Part shown: one piece after another, positions 1-55,682 of the stretch
Layout of the letters: every line of letters starts with the position of its first letter
Position numbering within the stretch: position 1 is the first letter of the stretch
Assembly: GCA_039680175.1 (NCBI GenBank)
Contig: JBDKTO010000116.1
Location: 1 to 55,682, forward strand
From: Veillonellales bacterium
GTDB taxonomy: Bacteria; Bacillota; Negativicutes; JAAYSF01
Direction: 5' to 3'
Length of the DNA: 55,682 nucleotides
The notes under the pieces: model-generated
Database searches by the model: none
Seen by the model: only the letters and a program-made list of their open reading frames with translations
Told to the model about the DNA's origin: nothing
Position numbers and translations under genes: made by a program

Positions 1-1
1 G

Positions 2-184
2 GTTGGCATTATTCATCCGCCGGTAGGTACGGCTTTGTTTGTTGGCTGTGCTATTGCAAAATGCAGTCTGGAAAGTACGGTGAAGCCGATCTTGCTGTTT
101 ATTCCGGTGCTGATTGTGGTTTTGATTTTAGTGACTTATTTCCCCGCCTTTACCATGACGCTGCCTAAGATGTTTATGCCGTAA
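2..184 (+). CDS. dctM: TRAP transporter large permease (DctM), C-terminal end
   Basis: Only the last 60 codons are inside the window; the reading frame enters at base 2 and stops at TAA 182-184. The peptide has the motif HPPVGTALFVGCAIAK, typical of the last cytoplasmic loop of TRAP large permeases, then one hydrophobic helix and a short tail ending in PKMFMP. TRAP large permeases are the Na+-coupled membrane subunit that imports substrates delivered by a periplasmic DctP protein. The DctP gene follows 93 bp downstream in the same direction, which supports the call. Substrate cannot be told from this fragment. Confidence 0.85.
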   Translation, partial: VGIIHPPVGTALFVGCAIAKCSLESTVKPILLFIPVLIVVLILVTYFPAFTMTLPKMFMP

Positions 185-277
185 TGGATTGGATCTTTGC
201 GGGAGATTAAGAGTAAGGAGGCGATAACCGGCAAGTTTAGGGTTACTCATGCTTAGCGAAAACAGAGGAGGGCAATT

Positions 278-1276
278 ATGAAAAAATATCAGTGGATATC
301 CTTACTTGTTTTGAGCATGTTTGCAGTATCAGTCATGTTAACCGGGTGCGGCTCATCATCTTCTACTGCACAGAAAAAAACCATTGTTTTAAAGGCGGCT
401 GATAACCAGATTGATACATATCCCACAGTAATGGGCCTAAAATATATGGCAAAATTACTGGACGAGCGGACTCAGGGCCGGATTACAATGCAGGTGTATT
501 CCGGCGGACAGCTGGGTGGTGAAAAAGAAACTATTGAAATGACCCAAATGGGGACAATTGGAGTAAATCGTATCAGTACCGGTTCTTTGGCCGGATTTGA
601 TTCAAAACTGACAGCTTTGACAATGCCCTTTGTATTCCGGGATGCCGACCATTTATGGAAAGTGCTGAACGGAGATATTGGCAAGGAATTATTGAATGAT
701 TTGAATAAAGACGGAATAATCGGGCTGACCTACTATGATTCCGGCGCACGCAGCTTCTATACGAAAAATAAAGCGATTGATACGGTTGAGGCGGCAAAAG
801 GACAGAAATTACGTGTGCTGCAAAGTAAGATTTTTGTGGATTTCGTCGATACTTTAGGTGCATCGGCAACGCCCATGGGATATGCGGAAGTCTACAGCGG
901 TCTGCAAACCGGTCTGATTGACGGAGCGGAAAACAATCCACCGAGTCTGTGGGCCATGAAACACTACGAGTCGTGTAAATATTTTGCGCTTGACGAGCAT
1001 ATGATGGTTCCTGAAGTGGTTGTAATTAGTAAAAAGATATGGGATACCTTAAGCCCGGAGGATCAGCAGATCGTAAGGCAGGCTGCTGTTGAATCCACCG
1101 AATACCAGAAAAAAGCCTGGGCTGATTATACCGATCAGGCATTAAAGGACCTGGCTGAGAGAGGAGTAGTCATTTCTAAACCGGATAAGGAACCTTTCCG
1201 TAAAGCCGTAAGTTCCATGTATGAGAAATATCCTGAATATAAAGAGATAATAAGTAGAATTCAGGCAGTGCAATAG
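278..1276 (+). CDS. dctP: TRAP transporter solute-binding lipoprotein (DctP family)
   Basis: A 332-residue extracytoplasmic solute-binding protein for a TRAP transporter. The N-terminus is a lipoprotein signal (charged MKK, hydrophobic core, lipobox LTGC with Cys24), so the protein should be membrane-anchored. The body has DctP hallmarks such as GGQLGGEKETIEM and the AEVYSGLQTGLIDGAENN segment, which shapes the ligand pocket. The start is fixed by GAGGAGGG seven bases before ATG. It follows the DctM end directly, so this is one transporter operon. The mannitol-dehydrogenase-family enzyme after the terminator suggests a hexuronate, aldonate or similar sugar acid as substrate; that part is inference. 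Confidence 0.92.
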   Translation: MKKYQWISLLVLSMFAVSVMLTGCGSSSSTAQKKTIVLKAADNQIDTYPTVMGLKYMAKLLDERTQGRITMQVYSGGQLGGEKETIEMTQMGTIGVNRISTGSLAGFDSKLTALTMPFVFRDADHLWKVLNGDIGKELLNDLNKDGIIGLTYYDSGARSFYTKNKAIDTVEAAKGQKLRVLQSKIFVDFVDTLGASATPMGYAEVYSGLQTGLIDGAENNPPSLWAMKHYESCKYFALDEHMMVPEVVVISKKIWDTLSPEDQQIVRQAAVESTEYQKKAWADYTDQALKDLAERGVVISKPDKEPFRKAVSSMYEKYPEYKEIISRIQAVQ

Positions 1277-1297
1277 CATATTGGCACCTGGTTTAAA

Positions 1298-1336
1298 AAC
1301 CCGCCTGAGCCGTAAGGTTTTAGGCGGGTTCTGTTT
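1298..1336 (+). terminator. Rho-independent terminator after dctP
   Basis: A 9-bp stem AACCCGCCT (1298-1306) pairs with AGGCGGGTT (1322-1330) and is followed by a short T-rich stretch. It closes the TRAP transporter operon before the oxidoreductase gene. Confidence 0.75.
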
Positions 1337-1414
1337 GGTAGATGCGTATGGTAAAATAAAAGCCTAAGCAAGGCGGAGCGTTTGCGGCTGCTATATGCGG
1401 GGGAGAAAGGAAAA

Positions 1415-3031
1415 ATGAAAATGTTACATTTAAATCGGGAGACAATCAAAAATACCGCTGCGTGGGAGCAGGCAGGCATAGAGACATTACGGTTCGATTA
1501 CGAGCGGATGGCGGCGTTGACCAAGAAAAATCCCACGTGGATTCACTTCGGGGCAGGGAATATTTTCCGGGGATTTATCGCCATGCTGCAGCAGACGCTG
1601 CTAAATTCAGGAGAAGCAGAGACCGGGATTGTGGCGGTAGAAACGTATGATCATGAAATCGTTGAGAAAATTTACAAGCCGTATGACAATTTAGGAATGC
1701 TGGCTATTATGAATACCGATGGCAGTTTGGCAAAGAAGATTATCGGCAGTATCAGTGAAAGTCTGGTGGGGGACATTTCCCGGGAAAAGGATTGGGAGAG
1801 GCTGCAATTCATATTTTCCCAGCCGTCTTTACAAATAGCCAGTTTTACCATAACGGAAAAAGGCTATAATTTAAAAACCATAGCCGGCGACTATTTGCCG
1901 GAAGTACGACAGGATATGGCAAATGGGCCAAAGCAGCCCGCCAGTGTGATGGCAAAAATTACCGCCCTGGCTTACACCCGATACAAAAGCGGCGAATTGC
2001 CCATCGCCTTCGCCAGTATGGATAACTGCTCCCATAATGGCGAGAAATTGTATCATTCTGTAGTTGCTATTGCGCAGCAATGGGTCGGAAATGGCCTGGT
2101 GGAGGAGCTTTTTCTTTCCTATCTGGACAATCCGAAAAAGGTTTCTTTTCCTTGGAGCATGATTGATAAAATTACTCCCAGACCTGCCGGCAGCGTCAGA
2201 GATGAGTTGCATAAAGCCGGTTTTGCCGATACGGAGATTATCTGCACCAGTAAAAATACCTTTATTGCGCCTTTTGTCAATGCTGAAAAACCTCAGTATT
2301 TGGTTGTTGAGGACAACTTCCCCAACGGCCGGATGCCGTTGGAGCAGGCCGGCGTCATGTTTACCGACCGGCAGACAGTGGACAGAGTTGAAAAAATGAA
2401 AGTGTGTACCTGTTTGAATCCCCTGCACACTTCCCTGGCGGTTTTTGGCTGTTTGCTGGGGTATACGTTGATCGCCGATGAAATGAACGATCCTGATTTG
2501 AAAAAGTTAGTACAAAGAATTGGGTCGGAAGGAATGCCGGTGGTGGTCAATCCCGGGATATTGAGGCCGGAAGAGTTTATCCGGGAGGTCATCGAAGTGC
2601 GGTTTCCCAATCCATATATACCGGATACGCCCCAGCGGATTGCCACCGATACTTCCCAGAAGGTTGGCATACGGTTTGGCGAGACGATTAAGGCGTATTG
2701 CCGGAGGGATGATTTGTCAGTCCGGGATCTCCAATATATTCCACTGGTGATCGCTGCCTGGTGCCGGTATTTGATGGGGTTGGATGATCAGGGCCATGAA
2801 ATGAGTTTAAGCCCGGATCCGTTATTAACCACCTTAACGCCTTGCCTTTCGGCAATAAAATTGGGAGAACGGGAAACAGTAAAAGAACACTTACAGCCGA
2901 TACTTTCCAATGAAGCATTGTTTGGGATGAATCTGTATACGATTGGCTTGGGCAAAAAAATAGAAAGCTATTTTGCTGAAATGATTTCCGGGATTGGGGC
3001 AGTAAGAGCTGCATTGCAAAGACATTTGTAA
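1415..3031 (+). CDS. Mannitol dehydrogenase family oxidoreductase (fructuronate reductase-like)
   Basis: A 538-residue member of the long-chain polyol dehydrogenase / D-mannonate oxidoreductase family. Near the N-terminus WIHFGAGNIFRGF is the NAD(P)-binding glycine motif in the form used by this family. In the middle, KVCTCLNPLHTSLA is the family's K-x-x-x-x-N-x-x-H catalytic segment. The ATG at 1415 is preferred over an upstream in-frame TTG because GGGAGAAAGG lies just before it. Family members interconvert keto sugars or uronates with polyols or aldonates using NAD(P). Placement after a TRAP transporter favours fructuronate/mannonate or a similar acid; tagaturonate reductase (UxaB-like) is the main alternative. 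Confidence 0.8.
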   Translation: MKMLHLNRETIKNTAAWEQAGIETLRFDYERMAALTKKNPTWIHFGAGNIFRGFIAMLQQTLLNSGEAETGIVAVETYDHEIVEKIYKPYDNLGMLAIMNTDGSLAKKIIGSISESLVGDISREKDWERLQFIFSQPSLQIASFTITEKGYNLKTIAGDYLPEVRQDMANGPKQPASVMAKITALAYTRYKSGELPIAFASMDNCSHNGEKLYHSVVAIAQQWVGNGLVEELFLSYLDNPKKVSFPWSMIDKITPRPAGSVRDELHKAGFADTEIICTSKNTFIAPFVNAEKPQYLVVEDNFPNGRMPLEQAGVMFTDRQTVDRVEKMKVCTCLNPLHTSLAVFGCLLGYTLIADEMNDPDLKKLVQRIGSEGMPVVVNPGILRPEEFIREVIEVRFPNPYIPDTPQRIATDTSQKVGIRFGETIKAYCRRDDLSVRDLQYIPLVIAAWCRYLMGLDDQGHEMSLSPDPLLTTLTPCLSAIKLGERETVKEHLQPILSNEALFGMNLYTIGLGKKIESYFAEMISGIGAVRAALQRHL

Positions 3032-3254
3032 AAAGTCATACCCTTCTGCGGTCGCCGCATTCTCTTCGGTTCCAAAATCTCGCACTTCCTTCGTGTCTTC
3101 GCGGTTCAAAAATTCCCGCATAAGCCAAGTCTTTTCTCGGAGGCATAAAACTTTTGTTAAAAAATAATAATTATTAATAACCTGGCAGGAGAATATAAAA
3201 AAAGCACGAAAATAAATAGTAAATAGCTAAATTTGACAAACGGAGTGAAACATT

Positions 3255-5051
3255 ATGAAAGGAACTGTTGTCGGGACTTGGGTAAGTACTGCCAGGAAAA
3301 TGTGGGGCGAGGAAGCAGCTAATCAGGCTATGGAGCAGGCCGGCTGGGCAGCGGATAAAATGTTTTTGCCAACCGAAGATGTAGAAGACAGTAAACCCAG
3401 GGACTTTGCGGCTGCGTTGGCCCGGCAAAACGGTAAAACGGAAGATGAAGTCTGGTTGGACATTGGTAAAGATAATGTAAAGACTTTTTTCCAATGTTAT
3501 CCGGCCTTTTTTCAGCAGGAAAGTCTCTATTCTTTTTTGCGGTCGATGTATGATGTGCATGTGGTGATGGTCAAACGGCTGCCGGGGGCTCATCCGCCGG
3601 AGCTCCTGATTGATCCCATATCGGAATGGGAGGCTGTCTTAAGCTATCGTTCCAAACGGGGAATGTTTGGATATTTACAAGGCTTGCTGGCCGGCGCCGC
3701 CGAACATTTTAAGGAAGAAATCAAGACAGAAACGATAGAATCTTCGCCGGAGCAGATGAAAATAAAAATCCGGTTTGCTCAGCCGATTACCCATACCAAG
3801 ACCTATGGGCTGAATCGGCTGCTAGCCTTTGGGGTATTGAAAAATCTTTCGGCGAAAATCGGTGTGGCAGCGGCAGTGGCGACTGCTGCTGCTGCTGCTG
3901 TTTTGAATGGCGCCGGAATGAATATTTCCTTCTGGTCGGCTCTCGTCAGCGGTATTGGGGCCGCGATTGGCGCTAAGCTGCTGCTCCGGCCTTTCCAGTT
4001 CATTCAGGAAGAAATTCAGCGGCTGCAGGAGCGCAAATATTTTACCGAAACCAATATTCGTTCGGACGATGAGTTTGAGGCGATTATCCGGGGACTGGCT
4101 GTTTATAAGAAGCGGGTAAAAAGTGAGTTTACCGGGTTTAAGGGTATCGGTGATGAGATGAATCAGTATGCCGATAATTTTAATAGTCTGGCCGACAAAA
4201 TGAAAGGGACTTCGGATGAAATTTCCGGAGTCGTGCTGGATGTGGCTACGGCTGCGACCAATCAGGCTCAGGAGACGGAGAATGCAGTCGGGATTTTAAA
4301 CGGGAATCTGGAAATGCTGCAGCGGGTAGTGAATGAGCAGGCGGCTAACAAGCAGCAATTGGAAAATGCAGTCAGTGAGATTAATAAAGGGTTTGGCGAC
4401 GTTCAGGCATCCAGCGGTAAATTAAGCGAGAGCCTGCAGCGTTTTGCCGATGTCAAGCAGTCGGCGGGTCATCTTCAGACTCAGGCTACAAAAATCAATG
4501 AAATTACCGGCATGGTGGCTGCCATTGCCAATCAGACTAATCTATTGGCCCTGAACGCTGCCATTGAAGCGGCTCGGGCGGGCGAGCAGGGCCGGGGCTT
4601 TGCCGTTGTCGCCGAAGAGGTGCGTAAGCTGGCTGAGCAGTCCCGGCAGCATTCCGATAGTATCACCAGTGACCTGCAGGTACTGATCAGCATTATCAGC
4701 AAGGTGGTTACGATGATTGGCGAGGAATATGATGTTTTAGCCGTTGAAAGCCGGCAGCTGGGCGAGGTGGTGACTAACAACAGTCTGCAGGTGGAAAATG
4801 TGCACCATGTCGCCGACAATATTGTGGATATGATTGAAAAACTGGAACATGAAATGAGCGGACTGCATCAAGTTTACGACAAGATTGAATCACTGGCCGC
4901 CATATCCGAGGAAAACTCGGCTGCCAGTGAGGAAGTCAGCGCTTCCGTACAGGTGTATAATGACAAACTCCATGATATGATGGATAAGATTCGGGAATTC
5001 AAGGTTGTCATTCAGCACTTTAGCGAAGATGTCAATCAATACCGGACCTGA
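3255..5051 (+). CDS. H-NOX domain methyl-accepting chemotaxis protein
   Basis: A 598-residue chemoreceptor whose sensor is a haem-binding H-NOX domain (about 1-185). Visible residues are the proximal haem ligand His102, the haem-propionate motif Tyr131-x-Ser133-x-Arg135, Pro115, Trp9, Asn74 and Tyr140. From memory these coincide in number and identity with the Caldanaerobacter Tar4H H-NOX, where Tyr140 with Trp9 and Asn74 holds O2. Two hydrophobic helices follow (about 205-247), then a HAMP-less linker and a full MCP signalling domain with the conserved hairpin tip ([20 protein letters not shown]). Likely function: inner-membrane receptor with a cytoplasmic haem sensor steering motility by O2 (possibly NO). 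ATG has a weak GGAG site 8 bp upstream. The gene stands alone. Confidence 0.92.
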
Positions 5052-5084
5052 TTGCCCGGTTGTTTAGCAAAATTGATTTTAAAT

Positions 5085-5132
5085 ATAACAAAACCTTCTA
5101 TGGCAGTTTTCTGCCATAGAAGGTTTTGTTAT
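5085..5132. terminator. Bidirectional terminator between the chemoreceptor and kdsD
   Basis: A perfect 22-bp stem (5085-5106 with 5111-5132) around a TTTT loop, A-rich on the left and T-rich on the right. The flanking genes converge on it, so it can end transcripts from both strands. Confidence 0.9.
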
Positions 5133-5140
5133 ATTGTTGA

Positions 5141-6106
5141 TTATATTATTCCTTGGCGCAGTAAATCAGTAAGGTGAATCATGCCAATAACAAAGTCGTC
5201 ATTGTCAACTACAGGCAGTACGGTGATGGGGCGGGGTTTGTTTTTTTCCATGATATTCAAAGCTTCTGCCGCCAGTTTATCGGCCTGGATGGTTCGAGGC
5301 TTTTTAGTCATCAGGTCCCCCACTTTTTTATCAAGAAAATCATAGCCTTTTTCCAAACCCCGGCGGATGTCGCCATCGGTAATCAGTCCCAAAAGACGAC
5401 CCGCTTCATCCACAATCGAAGTGGCGCCGAGTCCTTTTTCGGTAATAACAAACAATGCTTCTTTTACAGTCTTATCCAAGAGAACCGTCGGATTTTCTTC
5501 TTCGGTATGCATCATATCTTTTACTTTAAGCAGTAATTTTCTGCCCAGCGCACCTCCCGGATGGAAGATTGCAAAATCTTCACGGGTAAATTTATGTGCC
5601 GACATCAATACCACAGCCAGCGCGTCGCCCATAGCTAATTCAGCCGTAGTACTGGCAGTAGGCGCCAGCCCCAGGGGACATGCTTCTTTTTCTACCTGTG
5701 CGTCAAGAACCAGATCGGCATTTTGTGCCAAAGAAGATTCCTTTCGTCCGCAAATTGCAATAATTTTAGCGCCTATGCGGCGAATTACGGGTAAAATCCT
5801 GAGAATTTCAGCAGTCTCGCCGCTATTGGAGAGGACTAAAACAATATCATCTTTTGTCACCATACCTAAATCCCCATGAATCCCTTCGGCGGGATGGAGA
5901 AAAAAGGCCGGCGTACCGGTACTGATCATTGTTGCGGCAATCTTTTGGCCGATAAAGCCGGATTTTCCCATGCCAGTTACGATGACCCGGCCTTTTCCTG
6001 CAAGAATCATTTGAGCAGCTTTAATAAATTGTTCGTTAATGCGGGGAATGAGAGCTTCGATCGCCGCCGCTTCGATTTTTAAGACTTGTTTAGCTTGATC
6101 GATCAT
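5141..6106 (-). CDS. kdsD: Arabinose-5-phosphate isomerase (KpsF/GutQ family)
   Basis: A 321-residue enzyme that isomerises ribulose 5-phosphate to arabinose 5-phosphate, the first step to Kdo and therefore to LPS. The N-terminal half is a SIS sugar-phosphate isomerase domain (VIVTGMGKSGFIG near residue 40; LVLSNSGETAEI near 91), and the C-terminal third has two CBS domains (about 205-321). Full length for the family. Start ATG at 6106 with GGAGG ten bases upstream on the minus strand. No other Kdo gene is adjacent. Its presence next to spore genes in the same window argues for a sporulating diderm. GutQ-type paralogues for sugar alcohol use are the alternative. Confidence 0.9.
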   Translation of the reverse strand: MIDQAKQVLKIEAAAIEALIPRINEQFIKAAQMILAGKGRVIVTGMGKSGFIGQKIAATMISTGTPAFFLHPAEGIHGDLGMVTKDDIVLVLSNSGETAEILRILPVIRRIGAKIIAICGRKESSLAQNADLVLDAQVEKEACPLGLAPTASTTAELAMGDALAVVLMSAHKFTREDFAIFHPGGALGRKLLLKVKDMMHTEEENPTVLLDKTVKEALFVITEKGLGATSIVDEAGRLLGLITDGDIRRGLEKGYDFLDKKVGDLMTKKPRTIQADKLAAEALNIMEKNKPRPITVLPVVDNDDFVIGMIHLTDLLRQGII

Positions 6107-6305
6107 TCGACAAAACCTCCATATTCAGTATTTACAGTGTAACTATTTTAGTGTAATCTTATAATTTTATAAAAGTATATACCTGCGTTTGAAGTTATCA
6201 CAAGTGTTTATCAATGTCAATAGTTTGCTGCGTCTGATAAAAAAGCATAAGGAATTTTTATTTCCTTTGTAGGAGCTTTTTCCGCGCGGAATGACATTGC
6301 CGCTG

Positions 6306-6334
6306 TTGCATGCGGAAGGACAGCTTGATACAAT
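6306..6334 (+). promoter_or_regulatory. Sigma-A type promoter for the enhancer-binding-like regulator
   Basis: TTGCAT (6306-6311) and TACAAT (6329-6334) are separated by 17 bp and lie 80 bp before the regulator ATG. This is the clearest feature of the 307-bp gap 6107-6413; the rest of the gap is AT-rich and shows nothing else I can name. Confidence 0.55.
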
Positions 6335-6413
6335 GAATGTAATAATCGGGTTGCGGTAAGACGGGTATGAAGCGGGAGAAAGAGATATTGCAAGTAAAAA
6401 TGGGGGAAGGTAT

Positions 6414-8324
6414 ATGATTCGTGAACAACGCAGCAAGGAGAAGCTGGAGAAATATTACCGGAAGTTTCTAACGGAGGGAGTCATTGACCCTAATGTCTAC
6501 CCCTGGGTGGCCGAATCATGGCGGCGCAGCCGGGAATTTGGTGTTCCCAGTGACAGCATGCGGCTGTCGGTAAAGTTGACCAAGGAAGAATTTGCTGCCC
6601 GGCAGGCTGTCCACCGGACAGCCATTGAGTATCTCAACGGCTTGTACCAGAATATCCGGGAATATTTCAACAGCTATAATCTGAGCCTGTTATTGCTGGA
6701 CAATGAGAGTTACACTTTAAAAAGCTATGCCATGCCTTTTTTTCAGAAAACGCCGGGAGAATTGGAGGGTGCCAGGCTGACGGAACGGGATGTGGGCACT
6801 TCCAGCATTAGTATTGCGTATGAACATCAAATTCCTTTTTTGATGTTTGGCCCGGAAATGTGGATACAAGAGTGCCAGGAGGGGGATGCCTGTTCGGCTC
6901 CGGTGATGATCGACGGTGAACTGCGGTATATTTTAACTCTTGTGTCGGTGGATCAGGCGGCTTTGCCTTATAATGCGGTGGTTTCTTTGCTGCTGAGTAT
7001 GAAATATGCTCTGGAGAATTATTTGGTTCAGCAGTGGCACCTAAAGGCAAAAAACGCGATTCTAGATGCTGCGCCCTTTGCCGTATATCATATTATGACA
7101 GGCGGGGAGGTGGTGTATACGAATCAGATGGGGCAAGGCCGGCTGGAGGATATCAAAGCTGCCGGCTCTGCCGGTCAACTGCTGAATTTAAACGAAGTAG
7201 TATTGAATTACCGGCATACGCCCTTGTATAAAGGATTTCAGGGGATTCCATCCTATAATAAGGAAGTCACCTGGATTACGGCAGATAAAACGTATGAGGA
7301 TATTACAACGGTAGTTCCTTTGGAACGGGATCAGGACAACGTGGTGAACAGCGCGGTGGCGATTTCTATGCCGATTGAAGATTTGCGTACGCTTGTGGCT
7401 CATGCGGTAGGCTATACGGCCCGTTATAATCTAGCCAGTATGGTCGGCGGTACAACCGTGTTTTCCGCGATGAAAGACAAAGCCGGACGAGTGGCGAGAA
7501 ATGATCACCATTTGCTGCTCCAGGGGGAAGCGGGCACCGGCAAGGAACGGCTGGCTCACGGCATTCATCAGGCCAGCGGCCGGGCGGCCGGACCGCTGAT
7601 TTCAGTAAAATGCGCTGATCTGCCTTTAGAAATATTGGATAGCGAACTTTTTGGCCTCACCGATTCCCGGGAAGAAAGCCGACCGGGGAAACTGGAGCTG
7701 GCCAATGGCGGGACATTGTTTTTGGATGAAGTGGAAAAACTGCCGTCCCAGCTGGCAGTCAAGCTGGCCCAGGCTTTGGCAGAAGGCCGGTTATCCCGCA
7801 GTGGTGAAAGCATTCACCGCTCCTTCGATGTGCGGATTATCGCCGCTTGTGACAGTGATTTAAAACGGTTGGCGGATCGCGGGGTTTTCCCGGCGGAACT
7901 GTACGAAATTATTGCCAAGCATGTAATTCGCATTCCCACTCTACGGTCCCGGCGGGCAGACATCCCGCTGCTGGCCAACCATATTGCGGCCGAAGCGGCA
8001 GGACAACATCAGATGGCGGAAAAAACAATACTGCCTGAGGCGATGGACTTGTTAATGGAGTATGATTGGCCGGGAAATATCAAGCAGCTGCAGGGAGTGG
8101 TGGAACATGCCTTCTTTAATACGCCCGGCACAGTCATCAAGGCCGCCGATATTAGTATCATGGCGGATACGCCTGTGGGGAATGCCTGGAAGGAAGATCG
8201 GGAGGTGTTTCTCAAAGCCTGGCAGGCTGCCGGCACCAATGTTAGTCGGTTGGCCAACATGCTGGATGTCAGCCGGGTAACCCTCTATCGCTATTTGAAG
8301 AAATATGGTTTGACAAAGGAATAA
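6414..8324 (+). CDS. Sigma-54-type AAA+ transcriptional regulator lacking the GAFTGA loop
   Basis: A 636-residue regulator built like AcoR: N-terminal GAF-like sensory region (about 55-205), a PAS-like segment (about 212-320), an AAA+ domain (about 345-565) and a Fis-type helix-turn-helix at the C-terminus (about 596-634). Walker A is GEAGTGKE (371-378) and Walker B is TLFLDEV (434-440). The GAFTGA loop that contacts sigma-54 should sit just after ELFG (411-414), but the sequence runs LTDSREESRPGK with no such motif and about ten residues fewer than usual. It may therefore work as a repressor or sigma-70 regulator. Start ATG at 6414 follows GGGGGAAGG. trmB follows 30 bp downstream. Confidence 0.85.
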   Translation: MIREQRSKEKLEKYYRKFLTEGVIDPNVYPWVAESWRRSREFGVPSDSMRLSVKLTKEEFAARQAVHRTAIEYLNGLYQNIREYFNSYNLSLLLLDNESYTLKSYAMPFFQKTPGELEGARLTERDVGTSSISIAYEHQIPFLMFGPEMWIQECQEGDACSAPVMIDGELRYILTLVSVDQAALPYNAVVSLLLSMKYALENYLVQQWHLKAKNAILDAAPFAVYHIMTGGEVVYTNQMGQGRLEDIKAAGSAGQLLNLNEVVLNYRHTPLYKGFQGIPSYNKEVTWITADKTYEDITTVVPLERDQDNVVNSAVAISMPIEDLRTLVAHAVGYTARYNLASMVGGTTVFSAMKDKAGRVARNDHHLLLQGEAGTGKERLAHGIHQASGRAAGPLISVKCADLPLEILDSELFGLTDSREESRPGKLELANGGTLFLDEVEKLPSQLAVKLAQALAEGRLSRSGESIHRSFDVRIIAACDSDLKRLADRGVFPAELYEIIAKHVIRIPTLRSRRADIPLLANHIAAEAAGQHQMAEKTILPEAMDLLMEYDWPGNIKQLQGVVEHAFFNTPGTVIKAADISIMADTPVGNAWKEDREVFLKAWQAAGTNVSRLANMLDVSRVTLYRYLKKYGLTKE

Positions 8325-8354
8325 ACGCGCTACCATACACGGAGGGATTACAGA

Positions 8355-8993
8355 GTGCGACTTAGAAAAAAGCCGTGGATTGCTGCGGCGATAGAACAAT
8401 TTCAGGATTTTGTCATGCAGCAGCCGGATGACAGTCTGCAAGGCCAATGGCGGGAGATTTTTGGCGGCAGTGCCCCGCTTTATGTGGAACTGGGCACTGG
8501 GAAGGGAAAGTTTATTTCTGAGATGGCGGTTCGCCTGCCGGAAACTTATTTTGTCGGGATTGAAGCCCAAAGGGATGTGTTGTTTTATGCTGCTCAGAAG
8601 GTGCGGGCGGTACAAGTAAATAATGTGCGGTTGCTGGTGTTTGATATTAACAATTTGCCGGAGATTTTTGCTCCGGGAGAGATTGACCGGCTGTATATTA
8701 ATTTTTGTGATCCCTGGCCAAAAGCCCGGCATGATAAGCGGCGGCTGACTCATAGCAGCTTTTTGGCCAAATACCGGCATGTGCTGAAGCCGGGTGGGCA
8801 GCTGTTTTTTAAAACCGACAATGCCCCCTTGTTTGCCTTTTCGCTGGAACAGTTTGCTGAATTCGGGCTAAAGGTGGATAACGTCAGCTTCGATTTACAT
8901 AACAGTAATTATGAAGAGAATGTCAGGACCGAATATGAAACTAAATTCAGCGGGCGGGGATATAAAATTCATCGCTGCGAGGTAACTTTTTAA
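8355..8993 (+). CDS. trmB: tRNA (guanine-N7-)-methyltransferase
   Basis: A 212-residue SAM-dependent enzyme that methylates G46 in the variable loop of tRNA. The SAM-binding motif ELGTGKGKFI is near residue 48, and the family signature NFCDPWPKARHDKRRLT is near 117. Length and motif order are normal for TrmB. The start is GTG at 8355 with GGAGGG eight bases before it. It probably reads through from the regulator upstream, with which it has no obvious functional link. Confidence 0.93.
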   Translation: MRLRKKPWIAAAIEQFQDFVMQQPDDSLQGQWREIFGGSAPLYVELGTGKGKFISEMAVRLPETYFVGIEAQRDVLFYAAQKVRAVQVNNVRLLVFDINNLPEIFAPGEIDRLYINFCDPWPKARHDKRRLTHSSFLAKYRHVLKPGGQLFFKTDNAPLFAFSLEQFAEFGLKVDNVSFDLHNSNYEENVRTEYETKFSGRGYKIHRCEVTF

Positions 8994-9163
8994 GGCTTAG
9001 CCTCGGCCAAGTCTTATTTCTTTATAACATAAATGAGGCGGGCGGCATATAATGTACTGAAACGTGAAGAAGCCACGTCTATGTGGAGACTGCTTTAACC
9101 GGAGCGACTGGGGTTAAACAGGCTCTTGCTGCAAACAAATTGGCAAGATGGGGGAGTGTTATC

Positions 9164-10396
9164 ATGCCGCGTCCGTCTATGACGTATACAGTTCCGCAGC
9201 CCTTAGAACCGCTTAATCTGGAAGAGGTAAAATTTTGGCTGGGGATTATGCAGGAGCATGCTGTTTTTATTAAAGCCGGCCTGCCTTGCGACCGTACCGA
9301 TCTTATTGACGAAGCCCAGGCTTTTAGCCAGGAGTTCAACGCATTGCTGGCCCGTGGGGATAAAGTGCTGAATGAAAAAAAGTTTAATGAATGGGTAAAC
9401 GATTCTTATTGTGCAGTTAAAGATTTTTATCACTATAATCGGCAGCTGCTACAGGCCAGGATTACATGCAAACTAGGCGGTTCTGCTTATCCGCTGCAGT
9501 TGGATCATATGGCCAGGGAAGCCGAGTATGCTATGCGCTTATTGGCTAAGCTGAAAGAAGGCAAAGTGATTTTGAAGCAAGCTACTAAGACGCAGGAAAA
9601 TACGTTTTGGCTGCGGATTATGGGCGACCATGCCAAATTTATCAGTCATTTGCTGGATCCTTCGGAGTGGGCGCTGATCAGTACTGCCAATGATTTTTCC
9701 CGGGAATTTGACGACCTGTTTTTGCAGGGGCGGGATTTTGTCAGCATGCTGCACCATTATAGCGGCGAGATTCCGTCCTATAAGCGGTTTATGCAGGATG
9801 CCAGGGTATCTACTCGCCAATTGTATGATTTCAAAAAAGCCTTGGAAGATATGCTCAGCGATTGTCGATTGCTCAGTTTGATGAACCCTTTATTTGCCGA
9901 TCACATTCGCCGGGAAGCCGAGCACTATTTGATGCTGCTGGCGATGATGGATAAGGGCGTAATCAAGAACATTGTTTCCGCTGAGGAGGATATGGAAGAC
10001 CAGGAGGATTTCGCTGATTTGGATTATATAGAGGAACGCCAGGGACCGGCTTTGACAGAAGAAGCGGATTCGGACATTGTTGACAGGAAAGCGGGTGCAG
10101 ACGACAAGGCGTTGTTTCTTCAGGCGGCTGATCAGGATGAAGACGAAGCGTTGACGGAGGAAGAAATACCGCTCCCATTACCGTCTGTCCCCAAGCATAA
10201 ACAGCATAAACAGGCAATCGTGGAGAGCGCGGGGGAATTTGTTGACGACGAGGCGGTAGATGAAGGAGAAGAAAGCACAGCGGTGATCATTCCGCCAGTG
10301 GAAACGATTAAAGAAGAAGTCGTTAAATCGGAAAAGCAGTCTAAGTATAAGTGGGGCAGCAAATGGCCCCGGGCCTTGGGAAAACTGTCGAAATAG
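9164..10396 (+). CDS. DUF2935 domain protein with two repeats and an acidic tail
   Basis: A 410-residue protein with two copies of the DUF2935 helical domain. Repeat 1 begins EEVKFWLGIMQEHAVFI near residue 20 and repeat 2 begins ENTFWLRIMGDHAKFI near 145; both have the W-x-x-I-M-x-x-H-A-x-F-I pattern, with spaced acidic and His residues that could bind metal in a ferritin-like bundle. After about residue 265 comes a long low-complexity acidic tail and a basic last 30 residues. The ATG at 9164 is preferred to an in-frame GTG at 9083 because GGGGGAG precedes it. The family is common in spore-forming Firmicutes; function is unknown. Confidence 0.8.
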   Translation: MPRPSMTYTVPQPLEPLNLEEVKFWLGIMQEHAVFIKAGLPCDRTDLIDEAQAFSQEFNALLARGDKVLNEKKFNEWVNDSYCAVKDFYHYNRQLLQARITCKLGGSAYPLQLDHMAREAEYAMRLLAKLKEGKVILKQATKTQENTFWLRIMGDHAKFISHLLDPSEWALISTANDFSREFDDLFLQGRDFVSMLHHYSGEIPSYKRFMQDARVSTRQLYDFKKALEDMLSDCRLLSLMNPLFADHIRREAEHYLMLLAMMDKGVIKNIVSAEEDMEDQEDFADLDYIEERQGPALTEEADSDIVDRKAGADDKALFLQAADQDEDEALTEEEIPLPLPSVPKHKQHKQAIVESAGEFVDDEAVDEGEESTAVIIPPVETIKEEVVKSEKQSKYKWGSKWPRALGKLSK

Positions 10397-10442
10397 GCGT
10401 GGAAAATCGGGCACATGGGTTAAAGGCACATAGCCCGTGGCT

Positions 10443-10494
10443 AAAAGTGTAAAACTGTCCGCAGCAGCTGCTGCGGGCAGTTTTACACTTTTTT
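10443..10494 (+). terminator. Strong rho-independent terminator after the DUF2935 gene
   Basis: A long inverted repeat (AAAAGTGTAAAACTG with CAGTTTTACACTTTT, plus an inner GC stem around AGCT) ending in a run of T. Located between the DUF2935 gene and queC. Confidence 0.88.
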
Positions 10495-10630
10495 ATGAGC
10501 TATGAGCCGCAATAACCACCAGCCTAAAAAGCAGCCTGCCGGGGAATGCTATACGACAAAGATGTTCGATCAGAAGGGTTTTGTCGGCTGAAAAGCGAAG
10601 GTTATGGTATCAAATTTTTCGGGGGTAACG

Positions 10631-11302
10631 ATGAAGACACTGAAATCGCAAGGCGCTATGGTGGTGTTTAGCGGCGGACAGGACAGTACTACCTGCCTGT
10701 TTTGGTCGTTGAAAAATTTTGGCCGGGTGGAGGCCGTTACTTTTGATTATCAACAGCGGCACAAACAAGAGATCGAGTGTGCAAAAGCAATCGCCGCAGA
10801 AATGAAAGTTCCCCACACCGTTCTGGATATGAGTCTGCTGAATCAGCTGACTGCCAATGCGTTAACACGGAATGACATTGCAGTCAAAGCCGGGGAACAG
10901 GGAGGACTGCCTTCCACTTTTGTCGATGGCCGGAATCTGCTGTTTTTATCTTTTGCCGCCGTGCTGGCGAAACAGAAAAACATTCGTCATCTTGTGACCG
11001 GCGTTTGCGAAACTGATTTTAGCGGTTACCCGGACTGCCGGGATGTTTTTATCAAATCCCTGAATGTTACGCTGAAGCTGGCGATGAATTATGAATTCGT
11101 GATTCATACGCCGCTGATGTGGATTAATAAAGCGGAAACCTGGAAGCTGGCCGACGAGCTGGGCCGGCTGGATTATATCCGGGAGCATACGCTGACTTGC
11201 TATAACGGGATCACCGGGGATGGCTGCGGTGAATGCCCGGCCTGCAAGCTGAGAGCCAGGGGACTGGCAGAATATTTAGCAGAGAAAGGTAGTTTCAAAT
11301 GA
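10631..11302 (+). CDS. queC: 7-cyano-7-deazaguanine synthase
   Basis: A 223-residue ATP-dependent ligase that converts 7-carboxy-7-deazaguanine to preQ0 in queuosine synthesis. It has the PP-loop motif [11 protein letters not shown] close to the N-terminus and the C-terminal four-Cys zinc site ([16 protein letters not shown]). The ATG at 10631 has GGGGGT seven bases upstream; an in-frame ATG at 10604 has no well-spaced site. First gene of the queC-queD-queE operon, overlapping queD by 4 bp. I looked for a preQ1 riboswitch in the 130 bp upstream and did not recognise one. Confidence 0.95.
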
Positions 11303-11688
11303 AGGAAAAGGTAAGGGCGAAAAAAATTTTTACATTTGATGCCGCGCATTCTTTGCCAGGCTATGATGGCAAATGCGCTAACATTCATGGGCATACGTAC
11401 CGACTCGAAGTGGTAGTGTCCAGACCGAACGGGGGACTGGCCGAAGGCGGTTCCAGTGACGGCATGGTGATCGATTTTTCCGAACTGAGCCGGATCGTGA
11501 AAACGGAAATTATCGACCAGGTTGATCACAAATGGCTCAATGATGTTTTTGCATTTCGCACCACATCGGAGAATATGGCGGTTCACTTTTTTCAACTGTT
11601 GGCCCGGCGGTTACAAGACAGTGACGTTGTCGTGGAAAAGGTGTTGCTTTGGGAAACGCCCACTTCCTGCATTGAGGTGGGGAAATGA
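11299..11688 (+). CDS. queD: 6-carboxy-5,6,7,8-tetrahydropterin synthase
   Basis: A 129-residue enzyme of the PTPS fold that makes 6-carboxytetrahydropterin from dihydroneopterin triphosphate. Zinc ligands and catalytic residues are in [10 protein letters not shown] and CANIHGHTY (His and the catalytic Cys). The ATGA overlaps at both ends (with queC and queE) show translational coupling. Length is normal. Confidence 0.95.
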
Positions 11689-12278
11689 GGGAAACGTCCT
11701 ATCCGGTAATTGAGGTTTTTGAAAGTATTCAGGGGGAAGGAGCCCATATGGGGCTGGGGGCTGATTTTATCCGGCTGGCCGGCTGCAATTTACGCTGCCC
11801 CTGGTGTGATACCAGCCAGGCCTTTAATGTCGAAAATGTCAGAACTTACATAGCGGAGGAACTTCTCCAGGTCTATCCTTTTAACCAGCCGATGGTTGTC
11901 ATTACCGGCGGCGAGCCGACACTGCATGATTTGGGGCCGTTAGTCGCGGGGCTGCACCACCGGGGGAAATATGTGGCTATAGAAACCAACGGCACCCGGG
12001 ATGTTCCGGAAGATTGGCAGGTTGACTGGGTCACTGTATCGCCGAAGCCGCCGGAGTATGCAATTCGCTGCCGGGCTGACGAACTGAAATACATCGTGGA
12101 TGACGGGTTTGAATTGAGGCATATTCAACGCGACAAGGCAGCTGACGGAAAAGTTTTTTTGCAAGTCGAAAGCTGCCGCCCGGAATCGGCGGCAAAAGCC
12201 TATGCTATGATAATAAAAAATCCCCGGCTGCATTTGCGGCTGGGGATTCAGCTGCACAAAATTGTTGGTGTGGAATAA
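11685..12278 (+). CDS. queE: 7-carboxy-7-deazaguanine synthase (radical SAM)
   Basis: A 197-residue radical SAM enzyme that contracts 6-carboxytetrahydropterin to 7-carboxy-7-deazaguanine. The cluster motif is GCNLRCPWCDT near residue 30, and VFESIQGEGAHMG near the start is the usual QueE signature. VITGGEPTLH is the second SAM contact. It overlaps queD by 4 bp and ends the operon. A GC-rich inverted repeat overlaps its last codons (about 12221-12249) and may help end transcription. queF is not in the window. Confidence 0.94.
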   Translation: MRETSYPVIEVFESIQGEGAHMGLGADFIRLAGCNLRCPWCDTSQAFNVENVRTYIAEELLQVYPFNQPMVVITGGEPTLHDLGPLVAGLHHRGKYVAIETNGTRDVPEDWQVDWVTVSPKPPEYAIRCRADELKYIVDDGFELRHIQRDKAADGKVFLQVESCRPESAAKAYAMIIKNPRLHLRLGIQLHKIVGVE

Positions 12279-12316
12279 ATGATATCTATTTTATAACAGC
12301 GGGGAGTGGCAGTGGA

Positions 12317-14053
12317 ATGTCGCCAACTTATTTAGCGCTGCAGAGTCTGTATCGAATTTCAGTGATCGGCATGAGTGCCTATTTAATCAGTCAGCTGCCG
12401 GCATTTCGCTATACTTTGAAGCATCAGTTGTATCATTGGCAGGACAAGCTGCTGCTTATCCTGGTTTTCGGGCTGTTGTCGATTTTGGGGAATGCCCTGG
12501 GGATTCCTTATCAGGGTTCTCTGGCCAATAACCGGATTGTCGGACCGATTGTCGCCGGTTTAATGGGCGGCCCGCTTGTGGGTATGGGGGCCGGATTGAT
12601 CGGAGCCATTCCCCGCTATTTTATGGGCGGGTATACCATGTGGGCGGCAGTGGGCGCTAATATTGTGGCCGGGTACGTTTGCGGCCTGGTTTACAATCAT
12701 TATGGCGCTCGCAATATCGGCCTTAAAACCGCTTTTTTTTCTGCCTTGGGATCGGAATTTTTATTGAAGAGTATGGTATTAACGCTGTCTTATCCTTTTG
12801 AGGCGGCCTGGGATTTGGAAAAAACCATTGCTTTGCCTACGATGACCTTCAATAGTCTGGCAGTGGTTTTTTTTATGTATGTTGTCCGGGGTATTTTTAA
12901 AGAGCAGGAAAAACTCCAGGCTGAATTGGCCCAGCAGGCCATGCGGGTTATCCGCAAAACCAGCGCTTTGCTGCGGAATGGGTTAACCGAAACAGCCGCC
13001 ACGCAATTGATGGAGATTTTATATCAGGAAATGAAGCCGGCTGCCGTGGCGGTTACTGACCCCAACAATATTCTGGCTTTTTGCGGCAAAGGGAAAGATC
13101 ATCATTTTAAAGGAACGCCGATTATTACAGCCTCGACAAAACTGTCGCGGAAGACAGGACGGACGGTGATTGCCCAGACTAAGGAAGAGATTGGCTGCCC
13201 GCACAGCCAGTGTTCGCTGACGGCAGTGGTGGATGCGCCGCTGATGGTGAATGAGGAGTTCATGGGCAGTATTAAGATTTTTAAAGTGAACGGGGAACTG
13301 GTGCTGCCTTATGAAGCTGAATTGATTCAGGGTATCGCTGATTTTCTCAGTTCCCAATTGGTATATTTTAAAATGGAACAGCAGTCGCATTTGTTGGCTC
13401 AGGCTGAGTATAATATTTTGAAAAATCAGATTAACCCTCATTTTCTGTTCAACACCCTGGCGACCATCCGAGTGCTGGTACGTACCAACCCGGATATGGC
13501 CCGTCTGATGATTAAGGATTTATCTGATTTGCTGCGCCGGACACTGCAGCGGGGCCGGGAAATTATCACAGTACAGGAGGAGCTGGATAATGTTTTCTGT
13601 TATATGCGGCTGCAGCAGGCTCGTTTTGGGGACCGGATCCGGCTGGAGCAGCAGATTCCGGAGGAACTGCTGGCCCATTTGATTCCGGTGTTTACCATCC
13701 AGCCGCTTGTGGAAAATGCGGTCAAGCATGGATTATCGACTAAAAATGAGGGAGGAACGGTAACGCTTAAAGCCTGGCACGACGAAACTCGTTTGTTTAT
13801 TGCAGTGGAAGACGACGGTGTGGGAATGTCTCAGGGGAAGGCGGCGAATTTACTGGAGGAAGAGGCCGGCGGCAGGGATGAACAAAGCACGGGAATCGGT
13901 CTGATCAATGTGGATCACCGCCTGGAAAGGATATACGACGGCAGAGGCGGACTGAAAATTGACAGTCGGCCGGAACAGGGAACCCGGGTCACCATCCGGC
14001 TTCCCTGGCGGCCGGACTCTACGGCAAACGAGCCGATGACAGGGGAGGGATGA
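12317..14053 (+). CDS. lytS: LytS-type sensor histidine kinase
   Basis: A 578-residue membrane kinase. The first 190 residues hold about six hydrophobic helices with the 5TM-5TMR_LYT pattern (NRIVGPIVAGLMGGPLVG near 75), then a GAF-like domain (about 225-350), the histidine-kinase motif with phospho-acceptor His375 in NQINPHFLFNTL, and an ATPase domain with N-box QPLVENAVKHGL and the G-box near 520. The gene overlaps the response regulator by 4 bp. LytS-type systems in Firmicutes often sense small carboxylates or pyruvate and drive a nearby transporter; here a DASS transporter lies downstream. Confidence 0.92.
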   Translation: MSPTYLALQSLYRISVIGMSAYLISQLPAFRYTLKHQLYHWQDKLLLILVFGLLSILGNALGIPYQGSLANNRIVGPIVAGLMGGPLVGMGAGLIGAIPRYFMGGYTMWAAVGANIVAGYVCGLVYNHYGARNIGLKTAFFSALGSEFLLKSMVLTLSYPFEAAWDLEKTIALPTMTFNSLAVVFFMYVVRGIFKEQEKLQAELAQQAMRVIRKTSALLRNGLTETAATQLMEILYQEMKPAAVAVTDPNNILAFCGKGKDHHFKGTPIITASTKLSRKTGRTVIAQTKEEIGCPHSQCSLTAVVDAPLMVNEEFMGSIKIFKVNGELVLPYEAELIQGIADFLSSQLVYFKMEQQSHLLAQAEYNILKNQINPHFLFNTLATIRVLVRTNPDMARLMIKDLSDLLRRTLQRGREIITVQEELDNVFCYMRLQQARFGDRIRLEQQIPEELLAHLIPVFTIQPLVENAVKHGLSTKNEGGTVTLKAWHDETRLFIAVEDDGVGMSQGKAANLLEEEAGGRDEQSTGIGLINVDHRLERIYDGRGGLKIDSRPEQGTRVTIRLPWRPDSTANEPMTGEG

Positions 14054-14814
14054 TGATGGATAAATACAAAGTAGTGCTGGTGGATGATGAACCGCTAATG
14101 TGTGAGGAATTAGCCAGCTTTTTAGCTGAATTTGAAGAAGTTGAGGTCGTTGGAATCTGTTATACTGATATCGAAGCGCTGGCTTGCATTGGCCAGCAGG
14201 CACCGGATATTGTCTTTCTGGATATTCAAATGCCGGGTCAGGGGGGAATGCAGCTGGCCCAAAAACTGACGAAGTTTGCTAAGCCGCCGGTCATTATTTT
14301 TGCTACGGCTTATGATAGTTTTGCCTTAGCCGCTTTTGAAGTGAATGCGGTGGATTATTTGCTGAAACCCTTTAATGAATCGGATTTAGAACGGGCGTTA
14401 ACAAAGGCAAAACGGTTTTTAGCCGGCAGGATCGCCAAACTAAGCCCTGCGAAGGGGGATGACGGAAATGAGGTCTATCCGCAAAAGTTCAGCGCCGAAC
14501 GGAACGGAAAGTTGGATATTATCGACCGGGATGAAATTCAGATGGTCTATGCCCAGGATCGGCTGGTGTATATTCAGACAACCGGCGGGCGCACTTATAC
14601 CAGCAAGTTTACTCTGCATGAGTTTGAGCTGAAACTGGACACCACCAAATTTCTGCGCTGCCACCGCAACTATATTGTCAACGTGGACTGCATTGAGCAG
14701 TTGGCTCCCTGGTTTAATCGCGGCTATTTGCTGACGTTGCAGGGAACCAAGAAAGAGCAGGTTCCGGTGAGCCGTAATTTTGTCAAAGAACTGCGCCGGT
14801 TTATTCAGTTTTAA
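14050..14814 (+). CDS. lytR: LytTR-family response regulator
   Basis: A 254-residue cytoplasmic regulator with an N-terminal receiver domain (VDDE acidic pocket at 11-14; phospho-Asp58 in FLDIQMPG; KP pair near 107) and a C-terminal LytTR DNA-binding domain (about 150-254; KFLRCHRNYIVN). Three consecutive ATG codons make the exact start (14050, 14053 or 14056) uncertain; AGGGGAGGG lies just before them. Partner of the LytS kinase; probable target is the DASS transporter gene downstream, but I could not locate a convincing pair of LytTR boxes. Confidence 0.92.
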   Translation: MMMDKYKVVLVDDEPLMCEELASFLAEFEEVEVVGICYTDIEALACIGQQAPDIVFLDIQMPGQGGMQLAQKLTKFAKPPVIIFATAYDSFALAAFEVNAVDYLLKPFNESDLERALTKAKRFLAGRIAKLSPAKGDDGNEVYPQKFSAERNGKLDIIDRDEIQMVYAQDRLVYIQTTGGRTYTSKFTLHEFELKLDTTKFLRCHRNYIVNVDCIEQLAPWFNRGYLLTLQGTKKEQVPVSRNFVKELRRFIQF

Positions 14815-15159
14815 TTTTACCGAGTATTCATACCAAACATCAGGCCCCCAGGGAGCGCCGCATCGCTGCCGCTTCTCAAAGCACGGGGACGTTCTTTTTG
14901 CTTCTTTCAAGCAGCAAAAAGCACAACCACCTCCGACGGAATCTTCTTCTGTCTTTCTCCGGAGCACGGGCGGTTTTTCTTGCTAAGGACGATTCCAAGT
15001 GCTATGCGTCAGTGCTATATGCTCCTAAAATCTCACGGGTTTCTTACTGCTTGTTTTGGCTTTGTAGGTCGTTATTTTTACCGCCTTGTCTAAAAGTCAT
15101 GTCATAATTGTCTAAAAATACAGTAAAGTAATAGTAGGAAAGAAAAACAGGAGGTAAGA
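14815..15159. other. 345-bp intergenic region before the DASS transporter
   Basis: No convincing gene. The last 90 bp are AT-rich and should contain the promoter and LytTR sites for the transporter. A short stretch (15026-15044, bases like CTCCTAAAATCTCACGG) loosely resembles part of the gap at 3076-3090, which may be a degenerate dispersed repeat. Confidence 0.4.
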
Positions 15160-15207
15160 ATGAATAATTTAATTAAGGAGAGTGATTTGTATGGCAAATT
15201 CCTTTGA
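15160..15207 (+). CDS. Possible 15-residue leader peptide overlapping the transporter start
   Basis: ATG at 15160 follows a near-perfect ribosome binding site (AGGAGGT, 15150-15156) and opens a frame of 15 codons, MNNLIKESDLYGKFL, ending at TGA 15205-15207. It overlaps the first five codons of the transporter in another frame. The transporter's own site (AAGGAG at 15175-15180) lies inside this small frame, which would suit translational coupling. No similarity is known to me. Confidence 0.35.
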   Translation: MNNLIKESDLYGKFL

Positions 15208-16651
15208 TGACTGGGGTAAGAAATACGGATTAATCCTAGGACTGATCGTCGGGCTTGCCATTTGGCTGTTGCCGACGCCGGAAGGCATGAACATTACTCA
15301 GCACAAATTACTGGCGACTTTTGGCGGACTGGTTGTGCTGTGGATTACTATCGGCGTTAATTTTGCCGTCAGTACGTTTATTGGCATCGTATCGCTGTAT
15401 TTTTGGGTTGGCAATGCCGCCGGTACCGTTAAGAACGGGGTTTTGGTGCATGACGCTAATTTTGCCGTTTCCGGGTTTGCTTCGCCGGCTTTGTGGCTGT
15501 TGATTACCGGGTTTGTTATTTCCATTGCCATGACCCGCACCGGCGTGGCCAAGCGATTATCATTGCATATGATGCGTTTATTAGGACAAACACCGGTGGG
15601 AGCGATTTTCGCCCTAATGTTTGCCAATTTGGCAATTTCACCGTTTACACCTTCCAATACCGCCCGGCAGGCGGCCATGCTGCCTATCGTCGAGGGGATT
15701 GCCGATGCTTACAAGCTGGAACGGGGGAAAAGCAACTTCGGCAAGGCATTGGCGCTGGCGGCAACTTATGCCAACAACATTACCGGCGCCGCTTTCCTGA
15801 CAGGAACAATTCCCAACCCGGTATCTATCGGTATGATTATTGCCGCTGCGGGAGTTTCAATGTATACCACCTGGAGTTATTGGGCAGTGCTTGCTTTGCC
15901 GGTTAACATTATCATTCTCATTGTCTGCGGCTTTCTGGTGCTGCGGATGTTTCCGCCGGAGGTCAAATCAATTCCCGGCGGGGTGGACTATATCAAAAAA
16001 GAACTGGCCATTATGGGTCCGATGTCCGGTGCAGAGAAAAAAGCGATCCTGTACTTTCTGATCGCTTTGATTTTATGGGCTACAGACAGCATCCATCATT
16101 TCAATTCCACGATGATTGCTTTTCTGGTGTCGCTGCTTATTTTTCTGCCGAAGATCGGAGTTTTGGGCTGGAAAGAAACCGAGAAATCCATCCCCTGGGA
16201 ATTGTTCGTTTACTTCGGCGGCGTCATTACCCTTAGCGATGCTTTGATGAAAACCAAGGCTTTTGAATGGACGATTAAACATGCCTTAGCCGTAATGGGT
16301 CTGGACGGTTTGTCTATGATGGCCATGCTGGTGATTATGATTGGCTTCACCATTTTCAGTCACGTTATCTGGTCGACGACAACGGCGATGATGGGGGTTA
16401 TGGTGCCGATTTACATTGGAATGGCCCAGGCTATGGGCTTTGATATTGTCCAGTTTGTACTGCCTTTGGCGATGCTGATGTCCTACGCTTTCTTCTTGCC
16501 ATTTAACACTATGGGGAATATCATTATGTTTGGCGCCAATTATTATACAGTAAGCGATCAGGTAAAATCTTCTGTCCCCTTGGGACTGGCGGTCTGGGGA
16601 CTCTATGTACTGACTGCGTTTACCTGGTGGAAAATTGTTGGGTTTCTATAA
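15191..16651 (+). CDS. DASS-family anion:sodium symporter (dicarboxylate type)
   Basis: A 486-residue inner-membrane transporter with about 12 hydrophobic segments. The motif SPFTPSNTARQAAM (about 158-171) is the first substrate-binding SNT/SST-like loop of the divalent anion:Na+ symporter family (CitT, TtdT, 2-oxoglutarate/malate carriers), and the second half has the matching helical hairpin loop. ATG at 15191 has AAGGAG ten bases upstream; an in-frame GTG at 15182 sits directly on that site and is unlikely. It lies between a LytS/LytTR pair and a LarA-like racemase, suggesting uptake of a hydroxy-dicarboxylate such as malate or tartrate. Confidence 0.88.
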   Translation: MANSFDDWGKKYGLILGLIVGLAIWLLPTPEGMNITQHKLLATFGGLVVLWITIGVNFAVSTFIGIVSLYFWVGNAAGTVKNGVLVHDANFAVSGFASPALWLLITGFVISIAMTRTGVAKRLSLHMMRLLGQTPVGAIFALMFANLAISPFTPSNTARQAAMLPIVEGIADAYKLERGKSNFGKALALAATYANNITGAAFLTGTIPNPVSIGMIIAAAGVSMYTTWSYWAVLALPVNIIILIVCGFLVLRMFPPEVKSIPGGVDYIKKELAIMGPMSGAEKKAILYFLIALILWATDSIHHFNSTMIAFLVSLLIFLPKIGVLGWKETEKSIPWELFVYFGGVITLSDALMKTKAFEWTIKHALAVMGLDGLSMMAMLVIMIGFTIFSHVIWSTTTAMMGVMVPIYIGMAQAMGFDIVQFVLPLAMLMSYAFFLPFNTMGNIIMFGANYYTVSDQVKSSVPLGLAVWGLYVLTAFTWWKIVGFL

Positions 16652-16666
16652 AAGGAGGCAGGAAAA

Positions 16667-17926
16667 ATGGCAAATGAATTGCCGCGTTTCCGGCGGATGA
16701 AACAAAGTTTTCCCCGCCCGCTGGTAAGTGATGTTATCGGTACAGTGCGGCGGGAACTGGCGGCGCTGCAGCTAGATAAGAAAATCCGGCCGGGACAGAA
16801 AATCGGAGTAACAGCCGGCAGCCGGGGCATTCAGAATATCGTGCTCATCCTGAAAATAGTGACGGAATATCTTCGCGAGCTGGGGGCAGAACCCCGATTG
16901 CTGGCGGCTATGGGCAGCCACGGCGGCGGAACCGAGGCAGGCCAGCGGGAGCTGCTGGAAAGTTTCGGTATCACGGAAGTTTCTATTGGAGTTCCGGTGA
17001 CTGCCTGTGCCGTCAGTCGGATTGTGGGGCAGACTCAGGCGGGATTGCCGGTCTATACGTTGGAGTCGGCCTTGGCGGTAGACAGTATATTGGTAGTGAA
17101 CCGGGTCAAGACGCACACTTCCTTTAAGGGACAAGTGGAAAGCGGCCTGGTAAAGAAAATGGTAGTGGGTCTGGGTGGCCCTCAGGGAGCCAAGCAATTT
17201 CATAATTTCGGCAGCGAGGAACTGCCCCGTTTGCTGGTAGAAATCGGACAAGTGCTGTTAGATAAACTGCCGGTGCTGGGCGGCCTGGCGATTGTTGAAA
17301 ATGCCTATGAAGAGACGGCTCAGATTGAGGCTATCGCTACGAAAAATATTATCGCCCGGGAGACAGAGCTGCTGGTATATTCCAAATCACTCATGCCGAC
17401 GCTGCCGGTAAGCGACCTGGACTTGCTGCTCATCGGCGAAATGGGCAAAAATTATTCCGGGACCGGCATTGACACCAACATTATCGGTCGTATCCGGATC
17501 GAGGGAGTACCAGAGCCTGCGTCTCCCAGTATTAAACGGGTGGCGATACTTGATTTATCGGAAGCGTCTCATGGCAATGCCCATGGGATGGGGTTGGCTG
17601 ATTTCGTAACGGAAAAGCTGGTAAATAAAGTGGATCGGGCTAAAACGTATTTGAATTCCCTGACGAGTACCTTTGTTATTCGCTCGGCGATTCCCATGTA
17701 TTTTCCTAATGAAAAAGAACTGCTGTCAGGCGCTTTGCTGAGCTTGGGCGGCATTGCTCCGGAAAAACTGCGGGCGGCGCTGATCCCCAATACATTGTAT
17801 TTGACGGATTTGTGGGTTTCGGAAGCGGTTGCGGCGGAACTTGACGGCAAGCCGGGCATTGAATGGTGCGGCGGCTGTGAGGAATGCCGTTTTGATGCTG
17901 ATGGCAATCTGTTGTTGAAAGTGTAG
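16667..17926 (+). CDS. LarA-like (lactate racemase domain) protein
   Basis: A 419-residue protein of the nickel-pincer racemase superfamily (N-terminal DUF2088-type domain). Visible pieces are VTAGSRGI, AAMGSHGGGTEAGQ (His in the position of a LarA catalytic region) and VNRVKTHTSFKGQ followed by conserved Lys residues and QFHNFG. Members racemise or epimerise 2-hydroxy acids using a pyridinium thiocarboxylate nickel cofactor made by LarB, LarC and LarE, none of which is in this window. It lies 15 bp after the DASS transporter with AAAGGAGG as its ribosome site. The C-terminal WCGGCEEC Cys cluster is unusual to my knowledge. Substrate likely matches the transported anion. Confidence 0.72.
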   Translation: MANELPRFRRMKQSFPRPLVSDVIGTVRRELAALQLDKKIRPGQKIGVTAGSRGIQNIVLILKIVTEYLRELGAEPRLLAAMGSHGGGTEAGQRELLESFGITEVSIGVPVTACAVSRIVGQTQAGLPVYTLESALAVDSILVVNRVKTHTSFKGQVESGLVKKMVVGLGGPQGAKQFHNFGSEELPRLLVEIGQVLLDKLPVLGGLAIVENAYEETAQIEAIATKNIIARETELLVYSKSLMPTLPVSDLDLLLIGEMGKNYSGTGIDTNIIGRIRIEGVPEPASPSIKRVAILDLSEASHGNAHGMGLADFVTEKLVNKVDRAKTYLNSLTSTFVIRSAIPMYFPNEKELLSGALLSLGGIAPEKLRAALIPNTLYLTDLWVSEAVAAELDGKPGIEWCGGCEECRFDADGNLLLKV

Positions 17927-17954
17927 ACTTGCAGCTGGACATGGGATAACAAAG

Positions 17955-17992
17955 CACCCCGCTGACGGGAATATTCAGTCGGCGGGGTGTTA
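17955..17992 (+). terminator. Terminator after the LarA-like gene
   Basis: CACCCCGC (17955-17962) pairs with GCGGGGTG (17982-17989), followed by TTATTAT. It closes the transporter-racemase operon. Confidence 0.7.
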
Positions 17993-18111
17993 TTATGTTC
18001 GTATTCGCGTATATTTTTTGCAGGGATGAGCTATAAACTGGACTTTCACTGTAGGAGCCGGGGTGTGACAAGTACTTTGTGCTATGAGCCATGCGCTGTG
18101 CCGTTGCTCCC

Positions 18112-19188
18112 TTATTTCCCGATAGCCGTATTGAGCCGGTCGGCCAGTTCCTCAGCGGCGATATCGTTGTCTGCCGGAGCTGCTATTTTTTGATTTCCTA
18201 TGTAGACGGCGCCATCATCAGCGGCAATGGCTGTTTCCAGGGTGTTGTTGTGATAGACGGCTGCCAGATTTCCGGCGATAAGATAGGCCCGTTCTTCCGG
18301 CAAATAGCGATTTGTTTTTAACGGAGTGATAATTTCTTTTCCGTCAATCAGGACGGTTTTATCATTTTTCACCGTTACGTGATTATTGCTGTAGACGGTT
18401 AATTTGGCCGAAAAGTTATGAATCCGGTCGCTTGTTTTAGGGTGGTTATTCGGATTAATAACTTTGATTAGCCCTTCGTGCTGAAGTTCGCCGTACAAGG
18501 AACGCAGCTTTGCCATGGAAGCGGCCGGTCCGCCGGGATTGAATCCGGCGGCAACAGCGTAATTAAAGCCTTCGTTGTCGGCTTCCCACTCCTGTTCCAT
18601 GGTAAACATTTCATTGTTAATATAGTTGGCGCCGAGTCCTGATAAGATGTAACTGGCGTTATTGTCATTACTACCTAAATAGAGGTCGACCGCCAGCCCC
18701 AGCCCCACTGTTTTGGTTACACCTTTTACTACATGCCGCTTTTCGCCGTGGCCCATTTCATGGCCGAGAACAGAGGCCAGTTCGTCATCGTCTAAAGCAT
18801 CCAGTGCGCCTTTATTAACCGAGATGACATGACCCAGAGTGCAAAAGGCGTTAAAGTCCTTTTGGGGATTGGCATATACTGCGTAATCGGCTTTAATCAG
18901 GCCCGAGCCTTTCAGTCGGGCAGTGATGGAATGAATGCGCTCTTTAGCCTGGGGATTGTCATAGACTCCGGTTTGCTTTTGGGTGCTGGACAGCATTCCT
19001 TTTTGTCCGTGTTCATTCACATTGTTATAATAGGATGTTACCAGGGCTACAGCGGCTGCCGCATACAGCAACTGATCCGTCCAGCTAGCTGCTTCCCCCT
19101 TGGTAATTTGGCCGGATAAGGGCATAAGGAGCAGGCAGAAGACTAAACAGGAAATAATTGTTTTTCTCCATAGCTTTTTTTTGCTCAT
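18112..19188 (-). CDS. M48-family metalloprotease, secreted
   Basis: A 358-residue zinc protease. It has a Sec signal peptide (basic MSKKKLWRK, hydrophobic 11-26) and the zinc motif HEMGH at 143-147, with the third ligand in the EWEAD segment about 70 residues later. The fold resembles BepA/YggG-like M48 enzymes that act on envelope proteins. The C-terminal 110 residues look like a copper amine oxidase-like stalk (NGKEIITPLKTNRYLPEERAY pattern is similar). Start ATG 19188 with GGAGG 12 bp upstream. Expected to work outside the cytoplasmic membrane. Confidence 0.85.
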   Translation of the reverse strand: MSKKKLWRKTIISCLVFCLLLMPLSGQITKGEAASWTDQLLYAAAAVALVTSYYNNVNEHGQKGMLSSTQKQTGVYDNPQAKERIHSITARLKGSGLIKADYAVYANPQKDFNAFCTLGHVISVNKGALDALDDDELASVLGHEMGHGEKRHVVKGVTKTVGLGLAVDLYLGSNDNNASYILSGLGANYINNEMFTMEQEWEADNEGFNYAVAAGFNPGGPAASMAKLRSLYGELQHEGLIKVINPNNHPKTSDRIHNFSAKLTVYSNNHVTVKNDKTVLIDGKEIITPLKTNRYLPEERAYLIAGNLAAVYHNNTLETAIAADDGAVYIGNQKIAAPADNDIAAEELADRLNTAIGK

Positions 19189-19315
19189 AATTAGCAGTGT
19201 CCTCCAAACGAGACGATTAATGATAGGAACTTTGCAAGAGTCAGTATCCGTAATATATGTATATATTAGCTGCTTGGCATAAATATCCTGTTGTTTTGAC
19301 TAATTTTTTCATAAC

Positions 19316-19354
19316 AAAAAGGGACGAATGCATTTGCTCATTATGCATCGTCCC
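19316..19354 (-). terminator. Terminator of the NlpC/P60 gene
   Basis: Read on the minus strand, GGGACGATGCAT (19354-19343) pairs with ATGCATTCGTCCC (19333-19321), followed by TTTTT. It lies 110 bp after the hydrolase stop codon. Confidence 0.8.
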
Positions 19355-19464
19355 TTCGATTTTCCCCGCGATAAATTATTGTCGAGAGGAAAATAGTTGA
19401 AATATTTTAATGAAACTGTGGGATTTTATTGAAAAACAGCGAAAACTATAAATAGAAAAAAAGT

Positions 19465-20142
19465 TTACTTGCTATAGCGGCGGGCACCGATATAGTGGTC
19501 GGTGTAGTACTGCTCGTCCAGGGATGAGATGGTTACTTGCTTGGCTGCCGAACTGGCGTGAATGAATTGACCGCTGCCGATATAGAAGCCGACGTGGGAT
19601 GCCCCCGCTTTATAGGTGGTAAAAAACACCAGGTCGCCGGGCTGCAGCCTGCTTTTATCAACCGGAGTGCCGGCAGCATATTGTTCAGCCGCAGTACGGG
19701 GAAGAGTAATGCCGTTTTCTTTCATTACATACTGGGTAAAGCCAGAACAGTCCCAGCCGGTTGGCTGGTCGCCGCCCCAGACATAGGGTACGCCCATATA
19801 TTTTTTGGCGGTATTGACAATGGTATTGCCGGTTGCCTGAGTTTGGTTTGGGGCAGCGGAACCGGACGGAGCCGCCGGGCTGGAGTCTATGCCCAGAGTT
19901 TTTGTAATCGTGGACAGGGGGTTGGCAGAACCGGAGTCATTTACGTTGCCTAAAATTTTACCCAGCAGCAGTCCCAGCAGCAGATTCATCAGGCCGCTGG
20001 AGGAAGAATGACTGTCGCTATTAGTGGTTTGACCTAGAATATCGCTTAGGCCGGCGGCGTACGCCGGGGCCGCCGGAGTGATTACGGTGACGGAAACAAA
20101 CAGTAAGAGAGCCATAGCAGTTGGCAATCTGAATTTTCGCAT
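19465..20142 (-). CDS. NlpC/P60 family peptidoglycan endopeptidase
   Basis: A 225-residue secreted hydrolase that cuts peptide stems in peptidoglycan. It has a signal peptide (1-30, ending AYAA), a low-complexity Ser-rich and Leu-rich segment (40-65), and a C-terminal NlpC/P60 domain with catalytic Cys132 (DCSGF), His183 (SHVGFYIG) and His195 (FIHAS). Start ATG 20142 has the excellent site AGGAGGT. The middle segment (LLLGLLLGKILG) may be a membrane or amphipathic helix, unusual for such a small enzyme. Confidence 0.93.
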   Translation of the reverse strand: MRKFRLPTAMALLLFVSVTVITPAAPAYAAGLSDILGQTTNSDSHSSSSGLMNLLLGLLLGKILGNVNDSGSANPLSTITKTLGIDSSPAAPSGSAAPNQTQATGNTIVNTAKKYMGVPYVWGGDQPTGWDCSGFTQYVMKENGITLPRTAAEQYAAGTPVDKSRLQPGDLVFFTTYKAGASHVGFYIGSGQFIHASSAAKQVTISSLDEQYYTDHYIGARRYSK

Positions 20143-20243
20143 CGGTTACCTCCTGAATTTAATAGATTGTTTCGCAGCGGGAGCCGTACGAAGACATAAA
20201 TAATAATAACATAGTAAACTCGTTATGTAAAGGAATGAAAGAA

Positions 20244-21695
20244 ATGGGCTATCAATTACCGACGTATGTGGCAAGAATGCTGCGTCAGTTGGAAGAAGCG
20301 GGCTATCAGGCGGTCATTGTCGGCGGGGCGGTTCGCGATTTACTGCTGGGCCGGCCGCCCAGTGATTATGATATTGCCACCAATGCCCGGCCGGAAGAGA
20401 TAGAGGCCGTTGCTCAGACAGCAGGCTGGAAAGTCATTTCCGGCTTGGGCCGCAATTTTGGCGTGCTCATGGTGGTTATCCAGGGGAAAGTGCTGGAGGT
20501 GGCGGTGTTTCGCGGTGAGCGCTATGGCGCAGACAGTCATCGGCCGGAGAAAGTATGGTATACTGACAAGCTGGGAGAAGATCTGGCCCGGCGGGATTTT
20601 ACCATGAATGCGATTGCCATGACCCGGGAAGGTCAGGTGATTGATCCCTTCGGCGGTCGACAGGATCTGGACCGGCAACTGATCCGGACAGTGGGGAAAG
20701 CGAATGACCGGTTTCAGGAGGACGCTCTTCGTATGTTCCGGGCCTGCCGGTTTGCGGCTCAGCTTGGCTTTACAGTGGAGCAGACGGCAGTTACGGCGAT
20801 TCCCAATCAGTTGGAACGGGTGGCCGGTTTATCTCTGGAGCGGATAAAGGAAGAATTGGACAAGACGCTGCTGGGGGACTATTGCCGCCAGGGACTGGAA
20901 ATTATGGCTGACAGCCGGCTGCTGTTTACCTGCTGCCGGATCAAGGATCACGGCCGATATCAGGCAGTGGACATTCTGCCGGAATTGGAGCATCTGGTGG
21001 GGTTGCCCCAGAATTCCCATTATCATTGTTATGATGGCTGGCAGCATACCTTGAGGACAGTGGAAAATACACCGCCCGAGCTATTATTGCGCTGGGCGGC
21101 ACTGCTCCACGATATTGGCAAGGGTATGCCGGAAGTGCGGGGAATTCATGATAATGGCCAGCCTTCCGATCATGGTCATGATCAGCTAAGTGCGGTGATG
21201 GCCCAAACAATCGCTGAGCGGCTGCAAATACCGCTGAAGTGGCGCAGTTGGTTGTTATGGCTGATTTCGCACCATATGAAATTTCACTATCTTCGGGATA
21301 GCGGAGATGACGCTGTTTTACGCTGGCTCAGAGCAGAGGCCCGGTCAGGACAGTTCCGGAGTCAGGATGGCTTGGCAAAGGGATTCTCGCAGCTGGAAGC
21401 TTTATGCATAGCGGATATCAAGGCGACCGGCCGGCCTTATGTAGCAGCGGCGGAGGCCGCTTTTGGCCAAAGAATACAGAACCTTATCTTCCGGATGCCG
21501 GTACGGACTTCCGAAATTGCTTGTTCCGCCACCGGGTTATTGCCGGTTTTGGGCTGCACAAAACATATGGGAGCTTTTCTGCGGTGGGCCTTGCAGTCGG
21601 TTCAGGACGGAAGTCTGGCGAATGAAGAGCCGGAACTTTTGCGGGCAGCAGAAAAATGGATTGTCCGCAAGGAACAATCCGGCATTTTGAGCTAA
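20244..21695 (+). CDS. cca: CCA tRNA nucleotidyltransferase with HD domain
   Basis: A 483-residue enzyme that adds or repairs the 3' CCA of tRNA. The N-terminal nucleotidyltransferase motif is VGGAVRDLLLGRPPSDYDIAT, then the DxxRRDFTMNAI segment, RNA-binding helices with the flexible loop, and an HD domain (ALLHDIGKGMPEV near residue 285) like bacterial multifunctional CCA enzymes. I place the start at ATG 20244, nine bases after AAAGGA; the ATG at 20235 touches that site directly and would add three residues. Confidence 0.93.
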   Translation: MGYQLPTYVARMLRQLEEAGYQAVIVGGAVRDLLLGRPPSDYDIATNARPEEIEAVAQTAGWKVISGLGRNFGVLMVVIQGKVLEVAVFRGERYGADSHRPEKVWYTDKLGEDLARRDFTMNAIAMTREGQVIDPFGGRQDLDRQLIRTVGKANDRFQEDALRMFRACRFAAQLGFTVEQTAVTAIPNQLERVAGLSLERIKEELDKTLLGDYCRQGLEIMADSRLLFTCCRIKDHGRYQAVDILPELEHLVGLPQNSHYHCYDGWQHTLRTVENTPPELLLRWAALLHDIGKGMPEVRGIHDNGQPSDHGHDQLSAVMAQTIAERLQIPLKWRSWLLWLISHHMKFHYLRDSGDDAVLRWLRAEARSGQFRSQDGLAKGFSQLEALCIADIKATGRPYVAAAEAAFGQRIQNLIFRMPVRTSEIACSATGLLPVLGCTKHMGAFLRWALQSVQDGSLANEEPELLRAAEKWIVRKEQSGILS

Positions 21696-21827
21696 GGCCA
21701 AGTACCAAGTGCCAAGTACTATACTATGCGCTAACAACCAACATCCCAGCATTCGGCAGGGAATGGAGCGATAAAGGCGAATAGTAAATAAGATACGCTA
21801 CACAGTAAAGGAAAGGTTGCTATCAGG

Positions 21828-23792
21828 ATGGCAAATAGAGGACCGGTCATTCAGCGGCGAATCGCCGGGTTTATCAGTATATTGCTGCTCCTCATCCTGC
21901 TTTTGACCGGGCGGATCGCCTGGATACAGTTTGTACAGGGACATAATCTGTCGGCGAAGGCGCAAACCCAATTGCAGGAAAATCGGGGACTTCAGTCTCC
22001 CCGGGGGACGATTTTTGATCGGAATGGCCGGGAATTGGCAATCAGCAGTATGACGAAATCGTTATATGTTAATCCGTCTGAATTGAACCGGGATCCGGAG
22101 ACTCTGGCAGCTTTATTGGCTCCGCTGCTGGAAATGCCGCCGGCGGAACTGCAGAAAAGTTTGTCGGCTAACGGACAGTTTGTTTGGCTGAAGCGAATGC
22201 TGGAAGCCGATGTTTCCGCCAAAGTGGAATCGCTGATCAAAGAGCAGGATATCAAGGGATTGGCCTTTGTTGAGGAAAGTAAACGCTACTATCCAAATGA
22301 TACGCTGGCTTCCCAGGTCCTTGGTTTTGTCGGGACCGACGATGTTGGGTTGGACGGATTGGAGATGGCCCTGGATGCTACGATTAAAGGGAAGTTGTCG
22401 GAACAAGTTGTCGATACAGACAGCCGGGGCATTCCGATTTTTAAATCCGTGTTTACTTTTGCACCGCCTAAGCAGGGGAAAAATGTATACTTGACTTTAG
22501 ATAGTACTATTCAGTTTATTGTCGAACAAAGTTTAGACCGGGCCATGGCCCAAACCCGTTCCAGCGGCGCGACGGTTATTGTCATGAATCCCCGGACGGG
22601 AGACATCCTGGCAATGGCCAACCGCCCCACATTTGATCCCAATCATTTTTACCGGTATAGCAGTCAAGACTGGAAAAATCGGGCTGTATCCAATATTTAT
22701 GAACCAGGCTCCACTTTTAAAAGTGTGGTGGCCGCCGCTGCTTTGCAGGAAGGAGTGGTTTATCCGGAAGAACGGTTTATGGACAAGGGCTTTGTCGAAG
22801 TATCCGGTCGAAAAATCCAGAATTGGAGCGGGGAGAGTTACGGGAACATTTCTTTTATTGATATTATAAAAGAGTCCATTAATACCGGTTTTGTTCAGGT
22901 GGGGATGCGTTTGGGCGCCAGCCGGCTGACGAATTATGCCCGTGCTTTCGGCTTCGGTCAGGCTACCGGAATTGAATTGCCGGGCGAGGAAGACGGCTTA
23001 TTGTTTAAACCGGAAAAAATGCGGGATTCGGATCTTGCTACTATGTCCATCGGGCAGAGTATTGCCGTTACGCCATTGCAGCTGATTACGGCGGTAGCGG
23101 CGATTGCCAATGATGGAGTATTGTTAAAGCCCCATATTATCAAAGAAATTCAAAATGCCGATGGTTCGGTATATTCGGCTACGGTCAGCGAGCCGGTGCG
23201 TCAGGCAATTACGCCGGAAACGGCTCAGAGACTGAAAGGCCTGCTGGAAAAAGTAGTATCAGAAGGCGGTGGCGCGAAGGCGGCCGTCAAAGGGTATCGG
23301 ATTGCCGGTAAGACAGGTACAGCGCAAAAAGCGCAGGAAAATGGCGGCTATTATGCCGGTCGCTATATAGCATCCTTCGTTGGTTTCGCTCCGGTAGAAG
23401 ACCCCCAGATGGTCGTTTTGGTAGTGCTGGATGATCCCAGCGGTGTGTATTATGGGGGACAAATTGCCGCGCCGGTAGCCCATGAGATTTTCGCGCAGGT
23501 ACTGCGCTATTTGAATATTTATCCTCAGGCGTCCAATGTTCCGCCTAAAGCGCTGGGACAGAAACAGCGGGTTACTACTGCTGGTGCCAATACTCCGCTT
23601 ACGCCGCCTCAGGGCAAGGCGGTTGTGCCTTATGTTGTCGGGCGCAGCCTGCGGGATGCCGGGGAACTGCTGACAAAAGCCGGTCTGGCCATGGCGCCGG
23701 AGGGAACGGGACTGGCTGTCGAGCAGAGCATTTCTGCCAACACCATTGTAGATGCTGGCAGTGAAATCCGGGTCTATTTTGAACCCAGATAA
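21828..23792 (+). CDS. Penicillin-binding protein 2 / SpoVD-like transpeptidase with PASTA domain
   Basis: A 654-residue class B penicillin-binding protein. One N-terminal membrane helix (about 14-34) anchors it, then a dimerisation domain (SPRGTIFDRNGRELA), a transpeptidase domain with nucleophile Ser295 in STFK, the SIN motif near 346 and KTGTAQK near 490, and one C-terminal PASTA domain (about 595-654; VVPYVVGRSLRDA). It cross-links peptidoglycan. A single PASTA domain and isolated position fit SpoVD (spore cortex) or an FtsI-type division protein; the sequence alone does not separate these. Confidence 0.88.
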   Translation: MANRGPVIQRRIAGFISILLLLILLLTGRIAWIQFVQGHNLSAKAQTQLQENRGLQSPRGTIFDRNGRELAISSMTKSLYVNPSELNRDPETLAALLAPLLEMPPAELQKSLSANGQFVWLKRMLEADVSAKVESLIKEQDIKGLAFVEESKRYYPNDTLASQVLGFVGTDDVGLDGLEMALDATIKGKLSEQVVDTDSRGIPIFKSVFTFAPPKQGKNVYLTLDSTIQFIVEQSLDRAMAQTRSSGATVIVMNPRTGDILAMANRPTFDPNHFYRYSSQDWKNRAVSNIYEPGSTFKSVVAAAALQEGVVYPEERFMDKGFVEVSGRKIQNWSGESYGNISFIDIIKESINTGFVQVGMRLGASRLTNYARAFGFGQATGIELPGEEDGLLFKPEKMRDSDLATMSIGQSIAVTPLQLITAVAAIANDGVLLKPHIIKEIQNADGSVYSATVSEPVRQAITPETAQRLKGLLEKVVSEGGGAKAAVKGYRIAGKTGTAQKAQENGGYYAGRYIASFVGFAPVEDPQMVVLVVLDDPSGVYYGGQIAAPVAHEIFAQVLRYLNIYPQASNVPPKALGQKQRVTTAGANTPLTPPQGKAVVPYVVGRSLRDAGELLTKAGLAMAPEGTGLAVEQSISANTIVDAGSEIRVYFEPR

Positions 23793-23796
23793 GGAA

Positions 23797-23831
23797 ATAA
23801 AAAATGTAGGGGCGGCTGTGAAAGCCGCCCC
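23797..23831 (-). terminator. Terminator of the SASP gene
   Basis: GGGGCGGCT (23809-23817) pairs with AGCCGCCCC (23823-23831). The T-run is on the minus strand side, so it mainly serves the spore-protein gene, although it also lies 17 bp after the PBP stop. Confidence 0.8.
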
Positions 23832-23840
23832 GAGATTGCG

Positions 23841-24110
23841 TTACGGACGATTGTTGGCATCGAATTGTGCGGTCATAGTACCGGTAGTTGTTCCGCTGGC
23901 GGCAGGGGTGCCACTTGTGCCGGATTCATACTGCTCGATCATTTTTCGTACCATATGGCCGCCTACCCGCCCACAGTCGGCGGAAGTCATAGTTGCCCAA
24001 CCCTGGGAACGTACAGTTTCAGCAATGCCTAGTTCAGAGGCAACTTCAAATTTCATGCGATCCAATGCATTTTCCGCACCGGGATTCACAGGTTTACTGC
24101 TTCTTGCCAT
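23841..24110 (-). CDS. Alpha/beta-type small acid-soluble spore protein
   Basis: An 89-residue DNA-binding protein that coats and protects spore DNA. It has the germination-protease site (FEVASELGI) and the second conserved block (GWATMTSADCGRVGGHMVRKMI). Start ATG 24110 has a perfect GGAGGTGAT site. The extra Ser/Thr/Gly/Ala-rich C-terminal tail is longer than in classic members. Its presence shows that the organism can sporulate. Confidence 0.95.
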   Translation of the reverse strand: MARSSKPVNPGAENALDRMKFEVASELGIAETVRSQGWATMTSADCGRVGGHMVRKMIEQYESGTSGTPAASGTTTGTMTAQFDANNRP

Positions 24111-24135
24111 AATATCACCTCCTTGTATTTGTTCT

Positions 24136-24164
24136 TAGTATAGGCAGACAAATAAAATTCATGC
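24136..24164 (-). promoter_or_regulatory. Probable sigma-G promoter of the SASP gene
   Basis: On the minus strand GCATG (24164-24160), a 17-bp spacer and TATACTA (24142-24136) lie just upstream of the SASP start. This fits the forespore sigma-G pattern (GYATR, CATACTA-like) used for alpha/beta SASP genes. Confidence 0.5.
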
Positions 24165-24303
24165 TTTAAGTAGTATGTTAAATAGTGGAATGACAAAAAT
24201 AAATGGGAAATTCTATTTTTGTTTACAGGAAATAGGAGTTAAAACGAGAAATAATACAGCAGGGTATTTGGTGCTGTTTTGCGAAAGGGTAGGAGTGGAT
24301 TGT

Positions 24304-24645
24304 ATGCACGAAATGGCCCTTGCCCAGGGGATTTTGGATATTGCCCTGCGTACTGCCGCTGAGAATGGAGCAGTCAGGGTTGGGCGGATTAAAGTGCTTG
24401 TTGGGCAGATGACCCAGGTGGAACCTGAAGCACTCAAGTTTGGCTTTGAGGCTTTGGCAGCGGAAACCATCGCTGCCGGGGCTGAATTGGATCTAACGGC
24501 AGTACCTCTTGTCGGCCGCTGTGATGACTGTGGTCAGGAGTTTACCATTAGGGGCTGCCTTTTTCTCTGTCCCCGTTGTCAGTCGGGTGAGGTGAAGATT
24601 GTGTCTGGACGTGAATTGCGAGTAGAATATGTGGAGGTTGAATAA
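24304..24645 (+). CDS. hypA: Hydrogenase nickel incorporation protein HypA
   Basis: A 113-residue metallochaperone that delivers nickel to [NiFe]-hydrogenase (or urease). It begins MHEMALAQ with the nickel-binding His2 and carries a zinc site made of two CxxC motifs (CDDC and CPRC). The ATG at 24304 has AGGAG nine bases upstream; the open frame extends further 5' but the extension does not look like HypA. First gene of a four-gene overlapping operon. No hydrogenase subunit is in the window. Confidence 0.95.
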   Translation: MHEMALAQGILDIALRTAAENGAVRVGRIKVLVGQMTQVEPEALKFGFEALAAETIAAGAELDLTAVPLVGRCDDCGQEFTIRGCLFLCPRCQSGEVKIVSGRELRVEYVEVE

Positions 24646-25326
24646 ATGAAAATTAAGGTAGTTACGGATATTTTGGAGCAAAATGATCAATTGGCGGAGG
24701 ATATCCATAACCGGCTGTCGGCGCAAAAAATTTTTGTCGTCAATTTGCTGGGCTCTCCCGGCTGCGGTAAGACTACTCTGCTGGAGCGGACAATCGCTCT
24801 TTTGCGACACGACATTCGTATGGCGGTCATTGAAGGCGATTTATTTACCGCCAAAGATGCCGAGCGGATTGAACGGCAGGGAGTGCCGGTCATCCAGATT
24901 AACACCAGCGGCGGCTGCCACTTGAATGCGGATATGGTAGACAGCGTACTGGAGGATTTGAATCTGGAGCAGTTGGATTTATTGTTTATTGAGAATGTGG
25001 GCAACCTGGTGTGCCCGGCTGAGTTTAACCTTGGAGAAGACATCAAGATCACGGTGCTGAGTGTTACCGAGGGGGACGATAAGCCCCTTAAATATCCGCT
25101 GATTTTCCGGGAATCCCGGGCGACGGTTTTGAATAAAGTGGATTTAGTGCCTTATACTGATTTTGATATGGCTGCCGCTGCCAGGGATATCCGGGGAATT
25201 AATCCGGCGATTGTTCTGCTGCCGGTTTCCTGTCGTACAGGAGAGGGAGTGGCTGATTGGTGTAATTGGCTGAAGCAACAGGTTTACAAGAAAAAAATGC
25301 GAGGTACGGCTAATGGCGGAGATTGA
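24646..25326 (+). CDS. hypB: Hydrogenase/urease nickel incorporation GTPase HypB
   Basis: A 226-residue SIMIBI-class GTPase that powers nickel insertion. The P-loop is LLGSPGCGKTTLL near residue 36, with the nickel/zinc-binding Cys and His in NTSGGCHLNADM, and the NKVDLVP base-recognition motif near 162. The N-terminus lacks the His-rich stretch and the CxxCGC motif found in some HypB. Starts directly after the hypA stop; overlaps the next gene by 14 bp. Confidence 0.95.
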   Translation: MKIKVVTDILEQNDQLAEDIHNRLSAQKIFVVNLLGSPGCGKTTLLERTIALLRHDIRMAVIEGDLFTAKDAERIERQGVPVIQINTSGGCHLNADMVDSVLEDLNLEQLDLLFIENVGNLVCPAEFNLGEDIKITVLSVTEGDDKPLKYPLIFRESRATVLNKVDLVPYTDFDMAAAARDIRGINPAIVLLPVSCRTGEGVADWCNWLKQQVYKKKMRGTANGGD

Positions 25327-25507
25327 TAAGCTGCAGCGGGAGATTGAGCAGCTGCGGGGATGTTTGCATCAATTAGTATTGGATAAAAAAGAAGATTTTG
25401 CTGATAATGAAGTAGCTGAGCTCAGTGCCCGGCTGGATGAATTAATTGTTGCTTATGAAAAGGCCAAGCGAAATCAGCCGGGCAAACAGGGGGCTGCTTT
25501 ATGTTAG
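25313..25507 (+). CDS. Spo0E-like aspartyl-phosphate phosphatase
   Basis: A 64-residue helical protein with the Spo0E family pattern: N-terminal helix IDKLQREIEQLRGCLHQLV, then the signature LSARLDELIVAYEK (S-x-x-L-D-x-L-I). In spore formers such proteins dephosphorylate Spo0A~P or related regulators. It overlaps hypB at its start and the amidohydrolase at its end, so expression is tied to the nickel-maturation genes, an odd home for a sporulation checkpoint protein. Confidence 0.75.
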   Translation: MAEIDKLQREIEQLRGCLHQLVLDKKEDFADNEVAELSARLDELIVAYEKAKRNQPGKQGAALC

Positions 25508-26682
25508 CGTTTACCGGCGGTACAGTTTTAACCATGTGCCAGCCGCCGCTGGCCGGTGGTACAGTTTTGCTTCACAACGGGAAAATTACGGCGGTAGGAA
25601 TGAATATCGCCGTGCCTGCCGACTGTGCAATTATTGATGTTTCCGGCAAAGTGATTACTCCCGGTCTCATTGATGCCCATACCCACTTAGGGATATATGC
25701 TGAATCTTTGGACTGGTCAGGCGAAGATGTAAATGAAATCAGCCAGCCGGTTACTCCCGCCTTGGATGTAATTGATGCATTGAATCCGGCCGATGTGGGA
25801 CTGGCAGATGCCTGCGGCGGCGGCGTTACCACCGTTATGGTGGCACCGGGCAGCGCCAATCCTATTGGCGGGCAGTGCATGGTCATCAAGACCCGTCGCC
25901 GTTCCAGCGTAGAAGATATGGTGGTGGTTCGTCATGCCGGCCTCAAGGTGGCTTTTGGTGAAAATCCCCGGCGGGTTTACGGGGAGCAGAAAAAAATGCC
26001 GGTTACCCGGATGGCCACAGCAGCCTTGATCCGTGAAACTTTGTTGAAGGGACGGGAATATCTGGCTCAGCAAAAAAGCAAAGACCATAAGCTGGATTTC
26101 GGTATGGAAGCAGTTGCCCGGGTACTGCGGAAGGAAATGCCTCTCAGAGCCCATGCTCACCGGGCGGACGATATCGTTACCGCCCTTCGGATTGCCCGGG
26201 AATTTGATCTGGATATTGTGATTGAGCATGCGACCGAAGGATATTTGATTCCAGATGTGTTGGTAAAGGAGCAGGCCAAAGTCGTGCTGGGACCGTTGTT
26301 TATCACCCGGGGAAAGATGGAATTGAAGGACGCTTCCTGGCGGGCGCCGGCTATTTTGGCGAAGCAGGGAATTCTTTTTTCGCTGATAAGTGATCACCCC
26401 GTGGTACCCAGCCGCTTTTTGCCTATATACGCCGGAATGGCGGCTCGGTTCGGCTTGCCGCGCGAACAGGCGCTTCGCTCTATTACCGTTGATGCCGCTA
26501 AAATTCTCGGACTGGATAACTTTATCGGCAGTCTTGCACCGGGGAAAGACGCCGATTTGGTGGTATGGAGCGATGATCCCCTGCTGCTTTCCGCCAAACC
26601 GGAGCTGGTGGTCATTGACGGTCAGATTGGCGATGTGAATCGGGAGCAGCAGATTTCCCGGTGGAGGCCTGAAATTTATTAA
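25501..26682 (+). CDS. Amidohydrolase (imidazolonepropionase-like)
   Basis: A 393-residue member of the amidohydrolase superfamily. Metal-binding residues are visible in DAHTHLG (first HxH), HAHRADD, IEHATEG and SDHPVVPS, in the expected order on a TIM barrel. The N-terminal beta-sandwich starts MLAFTGGTVLTM. Substrate is unknown; relatives hydrolyse N-acyl, hydantoin-like or dipeptide amide bonds. The ATG at 25501 lies inside the end of the Spo0E-like gene. Last gene of the hyp operon. Confidence 0.85.
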   Translation: MLAFTGGTVLTMCQPPLAGGTVLLHNGKITAVGMNIAVPADCAIIDVSGKVITPGLIDAHTHLGIYAESLDWSGEDVNEISQPVTPALDVIDALNPADVGLADACGGGVTTVMVAPGSANPIGGQCMVIKTRRRSSVEDMVVVRHAGLKVAFGENPRRVYGEQKKMPVTRMATAALIRETLLKGREYLAQQKSKDHKLDFGMEAVARVLRKEMPLRAHAHRADDIVTALRIAREFDLDIVIEHATEGYLIPDVLVKEQAKVVLGPLFITRGKMELKDASWRAPAILAKQGILFSLISDHPVVPSRFLPIYAGMAARFGLPREQALRSITVDAAKILGLDNFIGSLAPGKDADLVVWSDDPLLLSAKPELVVIDGQIGDVNREQQISRWRPEIY

Positions 26683-26739
26683 TTCTTGGCATGGTTTTTG
26701 CATTTATTGTGAGTAGATTTAAATTATGGAGGTGTTGTT

Positions 26740-28137
26740 GTGGAAAAGTCCAATGCGTTGCACGAAGATTTGCACCGGGGGCTGGAGGAGCGTCACATTC
26801 AGCTGATTGCCCTGGGCGGCGCTATCGGCGTCGGTTTGTTTCTCGGTTCTGCTACTGCCATTAAGACGGCGGGTCCGGCTTTAATGCTGTCGTACTTTAT
26901 TGCCGGCATCATCATGTTCTATATCATGCGGGCACTGGGAGAAGTCGCGGTAGCCTATCCGGTATCCGGCTCCTTCAGCGCTTACGCCAATATCTTTCTG
27001 GGACCGCTTCCCGGCTATCTTACCGGCTGGACTTACTGGTTTATGTGGGTGGTTACCTGTATGGCAGAAATTACCGCCGTCGGCGTGTACGTCAATTTTT
27101 GGCTGCCGGAGGTGCCGCAGTGGATACCGGCACTGCTGGCTCTTATTTGTATGACTACCGTCAACCTGGTTGCAGTGGCTGCTTACGGTGAATTTGAATT
27201 CTGGTTTGCTTTGATTAAAGTTGTGACCATTGTTCTCATGATTATTGCCGGTTTAGGGATGATACTCTTCGGGATAGGCAATGGCGGGATCGCCCTTGGC
27301 ATCTCCAACTTGTGGGAGCACGGCGGGTTCTTTGCCAAAGGCTTTGAAGGAGTAGCCTTGTCGCTGGTTATGGTGATGTTCGCCTATCTGGGGATTGAAC
27401 TGGTAGGCGTAACCGCCGGGGAAGCCAAGAATCCGGAAAAAACCCTGCCGGCTGCCATTGATAAAGTTTTTTGGCGGATTCTGATCTTCTATGTCGGCGC
27501 TTTGTTTGTGATTATGTCTTTATATCCGTGGGACCAAATTGGGACGATCGGCAGTCCCTTCGTTCTTACTTTTAACAAACTGGGCATTCGGGCTGCGGCC
27601 GGTATTATCAATTTCGTGGTACTGACAGCGGCGCTGTCTTCCTGTAACAGCGGCATTTTCAGCACCGGCCGTATGCTCTATAATTTGGCTCTGCAGGGAA
27701 AAGCACCGACCGTGTTTGGCAAATTGAGCAGTCATCATGTGCCGAAAAACGGTATCGTCATTTCGGCGCTGTTTCTGCTGATCGGCGTAGTGTTAAACTA
27801 CTTCGTACCGGCCAAAGTATTTACTTATGTGACCAGCGTCGCCACCTTTGGCGCTATTTGGGTCTGGGCGATTATTCTGCTGGTACAGATGAAATTCCGG
27901 GAAAAACTGACAACGGATCAGGTAGCTGCATTACGTTATCCGATGCCTCACTATCCCAGCGCCAACTGGGTCAGTCTGGCCTTCCTCGTGCTGGTGGTTG
28001 TTATCATGTTCTTTGACGCCGATACCCGGGTGGCGCTGTATATCGCGCCGATCTGGTTTGGGGTGCTGATCGCTTCTTATTATGGATTTGGTATGAATAA
28101 AACCGATACGGCGGAGAAGGCCGAGACGAAAGCATAA
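26740..28137 (+). CDS. APC-family amino acid permease
   Basis: A 465-residue transporter with about 12 membrane helices. The start HEDLHRGLEERHIQLIALGG and the first helix GVGLFLGSATAI are typical of the AAT subfamily (CycA, ProY, GabP, RocE). Start GTG 26740 has GGAGGTG seven bases upstream. Alanine racemase and alanine dehydrogenase follow, so alanine, D-alanine or glycine is the best substrate guess (CycA-like). Confidence 0.88.
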   Translation: MEKSNALHEDLHRGLEERHIQLIALGGAIGVGLFLGSATAIKTAGPALMLSYFIAGIIMFYIMRALGEVAVAYPVSGSFSAYANIFLGPLPGYLTGWTYWFMWVVTCMAEITAVGVYVNFWLPEVPQWIPALLALICMTTVNLVAVAAYGEFEFWFALIKVVTIVLMIIAGLGMILFGIGNGGIALGISNLWEHGGFFAKGFEGVALSLVMVMFAYLGIELVGVTAGEAKNPEKTLPAAIDKVFWRILIFYVGALFVIMSLYPWDQIGTIGSPFVLTFNKLGIRAAAGIINFVVLTAALSSCNSGIFSTGRMLYNLALQGKAPTVFGKLSSHHVPKNGIVISALFLLIGVVLNYFVPAKVFTYVTSVATFGAIWVWAIILLVQMKFREKLTTDQVAALRYPMPHYPSANWVSLAFLVLVVVIMFFDADTRVALYIAPIWFGVLIASYYGFGMNKTDTAEKAETKA

Positions 28138-28149
28138 TACAACAGAGAA

Positions 28150-28198
28150 GCTATCTATGGGAACGGCGGCCGGACATTCTTGGCCGCCGATAGCCATT
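28150..28198 (+). terminator. Hairpin between the permease and alr
   Basis: An outer stem GCTATC/GATAGC and an inner stem CGGCGGCC (28164-28171)/GGCCGCCG (28182-28189), followed by CATTTT. Looks like a terminator or a partial read-through site. Confidence 0.55.
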
Positions 28199-28219
28199 TT
28201 AGCGAGGGAGGAATAGATC

Positions 28220-29338
28220 ATGTACGAAAGGCCGGTATGGGCAGAAATTGACTTAGGGGCGATTGCCCACAATGTACGGGAAATTAAAAACCGGGTTAAA
28301 ACAGGCGCTCGCTTTTGTGCTGTGGTCAAGGCGAATGCCTATGGCCATGGTGTGATACCGGTGGCCCGGACAGTGCTGGAGGCCGGTGCCGACCAATTAG
28401 CGGTAGCCATTCTGGAGGAGGCCGTGGAACTGCGCCGGGCCGGATTTACCGTACCGATTCTGATCATTGGCTATACACCGCCTGAGCAGGCGGTTCTGGT
28501 AGTCGACAAGGACATCTCGCAAACCATATTTTCATTTGATGTAGCGGAGGCATTGTCCGGCGCGGCAGCGGCAGCGGGCCGCAAGGCTAAGGTTCATCTA
28601 AAAATAGACACCGGCATGAGCCGGATCGGCATCCGTCCGGAAGCTGCCGGCGATTTTGCCGCGGCTGTAGCAGCGCTGCCGGGGATCGAAATTGAAGGTG
28701 TATTTTCCCATTTTGCCACTGCGGATGAAAAAGATAAAAGCTTCACCTGGCAGCAGTTCGATCGGTTTAAGCAGGCTTTGGCCCGAATTGAAGCGAAGGG
28801 GATCCATATTCCCATTCGCCATATCGCCAACAGCGCTGCAACGCTGGAACTGCCGGAAACCCATCTGGATATGGTGCGTCCCGGCATTATCCTCTATGGT
28901 TTATGGCCGTCGGAAGACGTTGAGAAAGTGGTCGACCTCAAACCGGCCATGAAGCTGAAGGCGAAAGTCAGCTATGTGAAGGAAATGAAGGCCAACCAGT
29001 CCATCAGTTACGGCCGGACGTACTTTACCAGAGGAGACAGCCGGATTGCCACTCTTCCCATCGGCTATGCCGACGGCTGGACCCGGCTGCTGGCCGGTAA
29101 GGCCAGTGTGATGATTCGCGGCCAGAGAGCACCCCTGGTGGGACGGATCTGTATGGATCAGTGCATGGCAGATATCAGCCGCATTCCCGGTGTATCCGCC
29201 GGCGAAGAAGCGCTGTTGTTTGGCGAACCCCAGCTGCCGGTGGAGGAAGTTGCCGCCCATCTGGGAACTATTAACTATGAAGTGGTTTGTATGGTAGGCA
29301 GTCGGGTTCCCCGGCAGTATCATGGAGGAATCAGTTAA
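28220..29338 (+). CDS. alr: Alanine racemase
   Basis: A 372-residue PLP enzyme that interconverts L- and D-alanine for peptidoglycan (or for D-alanine use). PLP-binding Lys38 is in VVKANAYGHG; the second catalytic Tyr is in IGYADGWTR near residue 267; RICMDQ contacts substrate. Length is normal. Start ATG has GGGAGG upstream. Placement between an amino acid permease and alanine dehydrogenase suggests a catabolic D-alanine role in addition to wall synthesis. Confidence 0.95.
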   Translation: MYERPVWAEIDLGAIAHNVREIKNRVKTGARFCAVVKANAYGHGVIPVARTVLEAGADQLAVAILEEAVELRRAGFTVPILIIGYTPPEQAVLVVDKDISQTIFSFDVAEALSGAAAAAGRKAKVHLKIDTGMSRIGIRPEAAGDFAAAVAALPGIEIEGVFSHFATADEKDKSFTWQQFDRFKQALARIEAKGIHIPIRHIANSAATLELPETHLDMVRPGIILYGLWPSEDVEKVVDLKPAMKLKAKVSYVKEMKANQSISYGRTYFTRGDSRIATLPIGYADGWTRLLAGKASVMIRGQRAPLVGRICMDQCMADISRIPGVSAGEEALLFGEPQLPVEEVAAHLGTINYEVVCMVGSRVPRQYHGGIS

Positions 29339-29385
29339 ATAATAGCCTTAAGTGGGTTCCGTTTTTTGGAATATAATAGCACCAT

Positions 29386-29417
29386 AAGGTAACTAAAGTT
29401 TCCATACTTGTTACCTT
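29386..29417 (+). repeat. Inverted repeat downstream of alr
   Basis: AAGGTAAC (29386-29393) and GTTACCTT (29410-29417) form an 8-bp stem with a 16-nt loop, followed by TTATT. Possible weak terminator of alr. Confidence 0.4.
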
Positions 29418-29489
29418 TTATTACCAAATACGGTTTTTTACCGGCTTGACCGCCGGAAATTCAGCGCAGAACAGATCTTTTTTGCCTAC

Positions 29490-29501
29490 GCCAATATTGG
29501 C
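29490..29501. promoter_or_regulatory. Perfect 12-bp palindrome upstream of ald
   Basis: GCCAATATTGGC is a perfect palindrome 77 bp before the ald start. It sits in the probable promoter region and could be an operator for a dimeric regulator. Confidence 0.4.
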
Positions 29502-29517
29502 ATAAAACTTGCAAGAG

Positions 29518-29557
29518 TTAATAGCAGCATCCCATTGCAGGGAAATGCTGCTATTAA
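29518..29557 (+). promoter_or_regulatory. Perfect 13-bp inverted repeat in the ald leader
   Basis: TTAATAGCAGCAT (29518-29530) and ATGCTGCTATTAA (29545-29557) form a perfect stem with a 14-nt loop, ending four bases before the AAGGAGG ribosome site of ald. The position suggests control of ald mRNA (translation or stability), or a second operator. Confidence 0.5.
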
Positions 29558-29577
29558 TTTTAAGGAGGAGAAGAGCA

Positions 29578-30696
29578 ATGATTATTGGCGTGGCGAAAGA
29601 GATTAAAAACAATGAAAACCGGGTAGGATTGACTCCGGCCGGGACACAGGCATTACACAGCGCAGGGCATACAGTACTGGTGGAAAAAACTGCCGGCATT
29701 GGCAGCGGCTTTTCGGATGAAAGCTACGTTCAGGCTGGCGGCACTATTGTTGCCGACAAACAGGAACTCTTTAATAAATCAGAAATGATTATAAAAGTAA
29801 AAGAACCTCTGGAATCCGAATATGGCTTATTCCATCCGGGTCAGATCCTTTACACCTACCTCCATCTCGCTCCGGATCCGGAGCAAACCAAAGCATTACT
29901 GGAGAAGAAAGTAATCGGTATTGCTTATGAAACTATCGTTGGCAGAAACGGCGGTCTGCCTTTGCTTTCACCAATGAGTGAAGTTGCCGGCCGAATGGCG
30001 GCTCAGGTTGGAGCCTATTATTTAGGGAAACCCTTTGGCGGCAAAGGAGTATTGCTCGGCGGCGTTCCCGGTGTGGCTCCGGCTCAGGTCGTTATTGTCG
30101 GCGGCGGCATCGTCGGTACCAATGCGGCGAAGACAGCAGTTGGCATGGGAGCAAACGTTACCGTTATTGACCGGTGCGCCGAGCGCTTAGTCTATTTGGA
30201 TGATATTTTTGGCGGCAGAGTAACGACGGTAATGTCCAATAGTTACAATATTGCCGAATGGGTACAAAAAGCGGATGTCGTCGTTGGTTCCGTGCTGCTG
30301 CCAGGCGCAAAAACGCCGAAGCTCGTTACCGAAGCTATGGTTAAGACAATGGAACCGGGTTCAGTCATTGTTGATGTGGCTATTGACCAGGGCGGTTCAG
30401 TGGAGACTATCGATCATGCTACGACTCACAGTGATCCAGTTTATATCAAGTATGGTGTAGTTCATTATTCCGTTGCCAATATGCCGGGAGCTTTTGCCCG
30501 GACTTCGACCTTGGCTCTGACCAACGCGACACTGAGTTATGCCCTCGATATCGCCAATAAAGGCTGGCGGCAGGCATTGCTTGATGATCCGGGACTTGCT
30601 AAAGGACTGAATGTATACGATGGAAAAGTAACTTTTAAAGGCGTGGCCGATGCTCTGAATCTGCCTTACACTCCGGTTCAGCAAATTCTCGGTTAA
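29578..30696 (+). CDS. ald: Alanine dehydrogenase
   Basis: A 372-residue NAD-dependent enzyme that deaminates L-alanine to pyruvate and ammonia. The N-terminal [20 protein letters not shown] holds the substrate-binding Arg/Lys; [15 protein letters not shown] holds the catalytic His; the Rossmann motif is [16 protein letters not shown] near 170. The ATG at 29578 has AAGGAGG upstream, so a longer open frame 5' is not used. With permease and alr it forms an alanine uptake and oxidation module. Confidence 0.96.
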
Positions 30697-30710
30697 AACA
30701 GTTCAAAGTG

Positions 30711-30742
30711 GTGCGTTCACTTTTTGTGAGCGCACTTTTTTT
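30711..30742 (+). terminator. Terminator after ald
   Basis: GTGCGTTCAC (30711-30720) pairs with GTGAGCGCAC (30726-30735) across a TTTTT loop and is followed by TTTTTTT. Confidence 0.88.
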
Positions 30743-30764
30743 GTGGGCATAGGAAAAATATTAA

Positions 30765-30800
30765 CGGCTGTCGAATTAAATAAAAAATAGTTGACAGCCG
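30765..30800. repeat. Inverted repeat upstream of cheR
   Basis: CGGCTGTC (30765-30772) and GACAGCCG (30793-30800) flank a 20-nt AT-rich centre. The right arm overlaps TTGACA, a possible -35 box for cheR, so it could be an operator; no good -10 is visible at 17 bp. Confidence 0.35.
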
Positions 30801-30867
30801 GTTGAAGTTAGTAGCGAAGACAGTCGGCACGATTGACAAAACCCACAAAAAGGCTGGAGGGTATGCT

Positions 30868-31662
30868 GTGAGTGATGAAAGAGATTGGGAAGTTTTCAAA
30901 CAAAAATTCAATGCAAAGTCAGGAATTAATCTCAACGACTATAAACCGACCCAAATGAAGCGGCGAATTAATAACTTGATGACGCGTCACGGAGTCGATA
31001 CGTACATGGGCTTTTTCAATTTGATTAGTGCCGATGCCAAATTGTATAAGAGTTTTATTGATTATCTGACGATTAATGTAACGGAATTCTTTCGCACGCC
31101 GGAAAAGTTTGGCGAACTGGAGTCCAAAGTGCTGCCGGATCTTCTGGCTAAGAACCCCAAACTCAGTATTTGGAGCGCCGGCTGTTCGATTGGTGCCGAG
31201 CCCTATTCTTTGGCCATGATTCTGCAGGATATTACCCCTGGAGCTAAACATCGGATTTTGGCTACAGATCTGGATGTGGAGATGCTGGCAAAGGCTCAGC
31301 AAGGCGAGTATACAGCCAATGAGTATAAAAATATTTCTCCCGCCCGGGCCGGCAAATATTTTACCCAAAACGGCAGTCAATTTATTATAAAAGAAGATAT
31401 TCGGTCACGGGTGGAATTTAAAAAGCATAACTTATTGCTTGATAAATTTGAATTTGGTTTTGATTTGATTCTGTGCCGCAATGTGGTCATCTACTTTACC
31501 GAGGAGGCCAAAGATTCTCTGTACCGCCGTTTTCTGGCCTCGTTAAAACCAGGGGGTGTATTGTTTGTCGGGGGGACGGAAGCCATCCTTAATTTCCGGG
31601 ATATTGGTTTTGAGCATTATCTGCCATTTTTCTACCGCAAGCCGTTGGTGCACAAATCATAA
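30868..31662 (+). CDS. cheR: Chemotaxis protein methyltransferase CheR
   Basis: A 264-residue SAM-dependent enzyme that methylates glutamates of chemoreceptors. The N-terminal helical domain carries KPTQMKRRINNLM, followed by NVTEFFRTP and the SAM site SIWSAGCSIGAEPYSLA near 108; LILCRNVVIYF is the active-site strand. GTG 30868, seven bases after TGGAGGGT, is the likely start. It stands alone, away from other che genes; the H-NOX receptor at 3255 is a possible client. Confidence 0.93.
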   Translation: MSDERDWEVFKQKFNAKSGINLNDYKPTQMKRRINNLMTRHGVDTYMGFFNLISADAKLYKSFIDYLTINVTEFFRTPEKFGELESKVLPDLLAKNPKLSIWSAGCSIGAEPYSLAMILQDITPGAKHRILATDLDVEMLAKAQQGEYTANEYKNISPARAGKYFTQNGSQFIIKEDIRSRVEFKKHNLLLDKFEFGFDLILCRNVVIYFTEEAKDSLYRRFLASLKPGGVLFVGGTEAILNFRDIGFEHYLPFFYRKPLVHKS

Positions 31663-31711
31663 AATAGTATAAAAGCGTCTGACGTTCTGTCAGACGCTTT
31701 TATACTATTTT
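31661..31711. terminator. Bidirectional terminator between cheR and the D,D-carboxypeptidase
   Basis: A perfect 23-bp stem (31661-31683 with 31689-31711) around GTTCT, with A-run on the left and T-run on the right, between convergent genes. It starts inside the cheR stop codon. Confidence 0.92.
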
Positions 31712-31712
31712 A

Positions 31713-31740
31713 TGAGCTGTGAGCTATGAGCTATGAGCCT
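31713..31740. repeat. Tandem TGAGCTA heptamers
   Basis: Four adjacent 7-bp units (TGAGCTG, TGAGCTA, TGAGCTA, TGAGCCT) just after the terminator, running into the end of the carboxypeptidase gene. Two similar units occur after another terminator at 10496-10508. Confidence 0.6.
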
Positions 31741-32893
31741 ACAGCATCCCCCAACCGGACAGCAGGCGGATAGTTTGCAGCAGCTGATTGAAAAAGGTGC
31801 GGGTGACGGTGCGTTCGTCAGCATCCTGGGCGGCAACTACATCCACGGTCTTGACGGCTTTATCCCGGATGTAAAAGACGATTTCACCAATTTTTTGTCC
31901 CTTGTAAACCGGGGCTCTGATTTGCTCCGGCAAATCCAGTTCCACGGTGACGGCATCATACTCTGCGGCAGACACTGCCAAAGCCGCAGGCCCGGCGACA
32001 GCAGCGTCGATACAATCTCTGAGGCCCTGCTCCACCGGTATGGCAGACAAGATATCCCCTTCCTCGGCATACTGATATAAATCGAAGCTGTCGAAACCGT
32101 ATTTTAGCAGTTTCATGGAATCAAACCAGCGCGAATGGTCATGAAGCACAACGGCAATTAGTTTCTGGTTGCCCCGGGTGGCACTGGAAACCAGGCAGGG
32201 GCCGGCTTCACCGGTTGTTCCTGTTTTTACGCCGTCGGCGTCTTCAAACATCCATAACAATTTATTCGTATTGCGCAGATTGCGGTCATGTTCGTGGCCG
32301 CTCCGGTCCAGCCATTCAATTTCTGTCTCCTTGGTGCTGACAATTTCAGCAAAAACCGGGTTGAGCAGAGCGTAACGGGTAATCCAGGCCAGATCAAAAG
32401 CGGTGGTATAATGTCCGGCGGCACTTAATCCGTTGGGATTGCGAAAGTGACTGTCAAAAGCGCCAAGCAGCCGGGCTTTGTGGTTCATCAGCTCGGCAAA
32501 GGCTTCGACCGAACCAGCTAAGTGTTCCGCAATGGCGACGGCGGCATCATTGCCGGAGCGCAGCATCAGTCCGGCGAGAAGTTCCCGCATACTGATAATT
32601 TGGCCGGCATAAAGATGCATTGATGAGCCGGGAGTGCCGGCGGCTTTTACGCTGACTTTTACTTCATCATCCAGATGATCGCTTTCAATGGCGATAATGG
32701 CGGTGAGAATTTTGGTAGTGCTGGCCGGTGCACCACGGTTGTGGGATTGTTTATCATACAGGACCTGGCCGGTTTTGGCATCCATTACGATGGCGGCGTC
32801 AGCACTGACGGCAGGCGGTGCGCTTTCGGCTGACGGAATAAGAAAAAGCAGCGCCAGCAGCAGGCAAAAGAGTCCGCAGCAGTTACGAACCAT
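31739..32893 (-). CDS. D-alanyl-D-alanine carboxypeptidase (PBP5/DacF-like)
   Basis: A 384-residue serine peptidase that trims the terminal D-Ala of peptidoglycan stems. Signal peptide 1-25; catalytic Ser58 in STTK (58-61); SGN at 113-115; KTG near 222; a C-terminal beta-rich PBP5_C domain and a last amphipathic helix that may hold it to the membrane. Start ATG 32893 follows AAGGAGGG. DacF and DacB of spore formers have this layout; which one applies is not clear. Confidence 0.92.
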   Translation of the reverse strand: MVRNCCGLFCLLLALLFLIPSAESAPPAVSADAAIVMDAKTGQVLYDKQSHNRGAPASTTKILTAIIAIESDHLDDEVKVSVKAAGTPGSSMHLYAGQIISMRELLAGLMLRSGNDAAVAIAEHLAGSVEAFAELMNHKARLLGAFDSHFRNPNGLSAAGHYTTAFDLAWITRYALLNPVFAEIVSTKETEIEWLDRSGHEHDRNLRNTNKLLWMFEDADGVKTGTTGEAGPCLVSSATRGNQKLIAVVLHDHSRWFDSMKLLKYGFDSFDLYQYAEEGDILSAIPVEQGLRDCIDAAVAGPAALAVSAAEYDAVTVELDLPEQIRAPVYKGQKIGEIVFYIRDKAVKTVDVVAAQDADERTVTRTFFNQLLQTIRLLSGWGML

Positions 32894-33042
32894 ACATACC
32901 CTCCTTGGAGCAGGTATTCAGCATTTGATAGATTATATGGCAGCCAATGTCGAAGCATGCAGACTTTTCACCAAAGAAAAGGCATATATCGGCCTAAAGC
33001 TGCGTAACATGAACTGAACTGCAGAACAGGGAGGCCATCGTA

Positions 33043-33744
33043 ATGAAAATATACCGTTGGGCGATTTGGGGCGTTGCCATTTGTTTGGCTGTCACCGTAG
33101 CCGGAATCACCAAAAGCAATTTAATCGACGAAACCAAGGTTGTCAAGAAAGTGCCAACGACTCACAAAGTGGTAGCCCTGACTTTTGATGACGGACCCCA
33201 CTATAAAACTACGCCGCAGCTGCTGGCCATTCTAAAAGAAAAACAAGTGAAAGCGACGCTGTTTATTTTAGGAGAAAATGCCGCCCAGCATCCTGAAATA
33301 CTGGCTCAGGCAGTAGCTGACGGCCATGAGATCGGTACCCATGCCTACAGTCATAGGGCACTGAATAAGCTGCCCCGGGACCAGGTGGCTGAAGAATTGG
33401 ATAAGGCGGAAAAAGTCATCGCCGTGGTGGCGCCTAGGCCTATTTTGTTTCGACCGCCGGGAGGAGCAGTGAATGACAATGTTTTGGCCGTTGCCCTCAA
33501 TAAGGGTTATACTACCGTTTTATGGTCGGTAGACCCTCGGGATTGGAGCCGTCCCAGTGTTGCTCAGGTGGTTAATACGGTCATGCATGACGTAAAGCCA
33601 GGCAGTATTGTACTGCTCCATGACGGACAATATCCCCTGCCGACGCCGGAAGCCATTGTCAGTATTATTGACCAGTTGCGGGCCGAGGGATATACGATTG
33701 TAACGGTCGGTGAGCTGCTGCAGTATTATGAAGAGCGAAAATAA
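33043..33744 (+). CDS. Polysaccharide deacetylase (NodB domain)
   Basis: A 233-residue enzyme with one N-terminal membrane helix (4-22) and a NodB homology domain: TFDD at 47-50 (catalytic Asp and metal Asp), metal ligands His100 and His104 (HAYSH), RPPGG near 147 and the LLHDG motif near 193. It likely removes acetyl groups from wall glycans (PdaA/PdaB-like in spore formers). ATG at 33043 has GGGAGG upstream. It lies back to back with the D,D-carboxypeptidase, fitting joint cell-wall modification. Confidence 0.92.
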   Translation: MKIYRWAIWGVAICLAVTVAGITKSNLIDETKVVKKVPTTHKVVALTFDDGPHYKTTPQLLAILKEKQVKATLFILGENAAQHPEILAQAVADGHEIGTHAYSHRALNKLPRDQVAEELDKAEKVIAVVAPRPILFRPPGGAVNDNVLAVALNKGYTTVLWSVDPRDWSRPSVAQVVNTVMHDVKPGSIVLLHDGQYPLPTPEAIVSIIDQLRAEGYTIVTVGELLQYYEERK

Positions 33745-33755
33745 CGGGAAATGAT

Positions 33756-34145
33756 TTAAAGCTTGTAGGGTTTTAAGTTTTGCCAGTGAGATTGAATTAA
33801 CTGGTCATAGCGCATAATAGTCGCAGTGCGTTCATTGCGCAGGGATTGGATAGAACTTAGGAGATCCTGATTAAAAGAATACACCTTCTGCTTTGGTACC
33901 GTAATTGGACTGGCATACTCTTTTAACTTGGTGGCGACTTTGACATTAGTTTTTCCTTCTTTTATCAATACTGCCGGTTCCAATAAGTCGGATCCGGCAT
34001 ACCGGTGGATGAGGCAATCCGGCTGAATCCGGTCAACCACATTTTTGCCTTCTCCGTCCAAGACGATATCGCCGCCACAGCCCGGACAACTGGATAAATC
34101 AGCTGTCAGCCAAGTGTGGCAATGGGAACAAACCACTCCGTTCAT
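33756..34145 (-). CDS. Zinc-ribbon protein of unknown function
   Basis: A 129-residue protein beginning with two CxxC knuckles (Cys6/Cys9 and Cys20/Cys23), a zinc ribbon, followed by a region with no family I recognise and a helical C-terminus. The ATG at 34145 with GGAGGTG six bases before it is preferred to the in-frame TTG at 34163. It ends 11 bp from the end of the convergent deacetylase gene. Confidence 0.7.
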   Translation of the reverse strand: MNGVVCSHCHTWLTADLSSCPGCGGDIVLDGEGKNVVDRIQPDCLIHRYAGSDLLEPAVLIKEGKTNVKVATKLKEYASPITVPKQKVYSFNQDLLSSIQSLRNERTATIMRYDQLIQSHWQNLKPYKL

Positions 34146-34209
34146 TTCGAACACCTCCGACAATAGTGTATATCAAAACCCTTAAAACTATTAGAAAAGA
34201 AGGATATCT

Positions 34210-35181
34210 CTATAGACGGTTTTTTTCAGTGAGATAATCGGGGAATATCTTTTTGTACAATTTGGCTGTTACTGCGGCCAATGGCTGCTGAAACAACATG
34301 GCTAAAGCAATTGGAATGGCTACTTCCGGGGGGAAATAGCTGGATGCAATAACAAGACCGGTAGCGATATTTCGCATACCGGTGTTATAGATAATTGCTA
34401 AGGTGATTTCATGGTTTGCGTGAATAAGCTTGCTGCTTACATAACCGATTATATAGCCAATAGCTACAATTAGCAGAGTCACGGCTAAAATTTTAAATAT
34501 AAAGGGACTCCAGGTGATTGTCGGTGTGACAAAAGCAGCATTTAGAAAAATCACGCCCCCCAAGCAAAGCTTAGAAAGAATACCACCTCCGCCTTGGGCA
34601 AAGGTTTGGGTTTTCCCTTTGGTGACATCATATAAAATCATGCCAATTAGGCTCGGTAAAGTAATCATAAAGAGCAGGTCGATTGCCATTTTAGAATAGT
34701 TTATGGTGACAGCAACGCCCACGAATAGGAGAATAAACAGCGGAAGAAAAAAAGGTGCCAGTATAGTGTCTAAAGTTACGGTTACCAGCGACACCGGCAC
34801 ATTTCCTTTTACCATGGAAGTCCAAATTATGGACGTTACTCCTACCGGGATCATCGCACTGATTAGATATCCCATTTGAATGTACGGGCTGTCGGGGAAA
34901 AATATTTTTCCAATAACCCAAGCAATAGTGGGTACTGCCAGATGTACAATGCTAAGAACGTAAAGGGGTATCTTGGGGTTCCGTGATACCTTTAGAAATT
35001 CTTTAAAACTTGTGCCAAGAGCAGTAGCAAGAGTCATGTAGGCAAAGAGTAGCATAATCGTTTTTTGCAGAAAAGGGGTGGATTCCAAGGGATAAAAATA
35101 GCCTAGTACCATGGCTAAAAGAACGAGAAGAAACATGCGCTGGTTTATCCAGCGGTGAATTTTATTAAGCAATTTCTCCAA
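34210..35181 (-). CDS. BASS-family (bile acid:sodium symporter-like) transporter
   Basis: A 323-residue membrane protein with about nine or ten helices. IYNTGMRNIATGLVIA near 265 and the paired crossing regions match the bile acid:Na+ symporter superfamily. Bacterial relatives move organic anions such as pantoate or keto acids. There is no ATG at the beginning: TTG at 35181 or TTG at 35172 (nine bases after AGGAG) are the likely starts. Substrate cannot be inferred from neighbours. Confidence 0.78.
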   Translation of the reverse strand: MEKLLNKIHRWINQRMFLLVLLAMVLGYFYPLESTPFLQKTIMLLFAYMTLATALGTSFKEFLKVSRNPKIPLYVLSIVHLAVPTIAWVIGKIFFPDSPYIQMGYLISAMIPVGVTSIIWTSMVKGNVPVSLVTVTLDTILAPFFLPLFILLFVGVAVTINYSKMAIDLLFMITLPSLIGMILYDVTKGKTQTFAQGGGGILSKLCLGGVIFLNAAFVTPTITWSPFIFKILAVTLLIVAIGYIIGYVSSKLIHANHEITLAIIYNTGMRNIATGLVIASSYFPPEVAIPIALAMLFQQPLAAVTAKLYKKIFPDYLTEKNRL

Positions 35182-35375
35182 CTCCTATATTGAATATATC
35201 ATATATCTTTATTATAGCATCTCGCCAAAGCGGAATTGTTTTATTTGAATGATTCCTATTTCTCTTTTTGTAAAGTGGATATCAAAATCGTTAAATCCTA
35301 TCAAATCGAGTGGAGAAACAGGCAAAAAATTTTTAAAAATCTTGAGCTTAACTGGAATTGACGAAAGTGTTATGT

Positions 35376-35381
35376 TATAAT
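35376..35381 (+). promoter_or_regulatory. Extended -10 promoter of tRNA-Val
   Basis: TGTTATAAT (TG at 35373-35374, TATAAT at 35376-35381) lies 13 bp before the tRNA. An upstream TGGAAT at 17 bp would be a weak -35. Confidence 0.55.
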
Positions 35382-35394
35382 AAGAACATGTTTT

Positions 35395-35469
35395 GGGGTA
35401 TTAGCTCAGTGGGAGAGCGCTTGATTCACATTCAAGAGGTCACTGGTTCGAAACCAGTATGCCCCACCA
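35395..35469 (+). tRNA. tRNA-Val (anticodon CAC)
   Basis: A full cloverleaf: acceptor GGGGTAT with ATGCCCC (one T-G pair), D arm GCTC-AGTGGGA-GAGC, anticodon arm CTTGA-TTCACAT-TCAAG with anticodon CAC, T arm ACTGG-TTCGAAA-CCAGT, and an encoded CCA end. The anticodon reads GUG. The accessory island begins directly after it. Confidence 0.93.
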
Positions 35470-35474
35470 TAGGA

Positions 35475-35517
35475 AATAAGAGGCTTGGACGGTATTCCGT
35501 CCAGGCTTATTTTTTTG
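35475..35517 (+). terminator. Terminator of tRNA-Val
   Basis: AATAAGAGGCTTGGACGG pairs with CCGTCCAGGCTTATT around TATT, followed by TTTTTT. Confidence 0.88.
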
Positions 35518-35947
35518 CAAACTACACCCTATTTACACCTTGTCACAAAAAAACAGTAGTGGACGGCTGTGAGGTGGGGGCTGGTTTTGTGCGCCGGGGG
35601 GAGAGAAATACGGCAGGTAGTGTGTCGGAACGTAAAAATTTCTAGATAAAAATCTATGTCGCTATTCTTCGGTATGCGGTTATTATTTTTGTTTTTTCAG
35701 AAAGCCAGTTCCTTTTGTCGAAATGGTTGTCAATACACAGAGCCTTTGGGCTCTTCTTTTATTTCTAATTCATTAAACAATTTCCAGATGTGGGAGGTAC
35801 TGGCGAGTATGGCGCGAAATAATGAAAAGTGAAGTACAAGGAAGAACTAGTACACAATAGATACTAAGAGGATCGTGATTTGGCGGGTAGCGGTTTTAAA
35901 AGACTACCGCCAACGAATATTACATTTATTGTCGAAGGAGCTATTAT
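35518..35947. other. 430-bp region between tRNA-Val and hsdM
   Basis: No convincing gene. It contains a short hairpin AGAGCC/GGCTCT (35739-35754) followed by a T-rich tract, and just before hsdM a hairpin TGGCGGGTAG (35881-35890) with CTACCGCCA (35904-35912). The second could be an operator or attenuator for the restriction operon. Confidence 0.5.
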
Positions 35948-37984
35948 ATGCAAAATTACAATCAAACAGCCGAATTTTTATGGAAGATTGCCGATTTGAT
36001 CCGCGATTACTACGAGGAAACCGCTTATGAGGATGTTATATTGCCGTTCACGTTGTTGCGACGCTTGGATTGCGTGCTCGAGACTAGGCATGAGCAGGTA
36101 ACGGCGGAATATGAAAAGTTTAAGACCGCCCCGCCAGAAACGTTGAAAAGGCTGCTCTGTAGAGCCGCTGGGCAGAATTTTTATAATACGTCGGAATTCA
36201 CCCTTACCAAGTTGACGAAAGCGCCTGCTGATATCGGTGAGAACTTCGGCAAATATCTGGATGGATTCAGCGACAATATCAAGGATATCCTCTACAATTT
36301 TTCAGGGGGTGAGGAAAAGGGGCTGTCTCCTCTCTATGAGACCTTGTTGCGAAAAAATCTACTGTTGGTGGTTACGCAGGCATTCACCGAGGCTGATCTC
36401 AGTCCGGAGGCGGTGGACAACCATGCTGTCGGTACTATTTTTGAATATCTCATTCGCAAATTCAAGGAGGCGCGCAACGCCGCCGCCGGGCAGCACTACA
36501 CCCCTAGGGACGTAATTCGACTGATGGTCAGTGTGATGTTTGCGCCGGATATTGAGCACCTAAAGCAAGCCGGTCGGCTGGTATCGCTGTATGATCCCGC
36601 TTGTGGCACGGGCGGTATGTTGACGGAAGGCAAAGAATACTTGCTGAAACATGTGAAAAGTGACTTGGAAGTCTATTTATATGGACAGGAAATACAAGAA
36701 AAGACCTATGCCATGTGCAAGGCGGATACGCTGATGAAAGGGGAACAGGCGGACAATATCAAACAAGGCAATACTTTGTCGGAAGATCAGCTGAAAGGGA
36801 AGACATTTAACTATATGCTGTCAAATCCCCCCTTCGGCGAGGACTGGAAGAACATCAGCAGCTACATCGAAGCTCAGGCTGAACTCGGCTACGCGGGACG
36901 ATTTGGCGCTGGGCTGCCGGGTATTGATGACGGATCGCTGCTGTTTTTGCAGCATATGATTTCTAAGATGGATGAGACGGGCTCGAAAATCGCCATCGTA
37001 TTTAATGGCTCACCACTGTTTAATGGCGACGCTGGCAGCGGCCCTAGTAATATCCGGAAATGGATTATTGAAAATGATTGGCTAGATGCTATTATCGCCA
37101 TGCCGGGGGATTTGTTTTATAACACCAATATTGCTACTTATATTTGGCTGCTGGATAACCGCAAGCCACCGGATCGGGCGAAAAAAGTCCAGATGATCAA
37201 CGCCAGTACGCCTGAGTATTATCAAAAACTAAAATCCAGTTTGGGCAAAAAAATGGTTGAAATGGGCGGCGAGCAAATCGAGGCTATAACCAAGCTTTAC
37301 CTGGCCAATCAACCGGGCGAGAGCTGTCGCATTTTTGAGGGTATTGATTTTGGTTATACAAAGGTAACGGTAGAGCGACCGCTCCGGCTGTCTTACACCG
37401 TAACTCCCGCCAAGCTGGATATCTTATCTGAACAGAAGAATTTTATAAAACTGGCCTTGTCGAATAATAAAGACCAGAAGAAGAAACGGGCGGCGATTGA
37501 GGCCGGGCAGGCGAAACAAAAGCAATTGCAGGCGGCGCTGCTGGCGATAGGGGAACAGGGTACAATCAAAGATGATGGGGATTTTTTCGCCCGGCTGGAG
37601 AAACGGGTTGATTTTAAACTGTCGAAAGCGATGCTCAAGGAACTGCGCGACACCTTCGGCGAGAAAGACGAGACGGCGGCGATGGTTTATACCGACTATC
37701 AGCTCGAGCCAGACCCGGAGCTAAGGGATGCTGAATATATCCCGTTGAAAGAAAACATTGAAGAATATTTCGCGCGGGAGGTTAAGCCACACGTTCCTGA
37801 TGCCTGGATGGACAGGGATAAAGATAAAATCGGCTATGAAATCAATTTTACCCGTTATTTTTACCAATATCAGCCCCTGCGTTCTATCGACGTTATCACT
37901 GCCGACCTTTTAGCAGTGGAAACGGAGACGGATGGACTGCTGAGCCTGATTGTCAACCTGACCGGCCAGGAGGCGGGGCAATGA
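35948..37984 (+). CDS. hsdM: Type I restriction-modification methyltransferase subunit
   Basis: A 678-residue N6-adenine methyltransferase subunit. The N-terminal helical domain (1-150) is followed by the SAM motif DPACGTGGM near 216 and catalytic NPPFGEDW at 294-301. It is longer than classic HsdM (about 500-530) because of a C-terminal extension (about 500-678) rich in charged helices. ATG 35948 has AAGGAGC upstream. It overlaps hsdS by 4 bp. With HsdS it methylates the recognised DNA and with HsdR forms the nuclease. Confidence 0.95.
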   Translation: MQNYNQTAEFLWKIADLIRDYYEETAYEDVILPFTLLRRLDCVLETRHEQVTAEYEKFKTAPPETLKRLLCRAAGQNFYNTSEFTLTKLTKAPADIGENFGKYLDGFSDNIKDILYNFSGGEEKGLSPLYETLLRKNLLLVVTQAFTEADLSPEAVDNHAVGTIFEYLIRKFKEARNAAAGQHYTPRDVIRLMVSVMFAPDIEHLKQAGRLVSLYDPACGTGGMLTEGKEYLLKHVKSDLEVYLYGQEIQEKTYAMCKADTLMKGEQADNIKQGNTLSEDQLKGKTFNYMLSNPPFGEDWKNISSYIEAQAELGYAGRFGAGLPGIDDGSLLFLQHMISKMDETGSKIAIVFNGSPLFNGDAGSGPSNIRKWIIENDWLDAIIAMPGDLFYNTNIATYIWLLDNRKPPDRAKKVQMINASTPEYYQKLKSSLGKKMVEMGGEQIEAITKLYLANQPGESCRIFEGIDFGYTKVTVERPLRLSYTVTPAKLDILSEQKNFIKLALSNNKDQKKKRAAIEAGQAKQKQLQAALLAIGEQGTIKDDGDFFARLEKRVDFKLSKAMLKELRDTFGEKDETAAMVYTDYQLEPDPELRDAEYIPLKENIEEYFAREVKPHVPDAWMDRDKDKIGYEINFTRYFYQYQPLRSIDVITADLLAVETETDGLLSLIVNLTGQEAGQ

Positions 37985-39315
37985 AACGCTATCCGCGCTA
38001 TAAAACGTCAGGGGTGGAGTGGATCGGGGATATACCAGAGGAGTGGGAAGTTAGAAAAATATCCCGCTCATTTGATGTTATTGGGAGCGGTACGACGCCG
38101 AAATCAGATGATTTAAGTTATTATGACTCTGGAAATATTTATTGGGTTAACACTGGAGATCTAAATGATGGCACTTTGGATGATTGTGAGAAAAAAATAA
38201 CCGAGAAGGCTTTCAAATTACATTCAGCTTTAAAAATATACCCGAAAGGAACGCTACTAATTGCCATGTATGGCGCTACTATTGGAAAAGTTTCGTTGCT
38301 GAATATTGAAGCAGCTACTAACCAAGCTTGCTGCGCATTATTCAAGAGTAAGTATTTTTTGCAAAAATTTATTTATTATTGGTTCCTAGCTAATAAAACG
38401 CATATCATTAACTTGAGTTATGGTGGGGGACAGCCTAATATCAGTCAGGATATTATTAGGCAATTACGGGTGCAAACACCTTCGCTGACTGAACAGGCTA
38501 CTATCGCTGATTTCCTTGACCATCAAGCCGCCCTTATCGATAAATTTATCACCGGTAAGCGAAAACAAATTGACCTATTGAAGGAACTGCGAACGGCTGT
38601 TATTAATAAGGCTGTCACTAAAGGACTAGATCCGTATGCAAAGATGAAACCGTCAGGCGTAGAGTGGATTGGGGATATACCAGAGGAGTGGGAAGTTAGA
38701 AAAATATCCCGCTCATTTGATGTTATTGGGAGCGGTACGACGCCGAAATCAGATGATTTAAGTTATTATGACTCTGGAAATATTAATTGGGTTAACACTG
38801 GAGATCTAAATGATGGCACTTTGGATGATTGTGAGAAAAAAATAACCGAGAAGGCTTTCAAATTGCATTCAGCTTTAAAAATATACCCGAAGGGAACGCT
38901 ACTAATTGCCATGTATGGCGCTACTATTGGAAAAGTTTCGTTGCTGAATATTGAAGCAGCTACTAACCAAGCTTGTTGCGCATTATTCAAGAGTAAATAT
39001 TTTTTGCAAAAATTTATTTATTATTGGTTCCTAGCTAATAAAACGCATATCATTAACTTGAGTTTTGGTGGGGGACAGCCTAATATCAGTCAGGATATTA
39101 TTAGGCAATTACGGGTACAAACGCCTTCGCTGACGGAGCAAACCGCCATCGTCAAGTGTCTTGACCAACAAAACACCCAAATTGACTCTATCATCTCCCG
39201 TATCATCTCCCAAATCACCCTCATGCAAGAATACCGGACATCACTCATCACCGCAGCCGTGACCGGAAAAATCGACGTGCGCGGCTGGAAAGGAGCGACA
39301 AGCCATGAGTCATAA
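37981..39315 (+). CDS. hsdS: Type I specificity subunit with two nearly identical recognition halves
   Basis: A 444-residue HsdS. It should have two different target-recognition domains, but here residues 16-170 and 231-385 are almost the same: both start EWIGDIPEEWEVRKISRSF and end near LRVQTPSLTEQ, with only two amino-acid changes that I see (Tyr to Asn in the NIYWVN segment, Tyr to Phe in NLSYGGG). The DNA copies are offset by exactly 645 nt. Conserved spacer helices (LLKELRTAVINKAVTKGL and LMQEYRTSLITAAVTGKI) follow each half. Because the two halves are arranged as a pseudo-dimer, equal halves predict a palindromic split target. It overlaps hsdM by 4 bp and hsdR by 11 bp. Confidence 0.95.
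   Translation: MKRYPRYKTSGVEWIGDIPEEWEVRKISRSFDVIGSGTTPKSDDLSYYDSGNIYWVNTGDLNDGTLDDCEKKITEKAFKLHSALKIYPKGTLLIAMYGATIGKVSLLNIEAATNQACCALFKSKYFLQKFIYYWFLANKTHIINLSYGGGQPNISQDIIRQLRVQTPSLTEQATIADFLDHQAALIDKFITGKRKQIDLLKELRTAVINKAVTKGLDPYAKMKPSGVEWIGDIPEEWEVRKISRSFDVIGSGTTPKSDDLSYYDSGNINWVNTGDLNDGTLDDCEKKITEKAFKLHSALKIYPKGTLLIAMYGATIGKVSLLNIEAATNQACCALFKSKYFLQKFIYYWFLANKTHIINLSFGGGQPNISQDIIRQLRVQTPSLTEQTAIVKCLDQQNTQIDSIISRIISQITLMQEYRTSLITAAVTGKIDVRGWKGATSHES
38026..38490 (+). repeat. hsdS internal direct repeat, copy 1
   Basis: About 465 bp, nearly identical to 38671-39135. By eye only about eight to ten base differences occur, most of them silent. Confidence 0.95.
38671..39135 (+). repeat. hsdS internal direct repeat, copy 2
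   Basis: Second copy of the target-recognition domain, 645 bp after copy 1. Such a long near-identical repeat can recombine and delete or expand. Confidence 0.95.
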
Positions 39316-42256
39316 AGACCAGCTCAGTGAACAGGTACTGGAAAGCACGATTGCGGACTTTTTGACAGATAGTCCGCTCTACAGCGTGCGTTCGTCGGCT
39401 GATTTCAGCTTGGACGAGCTGTTAGATGTTGGGGCATTGATCGATTTTGTCAGGGAGACTCAGCCGAAAGAGTGGAAGAAATACGCTCGGGAGTTTCCCC
39501 AGAATACGGAGTTGGTGTTTGCCCAGTTGACGGCAGAGATGATCAACGCACGAGGAACGCTGGAGGTCCTGCGGAAAGGGTTTGGTACTCACGGCGCTAC
39601 GTTCAAGCTGGTCTACTTTAAGCCTGCTTCGGGGGATAATGCCGATCACCTGGAAAAATACGAGAAAAACCGGTTTGCGGTTGTCCGCCAATTCCACTAC
39701 TCGAAAAAGACCCCAGATAAGTCGTTGGATATGGTGATTTTGCTCAATGGGATACCGCTCTTGACCATGGAGCTTAAAAATCACTTCACGGGCCAGAATG
39801 TCAGGCATGCTATTACCCAATATATTAAGACTCGAGATCCCAGGGAGCCTTTTCTCAAGGCATGTCTGGTGCATTTTGCCGTGGATGACGATGCCGTCTT
39901 TATGACGACAGGTCTGGCCAACGGTAATACCAAGTTTTTGCCGTTCAACCGGGATATCAAGAATCCGGTGATTGAGGGCAAATTTGCTTCGTCGTATCTG
40001 TGGGAGGAAATCTTGCAGGCCGACTCGCTGCTTAACATCTTGCAGAGTTATCTCCACTGGGTCAAAGACGAAAAGACCGGCAAGGAGCGCCTGATTTTTC
40101 CGCGGTATCACCAGTTGGATGCTGTTAGGGCACTGCTTGCCGACGCCAGGGCGCACGGTCCAGGCAAAAACTATCTTATCCAGCACAGCGCCGGGTCGGG
40201 CAAGTCCAATTCCATCGCCTGGCTGGCACACCAACTGGCCAATCTGTTCAACGACCAGAATGAGCCGGTGTTTGATTCGGTCATTGTCATTACCGACCGT
40301 CGGATCCTGGATAAGCAGCTGCAGGACACAATCGAGCAGTTTCAGCAGATTAAAGGGGTTGTCACCAAGATTGACAAAAATACCAAGCAGCTGATTAAGG
40401 CGCTAGTGCGCGGCGATAAGATTATTATTTCTACTCTGCAGAAGTTTGGCTTTATCGAGGAACTAGACAGCCTGCCGGGCAAGAAATTTGCCATCATTGT
40501 GGACGAGGCCCACAGTTCACAAACCGGCGAGAATGTGAAGGATCTGAAACTGGCGTTAACTACAGAAGCACAGTTGACTGCTGTGATTGAACAGGATGAG
40601 GAAAATCGAGAAGACAGTGATCCGGTGGAGGAAGAGCTGACGCGGATCATCGTCGCGCGCCAGAAGTTGCCGCATCTATCCTTTTTTGCCTTTACCGCTA
40701 CGCCCAAGCCAAAGACGATGGAGCTTTTCGGCATACCGGACGCCGGGAGTAAGACTGGATATAGAGCTTTTCATTACTACACCATGAGGCAAGCGATTGC
40801 CGAGGGCTTTATCCTGGATGTGCTGAAAAACTATGTGACCTATAAAACTTATTTTGAGCTGATTGAGAATGAAAAGGCCGACGATCAAAAAGAATTTGAG
40901 AAGCTGAAGGCCAAACGGTTGCTGGTCGGGTATGTGGACAGCCATGAACACGCCATTCGGAAAAAGGCGCATATCATGTTGAATCATTTCATGGAAAAGA
41001 CCATTCATAAAATTAATGGTACAGCCAAGGCGATGGTGGTCACCCGGTCCCGGGCTCATGCTGTGTTATATAAACTGGCTTTCGACCAGATAATTAAAGA
41101 AGAGGGCTACCCAATCGGTTGTTTGGTGGCCTTCTCAGGGACGGTAGAAATCGGCGGCACCAAGTATACCGAAGAAAGCATGAACGGGCCTAAGGCGAAG
41201 GATATTTCCGAAACATTCAAGGGTGCCGATTACAGGGCGCTGATTGTCGCCAACAAGTTTCAGACTGGTTTTGACCAGCCACTGTTACATACTATGTACG
41301 TAGACAAAAAGCTGGGTGGCGTGAGCACGGTGCAGACACTGAGTCGCTTAAACCGTACCGGGCCGCCAAGCAAGCAGGATACCATGATTTTAGATTTTGT
41401 GAATACGCAGGAAGAAGTTCAGAGGGATTTTCAGGATTATTATCAGGCAACCGATCTCGACAAGGGTACTAATCCCACCAAGCTTTATAATATGAAGTAC
41501 GAGTTGGAAAAGATGGGGGTTTACACTCCTGAGGATGTCGCCCAATTTATTGAGCTGTTTGTCGGCAAGAAACTCAAGTCGGAAAAACTGCAACCTTTGT
41601 TTCAAAAGATTGTGGATGAACGGTATGTGAGGCTTTCTCGGGAGGATAAGGGTACTTTTCGAAAAGAGTTGAGTAGTTATGTCCGACAGTATGCCTTTGT
41701 TAGTCAAATCGTTACGTTCATTGATGTGGAATTGGAGAAACTGTACCTGTTCGCCAAACTATTGTTGAAACAATTACCCTATGAAGCCGAAACTTTGCCA
41801 AGGGTAGTCGCTGAAATGGTAGATATGGATAAATACCGGGTGCAGGAAGAGGAGAACGGCAGTATCCTGCTGAGCCCGGAGGACGCGACGTTAGAGAATA
41901 CAAGCAATGACGGTCACAAAGGGCGCAAGGAAGATGAGAAAGAGCTTCTACAGATCATTGTCACAGAATTAAATGAGAAGTTCCAGATCGAGTTTGACGA
42001 GGGCGACCGGGTGGTCAATGCCATGAAAGATAAACTGATTATCAATGATAGTCTGAAAGCCAGCTTCGCCGCCGATAATATCGAGGACTTGAAGCGGATG
42101 AAGCTGGAGGAGTGCATTCAAGAAGCATTGTTGGAAAACGCGGAAGAACATTTAGGATTTATGGCCAAGCTGGAGACGGACAAAGCATTTGGAAAGTTTT
42201 TCTTTTCGGAAATGTTTAAGTGGTATAAGTCGATGAGTGCGGAGGCGGGAAAGTAG
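39305..42256 (+). CDS. hsdR: Type I restriction endonuclease subunit R
   Basis: A 983-residue motor-nuclease. The N-terminal PD-(D/E)xK nuclease has the Asp in LDMVILLNG and E-x-K in LTMELKN (about 142-160). The SF2 translocase has Walker A SAGSGKSN near 297, DEAH at 400-403 and the TAT motif FFAFTATPKP near 455, with helicase domain 2 motifs FQTGFDQP and QTLSRLNR. The C-terminal region binds HsdM. Complete; cuts unmodified DNA far from the site after ATP-driven translocation. Confidence 0.95.
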   Translation: MSHKDQLSEQVLESTIADFLTDSPLYSVRSSADFSLDELLDVGALIDFVRETQPKEWKKYAREFPQNTELVFAQLTAEMINARGTLEVLRKGFGTHGATFKLVYFKPASGDNADHLEKYEKNRFAVVRQFHYSKKTPDKSLDMVILLNGIPLLTMELKNHFTGQNVRHAITQYIKTRDPREPFLKACLVHFAVDDDAVFMTTGLANGNTKFLPFNRDIKNPVIEGKFASSYLWEEILQADSLLNILQSYLHWVKDEKTGKERLIFPRYHQLDAVRALLADARAHGPGKNYLIQHSAGSGKSNSIAWLAHQLANLFNDQNEPVFDSVIVITDRRILDKQLQDTIEQFQQIKGVVTKIDKNTKQLIKALVRGDKIIISTLQKFGFIEELDSLPGKKFAIIVDEAHSSQTGENVKDLKLALTTEAQLTAVIEQDEENREDSDPVEEELTRIIVARQKLPHLSFFAFTATPKPKTMELFGIPDAGSKTGYRAFHYYTMRQAIAEGFILDVLKNYVTYKTYFELIENEKADDQKEFEKLKAKRLLVGYVDSHEHAIRKKAHIMLNHFMEKTIHKINGTAKAMVVTRSRAHAVLYKLAFDQIIKEEGYPIGCLVAFSGTVEIGGTKYTEESMNGPKAKDISETFKGADYRALIVANKFQTGFDQPLLHTMYVDKKLGGVSTVQTLSRLNRTGPPSKQDTMILDFVNTQEEVQRDFQDYYQATDLDKGTNPTKLYNMKYELEKMGVYTPEDVAQFIELFVGKKLKSEKLQPLFQKIVDERYVRLSREDKGTFRKELSSYVRQYAFVSQIVTFIDVELEKLYLFAKLLLKQLPYEAETLPRVVAEMVDMDKYRVQEEENGSILLSPEDATLENTSNDGHKGRKEDEKELLQIIVTELNEKFQIEFDEGDRVVNAMKDKLIINDSLKASFAADNIEDLKRMKLEECIQEALLENAEEHLGFMAKLETDKAFGKFFFSEMFKWYKSMSAEAGK

Positions 42257-42395
42257 GGGCAGGAGACTGAGCTAGAGTCAGGAGCAGCATATATAATAAA
42301 CTTGATCAAGATAGTGTTCCTGCCTGGCTCGCGATTTACAGTATAAAGCAGCACACAAAAAATATGATGGGTATACAAAAGATCAAGTTGCTACG

Positions 42396-42572
42396 ATGGT
42401 AAGTGGTGTTAGAAATTTTATGGTAAGAAATCAGGCGCAGATTTTTCCGCCGCTGATCTCGCAAAGTAATTTTAACTACGTTGGCGAGCAGGGGATGCCA
42501 ATGATAAGGGGTGTGCCATGCAAATGGAAACGAGGCAAAAAACCCGGTTATTTGTATTGGTATTTTATGTAG
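42396..42572 (+). CDS. Possible 58-residue ORF or gene remnant before the HerA-like gene
   Basis: An open frame running from a stop near 42320 into the HerA-like gene; from ATG 42396 it encodes 58 residues including VRNFMVRNQAQIFPPLIS and a basic, aromatic end. It overlaps the next gene by 55 bp. There is no clear ribosome site, so it may be a decayed piece. The rest of the gap 42257-42395 shows no other feature. Confidence 0.25.
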   Translation: MVSGVRNFMVRNQAQIFPPLISQSNFNYVGEQGMPMIRGVPCKWKRGKKPGYLYWYFM

Positions 42573-44740
42573 GATTGCTACTAGGTGCAAATTTCTTAGC
42601 TTTTGGAGAAATACTTCCTCTGAATGGGAGTAAGGGTCTCTGGTTTTATTCGGGGTTGGCTAGTATTTTGCTTGGAAGTCTACTTGTTACACCATTTTAT
42701 TCAAAACCTGTGGACGCGCTTTCATATGCAGTTGTTGCTGGGATTGCATTGTACTCGGTGCATGACTGGGATAACTGGGCGATTTTCGAGCGGATGGCTT
42801 TCAGCGTGGCGATGCTTTTTTGTTTGCTGGTTTTGTTAATTTCTTTCACTGCAATTTTGACCAAAGATAGTATCAGTGTATCAGGTCAAAAGTGGTCCAA
42901 TACCTTTAGAATATTGGCTAATGTATTAGGGAACCAAAGCGTAGTGTTCAGCGTTGTGATGATTTTTGCGCTAATAGTCTTTCACAGATCGTCTGCCAAA
43001 GAAATGTTCGTCATAACTTTGGCATGGGTAGTCACGGTTATTATTCAGCCAGAAGAATACGTGGCCAAGCTTAGTAAGAGCATAAAGAAATTATGGACGC
43101 ATACGATATCTTTCGAGTCCGTTGGCGATGTCGTTGCATATCAATTGCCTGAGATAGTATTAATCAGGCAAAAAACAATTACAAAAATCCCCTTCGGTGC
43201 GCCTTTCATATTTAAGGACGATTGCAGCTTAGTCAGGATAGGAGTTGTCTTAGGTTACATTGGCCGAGATGAGGCTTTGCTAGTTAGGTCATTAATGATT
43301 GATGTGTCTGCAGAAGTAGTCAACCAGTATGACAATACTTTGGCTCTCGTTCCTATCAATACAGCTGTTTCAGCTACTGGCCTTCAAGAAATAATTGAGA
43401 ATTTGAATGTTCAGCCGTATAACATAGTTGGAATTGTTGCATCTGATACTAATATTGAATATTTGTATTTTGAGGTTATTCAAGAAAGAGAGCTAGAGGA
43501 AGGAAGATTGGTAGAAGTATTAATAAAAGAAGAACCCGTCATATACCAAGTCATTAATGGCATTACCAAAGAAGATGTTGTCTTTCAAAAAAACACATAT
43601 GGTTATGCGCGAGCGAAAGCTCAAAAGATTGGCCGATGGGATGAAGTCGGAAGAAAGTTTGTTCCAGTGAAATGGATACCCAGATTAAATTCTCCCGTCT
43701 ATTTGAAAGAAAAAGAACAGGTTAAACCCGATAAGAGTAGCATCGGATGTTTTCCGGGTACGAGCTATTTCGTCGGGATTAAAAGTATTGATCAACTCGT
43801 AACTCACAATACAGCCATCTTGGGCATACTCGGCATTGGAAAATCCATGCTATCAATAGAGCTAATTGAACGCATGATAGCAGAAAAGATTAAAGTAGTT
43901 TGCCTTGATATGACTAATCAATATGCGATAGAATTATCGGATTTTTACGATGCAGAGAATGAACCAGAAAACATTTGTAAGATTCAAGAAGCAGGCGACA
44001 AAGATAAAGATAGTTGGGCAGAAAACCCAGAAGATGGCGGTAGCTTATCTGGTTTTTCACAGGCAATTCTTGAAGACTTACACGCATTTATCGAGACGCC
44101 AGACCACTTCTTGAAGATTTATAATCCATCCCAACTATTCGCTTCAAAGCAGGTACATGAACCAAAAAGTTATCAAACGGGGGGACAATGGCAGCGAGGG
44201 GCTGCAGTATGGACTGTTACGCCGGTTGAAGTAACTCGCATAATAGCAGAAAAGCTCCTGGAAGTGGTTCAAGAAAAGGGAATGACAGATCAGGCAAGGG
44301 TTTGTCTCGTCTTAGAAGAGGCTCACTCGTTGGTTCCTGAATTTAACTCAGTTGCATCCGAGGGGGATAAGGTTGCCACCAGCGGAACATCACGAGTCAT
44401 TCTGCAAGGAAGAAAATATGGGCTGGGTTGTTTGTTGATAACTCAGAGAACTGCTAATGTAACAAAGACCATTTTGAATCAATGCAATTCTATTTTTGCA
44501 TTACGTACCTTTGATGATACCGGCAAGAATTTCTTGTCTAATTTCATCGGCAGTGAGTATGCAAACATCATCCATACATTGCAAGAGCGCCAAGCCGTTT
44601 TTTTCGGGAAAGCGTCATCGTGTGAGAATCCCGTATTGATTAGGCTTAATGATCAGCAAGATTTTAGAAGATGTTTTAGAGGAGAGCCTGAGTCTTGTGA
44701 ATCCTGTAATTGCGGGGATCGGCATGATTTGCTGGAATAA
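42518..44740 (+). CDS. Membrane-anchored HerA-like (DUF87-type) ATPase
   Basis: A 740-residue protein with six predicted membrane helices at the N-terminus (about 11-29, 41-61, 66-82, 91-114, 141-156, 162-178), a beta-rich middle region (200-400) and a HerA/FtsK-superfamily ATPase. Walker A is GILGIGKS (436-443), Walker B is VCLVLEEAH (595-603), then RVILQGRKYGLGCLLITQR with candidate arginine finger. The last 40 residues hold a Cys cluster (Cys702, Cys727, Cys730, Cys732). HerA proteins are hexameric DNA translocases, often with a nuclease partner; none is adjacent here. Gene order after hsdR suggests a defence role, but function is unknown. Base composition is more AT-rich than the core genes. 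Confidence 0.8.
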   Translation: MQMETRQKTRLFVLVFYVGLLLGANFLAFGEILPLNGSKGLWFYSGLASILLGSLLVTPFYSKPVDALSYAVVAGIALYSVHDWDNWAIFERMAFSVAMLFCLLVLLISFTAILTKDSISVSGQKWSNTFRILANVLGNQSVVFSVVMIFALIVFHRSSAKEMFVITLAWVVTVIIQPEEYVAKLSKSIKKLWTHTISFESVGDVVAYQLPEIVLIRQKTITKIPFGAPFIFKDDCSLVRIGVVLGYIGRDEALLVRSLMIDVSAEVVNQYDNTLALVPINTAVSATGLQEIIENLNVQPYNIVGIVASDTNIEYLYFEVIQERELEEGRLVEVLIKEEPVIYQVINGITKEDVVFQKNTYGYARAKAQKIGRWDEVGRKFVPVKWIPRLNSPVYLKEKEQVKPDKSSIGCFPGTSYFVGIKSIDQLVTHNTAILGILGIGKSMLSIELIERMIAEKIKVVCLDMTNQYAIELSDFYDAENEPENICKIQEAGDKDKDSWAENPEDGGSLSGFSQAILEDLHAFIETPDHFLKIYNPSQLFASKQVHEPKSYQTGGQWQRGAAVWTVTPVEVTRIIAEKLLEVVQEKGMTDQARVCLVLEEAHSLVPEFNSVASEGDKVATSGTSRVILQGRKYGLGCLLITQRTANVTKTILNQCNSIFALRTFDDTGKNFLSNFIGSEYANIIHTLQERQAVFFGKASSCENPVLIRLNDQQDFRRCFRGEPESCESCNCGDRHDLLE

Positions 44741-45263
44741 TTATTTATCTACATTATAGCGATGATTGAAATGTGTTTGGTTAACTGCATCAATTCGTTA
44801 TGATTAAAACGCAGGCTCTTCTTAGTGTCAAAATCCATTTGGGACGCTAGTGGGGGACTAAAATTTTTAGCGGTTCAACAAATCGACGAACGATTTCATG
44901 AAGCACAGTCCCCTCCTGATGAGGTACATAGCAACGCCTGGCCCACCTGCTGCCATACCGGGGCGGCTTCTCTCCACGGCAACCAATGCGGGCTGCAGCT
45001 CCGCTCCGTTTCTCTAAGCTATGCTGTAGCCCGCAATCGTTGCCTGATTTGGTGCCTATTTCTCAGAACGAACCTAGGCCGGACAGCTTCGTTCCTCCGC
45101 TACCGTCCCAAGTTCGCTGGGGATGAGGTAATTCACAAATTATAAGAATACTATCGCCAAAACACTACCATGCTTCCAAAATCTAAGTCCCTGTCTTATC
45201 CGCATTACAGACACTAAAATAAATTTTGATAAACCAAAATGGTTAATCAAAATTGACAAAAGG
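44741..45263. other. 523-bp intergenic region with a long hairpin
   Basis: No gene recognised. It contains a long imperfect hairpin at 44978-45044: outer GGCAAC/GTTGCC and inner TGCGGGCTGCAGC (44987-44999)/GCTGTAGCCCGCA (45023-45035). The stretch 44890-45120 is more GC-rich than the genes on each side, suggesting separate origin. Confidence 0.5.
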
Positions 45264-45605
45264 GTGAGGTTGTTGTATATTAAATATAGCGATAAAAAAC
45301 TTGAAAAGCTCTTAAATAACGACAAGCTCCTCATCCGCAGCTTCGGTGCCTCTAATGCGCGTAAAATCGTTTTACGGATGAACCAAATCAAAGCCGCGTC
45401 ATCTTTAGGCGCTATGCTGACCCAGCGTGTGGGACGCTGCCACCCTTTGACCGGGGATCGGCAGGGACAGTTTGCTTTTGATGTGGAGCAGCCGTACCGT
45501 CTTATTGTCATACCGGCGTATGATAACAAGGCGGCCGAGCAAGTCAATGATTTATCGCAAGTCAAGACAATCAGGATCATGGAGGTGACGGATTACCATG
45601 GCTAA
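45264..45605 (+). CDS. higB: HigB-like toxin (RelE superfamily killer protein)
   Basis: A small basic protein of 110-113 residues. The N-terminal KYSDKKLEKLLNNDK and the central GxRCHPLTGDRQGQFAFDVEQPYRL match plasmid-maintenance killer (HigB) toxins, ribosome-associated mRNA cutters. GTG 45264 or TTG 45273 may be the start; AAAGGGTGAGG precedes both. It overlaps the antitoxin gene by 8 bp, in the toxin-first order typical of HigBA. Confidence 0.8.
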   Translation: MRLLYIKYSDKKLEKLLNNDKLLIRSFGASNARKIVLRMNQIKAASSLGAMLTQRVGRCHPLTGDRQGQFAFDVEQPYRLIVIPAYDNKAAEQVNDLSQVKTIRIMEVTDYHG

Positions 45606-46674
45606 CAACAAAGAGTACCAAGCTTGCCTGGCGGTCCCTCCTGGGGAAACGCTGGCCGAAGTTTTGGAAGACCGCGGTATGCCGCAAAATGAACTGGCCC
45701 TGAGAACCGGCGTTACATCGAAACACATCAATGAAATCATTCAAGGCAAAGCGGCCATTAGTCCGACGATGGCCCTCCGGCTGGAGCAGGTATTGGGCGT
45801 GGAAGCCTCGTTTTGGAACAACTTAGAGGCGGACTATCAAGCGACAGTAGCCCGTCTGGCTCTGCAGGAAAGTATGGCCGAAGAAATCGAAGTAGCTTCA
45901 AAATATAATTATGCAGACTTGGCTAAAGCCGGTTATGTGCCCAGGACAAGAGTAGCTAAAGAAAGGGTTTATCACCTGCAGCGGTTTTTTGGGGTATCTT
46001 CCCTAAAGTATGTGCGCAATCTCATTTGCGCTGCTTTTCGCAAGGGCGATACCGCCACACAAACAGCCTCACCCTATGCACTGGCGGCCTGGATTCGTAA
46101 ATGTGAACTTTCCGCCCATGAAATCAGTACCGCTGAATTTAGCCGGGATAAAATTCTGGCCTGGCTGCCGGAATTGCGCAAAATGACTAAACTGGAACCA
46201 GCTGAGTTTTTGCCCCTTCTATCGCAGGCCTTCGCCGACTGCGGCATTGCCTTGGTCATTGAAACTCACTTGCCGAAGACCTATGCAAACGGCGTAAGTA
46301 AATGGCTGAGTCCCAAAAAGGCCATGCTTGCCCTGAGTTTGCGCGGCGCCTATGCGGATATTTTTTGGTTTACCTTGTTCCACGAAATCGGGCATCTTGT
46401 CATGGGGCATAGTAAAAAAGAGACGTTTATTAATTTTTTGAAACAGGACCCGAAGGATACCCAGGAGCAGGAGGCCAATCGCTTTGCTGCCGACCGGCTC
46501 ATACCGCCGGCGGAATACAAAAAGCTTATGAGTATAAGCCCAACGATCTATCAAATAACGGCGTTTGCCGAACAGCTGGGGATTGATCAGGGAATTGTTG
46601 CCGGCCGTTTGTGCAATGATAATGTCTATCAATGGCGTCAACTCAGCAGCCTGAGGAAAAAGTACGCAGCGTAA
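45598..46674 (+). CDS. higA: HigA-type antitoxin fused to an ImmA/IrrE metallopeptidase domain
   Basis: A 358-residue fusion. Residues about 15-75 form an XRE/HigA helix-turn-helix (PGETLAEVLEDRGMPQNELA, then HINEIIQGKAAIS); residues about 190-340 carry an ImmA/IrrE zinc peptidase domain with HEIGH at 262-266. Such fusions exist as antitoxins of HigB or as stand-alone regulators. The HTH should repress the operon and the peptidase part may allow stress-triggered release. ATG 45598 has GGAGGTGA nearby. Confidence 0.85.
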   Translation: MANNKEYQACLAVPPGETLAEVLEDRGMPQNELALRTGVTSKHINEIIQGKAAISPTMALRLEQVLGVEASFWNNLEADYQATVARLALQESMAEEIEVASKYNYADLAKAGYVPRTRVAKERVYHLQRFFGVSSLKYVRNLICAAFRKGDTATQTASPYALAAWIRKCELSAHEISTAEFSRDKILAWLPELRKMTKLEPAEFLPLLSQAFADCGIALVIETHLPKTYANGVSKWLSPKKAMLALSLRGAYADIFWFTLFHEIGHLVMGHSKKETFINFLKQDPKDTQEQEANRFAADRLIPPAEYKKLMSISPTIYQITAFAEQLGIDQGIVAGRLCNDNVYQWRQLSSLRKKYAA

Positions 46675-46694
46675 CGGAATACCTTTTAAAAATT

Positions 46695-46729
46695 ACAGTA
46701 GGCACTGCCTGGCTGGCAGTGCCTACTGT
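46695..46729 (+). terminator. Hairpin after the toxin-antitoxin operon
   Basis: A perfect 15-bp stem ACAGTAGGCACTGCC (46695-46709) with GGCAGTGCCTACTGT (46715-46729) around TGGCT, without a clear T-run. Probably a terminator for higBA. Confidence 0.65.
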
Positions 46730-46733
46730 ATGA

Positions 46734-46880
46734 TATAGTTTCACCCCGGGGGATTCATCCTCCGGCTGAAATCCCTGCCGCAGCTCTTGCGGCTGGGGCC
46801 ATTGGATAAACCCGACGAATACTACCCGGTCGCAAGACTGTGAGTCCGGCAAGTTCACGGTAGGGAAATGGAGCCGCAGA
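46734..46880 (+). ncRNA. Compact structured RNA candidate, HEARO/omega-RNA-like
   Basis: A GC-rich 145-bp block. I can draw hairpin GGGGG/CCTCC (46748-46752, 46759-46763), stem CCCTGCCGCA/TGCGGCTGGG (46773-46782, 46788-46797; one mismatch), a closing helix CATT/AATG (46800-46803, 46867-46870), CTACC/GGTAG (46822-46826, 46859-46863), hairpin GACT-GTG-AGTC (46836-46846) and a pseudoknot-type GTGA/TCAC pair (46840-46843, 46855-46858). The layout and the segment around GTGAGTCCGG resemble HEARO RNAs (guide RNA of IscB) as I remember them. It starts right after ATGA (46730-46733), the reported HEARO insertion context. No iscB gene is present. Confidence 0.4.
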
Positions 46881-46896
46881 AAGGGGATAACGGATA

Positions 46897-47043
46897 GTGA
46901 CTATTTTCCGGTCCTCATTCACGAAAAACGGCGTTACCTATTACGCCAAGGACTACGGCAAAAAAGCTTTTCCTATTCATGTCGGCGGTCGCAACGCCAA
47001 CAAAGGAAAAGCCTCTAAAAAAAATAGTATCCTGACTACATAG
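46897..47043 (+). CDS. Small conserved-looking protein, 48 residues
   Basis: GTG 46897 opens 48 codons to TAG 47041-47043. The peptide contains FTKNGVTYYAKDYGKKAFPI, a compact pattern I associate with short phage or mobile-element proteins of Firmicutes. AAGGGG lies about 10 bp upstream. Function unknown. The region between here and 47446 shows no other gene, only the short repeats described separately. Confidence 0.45.
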   Translation: MTIFRSSFTKNGVTYYAKDYGKKAFPIHVGGRNANKGKASKKNSILTT

Positions 47044-47241
47044 TGGTTCATGAGTAGGCTTCTGGTAGTGGAGTCTACTTTATGATTAACAAGTTTATTT
47101 GGTTATATACATACTTATATGACAGAAACAAAGGAAAACCTGCTAAAAATGAAAATAAATTTTTGTGGGGCGAGAATGATGGAATGAAATCATTGCTCCT
47201 CACTAGAATTTTTATAGGACAAAATTGATCGAAAAAAGATA

Positions 47242-47355
47242 AAGTGGCGCATAAGTGGCGTATAGAACAGGTCGTACCCATTGAAGATACGGACCTTTTC
47301 TATGCGCCACTTATCATTCATAATGGCAAAGTGGTTAATAAAAAGTGGCGCATAG
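47242..47355. repeat. Cluster of AAGTGGCGCATA repeats
   Basis: Three direct copies (about 47242-47253, 47254-47264 as a variant, 47344-47355) and one inverted copy (TATGCGCCACTT, 47301-47312). The second and the inverted copy are the arms of a 60-bp imperfect hairpin with an additional inner match AGGTC/GGACCT. Confidence 0.65.
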
Positions 47356-47445
47356 ATGGTGAGATCAGGTGCATTGATGGATAGTGCGGGCTTTTTTTGA
47401 CGGTTGTCTTGAAGTTGTGGTCATCTTCTTTTCGGCGTGCGAGGG

Positions 47446-47604
47446 ATGACGGCAAGGTTTTGGCCGTCGGCTCTGGCACGCTACCTGCTTTGCGACAATT
47501 GTAAATATGATAGGCATATGATGACCGGCAGCATGGTCTTTGGCTGCCGGTCATGTTATGCCGGTATCAGGGTGCAAGGCATGTATGGACGACCTGCTTT
47601 ATGA
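47446..47604 (+). CDS. Possible 52-residue zinc-knuckle peptide
   Basis: ATG 47446 follows GCGAGGG and encodes 52 residues with two CxxC pairs (CDNC and CRSC) 17 residues apart, a zinc-knuckle arrangement. A perfect 12-bp inverted repeat (47521-47532/47543-47554) lies inside the frame and could instead mean that this is noncoding structure. No family recognised. Confidence 0.28.
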   Translation: MTARFWPSALARYLLCDNCKYDRHMMTGSMVFGCRSCYAGIRVQGMYGRPAL

Positions 47605-47723
47605 CCTATGGTACTTTTTGAATTTGTTTCTGGCTCACTATTATGGTAATTATTACAAGGAATATAGCATACCATGGCGAAGTGAGTAAAAATATGGAAT
47701 TAAATTTAAGGGGGCGGGTGCAG

Positions 47724-47951
47724 GTGAGACTAAGGGAAATTATTTTAAAGAACTTCCGTTCGTACGAAAAAGAAACAAAAATTGATATTGACGACTTGAC
47801 GGCATTTACCGGGAAAAATGATATCGGAAAGTCGACTGTTTTAGAGGCGTTAGAAGTTTTTTTTAATGGGTCAATCGTAAAGCTGGATCGTGTGTATTGC
47901 TTCCATTGCATTTGCCGGATCGATGGACGATTTACTATTAAAGGGAATTAG
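47724..47951 (+). pseudogene. N-terminal fragment of an OLD/RecF-like ATPase
   Basis: The frame from GTG 47724 starts LREIILKNFRSYEKET and reaches the P-loop FTGKNDIGKSTVLEALEVFFNG, which is the N-terminus of an OLD-family or related AAA ATPase normally several hundred residues long. Similarity ends near 47888, and the frame stops at 47951 within the start of the ankyrin gene. Only about 55 meaningful residues remain, so it is a remnant of a probable defence gene. Confidence 0.7.
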
Positions 47952-48438
47952 GGATAACAATATGGAATTGATTAAAACGGCTCTTTCTAATGGTGCGGAT
48001 GTAAATTTTGAAGGCCGAACCGAAACCCCTTTACTTGTTGCGATTGATAAAGAGAATATTTCCATCGTAGATTTCTTATTAAAAAATGGAGCTGACCCCA
48101 ATAAAAGTCTTGATATATTATCGATTCAGAAGGAAGTACCGATTATAAAGGCTACCCGGAAAGCAAGTTATAAGAAAACTAGTGATAAGTTGGTTCAGCT
48201 TTTAGTTGATGCTGGAGCGGATATAAACTCAGTTAATCATAGCGGGGTTTCACCACTAATGACGGCAGTCTCGAATCCGCCTAATATTGCTATGGTTCAG
48301 TATTTATTATCAAGAGGGGCTGATGTAAGTCAAGCAAATAGTGAAGGTAATACACCTTTGATGATTACAGCTCGATTTGAAAACGGTTGGGGATCTAATG
48401 GTTTTAGACAACAAAAAATTGCGCCGTACCCACTTTGA
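47890..48438 (+). pseudogene. Ankyrin-repeat protein, truncated at both ends
   Basis: The frame begins inside what looks like the end of a signal peptide (CIASIAFAG), followed by at least four ankyrin repeats (ALSNGADVNFEGRTETPLL; FLLKNGADPN; LLVDAGADINSVNHSGVSPL; YLLSRGADVSQANSEGNTPLM). The 5' end joins the ATPase fragment at about 47888; the 3' end runs into the IS element at 48420. The continuing half is not found after the element. Confidence 0.75.
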
Positions 48439-48491
48439 TGGACAGTTAAAACCCGTAGTATACTGGAAATCAGAGAGGGGAATAAAAAACT

Positions 48492-48782
48492 ATGGCAAAG
48501 CAGTACGATTCAGAGTTTAAAATGGAGGCAATCCGCCGACTTGAAAGAAATGGTGAGTCAGTAGCTAAAGTTGCAGCTGATTTAGGCGTCAACGAGAATA
48601 CGATGCACGGATGGGTCAAACGATATCGAGAAAAATCAGCGAATCCTTTTCCGGGCAGTGGAAAGTTAAGTGATGAGGATGAGAAGATCCGCAAGCTTGA
48701 GCGAGAAAATCGAAATCTGCGGGAGGAAAATGAGATATTAAAAAAAGCGGCGGCGTACTTCGCCAAAAACCAAAAGCTGTAA
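48492..48782 (+). CDS. IS3-family transposase OrfA
   Basis: A 96-residue helix-turn-helix protein (FKMEAIRRLERNGESVAKVA, then NTMHGWVKRYREK) followed by a leucine-zipper-like coiled coil (LERENRNLREENEILKKAA). It binds the IS ends. The A-rich run TTAAAAAAAGC at 48739-48749 near its end is a suitable site for the -1 frameshift that makes the OrfAB transposase. Confidence 0.92.
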   Translation: MAKQYDSEFKMEAIRRLERNGESVAKVAADLGVNENTMHGWVKRYREKSANPFPGSGKLSDEDEKIRKLERENRNLREENEILKKAAAYFAKNQKL

Positions 48783-48838
48783 GGTTTAAGTTTATCAGCG
48801 CCAACCGCCACAAATATCGGGTAGCGAAGCTGTGCCAG

Positions 48839-49642
48839 GTGCTCTGGGTATCGAGAAGTGCCTATTATGCATGGGAAAAACGCCCGAAAAGTGCAAGGAA
48901 ACTAGAAAATGAAAAATTAGCGAAACAGATCAAAAGAATTCATTACAAGAAAAATCGCACCTATGGCTGCCGCAAGATGACCCAAGAATTACACCGTACC
49001 GGCAAAATAGTTAACCATAAACGGGTTGAGCGGATTATGAAAGAAGAAGGGATTCGCTCTAAAGTTGCCAAAAAGTTCAAAGCCACGACGAATTCCAAGC
49101 ACAACCTGCCAGTGGCAGAAAACCTGCTAAATCGTGATTTTAAGGCAACGAAGCCTAATCAAAAAATGGTGAGCGATATTACCTACTTATGGACAGATGA
49201 AGGTTGGCTGTATGTTGCTGGCGTCATGGATCTCTGCGGCCAAAAAATTGTAGGACTATCAATGAGCGAAAGAATGACAAAACGACTTGTTATAAATGCC
49301 CTGAATAGTGCCTATCTGCGCAGTGGCCGGCCTAGCGGCGTGTTGCTCCACTCGGATCGGGGGAGCCAATACTGCTCCAATGAATACCAAAAACTGTTGA
49401 AGCAATATGGATTTATTTGTAGCATGTCTCGAAAAGGGAATTGCTGGGACAACGCTCCTATGGAAGCTTTCTGGCAGAAGATGAAATACGAGTGGTTAAA
49501 TGAACAGCATTTTAAGACACGTGACGAGGCCCGAGCCGCAGTGTTTGAGTATATTGAAATCTTCTACAATCGGCAACGATTGCATGAGTCAAATAACTAT
49601 CTCACTCCGGAAGAATATTATTCCGCTGCCTTAGTGGCTTGA
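48839..49642 (+). CDS. IS3-family transposase OrfB (DDE integrase domain)
   Basis: At least 267 residues; the frame is open from 48734 and is most likely entered by -1 frameshift from orfA, so GTG 48839 is only the first start codon found. An HTH_21 region (KKNRTYGCRKMTQELHR) is followed by an rve catalytic core: first Asp in VSDITYLW, second Asp in LLHSDRGSQY, and Glu in PMEAFWQKMKYE. All three catalytic residues are present, so the element may be active. Confidence 0.92.
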   Translation: MLWVSRSAYYAWEKRPKSARKLENEKLAKQIKRIHYKKNRTYGCRKMTQELHRTGKIVNHKRVERIMKEEGIRSKVAKKFKATTNSKHNLPVAENLLNRDFKATKPNQKMVSDITYLWTDEGWLYVAGVMDLCGQKIVGLSMSERMTKRLVINALNSAYLRSGRPSGVLLHSDRGSQYCSNEYQKLLKQYGFICSMSRKGNCWDNAPMEAFWQKMKYEWLNEQHFKTRDEARAAVFEYIEIFYNRQRLHESNNYLTPEEYYSAALVA

Positions 49643-49859
49643 GCACTTCAAATGAAATATTAAGCAATCGTGTGAAATAGGGAGCAATCTTTGCGTTTTG
49701 ACTGTCTACTTCGCGGGGTACGCCGCACTTTTGTCGTGCCCTTTTTTTGATACTGATTAACCCATCTGCTTAAACTCAAGCCTGTTGCAGATTTTTTCGT
49801 TTTGGGCTTGACTTTAAATAGTTAGTCTTTCTTATAACCCAGCAGCATATTCAGTTAGC

Positions 49860-50753
49860 ATGCTATTTTTGCTGAGAGCGATACATGGAATGGGTTGGAG
49901 TACCACAACCACTTCAACCGGCACCATAGCTTCCGATCTTATTCCAGCTACTCGTAGAAATGAGGGCATGGGTTATTTTGGAGTTTCGATATCAGTTGCG
50001 ATGGTTCTTGGTCCTGGTTTGGGGTTATATATACTGGAGCATTATAACCACACAATGCTTTTCATTTGTTCGGCATCGTTTATTCTACTGGCATTAATTA
50101 CTGGTTTTACGAAAAGTTATTATCATCCAGGCAAATCAAATGCTCAAAATCAGGGTACTGCGGAATTATCGGGAAATACGGCAGGGAAAAATAAAAAAAA
50201 GGCAGTTATTGAGAAAACTGCCTTATGGCCGTCTTTTATCTTTTTTATTATTGTGATGACCTATTCTACCATAATGATTTTCTTGCCTCCGTATGCGCGG
50301 GACAAGGGGGTAGCAGATATTGGGGCATTTTTTATAGTGATGGCGTTGGCCATGATATTTACGAGATTAACGACAGGCCGGATTGCTGACCGGTACGGAG
50401 CAGGTAAGGTGATAGTGGCTGGTATGGTTGTAATAGCAATTGCCTTACAGATATTATCAGTCGCGGCATCGCTGCCGGTGTTTCTTATTGCTGCTATAAC
50501 TTATGGCCTTGGTTACGGTGCAGTCCAGCCCGCCCTGAATGCATTAGTTATTTCACTTGCGCCGGTTGAAAGACGCGGAGCGGCTAATGCCACATTTCTA
50601 GGGGCAATGGATATGGGAGGTATACTTGGTGCTGTAGTTTGGGGGGGAGTGGCACAGGCATTCGGATTTATTTATATATACTGTGTTTCAGCTATATTAA
50701 TGCTTTTAGCGATCATCTTGTATTTAGTAACTCAGAAGAAAAGCTATGTTTAA
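49860..50753 (+). pseudogene. MFS transporter lacking its N-terminal part
   Basis: 297 residues remain of a major facilitator superfamily transporter. The frame opens with LLRAIHGMGWSTTTTSTGTIASDLIP, which normally lies near helix 4, so about 90-100 N-terminal residues (helices 1-3) are missing; an in-frame TAG at 49855 closes the frame upstream. The remaining helices and the RIADRYG motif of the second half are intact. The loss is next to the IS3 element and probably linked to it. Confidence 0.75.
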
Positions 50754-51328
50754 CATGGTCTCCCGAGAAAATTGCGTAAACGGCTGCCATTGGAAAAGTC
50801 AGTTTTAAAACCAGTTATAACTGGTTTTATCAAGGGAAGTTCTCCCTAGCCATTTTAAATGTTTCGACAAGCGTCGTGGGTTATAGCCCGGCTCTGCAGC
50901 ATATAATCGGGCATGCTTATATGCTTTGACTGGTAAGAGAGATAGAGAATATGGGGGGAAGGGAGGACCGAGAGTGAACACCCGGTAATTTGATTGAGGG
51001 AAGGCCAGAAAGGGGTTACAGATACTATACAATGCTGATTAGCGAGGAAGTTACGTCGGAGCAATACGAACTATCGCATTTTAAGGAAGTTGTAAAAGGC
51101 TAAGAACTCGACATAAAAAACAGGCCACCGGAGCGACCAATAACTAGGTGATTGATTAATTTATTATATGCGCTATATAAAGAAACAGCCACTCGGTCTA
51201 GTAGGGTAGACACCGAAGTGGCCTATGGGTAGAGGACTCCCGTTAGGTTACGGAAGCGGTAATAGCATAACCATGTGAGAGATTATTATGCAGATGGGAA
51301 ACCTCAAATATGCGCTGACAGAAAAATA
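50754..51328. other. 575-bp intergenic region with palindrome and hairpin
   Basis: No gene recognised. A perfect 24-bp palindrome lies at 50806-50829 (TAAAACCAGTTA and its complement), possibly a terminator. An imperfect hairpin (GCCACT-CGGT with CACCG-AAGTGGC, 51188-51222) lies near the end. Confidence 0.5.
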
Positions 51329-51586
51329 CTATTTGTCTTTCTTATCATCATCGTTATTTTCCATGAGTTTCATAGCAGGTTGTGATATTAGATTAGAAGA
51401 CCGCGGGGTACTAAACAACATCTTGATACACCAAAGACCAGCTATTCCGACTAATGAATATACAATGCGGCTAAACGATGACTGTTGTCCGCCGAAAATA
51501 GCGGCAACCAAATCAAATTGGAATAAACCAACTAATAGCCAATTGAGTGCGCCAACAATAATTAAAAATAATGCAGTTTTATTCAT
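51329..51586 (-). CDS. DUF378 small membrane protein
   Basis: An 85-residue protein with two membrane helices. The start TALFLIIVGALNWLLVGLF and the second helix SLVGIAGLWCI are the DUF378 pattern. The charged tail ends NNDDDKKDK. Start ATG 51586 has AAGGAGTTGAT. Function unknown; frequent in spore-forming Firmicutes. Confidence 0.85.
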   Translation of the reverse strand: MNKTALFLIIVGALNWLLVGLFQFDLVAAIFGGQQSSFSRIVYSLVGIAGLWCIKMLFSTPRSSNLISQPAMKLMENNDDDKKDK

Positions 51587-52065
51587 AATATCAACTCCTT
51601 TTTTCTCTAGTATGCCTTTTTTCTTTAGTATGTAATTCGGTCGTTCTATTTATTCCTGCGTTAGTGTTTGATTTAAAACCAGCCCAAACAAAAAAAGACC
51701 AGCATAAGCCGGCCTAAGTAAAATGGGAGTTAAATTAGTATGACCGGTTGGTAGATTTTTAAACGAATCAAAAATTGCGGGATGGACCTTGAAAAGTGGC
51801 GGGGGTGCGAAAAGTGAGCGGCGATTATAATAACAAAGATAGGTTAAGAGTGTGTTGTACAAATTTTCCAGGTGCTATGATATAGGAACTTTTTAGACCG
51901 CTGCGATCTAAGTTAGTGCCTTATCGGAATTGGCCGCGTTGGAGAATGGAAAAAGAGAGCTGCTATATTGCTGCAGCGCCGAACGAACGGGAGAAAGTAG
52001 AAAAAGGGCGGTCAATAGACCGCCTGGAGATGAAAAAGGAATTACTTAACGCAATTAGAGCAATT
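51587..52065. other. 479-bp region without a clear gene
   Basis: A plus-strand frame of 88 residues (51916-52182) exists but overlaps a better small gene on the other strand and lacks a ribosome site. Nothing else supported. Confidence 0.4.
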
Positions 52066-52164
52066 TTACTTCTTATCTTGATTTTTCTTGTTTTCACTAT
52101 TAAGCCTACGAGAAAATTCAAGATCCGTTTTAATACGTTGCTCCCTATAGGTTTGTTTTTCCAT
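52066..52164 (-). CDS. Small charged protein, 32 residues
   Basis: ATG 52164 on the minus strand has a perfect GGAGGTGATT ribosome site and encodes 32 residues, beginning MEKQTYREQRIKTDLEF and ending in a Lys/Asn/Asp-rich tail. It is predicted to be one charged helix. I do not recognise a family, but the ribosome site is as good as that of the SASP gene, so I think it is translated. Confidence 0.5.
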   Translation of the reverse strand: MEKQTYREQRIKTDLEFSRRLNSENKKNQDKK

Positions 52165-52534
52165 AAGAATCACCTCCAATGATTATTCTTTCTGTAAGAG
52201 AAAAAAATATAGCTGTTTAAATGTGGAACAGATTGACTTTAAAAGGGGACGGTGATGGAAAGTGGACATTGCAACAATATAAGAAAAAATATATAGAGAT
52301 AACCATCTTGACTATGATTTTTCAGTACAATTAATAATGCGCTTGAAGAACTCCAACAGCGCCGGGAATCGGAACTTAGGCCGGCAACGATATTTCAAAC
52401 ACCTTAAACAAAAGAACAAGGCCAGCAGCTACGCTGACCTTGTTCAGAAGCAAAGGAAAAGGTTAACACATCGTTAGTATTACCCGGAATTCGTGATTTA
52501 TACAGGAGGAGAAAGTTTAGTCTGAGTATGTAGA
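52165..52534. other. 370-bp region with phage gene scraps and a hairpin
   Basis: A short open stretch (52326-52406) encodes ALEELQQRRESELRPATIF with no start, which looks like the end of a lost gene. A hairpin AACAAGG/CCTTGTT lies at 52415-52444. Confidence 0.4.
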
Positions 52535-52771
52535 TTAGTTAAGTGGTGGGATTTTAATTCCAAGGAGACGCTTTAATTGTTGTTGTAGGTTATAACAGGT
52601 TTCAGAGGCAATTTGATTGTAGACACCGTCTTCAACTTTACTCAATATGAAATCAAGCAACTTGAATGTCTGTGCTTCACTCAAATCTGCATTGAACTCT
52701 GTTAGAACGAATGTTTGTATTTCTTTAATTAATATATTTTGTTCTCGAATATCTAATTTAATTTTATCCAA
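52535..52771 (-). CDS. DUF2164-like protein
   Basis: A 78-residue helical protein. The segment LLDFILSKVEDGVYNQIA fits the DUF2164 pattern (L-x-D-F-x-x-x-x-x-x-x-x-x-YNQ). The ribosome site AGGAGTAA lies before ATG 52771. Function unknown. Confidence 0.6.
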   Translation of the reverse strand: MDKIKLDIREQNILIKEIQTFVLTEFNADLSEAQTFKLLDFILSKVEDGVYNQIASETCYNLQQQLKRLLGIKIPPLN

Positions 52772-53234
52772 CTTTTACTCCTAAAATGAATATTTTGATT
52801 ATTTTACCATGAAACAATTTGATTTGTTTTTGATATTTATAGCGTGGTAATTGCATTGCTCTCACAAACTGAACAGTGACAATAAAAAAACCACCTTTCG
52901 GCGGAAAGATGGGGAGTTTGTTTATATGAGAGCCGCATCCAATAATCCAAGAAGTCGTGTCTAAACGGAAATCCCAGACAATAAGGTGCGGCTCTCAATA
53001 ATAGTATAAGCGATAAAAATAATTAATATGACCGGGTATTTTTACAATTAGGCACGATGAAATCCATAACAATTCTGCAACCGTTGGCGAGCCTGATAAT
53101 GATATAAACCCAGCCGGGTGGGCAACGGCTGGGTCGTTAAAGAGGATAGGTATGCCAATCGGCTACCCAATTATAATATATTCAGTAATAAGTTGTTATG
53201 TGAAATAGATTATAGATAAATGGGCGGTGTTATC
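52772..53234. other. 463-bp region with two inverted repeats
   Basis: GAGAGCCGCA (52928-52937) and TGCGGCTCTC (52987-52996) flank a 49-nt loop; ACCCAGCCG (53108-53116) and CGGCTGGGT (53126-53134) form a tight hairpin without a T-run. No gene seen. Confidence 0.5.
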
Positions 53235-53384
53235 ATGAGTCGGCCAACAGCCAAACAGATTGAGTATGCAACGGAGCTACTACAGCAGTTGGGATATGAT
53301 CCGGAGAAATACGATTTTGGCAGCAGGGACTTTCAGGAAGTGTCCAAGCTGATAGACGAATTGAAAGATGAGAGGGGATATTGA
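53235..53384 (+). CDS. Small phage-type protein, 49 residues
   Basis: ATG 53235 with GGGCGGTG upstream encodes 49 residues: PTAKQIEYATELLQQLGYD, then FQEVSKLIDELK. This two-helix pattern resembles DUF3072-type small proteins found in phages. It leads the prophage relic that follows. Confidence 0.55.
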   Translation: MSRPTAKQIEYATELLQQLGYDPEKYDFGSRDFQEVSKLIDELKDERGY

Positions 53385-53463
53385 AGCGATTTTTGCAACA
53401 AATTAAATGATACCGTGTAATTATGGCTTCACGTAAATAACAAAAATCTAAGGGAGAGCGATT

Positions 53464-53814
53464 ATGGCAAAGCTAACTATAGTTTTCGATTTTGATGGCG
53501 TTATACATAGCTACACAAGTCGGTGGAGAGGGGCTGCAGTCATTCCGGATCCGCCGGTACCGGGAATCAAGGAGGCAATCGACAAAATTCGATGTCATTA
53601 CCGAGTGGTTGTTGTATCATCTAGGTGCTCGCAAGAAGGTGGTATTGAGGCGATAAAGGCCTATCTAAAGAAATACAATATTATGGTTGATGACATTGCC
53701 ATTGCGAAGCCGCCGGCCGTTGTTTATATCGATGATAGGGCACTTACTTTTGACGGGAATCCTGAAGGATTATTAGAAAAAATTAGGACTTTTAAACCCT
53801 GGAATAAGAAATAG
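53464..53814 (+). CDS. HAD-like phosphatase domain protein, phage type
   Basis: A 116-residue protein starting with HAD motif I DFDGV (9-13, with nucleophile Asp9 and Asp11), followed by VVVVSSR (motif II position) and VVYIDDRAL (motif IV). It is short and lacks a cap domain. Such mini-HAD proteins are common in phage genomes. GGGAGAG precedes ATG 53464. Confidence 0.7.
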   Translation: MAKLTIVFDFDGVIHSYTSRWRGAAVIPDPPVPGIKEAIDKIRCHYRVVVVSSRCSQEGGIEAIKAYLKKYNIMVDDIAIAKPPAVVYIDDRALTFDGNPEGLLEKIRTFKPWNKK

Positions 53815-53826
53815 AAAAACAGCCAG

Positions 53827-54012
53827 ATGAGTCAGCTGACTTTCGTCCGCAGCGGGCATGGTATTGGGAAATCCGCTGTTGAATCATGGGTAATCAAATG
53901 GTTCGTGTATTCCCCGCCATTCCCGAAAGTTCCCTGCACTGCGCCAACAAAACATCAGTTAGCCTATTTTTCTTGTATTCATACTGTCGATACTAAGTTC
54001 TATCATAGTTAG
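53827..54012 (+). pseudogene. Phage terminase large-subunit fragment
   Basis: Frame with FVRSGHGIGKSAVESWV (Walker A of a terminase ATPase) and PFPKVPCTAPTKHQL, then a break near 53970 and unrelated sequence. About 45 residues of a protein that should have 400 or more, so it is a remnant of prophage packaging genes. Confidence 0.65.
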
Positions 54013-54200
54013 TGCGCTTCTATTCGACCAGTTGCATAAAAATAACCACTAGGCATAAATGAAAATACCGCTTGTAGTTTTTACAAAATATATGTCGGCA
54101 GCTGCGCAAGTGCGATAAATGGTATTTACAATGTTCATATTTTGTATTATCGTGACTTTATTGAAACGCGGGAAAGAAATCGAACTAAGGGGGAGAGTAG

Positions 54201-54740
54201 TTGAAAAAAGGATATTTTTGGATTATTGTACTGGCTATTTTGGCGGCAATTGCCGGTATTTGGTATACTTTCACTGCGGCGGAGCGGCAGAACAGTCCTA
54301 GGGGTAAAGAGCAAGCACAGACCGAAACGGGAGTGACAATAGGCAAGACGGCTCCTGCATTTACTCTTGATAGTCTTGATGGCAAGACGGTTCAGGTCGG
54401 GGGTCTCGGGGAACCCTATGTGCTGAATTTTTGGGCCAGTTGGTGTCCGCCTTGCCGTGAGGAAATGCCTGAAATGGTAGAGTTTGCCGGTAAATATGGC
54501 AGTCAGGTTCAGTTCTATGGGGCTAATTTACAGGAGCCAAAAGAAAAAGTGAATGCTTTTTTGCAACAGAATCACTATGTTTTTCCCGTATTACTGGATA
54601 AGAACGGAACAGTGGCTCAAACCTTTCGGGTGTCGGCTATCCCTACTACCATTGTGGTTGATTCAAAAGGAATTATTCGTTACCGTAAGACAGGCGGTGT
54701 TACTTTAAGCGAATTGGAAGGTATTATAAAGGGATTGTAG
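54201..54740 (+). CDS. TlpA/ResA-like membrane-anchored thioredoxin
   Basis: A 179-residue thiol-disulfide oxidoreductase with one N-terminal membrane helix (5-23) and a thioredoxin domain with active site Cys82-Pro-Pro-Cys85. The cis-Pro loop is SAIPTT. Start TTG 54201 with GGGGGAGAG upstream. It probably keeps extracytoplasmic Cys (for example apocytochrome c) reduced, using electrons passed by the CcdA encoded 10 bp downstream. Confidence 0.9.
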   Translation: MKKGYFWIIVLAILAAIAGIWYTFTAAERQNSPRGKEQAQTETGVTIGKTAPAFTLDSLDGKTVQVGGLGEPYVLNFWASWCPPCREEMPEMVEFAGKYGSQVQFYGANLQEPKEKVNAFLQQNHYVFPVLLDKNGTVAQTFRVSAIPTTIVVDSKGIIRYRKTGGVTLSELEGIIKGL

Positions 54741-54750
54741 GTGGACTATA

Positions 54751-55434
54751 GTGGAATTGGGAGATATTACTCTATTAGCGGCATTTGTTGGTGGATTACT
54801 AGCGTTTTTATCACCTTGCGTTTTGCCGCTACTACCTGTCTTTTCCGCCATGTTGGCCGGAGCGGCGACAGGAGAAGAACGCTGCTCTACGTTATACATA
54901 AATTCTGGCTGTTTTTTCATAGGGTTTACGTTTGTGCTTATTATCATGGGAGCTACCGCTTCGCTGTTAGGCCAGTGGTTTTTTGATCACCAGCCGGAAA
55001 TTAAAAAAATCGGGGCTTTTCTTATCATCATAATGGGAGTTCATTTGTCTGGATTGGTTCGGCTGATTCCACTGGAACGAGAATACCGGCCTTTTCTCGC
55101 CAGAACTTTCCAGGGTCCCTTTGGAGCATTCTTGCTGGGCATTTCATTTACTGTCGGCTGGACGCCCTGTATCGGTCCTATTCTGGCATCCATTTTGCTT
55201 TATGCCGGCGGAAATACTACTGTAGCCGGAGGGGCTTTGCTGCTGCTGGTTTACTCCATGGGATTTTCCCTGCCGTTTTTTTTGTTAGCGGTTCTATTCC
55301 GACAGTACTTGAGCCGTATGCGGGATATTTATCAATGGCTGCCCAGGCTCCAACAGGTTGCGGGATATTTGCTGATAGTCATAGGGCTGTTTATGTGGCT
55401 GGATTGGCTGCAAAAGGGGCTGGGTATTTTGTGA
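54751..55434 (+). CDS. ccdA: Cytochrome c biogenesis protein CcdA
   Basis: A 227-residue membrane protein with six helices. The two redox Cys are in LSPCVLPLLP (Cys23) and GWTPCIGPILA near 145, as in the DsbD/CcdA family. It carries electrons from cytoplasmic thioredoxin across the membrane to the TlpA/ResA-like protein. Start GTG 54751 lies 10 bp after the previous gene, with GTAGGTGG as weak site. Confidence 0.93.
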   Translation: MELGDITLLAAFVGGLLAFLSPCVLPLLPVFSAMLAGAATGEERCSTLYINSGCFFIGFTFVLIIMGATASLLGQWFFDHQPEIKKIGAFLIIIMGVHLSGLVRLIPLEREYRPFLARTFQGPFGAFLLGISFTVGWTPCIGPILASILLYAGGNTTVAGGALLLLVYSMGFSLPFFLLAVLFRQYLSRMRDIYQWLPRLQQVAGYLLIVIGLFMWLDWLQKGLGIL

Positions 55435-55639
55435 GAATAGGACAGGACTTTGGTATTTACAGCCGTAAGAAATAGATCATATCATTACTTGAAATGGTAT
55501 CTGGTTAAGCTGATGCCGAAGCCGCGTTAGGAAGGGGATTGGTGTATGTTTGAGCAACAGGGCATGTTCATGAAAATTCAGTAGATAAAAAGCAGGAAAA
55601 ACTGTAGCAAGAGAAAATTATAGCAATGAGGTGAAGAAG

Positions 55640-55682
55640 ATGGAAAATCTCATTGCTATTTTAGAAAAAATGCCAGACCCAA
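55640..55682 (+). CDS. Start of an unidentified gene, cut by the window end
   Basis: ATG 55640 with GAGGTG upstream opens MENLIAILEKMPDP and runs off the end. Too short to identify. Confidence 0.5.
   Translation, partial: MENLIAILEKMPDP

Follow-up and report, generated by a model that had tools for sequence, protein, structure and literature searches.

How does a type I specificity subunit come to carry nearly the same target recognition domain (TRD) twice, and what would such a protein recognise? The two TRDs of HsdS usually differ and give an asymmetric bipartite site, although this is the usual rather than a strictly defining state in type I systems, NgoAV being an accepted exception. The hsdS gene at 37981–39315 of the window (the whole 55,682-nucleotide stretch of Veillonellales DNA analysed here) departs from the usual state, given that the two TRDs it encodes differ at only 2 of 148 residues.

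A predicted type I restriction-modification operon

The genes hsdM, hsdS and hsdR follow one another in that order, uninterrupted, on the forward strand. All three frames are open and their starts overlap, with hsdS sharing 4 bp with hsdM and 11 bp with hsdR. The first gene, hsdM (35948–37984), encodes an N6-adenine methyltransferase subunit of 678 aa with N6_Mtase and HsdM_N domains (Pfam), a match to MTase_I (PADLOC, E 8e-250), motif I as DPACGTGG at residue 216 and NPPF at residue 293. The 444-aa product of hsdS matches Specificity_I (PADLOC, E 9.5e-153) and contains two PF01420 stretches (Pfam). The third gene, hsdR (39305–42256), encodes a type I restriction/translocase subunit of 983 aa with HSDR_N, ResIII and SWI2_SNF2 domains (Pfam), Walker A at residue 296, DEAH at 400 and ELK at 156; TIGR00348 is also matched, with a score under the family cut-off. 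The three genes of a type I system are present with their catalytic motifs, and HsdS has a pair of TRDs along with two long helices in its conserved regions. The view of the initial annotation that hsdS has stayed in frame is borne out: the gene is open, and its partner genes are intact. Judged by its sequence, the locus has the canonical make-up of a type I restriction-modification operon with its three genes, and ATP-dependent restriction and m6A methylation are predicted for it.

A tRNA-Val gene (35395–35469) lies directly upstream of the operon and is followed by a strong terminator-like hairpin (35481–35508). We rejected this tRNA as an island attachment site, since its 3' end does not recur downstream. 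Directly downstream of hsdR, at 42518–44740, is a gene for an ATPase of the HerA/DUF87 type that has a hydrophobic region at its N terminus. A relative, 26% identical, is encoded elsewhere in the genome, on a different contig (1676–3790), where its gene comes directly after a second one of M-S type. Few genomes of the class encode such a protein (3 of 300), and in one other genome the ORF neighbouring such a gene is, by eye, unlike an hsd gene. Further along, at 45264–46674, a 113 aa ORF with no Pfam match overlaps a gene for a protein with a HigA-type HTH and an IrrE-like peptidase, which scores above the TIGR02607 cut-off and matches PD-Lambda-2_B (PADLOC, E 4.5e-43); from these matches the segment is possibly a toxin-antitoxin or defence module beside the operon. 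The interval 47643–49642 holds an IS3-like transposase (orfA, 48492–48782; orfB, 48839–49642, with an rve domain), an adjoining ankyrin-repeat ORF (47890–48438) and a short ORF (47643–47951) that is similar in sequence to the beginning of an AAA-type ATPase and is possibly a truncated gene.

The copied segment is the recognition cassette alone

The initial annotation described two nearly identical halves of hsdS, at 38026–38490 and 38671–39135, offset by 645 bp and with about two amino acid changes between them. The repeat and its offset are confirmed, and the offset, being 215 codons, preserves the reading frame of hsdS. The end at 38490 was set slightly too far, however, since differences become frequent from 38472 on, within a segment encoding PSLTEQ. 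The TRD1 cassette is 38026–38471 and the TRD2 cassette 38671–39116 (both on the forward strand), and the two are 98.7% identical. Exact comparison finds 6 of 446 bases different, four of them silent, as had been said of most of the differences, and two non-synonymous, giving the residue pairs Y54/N269 and Y147/F362. Alignment of the halves yields a pN/pS of about 0.13, and the binomial probability of at least four silent differences among six is 0.02 under no selection; taken together, these values weakly suggest that both TRD copies are under constraint.

Both cassettes are bounded by conserved segments. The upstream flank of TRD1, encoding SGVEWI (38002–38025), has 20 of its 24 bases in common with the conserved upstream flank of TRD2 (38647–38670), and past the four differences in this segment 114 bases are identical between the TRDs. 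Judging from the sequence, 38002–38025 is the likely upstream recombination substrate. Differences number 6 of 446 bases in the core versus 11 of 52 in the flanks (38002–38025 and 38472–38499; Fisher P = 4e-8). The conserved region CR1 (38472–38640) comprises the downstream flank of TRD1, with PSLTEQ, and a long helix (residues 169–213), and CR2 (39117–39285) comprises the downstream flank of TRD2 and a long helix (residues 384–427), both again on the forward strand. These regions have only 92 of 169 bases in common, with similarity that peaks beside the TRD. Such sharp edges of identity, with CR1 and CR2 still different, indicate that the recognition cassette alone was copied, and the contrast between the conserved regions and the TRDs rules out a half-gene duplication. 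On the same alignment, the apparent exchange points are the conserved segments bounding both TRD slots. The earlier proposal of a recent in-frame duplication or gene conversion thus holds as to recent copying, but is narrowed to the TRD cassette without its helical spacers, and to a known process, domain movement.

The cassette has a G+C content of 36.8% in both slots, whereas hsdM and hsdR have 48% and the spacers 44–51%. The TRDs of homologous plasmid operons show a similar dip, so low G+C alone is no proof of recent import.

Domain movement as the probable origin of the repeat

Domain movement (DoMo) was described in H. pylori, where TRD sequences swap between the TRD1 and TRD2 slots at flanking repeats (Furuta et al. 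2011, PMC3077401), and is also found in Moraxella catarrhalis (PMC6241649). The H. pylori S gene HPV225_1544 has TRD e in both slots (PMC3077401). It thus carries the same TRD twice, as here, but is of type IIG, whereas the present gene is a type I hsdS of full length whose partners hsdM and hsdR are intact. Two features of DoMo are found at this locus. The same TRD sequence occurs in the TRD1 and TRD2 slots within this gene (as it does, for a homologous TRD, between alleles of related operons), and direct repeats bound both slots (20 of 24 bases upstream, PSLTEQ downstream), with the edges of identity inside them. We therefore consider it probable that the TRD came to occupy both slots by DoMo, leaving a full-length, near-symmetric S subunit that probably reads an interrupted palindrome. 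The exchange would have occurred at the conserved sequences on either side of the two slots, by homologous recombination or by gene conversion. It may have taken place inside the gene itself, or else between two alleles that had this TRD in opposite slots. If the alleles were X-Y and Z-X, a single crossover in CR1 would be enough to yield X-X, and gene conversion inside one gene would do likewise.

Exchange between alleles is seen in homologous type I operons of enterobacterial plasmids, whose HsdM and HsdR are 38% and 35% identical to those here and which carry a TRD 48–49% identical to that of this hsdS. In the K. pneumoniae operon (NZ_CP080352) that TRD fills slot 1, whereas the operons of Citrobacter (NZ_LR822057) and E. 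coli (NZ_CP147131) have it in slot 2: positions 31–575 of the K. pneumoniae gene match positions 679–1223 of the Citrobacter gene at 99.4%, with 98.9% for the E. coli gene. The exchanged block is 545 bp long at an offset of 648, with direct repeats of 39–58 bp at both edges, longer and stronger than the flanking repeats of our locus. The plasmid operons resemble the present one in having homologous HsdM, HsdS and HsdR and a TRD of the same family that switches slots, but each allele has that TRD once, beside a different TRD, whereas here it occurs twice. In E. coli KFu015 the plasmid-operon TRD is present both on the chromosome and on a plasmid.

No donor allele carrying this TRD (>60% identity) was found among the relatives searched. 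The closest TRDs are 48% identical within the class and 56% identical in a Moraxella plasmid, where the TRD is in slot 2, and phage and viral collections gave none closer than the Moraxella match. A local donor is rejected, since a search of the genome found no second hsdS copy or silent cassette, and two further genomes from the family, compared for alternative alleles, are both without this TRD.

Predicted recognition of an interrupted palindrome

The TRDs of HsdS sit in inverted orientation, so that equal TRDs are expected to read equal, inverted half-sites, and the spacer of a type I site is usually N5–8. The AlphaFold model of this HsdS, which has a mean pLDDT of 67 from a 6-sequence alignment and low values around residues 29–82 and 251–297, contains two confident long helices, 169–213 (45 residues) and 384–427 (44 residues), exactly one repeat apart. 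The model matches the HsdS structures 5ybb, 1yf2, 3okg, 7bst and 2y7c with Z of 14.7–20.4 (5ybb, Z 20.4; 7bst, Z 15.5; 1yf2, E 2.6e-20). The S chain would fold antiparallel, with its pseudo-twofold symmetry now nearly truly twofold and one HsdM on each side. The enzyme would then bind and adenine-methylate a half-site, N(5–8) and the inverted half-site, and unmethylated DNA would be restricted with HsdR. The enzyme lacks strict symmetry, since the sequences of CR1 and CR2 differ. By analogy with known enzymes, it probably recognises an interrupted palindrome, though Y54/N269 could break the symmetry.

The initial annotation argued from structure that two equal halves should read a palindromic split site, a logic upheld in experiments by enzymes with truncated S subunits, EcoR124I-delta50 (GAAN7TTC) and EcoDXXI-deltaC (TCAN8TGA), and by natural NgoAV, with its palindromic site GCAN8TGC (PMC3874165); for the present enzyme the site is a prediction. 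The half-S enzymes of CC398 likewise methylate a palindrome (PMC6158711). All four have two copies of one TRD per enzyme, as here, but they assemble them from two truncated one-TRD S molecules, whereas here one chain, a single uninterrupted ORF of 444 aa, holds both TRDs. Closer in architecture are the engineered, active hybrids EcoRD2 and EcoRD3 (GAA N6/N7 RTTC; PMC3874165 Table 2), in which a full-length S has near-equal half-sites of the kind predicted here, although these are laboratory hybrids that combine two distinct TRDs whose specificities converge, with no copied TRD. EcoRD2 being full-length (GAAN6RTTC), nearly equal half-sites are evidently tolerated in one chain (PMC3874165). Prediction of the half-site itself from related TRDs was abandoned, since TRD2 of EcoR124II, the closest one for which both structure and site are known, is too distant.

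Alternative explanations

The two residue differences bear directly on this prediction. The TRDs may be near-identical by descent while Y54/N269 (and Y147/F362) have already altered one half-site or its stringency, leaving a site that is nearly but no longer exactly palindromic (compare groups a and d of the TRDs of H. pylori). H. pylori TRDs of the same homology group with few residue differences had different half-sites (PMC3983042), and the column of residue 54 has Y in 2 of ∼245 aligned TRDs, with P and N common, such that the slot-1 residue looks derived. We nevertheless regard such a change as unlikely, given that the differences are confined to two core residues, that the Y/F change is conservative and that the pN/pS value suggests constraint; residue 54, moreover, is placed by no DNA-bound structure.

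A second explanation is that the enzyme is inactive, the duplication existing without a functional methyltransferase and present only through its youth. With a divergence of 1.3% the duplication is indeed recent, yet the open frames with overlapping starts, the catalytic motifs and the mostly silent differences make inactivity rather improbable, as does the activity of homodimeric S proteins with equal TRDs (PMC3874165).

The repeat might also owe something to the assembly, a draft genome of 121 contigs with an estimated contamination of 4.3%. The longest exact run common to both cassettes is 114 bp, with differences scattered along the block, and a search of the assembly turned up neither a further copy of this hsdS nor an alternative allele, so collapse or expansion of a repeat is unlikely. 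In a chimera, reads of two strains with the TRD in opposite slots would have been joined, and no single genome would carry the TRD twice. Homologous systems do have such opposite-slot alleles, but mixed strains should leave leftover alleles, of which the search found none; with a longest exact run of 114 bp and the spread of differences through the block, this makes a chimera very improbable. Least credible of all is that a phase-variable shuffling locus was caught in a transient state: slot-to-slot TRD exchange is typical of such loci, but the extra hsdS genes or silent TRDs with nearby recombination sites that characterise them were not found. The genome search gave neither a further copy of this TRD nor a silent hsdS cassette, the interval 35200–55682 has no other repeat, and the operon neighbours examined include no recombinase.

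Rarity and implications

HsdS halves had been said normally to differ, and comparison with other HsdS proteins agrees. Our sample, drawn from the same class, the same phylum and database matches, comprises 148 proteins, each with a TRD match in both halves. Identity between the halves has a median of 27% and a second highest value of 49%, against 84% for this HsdS, in which the compared segments take in part of the spacers. None of the 147 others exceeds 50%, giving an upper 95% bound of ∼2%, a rough figure given the bias of the sample to the organism's own phylum and to strong matches. Our literature searches gave no natural type I hsdS of full length in which one TRD fills both slots, a weak indication, with REBASE and many subscription papers outside the scope of the search. 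The parts and the process are already known; it is their combination that is uncommon.

A 2014 review had the natural class with palindromic sites represented only by the truncated NgoAV (PMC3874165). We put at about even the chance that the present operon is a natural full-length type I system whose single-chain, pseudo-homodimeric S reads a true interrupted palindrome and has been kept by selection. Domain movement, these results suggest, can make the specificity of a full-length type I enzyme symmetric, and truncation is not the sole way to it. The locus would provide a natural test of HsdS halves as interchangeable, inverted reading modules, with one self-complementary methylome motif expected. 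Furthermore, with TRDs that differ at two residues and helices that differ widely, it could separate the roles of TRD and helix in the choice of half-site and in spacing.
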